Source: a virus
DNA: 23,580 nucleotides
IMG/VR virus record: IMGVR_UViG_3300028573_000058
Span: 1 to 23,580 of that record
Strand: one strand, 5' to 3'
The notes beneath the pieces are model-generated. The model saw only the letters and a list, made by a program, of their open reading frames with translations, was not told the DNA's origin and searched no databases. Of the stretch, positions 1-23,580 are shown piece by piece. Positions within the stretch are counted from its first letter, which is position 1. Each line of letters begins with the position of its first letter. The position numbers and the translations under genes are program-made.

Positions 1-2
1 AA

Positions 3-296
3 GTGAAGGAAGAGACTCAACCTCCGACTGCGGATGCGCCGAAGTATCCGTGGGGGCTGTGCCTGACGCTCAACGACGACACGCTGGAGAAGCTGGGTGT
101 GAAGACGCTGCCAGCCGTCGGGACCGTGGTGACGATTGTGGCCAAGGCGCAGGTGTCGTCGATCCGCGACTACCAGACGCAGGGCAGCGAAAGCGAAGCC
201 AGTATGGATCTGCAGATTACCGACATGCAGGTCGACGGGCTGGACGTTGACCTGCTGGGCCGCGCGGCGGATCTGCTCTACGGAAAGAAGAGCTGA
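3..296 (+). CDS. Small virion-associated protein, possibly capsid staple-like
   Basis: This 97-residue protein starts at GTG two bases into the window, so its ribosome binding site and possibly its true start lie outside. The N-terminal part contains YPWGLCLTLNDDTLEKLGV, followed by a short beta-rich stretch with AKAQVSS and a C-terminal MDLQITDMQ motif. That pattern recalls small proteins encoded just before the scaffold and coat genes in podoviruses, some described as capsid staple or head-decoration proteins. The gene overlaps the next by one base (TGATG), which indicates translational coupling and membership of the head operon. A role in stabilising the capsid is inferred from position and weak resemblance. 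It could simply be an uncharacterised head-operon protein. Confidence 0.6.
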   Translation: MKEETQPPTADAPKYPWGLCLTLNDDTLEKLGVKTLPAVGTVVTIVAKAQVSSIRDYQTQGSESEASMDLQITDMQVDGLDVDLLGRAADLLYGKKS

Positions 297-634
297 TGCA
301 GCGGTACGACCCTACCGATTTGCGCGGGCAGCAGCAGGACAAGACCGAGCTCGATGCCCGCAAGCGCCTGGTTCGCGAGACAGAGATCGCGGACATCAAG
401 TGGCTGATGAGTTCAAAAAAAGGCCGCCGCATCTTATGGCGGGTGATGGAGCTCTCCGGAGCCTTCCGTTTGTCCTTCGATACGAACGCCATGAAGATGG
501 CCTTTAACGAAGGGAACCGGAACCTGGGGAACCAGTTGTTCAACGAAGTGATGAGTCTATGCCCGGAGATGTATCCGGTGATGGAGAAGGAGCACCGCAA
601 TGACAGAGACGGCAACGGCGACCAATCCAACTGA
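296..634 (+). CDS. Bbp19-family phage protein
   Basis: This 112-residue protein resembles the family named after Bbp19 of Bordetella phage BPP-1. Recognisable parts are a central basic helix with the SSKKGRRILWRVME stretch, an aromatic segment around SGAFRLSF, FNEGNRNLGNQLF, and a C-terminal LCPEMYPVM followed by acidic and basic residues. Members sit immediately upstream of the scaffold and coat genes and are small, mostly helical proteins of uncertain function. The start codon shares one base with the preceding stop, and the last 35 bases overlap the next gene. Family assignment is fairly secure from the motif order and context. No biochemical role can be stated. Confidence 0.8.
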   Translation: MQRYDPTDLRGQQQDKTELDARKRLVRETEIADIKWLMSSKKGRRILWRVMELSGAFRLSFDTNAMKMAFNEGNRNLGNQLFNEVMSLCPEMYPVMEKEHRNDRDGNGDQSN

Positions 635-1247
635 CGCCACAGCCTCTGAGCAGGCGGCCGCGACGCTGCTGGCACAGGCCAGCGACGGGACGGCTACCCA
701 ACAGCAGACGCAACCTGTGCAGACTCTGGCGGCTGATGCCACGGAGAGGTCAGCAGAAGCAACTCAGAAAACGGAATCGACCGAAACCGCCGTAGTGCCT
801 GAAACGTACACGTTCACGGCGCCGGAGGGCAAGGAGTACGATCCGCAGGTTCTGGAAGCTTTCAGCGGCGCGGCCAAGGAGGCCGCACTGACGCAGGATG
901 CGGCGCAGAAACTGATCGACAAGATGGCGCCGGCTTTGGCCGCCCGTCAAGCCGACCAGGTGCAGGCGGTCCACAAGGAATGGCTGGATGCTTCAACTGC
1001 CGACAAGGAGTTCGGCGGCGAGAAGCTGACAGAGAACCTTGGTGTGGCCCGCAAGGCGCTCGACACGTTCGGGACGCCGGAACTGCGCACGCTGCTGGAT
1101 GCGACTGGCATGGGCAATCATCCGGATGTAATCCGGCTGCTCTTCCGTGTCGGCAAGGCGATCAGCGAGGACAAGTTTGTAGGGGGAAGCTCCAGCGGCA
1201 CCGGAACAACGAACCCGGCAAGCGTGCTTTACGACAAAACGAAGTAG
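600..1247 (+). CDS. Capsid scaffolding protein
   Basis: A 215-residue acidic, Gln/Ala/Thr-rich protein directly before the coat gene, as expected for a procapsid scaffold. The first roughly 60 residues are low complexity (TETATATNPTDATAS...). A more conserved region follows, with TYTFTAPEGKEYDP, then a long helical segment (AAKEAALTQDAAQKLIDKM), HKEWLDASTADKEFGGE, and NLGVARKALDTFGTPELR leading to GMGNHPDVIRLLFRVGKAI. These motifs are typical of podoviral scaffolds, which assemble inside the procapsid and leave before DNA packaging. An AAGGAG ribosome binding site lies 7 bases upstream of the ATG, inside the preceding gene. The C-terminus ends in SVLYDKTK, and a near copy of that coding segment lies just after the stop in another frame. 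Confidence 0.85.
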   Translation: MTETATATNPTDATASEQAAATLLAQASDGTATQQQTQPVQTLAADATERSAEATQKTESTETAVVPETYTFTAPEGKEYDPQVLEAFSGAAKEAALTQDAAQKLIDKMAPALAARQADQVQAVHKEWLDASTADKEFGGEKLTENLGVARKALDTFGTPELRTLLDATGMGNHPDVIRLLFRVGKAISEDKFVGGSSSGTGTTNPASVLYDKTK

Positions 1248-1293
1248 AGCAGAACGTCCTCTACGACAAACCAAGCAGAAAGGATAAACGAAA

Positions 1294-2361
1294 ATGGCTG
1301 TGCTTCCAGCAGTTGCAGGGCATAACACCCTGGTCGACATTGCGAAATCGTTTGACCCGCAGGGCAAGGTGGCGATCGTTGCCGAGCTCCTGAACCAGTC
1401 GAACGAGATGATCCAGTATATGAACTTCATCGAGGGCAACCTGCCGACCGGGCACAAGGGCGTCGTGCGTGCAGGCCTCCCAACCGTGACGCTGCGCCGC
1501 TTCTACAAAGGCGTTGCGCCGTCGAAGTCCGGCCGCGACACGATCGAGGATGTGTGCGCGATGCTCGAGGGCCGCAACGAGATCGACAAGGATCTCGCCG
1601 ACCTGAATGGCAACGCGGCATCGTTCCGCATGTCGGAGGGCCTGGCCTTTGTCGAGTCGATGAACCAGACCTTCGCGCAGCAGATCATGTACGGCAACAC
1701 GGCCACGAACAAGGACGGCGTGCTGGGCTTGACGCCGCGCTACAACGCGATTAGCGGCGCAACCAATGGCGCGAACGTGATCACGGCCTCGGGCTCAGGC
1801 TCGGACAACACTTCGGTGTGGCTCGTGGTGTGGGGCGAGAACACGGTGACCGGCATCTATCCGAAGGGATCGAAGGCCGGACTCGTCCAGGAGGATCTGG
1901 GCGTGATCGATGCGTTCGACGCTTCGAACAACCGCTATCGTGCCTATGGCGAGCTCTACCAGTGGAAGTTCGGGTTGCACGTGAAGGACTGGCGCTACGC
2001 GGTGCGCATCGCCAACGTGGACGTGAGCGACCTGGTGGGCCAGACCGGAACGCAGGCGAACACGGCTGCAACCTGGCTGCCGATCCTGATGATGAAGGCT
2101 TTCGCGCGCATTCCCTCGATGGGCATGGGCACGGCGACCTTCCTCGCCAACCGCACCGTCAAGGAGATGCTCTCTGTGGCCGCGGTGCAGAAGACCATCT
2201 ACGGTCTGACGATGGAGCAGGCCGGAAACCAGTTCGGCAACGTGACGGCGGGCTCTGTGGCAGGCACCGGGACGGGTATCCGGGGCGGCCAGCTGAAGTT
2301 CTTCGGCGTCCCCGTGTTGACGGTTGACCAGATCACCCTGGCCGAGACGGTGGTCAGCTAG
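1294..2361 (+). CDS. Major capsid (coat) protein
   Basis: A 355-residue protein following the scaffold, preceded by AGAAAGG at a suitable distance. It opens with MAVLPAVAGHNTLVDIAKSF and has a helix-rich N-terminal region (AIVAELLNQSNEMIQYMNFIEG), a central MSEGLAFVESMNQTF helix, and a long alternating beta region ending in GGQLKFFGVPVLTVDQITLAE. That closing segment, where the protein states a local substrate-like 'RGGQLKFFGVPV', is typical of coat proteins in BPP-1-like podoviruses, which adopt an HK97-type fold. It would form the icosahedral shell. The flanking scaffold and cement genes support the call. I am confident of the role but not of the exact subfamily. Confidence 0.88.
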   Translation: MAVLPAVAGHNTLVDIAKSFDPQGKVAIVAELLNQSNEMIQYMNFIEGNLPTGHKGVVRAGLPTVTLRRFYKGVAPSKSGRDTIEDVCAMLEGRNEIDKDLADLNGNAASFRMSEGLAFVESMNQTFAQQIMYGNTATNKDGVLGLTPRYNAISGATNGANVITASGSGSDNTSVWLVVWGENTVTGIYPKGSKAGLVQEDLGVIDAFDASNNRYRAYGELYQWKFGLHVKDWRYAVRIANVDVSDLVGQTGTQANTAATWLPILMMKAFARIPSMGMGTATFLANRTVKEMLSVAAVQKTIYGLTMEQAGNQFGNVTAGSVAGTGTGIRGGQLKFFGVPVLTVDQITLAETVVS

Positions 2362-2404
2362 CGCTCAAGCGCCGGCGATCGCGAGCTGAGAAACGTTTGG
2401 AACC

Positions 2405-2428
2405 GGGCCGTCCTCAAGCGGGCGGCCC
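2405..2428 (+). other. RNA hairpin between coat and cement genes
   Basis: GGGCCG (2405-2410) can pair with CGGCCC (2423-2428). The stem extends inward through one T-G pair and two G-C pairs to a six-base loop, giving about nine pairs. No T-rich tract follows, so it does not look like a classic terminator. Its place between the coat gene and the next ribosome binding site fits an mRNA processing, stabilising or attenuating hairpin. This is a structural reading only. Confidence 0.4.
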
Positions 2429-2444
2429 AGAAGGCGAGAATCCG

Positions 2445-2888
2445 ATGGGGATGATTGACAACGAAGTTGTATTTTGCGAAGCGCAGGCGGTCACTGATCA
2501 CACTCAGGACACGCCGAGCACCAACACCTACGACAGCGGCGGCGCGACCCTTGGCGACGCAGGACAGACGGGCGAGCACCTGTGGGTACAGGCGCGCTGC
2601 TCGACCACGGCAACTTCGAGTGGATCGGCGACGGTCCAGGCGGTGCTGCAGGATTCGGCGGACAACATCACGTTTGCCGACGTGGTCGCGGGAAAGGCGA
2701 TCGCGTATGCCAGCGTGACGGCGGGGACGGATCTGCTGAGGGTGCAGCCGCCTCCGGGGATGCGTCGCTACTGGCAGATCGCGTGGCGCATCGGGGTGGC
2801 AGACCTCACGGCCGGCAAGTTCGATGCATTCGTGACCGAGTCCCTGCAGCGCAACGTGGCGCAGGCGTCGGGCTTCACGGTCAGCTAG
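2445..2888 (+). CDS. Bbp16-family capsid cement (decoration) protein
   Basis: A 147-residue beta-rich protein right after the coat gene. It reads MIDNEVVFCEAQAVT near the N-terminus, then LWVQARCSTTA, VQAVLQDSADNITFADV and LLRVQPPPGMRRYWQIAWRIGV. This matches my recollection of the Bbp16 cement family of BPP-1-like phages, in which a beta-sandwich trimer clamps the outside of the coat lattice. I chose ATG 2445 because AAGGCGAGA lies about 8 bases upstream. ATG 2451, giving MIDNEVVF directly, is equally plausible. An in-frame TTG at 2397 is unlikely because the extension is Pro/Gly-rich and overlaps a hairpin. Hairpins flank the gene on both sides. Confidence 0.8.
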   Translation: MGMIDNEVVFCEAQAVTDHTQDTPSTNTYDSGGATLGDAGQTGEHLWVQARCSTTATSSGSATVQAVLQDSADNITFADVVAGKAIAYASVTAGTDLLRVQPPPGMRRYWQIAWRIGVADLTAGKFDAFVTESLQRNVAQASGFTVS

Positions 2889-2919
2889 ACCGGCTGTTGG
2901 CTGGGTGTTGAAACTATGT

Positions 2920-2945
2920 CCGCGAGGATCGAGAGGTCCTCGCGG
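2920..2945 (+). other. RNA hairpin after the cement gene
   Basis: CCGCGAGGA (2920-2928) and TCCTCGCGG (2937-2945) form a perfect nine-base-pair stem with an eight-base loop. No T-tract follows; instead a GGAGG ribosome binding site for the next small gene begins about eight bases later. It could be a weak or Rho-assisted terminator, a 3'-end stabiliser for the head mRNA, or a structure modulating the next start codon. Confidence 0.5.
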
Positions 2946-2965
2946 GCGGATTGGAGGTAATCGAA

Positions 2966-3139
2966 ATGCTTGTAAGGGCAAAGAAGGACATGTTCATCGA
3001 TTCAAGCTTCCGCGCGAAGGGCGAAGAGTTCGACTATAGCGGCCCGAAGAACACGAACGTGGAACCCGTGGAGGAAGCCGGCGAGCCTGCCGAAGTGCAA
3101 TCGGGCAAGCGGGCACGGCGAAACGAGAACGCGGAGTAA
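2966..3139 (+). CDS. Small head-operon protein, unknown function
   Basis: A 57-residue protein starting MLVRAKKDMFIDSSFRAKGE and continuing with EEFDYSGPKN, then an acidic stretch (EPVEEAGEPAE) and a basic tail (GKRARRNENAE). The N-terminal half is a small beta-type motif seen in short proteins encoded between the cement and tail genes of BPP-1-like phages; its function is not known to me. I prefer ATG 2966 because GGAGG at 2953-2957 is well spaced for it. A TTG at 2951 would place that Shine-Dalgarno inside the coding region. It is the last gene before the terminator at 3165. Confidence 0.65.
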   Translation: MLVRAKKDMFIDSSFRAKGEEFDYSGPKNTNVEPVEEAGEPAEVQSGKRARRNENAE

Positions 3140-3164
3140 CCAGTCTGCATCAGCGGACAAATAG

Positions 3165-3202
3165 AAGCGGCCGGCGATAAGCATCCCGGCCGCTTTGCTT
3201 TT
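3165..3202 (+). terminator. Rho-independent terminator closing the head module
   Basis: AAGCGGCCGG (3165-3174) pairs perfectly with CCGGCCGCTT (3186-3195) around an 11-base loop and is followed by TGCTTTT. The stem is GC-rich and the tail T-rich, as expected for an intrinsic terminator. It lies 26 bases after the preceding stop and just before the tail operon, so head and tail genes may be differently expressed. Confidence 0.75.
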
Positions 3203-3213
3203 GCGAGGAACGC

Positions 3214-3939
3214 ATGAGTGAAGTGACGATCTGCAATCTGGCGCTGAGTCACCTGGGCGATACGGCTACGGTGGCGAGCATCTCGCCGCCGGATGGTTCG
3301 GTGCAGGCGAATCTCTGCGCGCGATTCTACCCGGTGGCGCGCAACTCCATGCTGGAGATGTCGCCGTGGGGGTTTGCTACGCGGCGCGCGGCGCTGGCCC
3401 TGGTCACGAATCCGACGCTGACGATTGCACAGGCTGTTGATCCCAACGCGGAACGTGGAACATGGAAGTACGCGTACGCGCTGCCAAATGCGGTTGTCAA
3501 TATTCTCGGCGTGCTGGCGGCGGATGCTCCTGACGATTACGAGGGATGGATCGGACCAGCCGATCGCACTTCAGGGCCACCGTATCCGCAGGGTTACCTG
3601 CCGGTACCGGGCGCGCCCAGCTATACACCGCAGCCCTACTCGATTGAAATCCAGGCGGACGGCACGCAGATCCTGCTGACGAACGTGTGTGATGCGGCGC
3701 TGCGCTATACGACGATCATCACCGACACATCGAAGTTCAGCCCGCTGTTTACGCTGGCGCTGAGCTACCTGCTGGCGTCGATGCTGGCCGGTCCGATCCT
3801 CAAAGGGGACGCTGGTATCGCAGCGGCAGAGCAGCAGCTGGGACTTTTCAAGGCGTTCAAGGGACAGGCTGAGGCGAGCGACGCGAACCAGCGGAAGACG
3901 AACGTGCAACCGGCCGTGAGCTGGATCAGGGGACGATGA
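3214..3939 (+). CDS. Tail tubular protein A / head-tail adaptor, T7 gp11-like
   Basis: A 241-residue protein with the arrangement of T7 gp11. The N-terminal helix ICNLALSHLGD is followed by LCARFYPVARNSMLEMSPWGFATRRAAL, then a variable beta insertion around residues 75-165. The C-terminal helical part has LRYTTIITDTSKFSPLFTLALSYLLASMLAGPI and an EQQLGLFKAFKGQAEASDANQRK helix. Proteins of this family form the dodecameric ring linking the portal to the tail nozzle. It is the first gene after the terminator and overlaps the next gene by four bases (ATGA). The adaptor call is well supported by the N- and C-terminal motifs and by the nozzle gene that follows shortly after. Confidence 0.85.
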   Translation: MSEVTICNLALSHLGDTATVASISPPDGSVQANLCARFYPVARNSMLEMSPWGFATRRAALALVTNPTLTIAQAVDPNAERGTWKYAYALPNAVVNILGVLAADAPDDYEGWIGPADRTSGPPYPQGYLPVPGAPSYTPQPYSIEIQADGTQILLTNVCDAALRYTTIITDTSKFSPLFTLALSYLLASMLAGPILKGDAGIAAAEQQLGLFKAFKGQAEASDANQRKTNVQPAVSWIRGR

Positions 3940-4130
3940 AATACATTCTTCGCAAATTCGTCGAGGCAGAAACCGTGCAGGATGCGATTCGCCTGGACCG
4001 CAGGACGCCGGTGCACGACTGCTACCTGAAGGCCGGCGAGCAGCCAAAGGACGCTGACCTGGGATACGCGATCGGCTTCCAGACGCCACGGGATAGCGAT
4101 GTTCCCTACGAGATGCGGAGAAAGCGCTGA
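3936..4130 (+). CDS. Small tail-operon protein, unknown function
   Basis: A 64-residue protein, MKYILRKFVEAETVQDAIRLD..., with a short beta strand, a helix (AETVQDAIRLDRRT), the segment PVHDCYLKAGEQPKDAD, and a C-terminal IGFQTPRD. It overlaps the preceding stop by four bases and the following start by one, so it is translationally coupled on both sides between the adaptor and nozzle genes. I recall similar small proteins at this site in related podoviruses but know no function for them. A minor connector component or assembly helper is a guess from position alone. Confidence 0.65.
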   Translation: MKYILRKFVEAETVQDAIRLDRRTPVHDCYLKAGEQPKDADLGYAIGFQTPRDSDVPYEMRRKR

Positions 4131-7100
4131 TGCCGAGCACGCGGAGTTATTACCGGAGCTTTGCCGGCGGCGAGATCTCGCCGGAGATGTACGGCCGCAT
4201 TGACGATGCCAAGTTTCAATCGGGCGCGGCGACGTTGCGGAACTTTATTGCCACACCTACCGGCGCGGCGCTGAACCGGGCCGGGTTCGCTTACGTCAAC
4301 GCGACCAAGAACAACGGCGTTGCGCGCCTGATTCCCTTCACCTACAGCCTGAACCAGACCATGGTGATCGAGCTGGGGGATAGATACGTTCGCTTCCATA
4401 CCCAGGGCGGCACGCTGAAGTACGCCACCGCGGGCCTGAAGCCGTGGGTAGCGCCGTCGGGCGCGATCTCGCTGAGTTACACGACGCCGACCATCGTTAC
4501 CTGGACGGCGCACGGGCTGAGCACCGGCGATCCCATCCGGTTCTATATGTACGGAGGGCACGCGCCCTCGGAGTTGCCGGCAGGGTTCAAGGTCGGCTAT
4601 ACCTACACTGTACAAAAGATCGACGCGGATAATTTCAATATCCTCGACAATGGGGCACTCGTAGCGCTGCCGGCAAGCGGCGGCGGCTCGGTGACGAACT
4701 ATCCGGGATCGGGCACTCCCAGCGCAAACATTTCGCTTGGGCCGAACCAGGTTGGCAATGACATCTCCGCGACAACCGGCGGCCTGGCGAGCACGGTTGT
4801 GAGTGGCGGCCTGGCGACATTGAATGTCGACATCCAGTCCGATGTTTTTATCGAGGCCGGGTTCTGCTCGATTGCCTATGAGTACTCGACCGGTGCGGGT
4901 TGGATCCCCTTTTATTATTCGGCCGCGGCGGAGACGGCAAGCTTCTCCGGGCAGATTCCTATTACGAATCTGAACCAGCTGCAGCTTCGCATTGCCGCGA
5001 CCGGCCGTACGTTTTCTGGCGGCAGCCTGGATGTGACCGGCAGGATCACGAGCTGGAGTGTTGACGTGCCTACCGGAGGCGGCGGAGGCGGCCTGACTAT
5101 CGTCAGGGCGTATCGCTACTACACCGCAGGCGACCTGGTGAGCTACAGCGGCAGCTACTATGCAGCGGTGACAGCCGACGCCGGTGGTTCAACGGTGCCT
5201 GGAACCGACTCGACGATCTGGGCGCAGCTGCCTGCCGATCTGACTTACGAGATCCCGTCGCCCTACGCGGCGGCCGATCTCTTCCAACTCCACTACACGC
5301 AGAGCGCGGACGTGCTGACGCTTGTGCATCCGAACTATCCGCCCAGCGAGCTGCGGCGCCTGGGCGCAACCAGCTGGACGCTCGTGCCAATCTCCTTCGG
5401 TCCGCCGCTAGCTACTCCGCAGGGCGTGACAGCGGTTGCCAGTCCTGGATTCAAGGCCATCATCGCAAGCATCTCGACGGCGAACCCGGCGCTGATTACC
5501 ACCGCTTCGAACCATACGCTGGCGCTGGGCGACGGCATCTACATCGCCAACCTGACGGCAACGATCAGCGGCAATGCGACGGTGATGGACGGCTTCTATA
5601 TGGTCGACAAGGTGCCGGTGGACGGCTCCGGCAACCTGATCAACAACGAACTGACCGTGATGGATTACAGCGGCAACGTGCTCGACTCCTCAGGATGGAG
5701 CAGCTACGCCGCGACCGACAGCGGCCAGCCGATCACGATCCAGTACGGAACCAAGATCTTCAATATCGTCAGCCCTTATGCGGTGCAGGCGATCGGGCCG
5801 GACGGCGTGAGTATGAGCGCGCTGAGCGCTTCGGCGAGCGTGCTGAATAACCTCAACGTCCCTGGCTCCTACAACACGGTTGCGTGGCAGGCGGTGCCAG
5901 GGGCGCAGAGCTACAACGTCTACAAGCAGTACAACGGTCTCTGGGGCTATATCGGCAACACGACAGCTTTAACCTTTGCGGACACCAATATCGCGACGGA
6001 TATGAGTATCACGCCGGGCACGCCGGATCCGGTGTTCTCCGGAGCGGGAAACTATCCGGGCGCGGTCTGCTACTTCCAGCAGCGGCGCTGCTTCGCGGGC
6101 ACGACCAACGGCCCGGACAACGTGTGGATGACGAATTCGGGCACGGAGAGCATGGTCAGCTATTCGCTGCCGTCCAAAGATACGGACCGGATTGCCTTCC
6201 GCGTGGCGGCGCTGCAGGCCGACGTGATCCAGCATATGATTCCGATGCTGTCGCTGGTCCTGCTGACAAGCGAGAGCGAGTTTGCGACCTCGCCGGGAAG
6301 CACCAACGCGATCACGCCGACCAACGTGTCCGTGGTTCCGCAGAGCTATATCGGGGCCTCGGGCGTGCAGCCCAGCATCATCAACACGTCGATGGTGTAC
6401 GCGGCGGCGCGCGGTGGGCATGTGCGCGAGCTCGGCTTTGCCTGGACGGTGAACGGCTACATGACGGGCGACCTTTCGCTCAGGGCCGCGCATCTGTTCG
6501 ACAACCTGACCATCGTCGACCAGGCGTATTCGAAGTCGCCCTGGCCGGTGGTGTGGTTCGTTTCGAGCAACGGAAAGCTGCTGGGGCTAACCTACATTCC
6601 CGACGAGCAGCTCGGCGCCTGGCATCAGCACGACACGCAGGGGACCTTTGAGTCGATCGCCTGCGTGGCGGAGGGGACAGAGGACGTTCTCTATGCGGTG
6701 ATCAACCGGACGATAGGTGGGAGAACAGTCCGTTATGTAGAGCGCATGGCCAGCCGCATCATCAACCCGAAGGATCCATCAACGTGGTTCTTTGTGGATG
6801 CCGGCGCGTCGCAGACGTTTACGAACCCGGTAACGACGATCAGCGGCCTCGACTGGCTGGAAGGCCAGACGGTGGCCGTGCTTGCCGATGGCGCCGTGCA
6901 GCCGGAGAAGGTTGTCACCGGCGGCGCGATCGCGCTGGACCATGCGGCGAAGGTGTTTCAGATCGGGTTGCCGTACACCTCAGACCTCGAAACACTGCCG
7001 GCGGTGATGCAGATCGACGGGTACGGTCAGGGTCGCATGAAGAACATCAACAAGGCCTGGGTGAAGGTTTATCTATCGAGCGGAGTCTTTGTCGGGCCGG

Positions 7101-7294
7101 ATGCGGACCACCTTACCGAGTACAAGCAGCGCACGACGGAGCCGTATGGCTCGCCGCCGGCGCTCGTGAATGCGGAGCTTGAGGTGCTGAACGCGCCAAG
7201 CTGGCAGCAGGCAGGGCAGGCGCTTATCCGGCAGCAGCTGCCGCTGCCGCTGGACGTGGTTGGCTTGACGCTCGAAGTGGCGATAGGGGGCTGA
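4130..7294 (+). CDS. Tail nozzle (tail tubular protein B), T7 gp12-like, with extra domains
   Basis: A 1054-residue protein beginning STRSYYRSFAGGEISPEMYG and RIDDAKFQSGAATLRNF, a signature of the gp12 nozzle family. It continues through RAGFAYVNATKN and LIPFTYSLNQTMVIELGD. T7 gp12 is about 800 residues; the extra length comes from insertions. Residues about 115-180 and 441-523 look like FCCH-type beta modules (TWTAHGLSTGDPIRF; TTASNHTLALGDGIYI). Residues 325-367 recall a small carbohydrate-binding module (YRYYTAGDLVSYSGSYYAA). Residues 548-620 look Ig/FN3-like (VAWQAVPGAQSYNVYKQYNG). The conserved C-terminal core includes CYFQQRRCFAGTTNGPDNVW, LLTSESEF and HVRELGFAW. The nozzle forms the hexameric tail tip and DNA channel. 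The inserts may decorate the tail or bind cell-surface sugars. Confidence 0.88.
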   Translation: MPSTRSYYRSFAGGEISPEMYGRIDDAKFQSGAATLRNFIATPTGAALNRAGFAYVNATKNNGVARLIPFTYSLNQTMVIELGDRYVRFHTQGGTLKYATAGLKPWVAPSGAISLSYTTPTIVTWTAHGLSTGDPIRFYMYGGHAPSELPAGFKVGYTYTVQKIDADNFNILDNGALVALPASGGGSVTNYPGSGTPSANISLGPNQVGNDISATTGGLASTVVSGGLATLNVDIQSDVFIEAGFCSIAYEYSTGAGWIPFYYSAAAETASFSGQIPITNLNQLQLRIAATGRTFSGGSLDVTGRITSWSVDVPTGGGGGGLTIVRAYRYYTAGDLVSYSGSYYAAVTADAGGSTVPGTDSTIWAQLPADLTYEIPSPYAAADLFQLHYTQSADVLTLVHPNYPPSELRRLGATSWTLVPISFGPPLATPQGVTAVASPGFKAIIASISTANPALITTASNHTLALGDGIYIANLTATISGNATVMDGFYMVDKVPVDGSGNLINNELTVMDYSGNVLDSSGWSSYAATDSGQPITIQYGTKIFNIVSPYAVQAIGPDGVSMSALSASASVLNNLNVPGSYNTVAWQAVPGAQSYNVYKQYNGLWGYIGNTTALTFADTNIATDMSITPGTPDPVFSGAGNYPGAVCYFQQRRCFAGTTNGPDNVWMTNSGTESMVSYSLPSKDTDRIAFRVAALQADVIQHMIPMLSLVLLTSESEFATSPGSTNAITPTNVSVVPQSYIGASGVQPSIINTSMVYAAARGGHVRELGFAWTVNGYMTGDLSLRAAHLFDNLTIVDQAYSKSPWPVVWFVSSNGKLLGLTYIPDEQLGAWHQHDTQGTFESIACVAEGTEDVLYAVINRTIGGRTVRYVERMASRIINPKDPSTWFFVDAGASQTFTNPVTTISGLDWLEGQTVAVLADGAVQPEKVVTGGAIALDHAAKVFQIGLPYTSDLETLPAVMQIDGYGQGRMKNINKAWVKVYLSSGVFVGPDADHLTEYKQRTTEPYGSPPALVNAELEVLNAPSWQQAGQALIRQQLPLPLDVVGLTLEVAIGG

Positions 7295-7295
7295 G

Positions 7296-8084
7296 ATGGG
7301 CTTTGGCACGCAGTATATGACGGATGACACCGGATTCGATGGAAGCCCTATCGACCCGGCCGTGACGGCTGCGCCGAATTTTCTGACGTCGAGCTGGGAC
7401 AAGATTCACGGCTGGTTTAAAGGTAAGAACGCCAATACGGCTGGCATGTCGCCCTCGATGGCGGATACGGCGCAGGCGGGACAGTCGCTCCAGAACATCA
7501 ACTTAATTACCGGCGTCCTGCAAGGCATCAACTCCGCGATCGGGACCTTCTACGCGGCGAAGGCCGCGCAGTACGAACAGAGGTCGCAGGCATCGAGCTT
7601 CGCGTTTCAGAGCAACATGGCGTCCATCAATGCCAGCCGTGCAGAGACGATGGCTGAGTCAATTCAGGAGGCTGGCAAGAGCCAGGTGGCGGCCTACACG
7701 ATGCAGGCGGGTCAGCAGAAGGCCGGAGCGACGGCGTCGATGGCGGCGCGGGGCATCGCGCTCGGCGTGGGTAGCGCACGGGATGTTGCCGCGAGCATGG
7801 ACGTCGAGAAGGATTTGAACGTGCTCGCCATCAACTCAAACACCACGCGGCAGGCCTGGGAGGCGCGGGAGAAGGGTGCGGACTACCAGAATGAGGCCAC
7901 GCTGGATCGGATGGGCGTGGTGAATGCGCTGAGCTCGGCCAAGTCAATCAGCCCTGCGGGTAGCGCGGTAAACACTCTGCTTGGATCCGCGACCCAGATT
8001 TCGCAGCGGTGGGATTACACGCAATGGCTGCGGCAGCGCTTGGCGGCCGGCATGCCGATTACCCCGGTGGAAATTGGGAACTGA
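7296..8084 (+). CDS. Internal virion core protein, T7 gp14-like
   Basis: A 262-residue Ala/Gln-rich protein directly after the nozzle gene. The central 150 residues are nearly all helical. They include LITGVLQGINSAIGTFYAAKAAQYEQRSQASSF, INASRAETMAESIQEAGKSQ and GATASMAARGIALGVGSARDVAASMDVEKDLNV, a pattern I associate with gp14-type ejection proteins. In T7, gp14 leaves the capsid and forms the outer-membrane part of the ejection channel. The hydrophobic, Gly/Ala-rich helices agree with membrane insertion, although there is no signal peptide. The start lies one base after the previous stop. The assignment rests on position plus composition and motif style, with the two following ejection-type proteins supporting it. 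Confidence 0.72.
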   Translation: MGFGTQYMTDDTGFDGSPIDPAVTAAPNFLTSSWDKIHGWFKGKNANTAGMSPSMADTAQAGQSLQNINLITGVLQGINSAIGTFYAAKAAQYEQRSQASSFAFQSNMASINASRAETMAESIQEAGKSQVAAYTMQAGQQKAGATASMAARGIALGVGSARDVAASMDVEKDLNVLAINSNTTRQAWEAREKGADYQNEATLDRMGVVNALSSAKSISPAGSAVNTLLGSATQISQRWDYTQWLRQRLAAGMPITPVEIGN

Positions 8085-8085
8085 G

Positions 8086-8274
8086 ATGCCCGACGATACC
8101 TTTGACCGTGATATGGAACTGATTACCCGTGCCCGCCGGAAACTACTGGCGACCGTCATCGACGGCGATAGTGCGCCTCAGGGGTCTGTGCACACGCAGG
8201 TAAGCCCGCTCACGATCGATGCGCGCGCAATGCGCCTCCTGGCGACGGACTGCGAAAACGGAAGGGTGAATTAG
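8086..8274 (+). CDS. Small protein in ejection module, unknown function
   Basis: A 62-residue protein, MPDDTFDRDMELITRARRKLLATVIDG..., whose start lies one base after the gp14-like stop and whose end is two bases before the next gene. Longer in-frame extensions upstream would overlap the preceding gene extensively, so ATG 8086 is preferred. The first half is an amphipathic helix rich in Arg; the second contains LTIDARAMRLLATDCENGR. There is no recognisable domain. Its tight placement among the ejection-protein genes argues that it is expressed and may be a small virion or assembly component. Confidence 0.6.
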   Translation: MPDDTFDRDMELITRARRKLLATVIDGDSAPQGSVHTQVSPLTIDARAMRLLATDCENGRVN

Positions 8275-8276
8275 AG

Positions 8277-10391
8277 ATGCCGACAGTACCTGATACTTTT
8301 GCGCCAAGCGTCACGCTGACGCCCGGCTCGATGACACCGGCAACGGGCCCGTGGGTAAGCCCGATGAAGAACGCGGCGCCGGGACTATTGCAGCAGACGG
8401 GGCAGGTCCTGGGCCAAATGGCTGATCAGGAAGCCAAGCTTGGGAACACGATCGGCGATGCCGTTCAGCAGACCGTTAACGACGGGATGATGAAGAACGC
8501 GCTCACGCAGTTTCAAAAGACCTCGCAGGATATCCTTTACGATCCGCAGAGCGGCTACTTGAACACGCGCGGGATAAACGCTCAGACGCAGTGGCAGCCG
8601 ACCGCGCAGGCGCTCTCAAAGGCGCAGGAGGCGACGCGGGCAACGCTATCAAATCCTACGCAACAGCGCGCATTTGACATGATGGCGAATGAACATCTGC
8701 TCTCTATCGGCAGGCAGATGGACGTCCATCAGCATGAGCAAGTGACCCAGTATGGGATTCAGCAGAATTCGGATTATGCCGACAGTCAGATGATCCTGGC
8801 TCGCGACGCCTACCTGCAGGGCAGGCAGGCTGACTATCAGAAGTACACTGGCCAGGCGCATGACGCGGTGCTCAAGGTTGCGGGGTTGAACGGCGCCGCG
8901 CCCGACAGCGACGCGGCGCAGGCGATCGTGCGAACGAAGAACAGTGACCTTGTGCGCGGAATCACGGTCGGGCTGCTCGACAACCATAATTTCGCCGAGG
9001 CAAAACAGTACCTCGAATCGCAGCAGGGCAATATAGATATGCGCACTTTTGACACCCTGAGCAGCTCGGTCAAATCCGAATATGACCGGAACCTGACCGA
9101 GACCAAGGGTGACGCGCTTATGGCCGCGGCGCAGAGCGGCGGTACCGTGCCGCATACCTATGGACCGCTGGCCACCGGGAGCACCATCAACCCGATGAAG
9201 ATTACCGATGCGCCGGGCAGCGCAAGGCCGGATGGGCGCGTGCACGACGGCTACGATATTGCGATGACCGCGGGAACGGCGGTGACCTCCCCTCTCGATG
9301 GCAAGGTGGTCAAGGTCTGGAATGACGAGCAGTACGGCGGCGGTCTCTCGATGCGCGTGCAGCTTACGGACGGGAACACGCTGGGGATTGCGCATCTCTC
9401 TGCGGCGAATGTGAACGAAGGCGACACTGTGAACCGCGGACAGCCGATCGCGCTCTCAGGCAAGAGTGGAAACGCGACCGGCAATGTCTTGCACGTTGCG
9501 CTGGAAGATTCCGAGGGGAAGCGCATCGACTACTTTGGCGCCAGCAAGGCGCAGCCGGACCCGGCGGGGACTGCGGACCCGAATGTGCTGCAGAGGGCGA
9601 TCGATATGGCGAAGAACGACAGCAGCCTCGACCCCTTCCAGCAGAAGCAAGTGATCCGCTACATGGAGTCGGCGCACTCGCACGAGCGGGCGATTCAGGC
9701 ACAGCAGTATCAGGAAGTGAAGCAGCAAGCGGTGGATTACTACTACGGGCACGGTGAGTCGATTGATGGGATGCCGGCGACGATCAAGACGCAGCTGAGG
9801 CCGGAAGACGTGTACAACCTGAGCCAGCCGCCTGCAGTCGAAACCGACCCTGAGACGATGGCGAACTTTATTCTGGATCCGAAGAGCGTTACGGTAAGCA
9901 ACGTCAAGGACGCCTACGCTGCGAAGAAGCTGAACAACGGCGCCTACTTCAGCCTGCTGCGGGATGCGACGGACAATGCGCAGAACCCCCAGAAGATTGT
10001 GGAGGCGACGGTCGAAGCTGACCGGCTGAAGTACTTCGCTGACCAGGCGGGGATCCCTGACATGTACAAGGCGCAGAACGAGGACCAGAAGCGGGACTAT
10101 GCGAGTCTTTTGGTTCGGACGCAACAGGAGATCGATCTCGCACAGCAGCAGAAGCAGGGCAAGCTCACGCAGGCCGAGAAGGACCAGATCATTCAGCGCA
10201 ACGTACAGCAGCACGTGATCACGCACCTGCGCGGCAAGTGGAGCCCGATGCGGCTGCTCGGCAGTACTACCTATGACACGACAGCGCGCAGCTACCAGAT
10301 GCCACAAGGGGCAAAGGGTACGGTGATGGCGAACGACGGCAAGCTGCATTACACGGATGGGCAGAGCGATCTTGGGGTGGTGCCTGAATGA
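8277..10391 (+). CDS. Ejection protein (gp15 position) with M23-like domain
   Basis: A 704-residue protein, long helical at both ends with many Gln, Lys and Ala residues, and with a compact domain near residues 315-425. That domain reads like an M23/LytM peptidase: HDGYDIAM with H323 and D327, a hydrophobic strand, IAHLS with H373, GDTVNRGQPIALSGKSGNATG, then NVLHVAL with H406. M23 enzymes cut peptidoglycan cross-bridges and use an HxH motif; here the first His of that motif is Val404, so activity is doubtful. By position the protein corresponds to T7 gp15, part of the ejection tube, and the domain would help cross the cell wall. The gene overlaps the next by four bases. Confidence 0.72.
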   Translation: MPTVPDTFAPSVTLTPGSMTPATGPWVSPMKNAAPGLLQQTGQVLGQMADQEAKLGNTIGDAVQQTVNDGMMKNALTQFQKTSQDILYDPQSGYLNTRGINAQTQWQPTAQALSKAQEATRATLSNPTQQRAFDMMANEHLLSIGRQMDVHQHEQVTQYGIQQNSDYADSQMILARDAYLQGRQADYQKYTGQAHDAVLKVAGLNGAAPDSDAAQAIVRTKNSDLVRGITVGLLDNHNFAEAKQYLESQQGNIDMRTFDTLSSSVKSEYDRNLTETKGDALMAAAQSGGTVPHTYGPLATGSTINPMKITDAPGSARPDGRVHDGYDIAMTAGTAVTSPLDGKVVKVWNDEQYGGGLSMRVQLTDGNTLGIAHLSAANVNEGDTVNRGQPIALSGKSGNATGNVLHVALEDSEGKRIDYFGASKAQPDPAGTADPNVLQRAIDMAKNDSSLDPFQQKQVIRYMESAHSHERAIQAQQYQEVKQQAVDYYYGHGESIDGMPATIKTQLRPEDVYNLSQPPAVETDPETMANFILDPKSVTVSNVKDAYAAKKLNNGAYFSLLRDATDNAQNPQKIVEATVEADRLKYFADQAGIPDMYKAQNEDQKRDYASLLVRTQQEIDLAQQQKQGKLTQAEKDQIIQRNVQQHVITHLRGKWSPMRLLGSTTYDTTARSYQMPQGAKGTVMANDGKLHYTDGQSDLGVVPE

Positions 10392-13300
10392 GTACGAACC
10401 CGAGCCCCGTAACGCTGGACCTTTCGACGTTTGCTCCGCTGGATTCCGGGCAGGCTGCCGCGGCAAAGCCAACTCCTGCTGCCGATCTGCGGCAGTCTAT
10501 CGCGTATGGAGTGCAGCAGAACCCTGACGAGTACGCAAAGCTTCTCAAGCAGCAGCAGGTGACGGGCATGGCGCCCGAAGTGGCCAGGCCTTTCGCGGCG
10601 GAGACGCAGAATGCGATCGATGTCGAGCGGCTTGCTCCGGAGCAGATGGTTACCACGCATCCGCGCACGGCCGCCTGGATGATGAACCCCGACAACGCTT
10701 CGGTTGCGCACGATGACGTGAGCCCTCTGACCCAGATTGAAGAGGGCGCGGAGCGCATGCGCAAGGCGGTGGCGGACCGGCTGTGGAACGAGACGAATTC
10801 ACTTACGGGAAATATCAATGCCGGCGTGCTGGGTGCAGCTAAGTCTCTGGTCGATTTGGCCGGGGTTGCAGTACAGGGAACACTGGAAAGCCCGAAGCCT
10901 GCGATGGATTTTCTGACGGGACTTGACCCGGATGCTGAGGGACTGAAGAATATCTGGGTCAATCCGCGGCGCTGGCAGGTTCAGCGGCTCACAGAACCTG
11001 TGATGGATTGGGCAACGGGCGGGGTGATTCAACCGAAACAGGGAAGCCCCTGGTACGGCCGCGGCCTGGTGAACCAGATAGAGCAGGTTCCCGGAATGCT
11101 CGCGCTATTTGCGCTGACGGGCAAGTGGGGAGGCCTGACCGCGGAAGCATTGGCTGCTCCGGAGGCTGAGGGAATCGCAGGCGCGATCGCCCCTGGTGCA
11201 GCGGTCGAGCGTCAAATGGTGCCAGCGTTGCTCGGCACGGAGTCTGCACAAACTACCTACGCGCAAGCGCGGGCCAAAGGAGCTGACCAGAAGACAGCGG
11301 TGCTGGCGGCGATCGAGTCAGGCGTGACAAACTATGCGCTGATGGGCGCGATGCCGGGAGCCGAGCCGACTGCGACGGTGCCGGGTGCAATTGGCCAGTG
11401 GGCAGGGCGCAGCGCGGCGATGGGCTCCGGCATGACAGTTGCCGACAATGCCATCGCACGGCAGTATGATCCGGATCGCAGCCTAACCGAGGGCTGGCAG
11501 CAGTCGGTTGCGACCATGGCGGCATTCGAGGGCGTTGGTGCGATCAGTCATGTGGTTGATGCGGTCGAGGCGTCGAAGCTGCGCACGCGCTCGCCTGAGA
11601 AGTTTCAGGAGCACCTCGATGCGAACTTCGAGGGACAGGAGAGCCTGCGGGTACCGGCGCAGGAGTTTGTGAACTACTTTGACGCGCAGAAGCTGGACCC
11701 GGCCGTGGTGGCGAACCGGCTGGGCGTCACGAACCTCGAAGAGGCGGCGGCCGCGGGGTCGGATCTGGAGATTCCGCCGGCGAACTTCTTTGGCAGGCTT
11801 GAGCCTGAACATCAGAAGGGACTGCTGCCGGATATCGTGGATCCGCGAACGGATCTGACGGCGCGGCAGACTGAGGCTGGGAAGACGGAGCTGCAGGAGT
11901 GGATGGCCAACGGTGGCGCGGAGAGCCTGGCTGCGGAGTTCACGCAGGCGGATGCCGAGACCAAGGCGACGCCGGAGTGGCAGAAGGTCTACAGCGATCT
12001 GAAGCAGCGGTACACGGACGCCGGCGAGACCGAACCCGCGGCCGACAGCTATGCGACGATGCACGCGAACGCGATCGCGAACCTGGCGCGCAAGGCGGGA
12101 CTGAAGCCGGACGAACTGCTGGCGCTGCATAATCCGAAGATCGTTGAGGGGGAAGCCTCTGGAGCCGAGCCGCTTTTCCAGAGCTCGCCCGGCGAAGGCG
12201 CGAACCTTACCGATGACGAGAAAGAGGCGCTGGCCAAGATTCCGGCGCGCGGCTGGAAGAATTCGGAAGATTTACTCGAGCATAGGGACGCGCTGCAGGG
12301 ACTTGTCGACAAGGGGGTTGTCGAAACGCGTCGCAATGATGAATTTGGAACCGACTTTCGCAGAGTCAACCAGGCAGATAGCCCTTACCTTAAAAACCTG
12401 AAAAAGAAAAACATTGCTGTGGCCCGCATTCAGGGCGAGATCTTGAAAGGGCCTGATGGGTCTTCCGCAGCGCCAGAAGAGACCGCGCCGGCCGAACCGG
12501 AACAGGAGTCCTCGCAACCGCGCGGCTGGTTCCGGATGCGGCCGGATGGCAGTTACGAGATCGGCAAGACGCAGATCGGCGACATGAGCACGTTTATTCA
12601 TGAGCCGGCGCATGCCTACCTTGAAATGTTCCGCGAGCTGACGCAGCGGGAAAGCGCCAGCGACCCATTGAAGGACGACTTCAAAAAGATTACGGACTGG
12701 CTCGGCACCACGCCGGAGGAAGCGCAGAAGAACGGCTTCACGCGCGAGCAGCACGAGCGGTGGGCGAAGGCTAACGAGAAGTACGTGAGTGAGGGAGAAG
12801 CGCCCAGCTCGGGGCTGAAGCGGGCGTTCCACAACTTTGCGGTGTGGATGAGCTCGATCTACCGGAGAGCGAGCGCTCTCGGCGTGGAGCTGAGCCCCAG
12901 CATTCGCGGCGTGATGGACAGGCTCTACGCGGGCGAGGATGCGGTGAACCGCGCCGAGCAGGAGGCAGGAGACCGTCAGCTCTTCAAAAGCCCGGAAGAG
13001 GCAGGCTGGACCGAGGAGCAGTACCGCAACTACGCCGAGGCGAAGGGTGTCGAGGTCGACAAGGCGCGGGAGCAGGTTCGTGCCGAGCTGAACGATGCGG
13101 CGGTGCGGGAGCGGACCGAGGCCTGGCGCGAAGAGAAGAGCAATGTACGCGACGCCATCACGCAGCAGATCGACGCGCGGCCGGAGTACACGGCGATCCG
13201 CTCGCTCCGTCGCGGCGCGCTGGATGATGGAACCCCGCTATCGTTGAATCGCGATGCGTTGATCAGCCAGTTCGGCGAGGACCGCGTGCGGGCGTTGAAC

Positions 13301-16261
13301 GAGCAGCATCGCGGTCTCTATCGCAACGAAGGTGGCACCGACGCGGAGACGGCTGCGGAGATCTTCGGCTTTGGATCCGGCGAGGAGCTGATGCGGGCGC
13401 TCGAAGCGGCGCCGCGGCGCGCGCAGGCAATTGAGGCGGCGACGCGCGACTTCATGACCGCCAAGCATGGCGACATCCGCTATGACGGGTCTCTGGACGA
13501 TAAAGCCCGGCTGGCCATGGAGAACGGCGAGCGGGCCAAGAACCTACATAGTGAGCTGACAGCGCTGCGGGCGAAGCTGGCAGCGATGGAGAAGAAGGCA
13601 GCCGACGCCAAGGCCGCGATGCGCGCGATCGCGATTGCGCCGCTGGAAGCCTACCAGAAGACGGCCGAGCAGATGGTCCAGCAGAAGGCGATCGCCGATC
13701 TGCAGCCGAATCGCTACCTGAACGCCAGCCGCAAGTTCTCGCGGGAGGCGTTCGATGCGCTGCGGCGCGGTGATGTGAAGGCGGCGGCCGACGCGAAGAA
13801 CAAGGAGCTACTGAATCACTTCCTCTTCCGTGAGGCCTCAGCGGAGCGCGACTACGCGGACAAGTTCGAGAGCTATGCCAGGCGGGTGCAGAGCCGTGGG
13901 ATTCAGCAGCGGCTGGGGCTGGCCGGCAGCGATTACCGCGAACAGTTCAACTGGCTGATGGCGCGCTACAAGCTGGGTCCGGCAGTGCAGTCTCCGGAGC
14001 GGCCGCTGCGCGCCTGGGCTGACGATAACTTCGATAACGGCAAAGAGATTGCGATCGCGCCGGGCATCCTGAATGAAGGCAAGTTTGCCGACTATCGCAG
14101 CGTTCCGCTGAGCGAGGTGCATGACCTGCATAACGCGCTGATCAATATCCGACACATCGCGCAGCAGGAATTCAAGATGTATGTCCAGGGTAAGCAGATT
14201 GCGTTTGCCGAAGCGAAGCAGGCCATGATTGAGAGCCTGCGGACCAACCTCAAGCATAAACCAGAGAAGATATTCGAAGAGAACCTATCGGCAGCAGATC
14301 GAGTTGTTAGGGCCGAGCAATGGACCGATTCCTATATGGGAAGGGTGGAGCGGTGGGTTGAGTGGGCGGACGGCGGAAAAAGCGGACCATGGCACGATTA
14401 TCTGATGAACCCTTCTGCTGACGCGCAAGGCGACGAACATGAGCTGCAGGAGAACGTGACCCGCGTGGTCACCGATGCGCTGGCGGATATGCCGACGGAG
14501 ATGCGGCGGCGTTTGTGGACGGAGAAGGTGACCGTGGACGGCATCGGCGAACCGCTGACGCGGCGCCGGATGCTCTCGATCGCGTTTAACATGGGCAACG
14601 AGGGAAACCTTGATCGCCTGAAAAAGACGTTCGCGTCCTTCGGCTGGGATCCAGAAGCAATTCGCAAGATTGGCGGGATGCTGACGCGCGAGGAATGGAA
14701 CTTCGTGCAGAAGGCCTGGGAAAGCCTGAAGCCGATGGGCGAGCGCATGCGGGAGCTGGAGAAAAGGCTCACCGGCCTGCCGCCGGCGATGGTGAAGGTG
14801 ACGCCGTTCAAGGTAGGCCTAGCTGATGGAACGGAGATAGAGCTCGACGGCGGATATTTCCCGATCGTAATGGATCCGCGGTTCTCGCAGCGGGCGATTG
14901 AGCAGGATTCGAAGGAGACGGCGCAAAATGCCATGCAGGCCGGCTACGTGCGCGCGACGACATCGAAGGGTTACACGAAAGAGCGCACTGGCTTCGGCGG
15001 GCCGTTGCTGCTCGATTATGAGCAGGTGCTGACGAATCACGTAGCTAAGGTAGCAAAGGATCTCTCGCACCGCGAGTTTATGCTGCATGCGCAGCGGCTT
15101 CTGCTCGACACCGAAGTTAGAAAGGCTCTCAGAGAAACCCTCGGAGCGCCTCGAGAGAAGCAGTTCATGTCGTGGCTGCGAACAATCATCAACGATAACA
15201 ATGGCAGTGTGCAGGAGCGGCTCGACGGAATCAAGGATTTGATGCAAAAGCTGCGCGGAAATTTTGTTGTTTCGGCGCTGAGTTTTAATCCTGGGACAGT
15301 TCTGCTGCAGATCTCACACGCGCCGCGCATGCTTCTCTACGCGAAGCCTGCGAGCCTGGCCCAGTCTTTGGTTGATTTTCTGGCGCATCCGGTTGAGGTA
15401 ACGCGGGAAATCCAAGGGCTCTCGCGGAACGAGATGCGCTTCCGTGGCGATAACCTTGATCGCGATATTCGCGCCGTGCTTCAGAATCCGTCTTACCGGT
15501 CGGGATACACGCGGAAGGTCGCCGAGGCTGGACGCTTCGCGCTGCAAGTGATGGATCACCTTCTTTCGCACGTGCTCTGGCGGGCGTCGTTTACGGAGGG
15601 GCTGAAAAAATATGCTGATCTTCCCGAAGATGAAGCGCAGCAAAAAGCCATTTATGAGGCTGACAGTGCGGTACGGCTTGGGCTCGGTTCGTCTGCTCCA
15701 AAGGACCTGCCGGCAATCATGCGGAACAATGAGTTCAACAAGTTCATCACCACGCTGTACGGCTTCCACAACGGCGTCTATAACCAGCTTCGGGATATCG
15801 GGCACCAGTTCAGGTATGACCGCAACCTGCAGAAATTGACCTACGCCACAATTTTGACGACGTCGCTTCCGGCGGTGCTGGGGGCGTGGCTGACTGGAAG
15901 AGGGCCTGATGACGGCGAGAATGTTGGACGGTGGGCGGCGAAGCGGTCACTGTTGTTCGCGGCCGATACCGTGCCGCTTCTGCGGGCGGTTGCTTCCTCG
16001 ATGGAGGGCGGTCATGACGTGCAGTTCAGTCCGATCGAGACTGTGATGACGAAAGGCGCTAAGGCCGCAATGGATGCCACTTCGAGTAAGGACGATAAAG
16101 ATTGGATGGGGATCGATATCAACGCAGTTGACGCTGCCGGAGCTATGCTCGGCGTCCCTGGCTCTCATCAGATGGTAAAAACGTTACGGTATTTCAAGCG
16201 GGCCAGTGAGGGGAAGGTGCAGAATCCGAACCTTTGGAATGCGATTGTGGGAGGACGATAG
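10388..16261 (+). CDS. Giant ejection protein (gp16 position) with HExxH metallopeptidase-like motif
   Basis: At 1957 residues this is the largest gene in the window and occupies the gp16-like position. Residues 1-650 are mixed helical, with hydrophobic patches around 215-400. A low-complexity linker precedes MSTFIHEPAHAYLEMF, in which HEPAH (738-742) is an HExxH zinc motif. E797, in RWAKANEKYVSEGEAP, is a possible third ligand. Residues about 820-1300 are charged helices, including coiled-coil-like EKKAADAKAAM. The last 300 residues carry NPGTVLLQISHAP, WRASFTEGLKKY and NKFITTLYGFHNGVYNQL, then a hydrophobic stretch and a soluble tail. Such proteins are typically injected with the DNA. A peptidase acting inside the cell or on the envelope is an inference. 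No lysozyme-type transglycosylase domain was recognised. Confidence 0.75.
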   Translation: MSTNPSPVTLDLSTFAPLDSGQAAAAKPTPAADLRQSIAYGVQQNPDEYAKLLKQQQVTGMAPEVARPFAAETQNAIDVERLAPEQMVTTHPRTAAWMMNPDNASVAHDDVSPLTQIEEGAERMRKAVADRLWNETNSLTGNINAGVLGAAKSLVDLAGVAVQGTLESPKPAMDFLTGLDPDAEGLKNIWVNPRRWQVQRLTEPVMDWATGGVIQPKQGSPWYGRGLVNQIEQVPGMLALFALTGKWGGLTAEALAAPEAEGIAGAIAPGAAVERQMVPALLGTESAQTTYAQARAKGADQKTAVLAAIESGVTNYALMGAMPGAEPTATVPGAIGQWAGRSAAMGSGMTVADNAIARQYDPDRSLTEGWQQSVATMAAFEGVGAISHVVDAVEASKLRTRSPEKFQEHLDANFEGQESLRVPAQEFVNYFDAQKLDPAVVANRLGVTNLEEAAAAGSDLEIPPANFFGRLEPEHQKGLLPDIVDPRTDLTARQTEAGKTELQEWMANGGAESLAAEFTQADAETKATPEWQKVYSDLKQRYTDAGETEPAADSYATMHANAIANLARKAGLKPDELLALHNPKIVEGEASGAEPLFQSSPGEGANLTDDEKEALAKIPARGWKNSEDLLEHRDALQGLVDKGVVETRRNDEFGTDFRRVNQADSPYLKNLKKKNIAVARIQGEILKGPDGSSAAPEETAPAEPEQESSQPRGWFRMRPDGSYEIGKTQIGDMSTFIHEPAHAYLEMFRELTQRESASDPLKDDFKKITDWLGTTPEEAQKNGFTREQHERWAKANEKYVSEGEAPSSGLKRAFHNFAVWMSSIYRRASALGVELSPSIRGVMDRLYAGEDAVNRAEQEAGDRQLFKSPEEAGWTEEQYRNYAEAKGVEVDKAREQVRAELNDAAVRERTEAWREEKSNVRDAITQQIDARPEYTAIRSLRRGALDDGTPLSLNRDALISQFGEDRVRALNEQHRGLYRNEGGTDAETAAEIFGFGSGEELMRALEAAPRRAQAIEAATRDFMTAKHGDIRYDGSLDDKARLAMENGERAKNLHSELTALRAKLAAMEKKAADAKAAMRAIAIAPLEAYQKTAEQMVQQKAIADLQPNRYLNASRKFSREAFDALRRGDVKAAADAKNKELLNHFLFREASAERDYADKFESYARRVQSRGIQQRLGLAGSDYREQFNWLMARYKLGPAVQSPERPLRAWADDNFDNGKEIAIAPGILNEGKFADYRSVPLSEVHDLHNALINIRHIAQQEFKMYVQGKQIAFAEAKQAMIESLRTNLKHKPEKIFEENLSAADRVVRAEQWTDSYMGRVERWVEWADGGKSGPWHDYLMNPSADAQGDEHELQENVTRVVTDALADMPTEMRRRLWTEKVTVDGIGEPLTRRRMLSIAFNMGNEGNLDRLKKTFASFGWDPEAIRKIGGMLTREEWNFVQKAWESLKPMGERMRELEKRLTGLPPAMVKVTPFKVGLADGTEIELDGGYFPIVMDPRFSQRAIEQDSKETAQNAMQAGYVRATTSKGYTKERTGFGGPLLLDYEQVLTNHVAKVAKDLSHREFMLHAQRLLLDTEVRKALRETLGAPREKQFMSWLRTIINDNNGSVQERLDGIKDLMQKLRGNFVVSALSFNPGTVLLQISHAPRMLLYAKPASLAQSLVDFLAHPVEVTREIQGLSRNEMRFRGDNLDRDIRAVLQNPSYRSGYTRKVAEAGRFALQVMDHLLSHVLWRASFTEGLKKYADLPEDEAQQKAIYEADSAVRLGLGSSAPKDLPAIMRNNEFNKFITTLYGFHNGVYNQLRDIGHQFRYDRNLQKLTYATILTTSLPAVLGAWLTGRGPDDGENVGRWAAKRSLLFAADTVPLLRAVASSMEGGHDVQFSPIETVMTKGAKAAMDATSSKDDKDWMGIDINAVDAAGAMLGVPGSHQMVKTLRYFKRASEGKVQNPNLWNAIVGGR

Positions 16262-16765
16262 CTACTTTTGCTCGCTTAACTGGCGCGCAAGAATCGGGTT
16301 CTTGGTCTCCAATTCGCGTTGTTCGAAGCTGTTCACAGGAATCTTATCTTCCTGGAGCAGCCAGCTAAACTCAGTTCCCTTCCATTCGGGGTGCTCTTTC
16401 AGAAATTGCAAATACCTCGCGTGGTCTTTCTGAACTTGGAGGGACCTCTGGGCCTCTTCGTCGTGTTGAGCTTTTACATTAATAGCTACTCCGATGGCGG
16501 AGAGGACCAGCACAATTAGGCAGAGGCTGGCCGCGACCCGTAACGTGGTTTTTCTGGCGCGAGGGCTGAGCCTGCGACGAAGCCAGCGAATTGCAAAAAA
16601 GAGGCCGACCAGCACCCCGGCCGCTGAAGCCCCGACTGAGGTCTGGTCGGGATAGTAAAGGTAAGAGTGTTCGATGAGCCTAATAACCAGATGAGCGGCA
16701 ACGTAGCCCGCGCAAATGGCGATCGCAATGCCGAGGTAGAAACGCTTTCCATTTTCGTCGTTCAC
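16262..16765 (-). CDS. Three-helix membrane protein, probable moron
   Basis: A 167-residue protein transcribed against its neighbours, starting at GTG with GAGGGAG (16771-16777) upstream. Three hydrophobic segments are visible, near residues 10-30 (YLGIAIAICAGYVAAHLVI), 43-60 (VGASAAGVLVGLFFAI) and 75-96 (RVAASLCLIVLVLSAIGVAIN). A soluble C-terminal region of about 70 residues follows (EHPEWKGTEFSWLLQED...). The stop codon abuts that of the giant ejection gene exactly. Its base composition looks less GC-rich than the flanking virion genes. An inverted membrane gene with its own candidate promoter inside a late operon is a typical lysogeny-expressed moron; superinfection exclusion is one possible job. 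A holin cannot be excluded, but the orientation makes it less likely. Confidence 0.72.
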   Translation of the reverse strand: MNDENGKRFYLGIAIAICAGYVAAHLVIRLIEHSYLYYPDQTSVGASAAGVLVGLFFAIRWLRRRLSPRARKTTLRVAASLCLIVLVLSAIGVAINVKAQHDEEAQRSLQVQKDHARYLQFLKEHPEWKGTEFSWLLQEDKIPVNSFEQRELETKNPILARQLSEQK

Positions 16766-16789
16766 AATCGCTCCCTCTTTGAGGCCTCC

Positions 16790-16817
16790 AGTCTACCACC
16801 GCGCGAATTTCGCGCAA
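16790..16817 (-). promoter_or_regulatory. Candidate sigma70-type promoter for the reversed membrane gene
   Basis: On the minus strand, TTGCGC (16817-16812) and TAGACT (16795-16790) are separated by 16 bases. They match three and four of the six consensus positions. The predicted transcript would begin about 20 bases before the GTG start at 16765, with GAGGGAG in between. The 15-bp palindrome at 16801-16815 overlaps the spacer and the -35 element, so repression there is possible. Confidence 0.4.
16801..16815. repeat. Palindrome between membrane gene and tailspike
   Basis: GCGCGAA and TTCGCGC form a perfect seven-base inverted repeat around a single central T. It sits in the divergent region between the leftward membrane gene and the rightward tailspike and overlaps the candidate leftward promoter. 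It could be an operator, or in RNA a small five-pair hairpin upstream of the tailspike. Confidence 0.5.
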
Positions 16818-16850
16818 CAGTTCTTTCGTAACTTTTGAGGAGATCGACCG

Positions 16851-19775
16851 ATGACAATCAGTTCGACAACACGCGTGGCGGGGCCGTTCGCTGGCAGCGG
16901 GACCGTGGCTACGTTTCCTTTTACCTTCAAGGTCTTCGCCGAGGGCGATCTGCTGGTCGAGAGGCTCGACATCGCATCGGGCGTGGCGACCACGCTGACG
17001 CTGACGGCCGACTACACCGTGGCGCTGAACGGAGACCAGGACACCACTCCGGGCGGCACGATCACCCTGACCGCGGGCAACCTGGCCACAGGTCAGCGCC
17101 TGGTGATTACCTCAGACCTGCCTAACCTGCAGCCTGTCGAAATCACGAACCAGGGCGGATTCTATCCGGACGTGATCAACGACTCGCTCGACCGGGCGAC
17201 CATCCAGATTCAGCAGTTGGAGATCCCTCTCGACAGGTCGCTGAAGTTTGCGGTGACCGACCCGACGGTCGATCCCACGCTGCCATCGACAGAAGTGCGG
17301 GCCGGAAAGCTCTTGGGGTTCGACGACGCCGGAACTCCGGAAGCCGTGGTGCCGGTGAGCGTCTTTCCGCTGTACGGCATCGTCACGATCCCGTACAGCG
17401 CGACTCCTGTGATCGACGCCAGCAAGGGCTCGAAGTTCTCGCTTTTGCTGACCGGCAATGCCGCGCCAACATTCACGAACGGCGGCGGCGCATCTGTCTT
17501 CTTCTCAATCCGCGTCATCCAGGATGCGACGGGCGGCCGCCTGCTGACCTGGCCGGCGAACATGAAGAACATGGGAACGATCAACAGCGCGCCGAACAGC
17601 GTGAGCGAGCAGTTCTGCTCGATCGACGCCGACGGTACGGCCTGGGGCATCTCTCCGATGATGGCGGCGCCGGTGAACGGCGTCTTTGTCGTGACCAACT
17701 ACGGGGCCAAGGGCGACGACACGACCAACGATCACGACGCGATTCAGGCGGCGATTGATGCGGCCTACGATGTCGGCGGCGCGGTGTACTTCCCGGCGAA
17801 TCCGAGGAACGCTGGCCAGACGGTCTACTACACCGCAACTGCCGTGAATCCAAAAGGCGTCAGCCTGTTCGGTGATCCGATGGCGCAGGGCACGATGCAG
17901 TCGGCCACTGGCGCGATGAAGGTTGCGATTCGCGGAGGGGTGGGGCAGGACATCCTGTGCATCGTTCGCCCGGGCGGCGCAGGCTTTGCGGATCCGTGGA
18001 CATCGTGGACGATCAAGGATCTCGGACTGATTCTCGACACGTCGACGGATGCTTCGGCGAGCTTCCCGACCCGTCTGCCTGGGCGCAGATTTGACGATGC
18101 GGCGATGAATGGAAGCAACGCGGTGCTGACCTCTGCAGCGCAGGGCGTCTTCATGCCGGGAGACGTGGGGCAGCATATTTCGGTTACAGGCGCAGGACCG
18201 GCCGGCGCCACCCTGGTCACAACGATCGCATCGTACCAATCGAAGACGCAGGTAACTTTGACTGCTGCCTCTTCCACGGCGGTCTCCGGGGCCCATGGCT
18301 ATATCTCGGTGCTCGACCTGCCGGTGACGCAGACGGTAGGGAACTGCGCGTTCGCGATGGATGATCCGAATGCGGCCTACGCGCCGGGGTTCAACGCCAA
18401 CTTTGAGAACGTGGTAGTGGAGAACGACTCCAATCACTACACGAACTACGGCTGCGGGTTCTTCTTCCAGGGCAACGGGTGCCCGTACGCGGGGAACTGG
18501 ACGAACGTCTTTAGCGGCGTACCTTTCGGTTTCGTGTTTGTGCAGGCGAACGGCGTGACCGCGTCGGGCTCCAACTACACAGGCATCGCGGATCATAACC
18601 ATTTCACCAACGTGTGGATTCTCGCCGAGTATCCATGGCTCTCCTACAACGGCGGGGCGAACGAGATCAAGAACCTGAAGATCTTCACCAACGCCTTCGG
18701 GCCGCAGATCCTGAATGCCTACGGCGCGGAAACCGATGCGCACGAGTGGAAGATCGATATCCCGGAAGCGGAGGGCGGCGGAGCCTCGGCCTCGACGATC
18801 TTCAGAATTGCGGGCACGAACCACACCTTTGACAGGCTCAGCCTCGGCGGCAATGCTGCCCAGGCCTTTCAGTGGGACGCGGACAGCTCCAGGGTGATCT
18901 GGATGGCCCTGACCACTTACGCAACCTTCAACGTGACCGGGGGAATGAACGACTTCTATTCCACGTCGTACGCGGATTCGATCAGCGGCGCGACCTTCAA
19001 TGTGACCGGCTTTGGAAACACGCTGACCACGGGAAAACTCTCAAACCCGCTGGTCGGCCTGCAGCCCGCGCGCAAGCAATTCGCTTACAAGGGGTCGACG
19101 ACGTTCGGGCCGCCGGCGCTGTCGCGTGGCTCAACTGTCTACAACCGAACGCGGGATTTCATCGACAAGGGCGCGGCAACCTACTACTTCAACGGCGAGG
19201 ATCTGTGGTTCTGGCCGCAGGAGATGGGGAACGCGGTGGCGGGCTCCAATCCAGTCCTCGCAGCTGACGCCACTTCGTCGTCGGGCTACAACTTCAAGGT
19301 CGCTTCCGGCGGCGGCCAGTATCTTTCGACCAGCAACGGCACGGAATGGTTCATCGGTTCGCAGATCCCCGCCGGCAAGATGCGGATTTACTTCTGGATG
19401 AAGGCGGCAAGCACGACCAACGTCACGCTGCTTGCGCAGGCGAACGAGTCCTCGGTCTGGACGACGCTCACGACCGCAACCGTCTCGGTCTCCTCATCCT
19501 CCTACGCTCTCTACTCCATCGACGTCGATGCAACGGGACTGAGCGGCGACGCATTCCTGATCAACATCTCGGCCGCGACGGTGGACGTGTATGTTGCCTG
19601 GGTCGGGATCCGGCCCTGGGGCGATACGCTCTCGACGGGTGTCCAGGTCGGCGTGGGCACGAGCACGCTCTACCGCTGCGTTGGCGGAACGCTGGACGGG
19701 CAGATGGTTTGGAAGGCAAGCGTCTGCACCGGCGCCGGCGGGACAGCGGTCAGCACAGGGATTACAACTCCGTAG
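16851..19775 (+). CDS. Tailspike / tail fibre with pectate-lyase-like beta-helix
   Basis: A 974-residue receptor-binding protein, with GAGGAG eight bases upstream. Residues 1-170 resemble the podoviral tail-fibre attachment domain (PFAGSGTVATFPFTFKVF, LTADYTVALNGDQ, FYPDVINDSLDRATIQIQQL), which anchors to the nozzle. After a linker, residues about 282-320 read VTNYGAKGDDTTNDHDAI and GGAVYFP, the start of a pectate-lyase-3-type right-handed beta-helix. Long Asn/Gly-rich beta stretches continue to about 740, as in depolymerase spikes. Residues about 820-925 look like a beta-sandwich, carbohydrate-binding-type module (MRIYFWMKAASTTNVTLLAQ). The protein probably binds and may degrade surface polysaccharide; catalytic residues cannot be assigned by eye. 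The C-terminal module may be a trimerisation or receptor-binding tip. Confidence 0.85.
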   Translation: MTISSTTRVAGPFAGSGTVATFPFTFKVFAEGDLLVERLDIASGVATTLTLTADYTVALNGDQDTTPGGTITLTAGNLATGQRLVITSDLPNLQPVEITNQGGFYPDVINDSLDRATIQIQQLEIPLDRSLKFAVTDPTVDPTLPSTEVRAGKLLGFDDAGTPEAVVPVSVFPLYGIVTIPYSATPVIDASKGSKFSLLLTGNAAPTFTNGGGASVFFSIRVIQDATGGRLLTWPANMKNMGTINSAPNSVSEQFCSIDADGTAWGISPMMAAPVNGVFVVTNYGAKGDDTTNDHDAIQAAIDAAYDVGGAVYFPANPRNAGQTVYYTATAVNPKGVSLFGDPMAQGTMQSATGAMKVAIRGGVGQDILCIVRPGGAGFADPWTSWTIKDLGLILDTSTDASASFPTRLPGRRFDDAAMNGSNAVLTSAAQGVFMPGDVGQHISVTGAGPAGATLVTTIASYQSKTQVTLTAASSTAVSGAHGYISVLDLPVTQTVGNCAFAMDDPNAAYAPGFNANFENVVVENDSNHYTNYGCGFFFQGNGCPYAGNWTNVFSGVPFGFVFVQANGVTASGSNYTGIADHNHFTNVWILAEYPWLSYNGGANEIKNLKIFTNAFGPQILNAYGAETDAHEWKIDIPEAEGGGASASTIFRIAGTNHTFDRLSLGGNAAQAFQWDADSSRVIWMALTTYATFNVTGGMNDFYSTSYADSISGATFNVTGFGNTLTTGKLSNPLVGLQPARKQFAYKGSTTFGPPALSRGSTVYNRTRDFIDKGAATYYFNGEDLWFWPQEMGNAVAGSNPVLAADATSSSGYNFKVASGGGQYLSTSNGTEWFIGSQIPAGKMRIYFWMKAASTTNVTLLAQANESSVWTTLTTATVSVSSSSYALYSIDVDATGLSGDAFLINISAATVDVYVAWVGIRPWGDTLSTGVQVGVGTSTLYRCVGGTLDGQMVWKASVCTGAGGTAVSTGITTP

Positions 19776-19789
19776 AAAGTGGAAGGGCC

Positions 19790-20077
19790 ATGACAGCTCA
19801 CGATCTGATCGACTCGATCTTCGGGCGGGCGCAGGTTTTCGCAGGGGCGAACGTTCGCCACATTACGGAAGATCAGCTCAAATACCTGCGCGATTTGATC
19901 CTGAAAGACCCGGAGGCGGCCAAGGCTCGCAACGGCCAGGGCGGCTCGCTGGTGTGGATGCCGGCGGGGAAGCATAAGTATGTGCTGACCGAGGATCTCG
20001 CTGGCGGGAAGCGGCACACGCTGACAAAGATCAGCCATATCGAAGCCGAGGGGCAGGCGAGCTTGTTTCAGCTCTGA
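19790..20077 (+). CDS. Small protein downstream of tailspike, unknown function
   Basis: A 95-residue protein starting MTAHDLIDSIFGRAQVF, with a GGAAGG ribosome binding site just upstream of the ATG. It has two predicted helices (HDLIDSIFGRAQ; ITEDQLKYLRDLILKDPEAAKAR), then a beta-rich half with SLVWMPAGKHKYVLTEDLAGGKRHTLTKI. No signal peptide or membrane segment is present. It begins 14 bases after the tailspike stop and is probably co-transcribed with it. A tail-associated chaperone or small structural protein would suit the position, but nothing in the sequence proves it. Confidence 0.65.
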   Translation: MTAHDLIDSIFGRAQVFAGANVRHITEDQLKYLRDLILKDPEAAKARNGQGGSLVWMPAGKHKYVLTEDLAGGKRHTLTKISHIEAEGQASLFQL

Positions 20078-20100
20078 ATTCGCGGTATCCGGAGGGAACC

Positions 20101-20322
20101 ATGTTCAATCGAAAAGAAGAGAAGAAGCAGATGCGGTACTACGCGGTGCGGCTCAAGGATCAGAAGGACCCTGAGTATGTGAAGGCCGACAATATGCGCC
20201 GCGGTTACTCGGGCGCAGCGACGGAGAAGGATTATTTCTTTCTGAACGGTGCGCAGATGGTGGCCGTGTTTCCGGGTGCGCTGGTGCTGGGCGTTACCTC
20301 GACGCGCTTCCAGTCTGACTAG
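20101..20322 (+). CDS. Small protein at end of late operon, unknown function
   Basis: A 73-residue protein, MFNRKEEKKQMRYYAVRLKDQ..., preceded by GGAGGG at a good distance. The N-terminus is very basic and is followed by a strand pattern (YYAVRLKD, DYFFLNGAQMVAVFPGALVLGV) suggesting a small beta fold. The hydrophobic C-terminal run is short and contains a Pro, so a membrane segment is doubtful. Its stop overlaps the integrase stop on the opposite strand within a CTAG. It marks the end of the rightward late genes, with a hairpin/T-tract terminator candidate shortly after. Confidence 0.65.
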   Translation: MFNRKEEKKQMRYYAVRLKDQKDPEYVKADNMRRGYSGAATEKDYFFLNGAQMVAVFPGALVLGVTSTRFQSD

Positions 20323-21554
20323 CCGGTCTTGCGGGTTTGTGCACCGGCGGCCGGATCATTGACCGCCGGCTTCTTCTTCGTTTCAAGCGTGAGCACGGCC
20401 GCGTACTTCACCTGGCGGCGCTGGTGCGCGTAGTACTCCATCATCTTGCGGCCGACGTGTCCGGCGATGGCGATGACGGTCTCGGGGTTGACGCCGTTCT
20501 CAAGCATCTTGGTGATGCACAGGTGGCGCAGATCATGCGGCTTCAGCTCGAGGAACCCGGTGCACTTCTGCAGCTTTGCCCAGCTCTTGCGCAGGAAGTA
20601 GGGCGAGGCTGGCCGGGTGGGATCATACTTGTTGCGCTTGATGCGGAAGGGGAAGAGGAAGTGGTTGGGCTCGCAGGCTCCGAGTTTGATGGCGCGCTTG
20701 AGGCATTGCTCCACAGCCCAACGGGCGAGATTGTTGAGCGCGATGCGCCGCGGCCGTGAATCGTTCTTGACGCTGTCTTCGGGGATGTAGAACTCGGCGA
20801 TCTGCGAGGTGAGGAAGAGGTGCTTGAGGCGCAGGCCGCGCAGCTCGATGCCGCTGGCGGTGGTGTTGGCGGTGATGGCGGCAACCCAGTAGGCCAGGGC
20901 GGCTTCGGGATGCTTGCTGGCCACCTTCCAAAGGGTCTCCTCGTCTTCCTCGCTGAGGATTTCGCGCGGGCTCCATGACTTCTGTTCAAGCGGAAAGTAG
21001 TAAGGCTTGATGCGGTGCCAGAGGCGGGCGAAGGTCAGCATCTGGCCGAGCACGCTGATCTCATGGTTGATGACGGAGTTGCCGGCAGCCTGCTTCCAGG
21101 GATGAGATTCTCCGGCCGTCATGCGCAGCGTGTTGTGGATGCGCGCGATCTGGTAGGCGCGGAGCTGGCCAGGCGTGATGTCGCAGAGGCGAACCTTACC
21201 GAAGAAGACGCGCAGCGCGTTGATGTAGCTTTCGGTTGTTTCATGGGTGCGCGGGCGAAGGCTGGGATCCTGGGCGCGGTAGAGGATCCAGAATTTAGCA
21301 GCGGCTTCGAAGCCCATCTCGGCCAGGTCGGCGGCGGTGACAACCAGCGCGGTGTTGGCGCCCTGGCACGCCGGGCAGTCGATATGGTCAGGCGTATGCT
21401 CAAGAGTCTTATCGAGCGCGTAAGGATCGAAGGTCTTTTCTATAAGTGCCAGGCGGCTCATATCTTCTTCAGGAACGCCGACGAGAGGTGAGTTGACCAG
21501 GGAATCAAAGTCACGAGTAAAGCCGTCTGACGCTTTATCAGTTGGCCGAATCAT
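20319..21554 (-). CDS. int: Tyrosine recombinase (phage integrase) with Ser at catalytic Arg I
   Basis: A 411-residue integrase from ATG 21554, chosen because TTGGAGGGCGT stands directly before it. The frame is open for 35 more residues to ATG 21659, but that stretch is a repeat array. Residues about 40-80 contain a CPAC motif (DCPACQGAN). A SAM-like core-binding domain follows (SYINALRVFFGKVRLCDITPGQLRAYQ). The catalytic domain has K263, H340-D-L-R343-H344, H366 in AGHVG, and the nucleophile Y375 in YYAHQ. The usual first Arg (R-x-x-E) is Ser234 in TTASGIEL. Tyrosine integrases perform site-specific recombination between attP and attB, here presumably at the tRNA-Arg fragment 750 bp away. 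Either the Ser substitution is compensated or the enzyme is impaired. Confidence 0.88.
   Translation of the reverse strand: MIRPTDKASDGFTRDFDSLVNSPLVGVPEEDMSRLALIEKTFDPYALDKTLEHTPDHIDCPACQGANTALVVTAADLAEMGFEAAAKFWILYRAQDPSLRPRTHETTESYINALRVFFGKVRLCDITPGQLRAYQIARIHNTLRMTAGESHPWKQAAGNSVINHEISVLGQMLTFARLWHRIKPYYFPLEQKSWSPREILSEEDEETLWKVASKHPEAALAYWVAAITANTTASGIELRGLRLKHLFLTSQIAEFYIPEDSVKNDSRPRRIALNNLARWAVEQCLKRAIKLGACEPNHFLFPFRIKRNKYDPTRPASPYFLRKSWAKLQKCTGFLELKPHDLRHLCITKMLENGVNPETVIAIAGHVGRKMMEYYAHQRRQVKYAAVLTLETKKKPAVNDPAAGAQTRKTG
20344..20384 (+). terminator. Terminator candidate for late operon, inside integrase 3' end
   Basis: CCGGCGG (20344-20350) pairs with CCGCCGG (20363-20369) around a 12-base loop. 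The run CTTCTTCTTCGTTT follows on the plus strand. This would stop rightward transcription 20-60 bases after the last late gene and prevent reading into the integrase antisense strand. It lies in the region encoding the integrase C-terminal tail, so it is constrained by two functions. The interrupted T-tract makes it weaker than the one at 3165. Confidence 0.5.
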
Positions 21555-21563
21555 ACGCCCTCC

Positions 21564-21668
21564 AAGGCAATTCGCTTGTGAGCCTAAAGTTGTAGCGGAT
21601 GGCTCTAAATGGTTCATCTGGATGCCTAAGTGACTCGTTTTGATACACAAGTGAGTCATTTATACGTC
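21564..21668. repeat. 21-bp tandem repeat array upstream of integrase
   Basis: Units start at 21606, 21627 and 21648, exactly 21 bp apart, with plus-strand cores TAAATGGTTCATCTGGATG, TAAGTGACTCGTTTTGATA and CAAGTGAGTCATTTATACG. Two more degenerate units appear to lie at 21564 and 21585. Read on the integrase strand, they translate as heptads (THLCIKT, SHLGIQM, NHLEPSA, TTLGSQA, NCLGGRM), which confirms the period. Since 21 bp is two helical turns, same-face protein binding is a natural reading, for example by the adjacent ribbon-helix-helix proteins or as integrase arm sites. The array fills the divergent region between the integrase start and the gene at 21693. Confidence 0.7.
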
Positions 21669-21692
21669 TCGAATTATGGTTATCCTTTGTAG

Positions 21693-21869
21693 ATGGCCCA
21701 GAAAAGGTTGCAGGTGGGATTCACCGTTCCCCAGCACAAGCTGCTTGAGAAACTGGCGGCGAAGCTCGGGTTGGATAAGAACAACACGATCCGCTATTGC
21801 GTGGCCCGCATCGCCGAGCAGGAGTTGGCGCCTCGGGATCGATCGTCGGCAGCGGATAGCTCGCGGTGA
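21693..21869 (+). CDS. Small ribbon-helix-helix DNA-binding protein (first)
   Basis: A 58-residue protein that begins MAQKRLQVGFTVPQHKLLEKL, continues AAKLGLDKNNTIRYCVARIAEQE and ends with a polar tail. The pattern of one strand (RLQVGFTV) followed by two helices, with an Asn/Thr turn at the start of the second, fits the Arc/MetJ/CopG fold, in which dimers insert the beta-ribbon into the DNA major groove. It is divergent from the integrase, and the 21-bp repeats lie between them, so autoregulation or integrase control is likely. No clear Shine-Dalgarno precedes ATG 21693 (CCTTTGTAG), so initiation may be weak or leaderless. Role as excision factor, repressor or both is unresolved. Confidence 0.65.
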   Translation: MAQKRLQVGFTVPQHKLLEKLAAKLGLDKNNTIRYCVARIAEQELAPRDRSSAADSSR

Positions 21870-21908
21870 GCGCTTCCGAACCAAAACAGTTAACACCTTA
21901 TTAGGTAC

Positions 21909-21966
21909 TTAATGCAAGGCAAAAAGTGACTAAAGTGCGAAATAATTTATTAACGCCTTGCATTAA
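21909..21966. repeat. Perfect 12-bp inverted repeat with 34-bp spacer (operator candidate)
   Basis: TTAATGCAAGGC (21909-21920) and GCCTTGCATTAA (21955-21966) are exact inverse copies, 46 bp centre to centre. The spacer is AT-rich and contains AAGTGACT, an eight-base match to the second unit of the 21-bp array, then the similar AAAGTGCG. The right arm overlaps the -35 element of the candidate promoter for the gene at 21994, so binding there could repress it. The distance between arms suits DNA looping or cooperative binding by a small dimeric regulator. Confidence 0.65.
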
Positions 21967-21987
21967 TTTGAATTCGGCGTCTAGGAT
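21958..21987 (+). promoter_or_regulatory. Candidate promoter of second ribbon-helix-helix gene (leaderless transcript)
   Basis: TTGCAT (21958-21963) and TAGGAT (21982-21987) are separated by 18 bases. Transcription would start about seven bases after the -10, at or near A of the ATG at 21994, giving a leaderless mRNA. This agrees with the absence of any Shine-Dalgarno (the bases before ATG are TTTATTC). The -35 lies inside the right arm of the 12-bp inverted repeat. Confidence 0.45.
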
Positions 21988-21993
21988 TTATTC

Positions 21994-22215
21994 ATGTCAA
22001 GCAAGGATCAGAAAGCGAAACAGCTTCGGAAAAAGCCAGCGAAAGCCCGTATGGGGCGGCCTCCGGTCGACGTGCCCAAGGAGAACGTGACGGTTCGAAT
22101 GGGCGCCGATTTGCTGCGCGCGGTCGATGCGTGGGCAAAGGAGAACGGCGATCTGACGCGTTCCTCGGTGATTAGTTTGGCGGTTTCGCAGCTCGTGAAG
22201 AAGCAGGTCAGCTGA
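21994..22215 (+). CDS. Small ribbon-helix-helix DNA-binding protein (second)
   Basis: A 73-residue protein with a very basic N-terminal arm (KDQKAKQLRKKPAKARMGRPP) and then a typical ribbon-helix-helix core: ENVTVRMGADLLRAVDAWAKENGDLTRSSVISLAVSQLVKK. The strand NVTVRM would contact DNA; the two helices form the dimer core; T-R-S-S at the start of the second helix matches CopG-type proteins. The gene follows the 12-bp inverted repeat and appears to have no ribosome binding site. It sits just upstream of the promoter and palindrome at 22224-22259. A repressor of the early promoter, an autoregulator or an excision factor are the likely roles, and the sequence cannot decide between them. Confidence 0.78.
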   Translation: MSSKDQKAKQLRKKPAKARMGRPPVDVPKENVTVRMGADLLRAVDAWAKENGDLTRSSVISLAVSQLVKKQVS

Positions 22216-22223
22216 GAAAGCAC

Positions 22224-22259
22224 TTGACAAGCTCTCTCGTCTGGTCAATAGTGATCACT
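22224..22259 (+). promoter_or_regulatory. Strong promoter candidate with palindromic operator before the attachment site
   Basis: TTGACA (22224-22229), a perfect -35, is followed after 17 bases by AATAGT (22247-22252), four of six matches to the -10 consensus. The palindrome AGTGATCACT (22250-22259) overlaps the -10 and the expected transcription start, so a bound dimer would block polymerase. The transcript would run through the tRNA-Arg fragment and into the gene at 22417, giving a leader of roughly 155 bases. Confidence 0.6.
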
Positions 22260-22298
22260 GTTTCATAACAACCTGGCAGTAGTCTTCTGAAGTGGTTT

Positions 22299-22376
22299 AG
22301 AGCAACGGCTGAAAGCGGTTAGAGCATCAGCCTTCTAAGCTGAGGGTTGCGGGTTCGAGCCCCGCCTTGCCTACCA
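22299..22376 (+). other. Partial tRNA-Arg(TCT): probable phage attachment site (attP or att half)
   Basis: From 22314 to 22376 the sequence is a normal tRNA 3' part: end of the D-loop and GAGC, anticodon arm 22327-22343 with anticodon TCT (22334-22336), variable loop, T-arm GCGGG/TTCGAGC/CCCGC (22349-22365), acceptor strand CTTGCCT, A and encoded CCA (22374-22376). The 5' part does not work: positions where GCTC should form the D-stem read TGAA, and only about four of seven acceptor pairs can form. The bases 22299-22313 still resemble a decayed 5' half. This is the signature of integration into the 3' part of a tRNA gene, with the integrase close by. A functional tRNA is unlikely. Confidence 0.78.
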
Positions 22377-22416
22377 CTCAAAGGACTATCTGCTGGAAAC
22401 CTCAGGAGATAGCCCT

Positions 22417-23169
22417 ATGCATCAGGCCCCCTCGCCTCTTAGTACTCCGGCTGAAATCCGACCGGACGCCCAAAACCCTCAAAACCAATCTTCTTGGTCG
22501 CACCCGCTTTCCGGGCGCGAGCTCGTGCGCTGCTGTGTCGGTATCGACATTCCCGGCGCGGGCTGGAAGCATTCGCCCAACTGCCCGCTGATCGATTGTC
22601 CGCCGGTAGCCGTCCCTGCCGCTAACGATCGGAACGAGATCCGCGAAGGAACGCTGATTGAGCTGATCTTCGCGTCGCGGGCGCTGGCGCAGCGCAGCAT
22701 GGAGGTCACGCATTCGTTTCCTGGCGGCGCCGCCATTCCCTTTTGCCGTGAGTGTCGCGCGCAGGCTGACGGGCAGGGGCATGTATCGCACGCCCGGCTC
22801 TGCTCGGCGGGCCGCGTGTTGCGGCTGATCGAAGATCTCTACGAACAGGTTTTGCAATCAAATCCAACCATTGTGTACCGAAAGGAGGCCGCGCCAGCGC
22901 CAGAGCCTGTCTGCGCGGGGAACGGGGTTTCTCCGCGCGGACTGAATAAGCCGATGCATGGCGAACCATGGCAGCATTCGATCACGCCCAGTGGCGAGGT
23001 CTGGATACTGGACTCGGAAGAGACGGTTATGTTGCGCACCGCGCCCGGATCGCCGCGCGAGTCTCTTGACTGGGCCGACCGCGTCATCGCCAGCGTCAAC
23101 TTCTGCGCGGCCTTTACGGACGAGGATCTGGAACTCGGCATCCTTAACGCGAAAGGTGGCGCTCAGTGA
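22417..23169 (+). CDS. Cys/His-rich phage early protein, unknown function
   Basis: A 250-residue protein with CAGGAG eight bases before its ATG. Two possible metal-binding clusters are visible: C39, C40, H52, C56 and C61 near the N-terminus, and C110-R-E-C113 with H122, H125 and C129 in the middle. The C-terminal RVIASVNFCAAFTDEDLELGIL strongly resembles a short helical ending common in phage early-region proteins. The first 35 residues are Pro/Ser/Gln-rich and probably disordered. It starts 40 bases after the tRNA fragment and overlaps the next gene by four bases. Nucleic-acid binding through zinc clusters is an inference. Its presence implies phage DNA continues beyond the attachment site. 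Confidence 0.7.
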   Translation: MHQAPSPLSTPAEIRPDAQNPQNQSSWSHPLSGRELVRCCVGIDIPGAGWKHSPNCPLIDCPPVAVPAANDRNEIREGTLIELIFASRALAQRSMEVTHSFPGGAAIPFCRECRAQADGQGHVSHARLCSAGRVLRLIEDLYEQVLQSNPTIVYRKEAAPAPEPVCAGNGVSPRGLNKPMHGEPWQHSITPSGEVWILDSEETVMLRTAPGSPRESLDWADRVIASVNFCAAFTDEDLELGILNAKGGAQ

Positions 23170-23580
23170 ACACAACCCAATTTCAGAAACTGCTTCGCGA
23201 TCTTCGAGCATGCTCCGATGCCCGCGCCTGGGCGAAGGGAAAAGACCTTCACGAAGCCTGGACCACCTGCGAGCGCGCCGACTGGCTGCTTTGGCTCGCT
23301 AGCCAAATGGCAGACAAGCCTGGCTGGCCGACGAGGAAAGAGATCGTTCTCGCCGCCTGCGCCTGCGCTGAGACGGCACTGAAGTATGTAAAGCCCGGTG
23401 AAGACCGGCCGCGCATCGCCATCGAAACCGCGCGGGCGTGGGTCCGCGGCGAGGCGAGCATCGAAGATGTTCGCCTCGCGCGAGAAAACGCCTACGCCGC
23501 CTACGCCGCCGCCGGCGCCGCCGCCTACGCCGCCGCCGCCGCCGCCTACGCCTACGCCGCCGCCTACGCCGCCGACGCCG
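23166..23580 (+). CDS. Imm5-like protein with Ala/Tyr repeat tail, truncated at window end
   Basis: Starts at GTG 23166 inside the previous stop region (GTGA overlap) and remains open through the window edge, giving at least 138 residues. The first 108 residues include LLRDLRACSDARAWAKGKDLHEAWTTC, ADWLLWLAS, LAACACAETALKYVKPGEDRPRIAIE and TARAWVRGEASIEDVR. That order recalls the 'putative immunity protein' (Imm5-type) domain, common in phage early regions and beside toxins. From residue 109 the chain becomes an Ala/Tyr repeat coded almost entirely by GCC and TAC. In this family Ala-rich helical tails are common. No toxin gene is visible, so an immunity role is uncertain. It could equally be a phage protein that modulates host or rival-phage functions. 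Confidence 0.72.
   Translation, partial: MNTTQFQKLLRDLRACSDARAWAKGKDLHEAWTTCERADWLLWLASQMADKPGWPTRKEIVLAACACAETALKYVKPGEDRPRIAIETARAWVRGEASIEDVRLARENAYAAYAAAGAAAYAAAAAAYAYAAAYAADA
23490..23580 (+). repeat. GCC/TAC low-complexity repeat
   Basis: The final 91 bases consist almost only of GCC codons with TAC, one GGC and one GAC, encoding an Ala/Tyr tract. Uniform codon choice suggests growth by replication slippage. The repeat continues past the window, so its full length is unknown. Confidence 0.85.

Follow-up and report, generated by a model that had tools for sequence, protein, structure and literature searches.

CopG of the pMV158 family is a small repressor that controls a plasmid replication operon and binds side by side on one face of the DNA. 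In Escherichia coli, dimers of the ribbon-helix-helix (RHH) repressor RelB, an antitoxin with 6-bp subsites, bind cooperatively to repeats that lie on the same face of relO, and the spacing of these repeats matters (PMC2812701). Omega (ParB) of pSM19035 is an RHH protein that reads short, non-palindromic repeats overlapping promoters, the WATCACW heptads, which form contiguous 7-bp units (PMC9499535). In the intS/TorI system of KplE1, the promoter region of a tRNA-associated integrase gene overlaps the att site and binds regulators that the module itself encodes (PMC2951348).

Here, we analyze a 23,580-nucleotide stretch of viral DNA, referred to as the window, in which a phage integrase gene and the gene for a 58-aa RHH protein are divergently arranged on either side of a repeat array. 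The 58-aa protein is close to CopG in size and in predicted fold but only marginally similar to it in sequence, and its partner is an integrase gene whereas that of CopG is a replication operon. We liken the proposed operator array to relO and to the omega heptads; however, no toxin partner was identified for the window RHH protein, and the units in the window and its relatives measure 10–11 or 21 bp as opposed to 7 bp. A 7-bp, omega-type phasing was not prominent in the pooled data of 19 intergenic regions. As in KplE1, we propose that the promoter region of a tRNA-associated integrase gene is bound by a regulator encoded in the same module. In the window, however, the integrase promoter and the presumed att core lie apart, with a divergent gene for a dedicated RHH protein between them. 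Most likely, both arrangements keep the integrase gene under tight control, and the dedicated repressor of the window takes the place of the att/promoter overlap.

Results

The integrase gene and its divergent RHH partner

The tyrosine integrase gene is located at positions 20319–21554 on the minus strand, as identified by matches to Pfam Phage_integrase (E 3.6e-14) and to the phrog_1 integrase profile (E 1.8e-32) as well as by a fold match to Tn1549 Int/Cre/XerA. Among the INPHARED phage genomes, we found no relative of this integrase. Residues 1–51 of the integrase model are disordered and followed by helices. Behind the disordered N-terminus, residues 53–63 (21366–21398, minus strand) form a conserved stretch of the family, HTxDHxxCPAC, which is possibly a metal-binding DNA-binding domain unlike that of lambda Int. 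The true start of the gene is ATG 21554. The strong Shine-Dalgarno sequence that a preliminary description had reported in front of this codon can be read directly from the sequence as GGAGGG (21563–21558, minus strand), and the position of the ATG is conserved. A Shine-Dalgarno sequence also precedes the integrase ATG in relatives, and the distance from this ATG to the RHH ATG amounts to 138 bp in the window, L019, L020, L024, and L028. In L022, L025, and L029 the distance to the RHH start is 134–140 bp, so that the integrase start is conserved at 134–140 bp in eight loci.

The divergent RHH gene on the other side of the array, also correctly placed in the preliminary description, lies at 21693–21869 on the plus strand and encodes a CopG-like regulator of 58 aa, the putative reader of the array. 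Its AlphaFold2 model (pLDDT 79) contains helices at residues 12–25 and 29–45 and an extended N-terminus. The predicted structure has the layout of RHH proteins, i.e., an N-terminal strand and two helices within ~45 residues, with the strand being an element that forms in the dimer and is not visible in a monomer model. The top Foldseek match of the model was CopG (1b01; prob 0.99, TMt 0.81), followed by Arc and antitoxins. The profile match to CopG was weak (E 0.1), as were the matches to PHROG and NCBIfam. None of the Pfam RHH families (e.g., RHH_1) matched, and we therefore label the protein RHH-fold, with no named Pfam family. Homologues of the RHH protein are encoded divergently to an integrase at every IMG/VR locus found. 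A survey of 399 host-class genomes yielded 6 with a homologue, again divergent to an integrase save for the weakest match, L038. Relatives occur in an Acidobacteriaceae MAG and in related genomes, from which we infer an acidobacterial host group.

A putative −10 box of the RHH gene, TATCCT, was detected at 21681–21686 on the plus strand, 6 nt before the RHH ATG. Among 17 non-redundant loci, T-12, A-11, and T-7 of this −10-like box are present in 13, 14, and 13, respectively. Given this position of the box, transcription of the RHH gene would begin at or next to the ATG, and its mRNA is probably leaderless. On the integrase side, a sigma-70 promoter scan revealed no convincing promoter.

Beyond the RHH gene, the window carries a partial tRNA of the arginine type (anticodon TCT) at 22307–22365 on the plus strand, which matched Rfam tRNA with 38.4 bits (model positions 9–63 of 71) and represents the presumed att core; no complete tRNA was found in the window. 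The relatives have tRNA-like segments ~330–420 bp past the RHH start, and these segments are likely to be att cores as well. At L029:3886 and L032:5390, a tRNA-Arg-like segment lies ~385–390 bp past the RHH start, on the strand opposite to that in the window. In the relatives measured, the presumed att core follows the RHH gene at a shorter distance than in the window, where a second RHH gene (21994–22215; RHH_1, E 0.0013; phrog_876 repressor, E 8e-5) sits between the two. Just 5' of this second gene, at 21909–21966, is a 12-bp inverted repeat without mismatches, TTAATGCAAGGC / GCCTTGCATTAA, whose arms are separated by 34 nt; it is possibly the operator of the second RHH gene. A 22-bp tandem at 22287–22330 precedes the partial tRNA. 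The position of the presumed att core inside the record suggests that the phage DNA in it is joined across attP. A GCC-rich 9/12-bp tandem repeat, which apparently codes for an alanine/tyrosine-rich protein, was observed at the right end of the record (23489–23580).

Period and extent of the repeat array

Written in rows of 21 nt on the minus strand from position 21659, the intergenic region reads ATGACTCACTTGTGTATCAAA / ACGAGTCACTTAGGCATCCAG / ATGAACCATTTAGAGCCATCC / GCTACAACTTTAGGCTCACAA / GCGAATTGCCTTGGAGGGCGT. The 21-bp period of these rows is real: identity at lag 21 is 38/84 compared to a shuffle mean of 21.3, a value reached by none of 5000 dinucleotide shuffles, and only 5 of 5000 such shuffles attained this level at any lag between 6 and 40. 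Strong likeness is confined to the first two rows, unit 1 (ATGACTCACTTGTGTATCAAA, 21639–21659) and unit 2 (ACGAGTCACTTAGGCATCCAG, 21618–21638), which are identical at 14 of 21 positions. Unit 3 (ATGAACCATTTAGAGCCATCC, 21597–21617) is weak, with 8–9/21 identities to units 1 and 2, and so is unit 4 (GCTACAACTTTAGGCTCACAA, 21576–21596), with 7–10/21 to units 1–3; 13 nt of unit 4, CTACAACTTTAGG, are found again in the intergenic region of L034. The fifth row, GCGAATTGCCTTGGAGGGCGT, contains the Shine-Dalgarno sequence, shares 5–9/21 positions with the other rows, and is probably not a repeat unit. The array is thus degenerate and, at the integrase end, shorter than previously stated. Of the three clear and two weaker units originally proposed, the period stands but the count does not.

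To scan both strands of the window, we used a weight matrix built from six units of three relatives only (L019, L020, and L022), which form one clade. The two best positions in the entire 23.6 kb, +21651 and −21638, are both inside the array. The top position marks a plus-strand match at 21651–21671 whose score was reached by none of 1000 shuffles of the region. This match overlaps unit 1 and carries the array toward the RHH gene, so that the motif exceeds the originally described span (21564–21668) on that side. The second-best match is unit 2, whose score 2 of 1000 such shuffles attained; unit 1 itself ranks third in the array region. Tandem Repeats Finder reported nothing in the array, even at a score of 30. 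The two-fold symmetry of the units was not above that of shuffles, and we do not claim a palindrome.

Conservation of the array as DNA

Pairwise alignment of the intergenic regions gave weak signals, with z values of 2.1–2.7 for two of three close relatives, and the matrix scan was the sharper method. The motif had no strong match in L012, whose integrase is closely related but is accompanied by a different small gene. When 19 non-redundant intergenic regions between integrase and RHH genes were pooled, self-matching peaked at lags 11, 21, 22, 32, and 43 (Z 7.4, 4.5, 3.5, 3.3, and 2.5, respectively), which is the pattern of sites recurring each helical turn. At the same lags, 28 integrases without this RHH gene, mostly more distant integrases, gave Z values of −1.3, −1.4, −0.1, 1.4, and −0.3. 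The control set has peaks of its own at lags 9 and 17 (Z 3.7 and 2.9), and Z values of ~3 from single-base shuffles should therefore be treated cautiously. What stands out is the lag-11 peak (7.4) together with the harmonic series. The clearest 11-bp form is present in L028, which reads TATGCGCGATT TACGCACCATT TTGCCCCGGAT TATGCACGCAT TATGCACGTTT. The window array shows no lag-11 signal (Z −0.3), its unit being two turns, and the pattern of one site per turn thus rests on the relatives.

Covariation of words in the proposed operator with the RHH strand

The 5-mer content of the operator tracks residues 4–10 of the RHH beta-strand when the integrase and the rest of the RHH protein are controlled for. 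The partial r was 0.28 (p 0.002) for 17 loci and 0.42 (p 0.001) for 12 closer loci, with permutation p values that are optimistic since the loci are related. Operator 5-mers showed no link to integrase identity (p 0.4–0.55), nor was there one between the RHH strand and four further 82-bp stretches from these loci. The window shares operator words most strongly with L019, L020, and L022 (0.31–0.36 vs. 0.08–0.23 for all others). The RHH proteins of these three loci have the strand residues R5, Q7, and G9 of the window protein; the window integrase is nearer to those of L029 and L032. Because the correlation is no weaker for inward-facing strand residues than for outward-facing ones, the covariation concerns the whole strand. 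As a correlation, this is consistent with the property of the RHH class that the strand determines the operator sequence.

Alternative explanations

The integrase frame is open from ATG 21659 (446 aa) and the 21-bp period is divisible by three, which would allow the repeats to be read as heptads in an N-terminal extension of the integrase. The codon usage of such an extension, however, is worse than that of all 143 same-length gene segments in the window and lies outside the range of genes, and its GC3 is 0.49 compared to 0.79 in the integrase body. Most relatives have in-frame stops upstream of the integrase ATG that follows the Shine-Dalgarno sequence, a start whose distance from the RHH gene is conserved (134–140 bp, eight loci), and their main period of 11 is not divisible by three. 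Heptads are absent from every relative's integrase examined. Codon use, frame breaks, and start position rule out the coding extension, which we regard as having practically no chance of being correct. The preliminary description had favored binding sites over coding and had suggested comparing the array across related phages; this comparison, in which the DNA motif recurs and the frame is broken by stops, bears out that preference.

Whose binding sites these are is a separate question. The array adjoins the integrase gene, and in KplE1 autoregulation of the integrase through the att/promoter overlap is documented, with the prediction that it is widespread among tRNA-integrated prophages (PMC2951348), so the units could be arm-type sites of the lambda/KplE1 kind, perhaps contacted through the unusual conserved HTxDHxxCPAC stretch of the integrase if this is a DNA-binding domain. 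We consider this very unlikely. Arm-type sites are expected close to the core, and the array does not suit them because the presumed att core is ~650 bp away, beyond the RHH gene; the presumed cores of the relatives are likewise placed past the RHH start, by ~330–420 bp. Operator words are independent of integrase identity, and phased repeats are missing from integrases without this RHH gene, albeit in controls that are mostly more distant. Genes for recombination directionality factors (RDFs) are often located beside the integrase gene or the att core, which is where the small DNA-binding protein is nearly always encoded at the loci studied here. The RHH protein might therefore be a dual factor that binds the array, as one of several regions, to repress the integrase gene and also acts as an RDF, with an RHH fold in place of the usual winged helix. 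TorI, which directs excision and represses intS, combines these activities (PMC2951348). Nevertheless, this reading is unlikely: RdfS, an RDF, is a winged-helix protein (PMC11963761), and our literature search for an RHH-fold RDF found none. The att core of the window and those of L019, L020, and L022 have no operator-motif match at or near them, which agrees neither with arm-type sites nor with an RDF role. Between arm-type sites and operators, the two possibilities raised at the outset, operators of the neighboring small regulator are clearly better supported.

Discussion

Taken together, we think it probable that the array is a cooperative operator of the divergent 58-aa RHH repressor. The data directly support that the array is non-coding, periodic, and conserved, that it is linked to the RHH gene, and that it covaries with the strand by which the RHH protein reads DNA. 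As to mechanism, we infer that RHH dimers bind the array, and they would do so cooperatively, side by side along one DNA face. Most relatives would offer about one site per helical turn, and the window phage a composite unit every two turns (21 bp). The operator would fill the 138-bp region from ATG to ATG, abutting the −10 box of the RHH gene and extending to the integrase Shine-Dalgarno sequence. An autoregulatory operator has repeats on one face that overlap its own promoter, and this is the arrangement seen in the pooled lags and in the sites just upstream of the putative −10 box. The sign of regulation would accordingly be negative on both sides: bound RHH protein may keep RNA polymerase off the RHH promoter, resulting in autorepression, and also off an integrase promoter presumed to lie within the same region, which would lead to low integrase levels in the lysogen.

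Each element of this locus is of a known kind and the proposed mechanism is ordinary. Our literature search found no divergent RHH/integrase operator, and the module consisting of integrase, phased operator, RHH gene, and att site is apparently undescribed. The findings suggest that acidobacterial phages share a conserved module for integrase control, in which a dedicated RHH repressor is combined with a phased operator of ~138 bp and with an att site on the far side of the repressor gene. Because the operator and the DNA-reading strand change together, the relatives constitute a natural series for the RHH recognition code. They would also offer a simple entry point to the control of lysogeny in phages of a soil phylum that is common.
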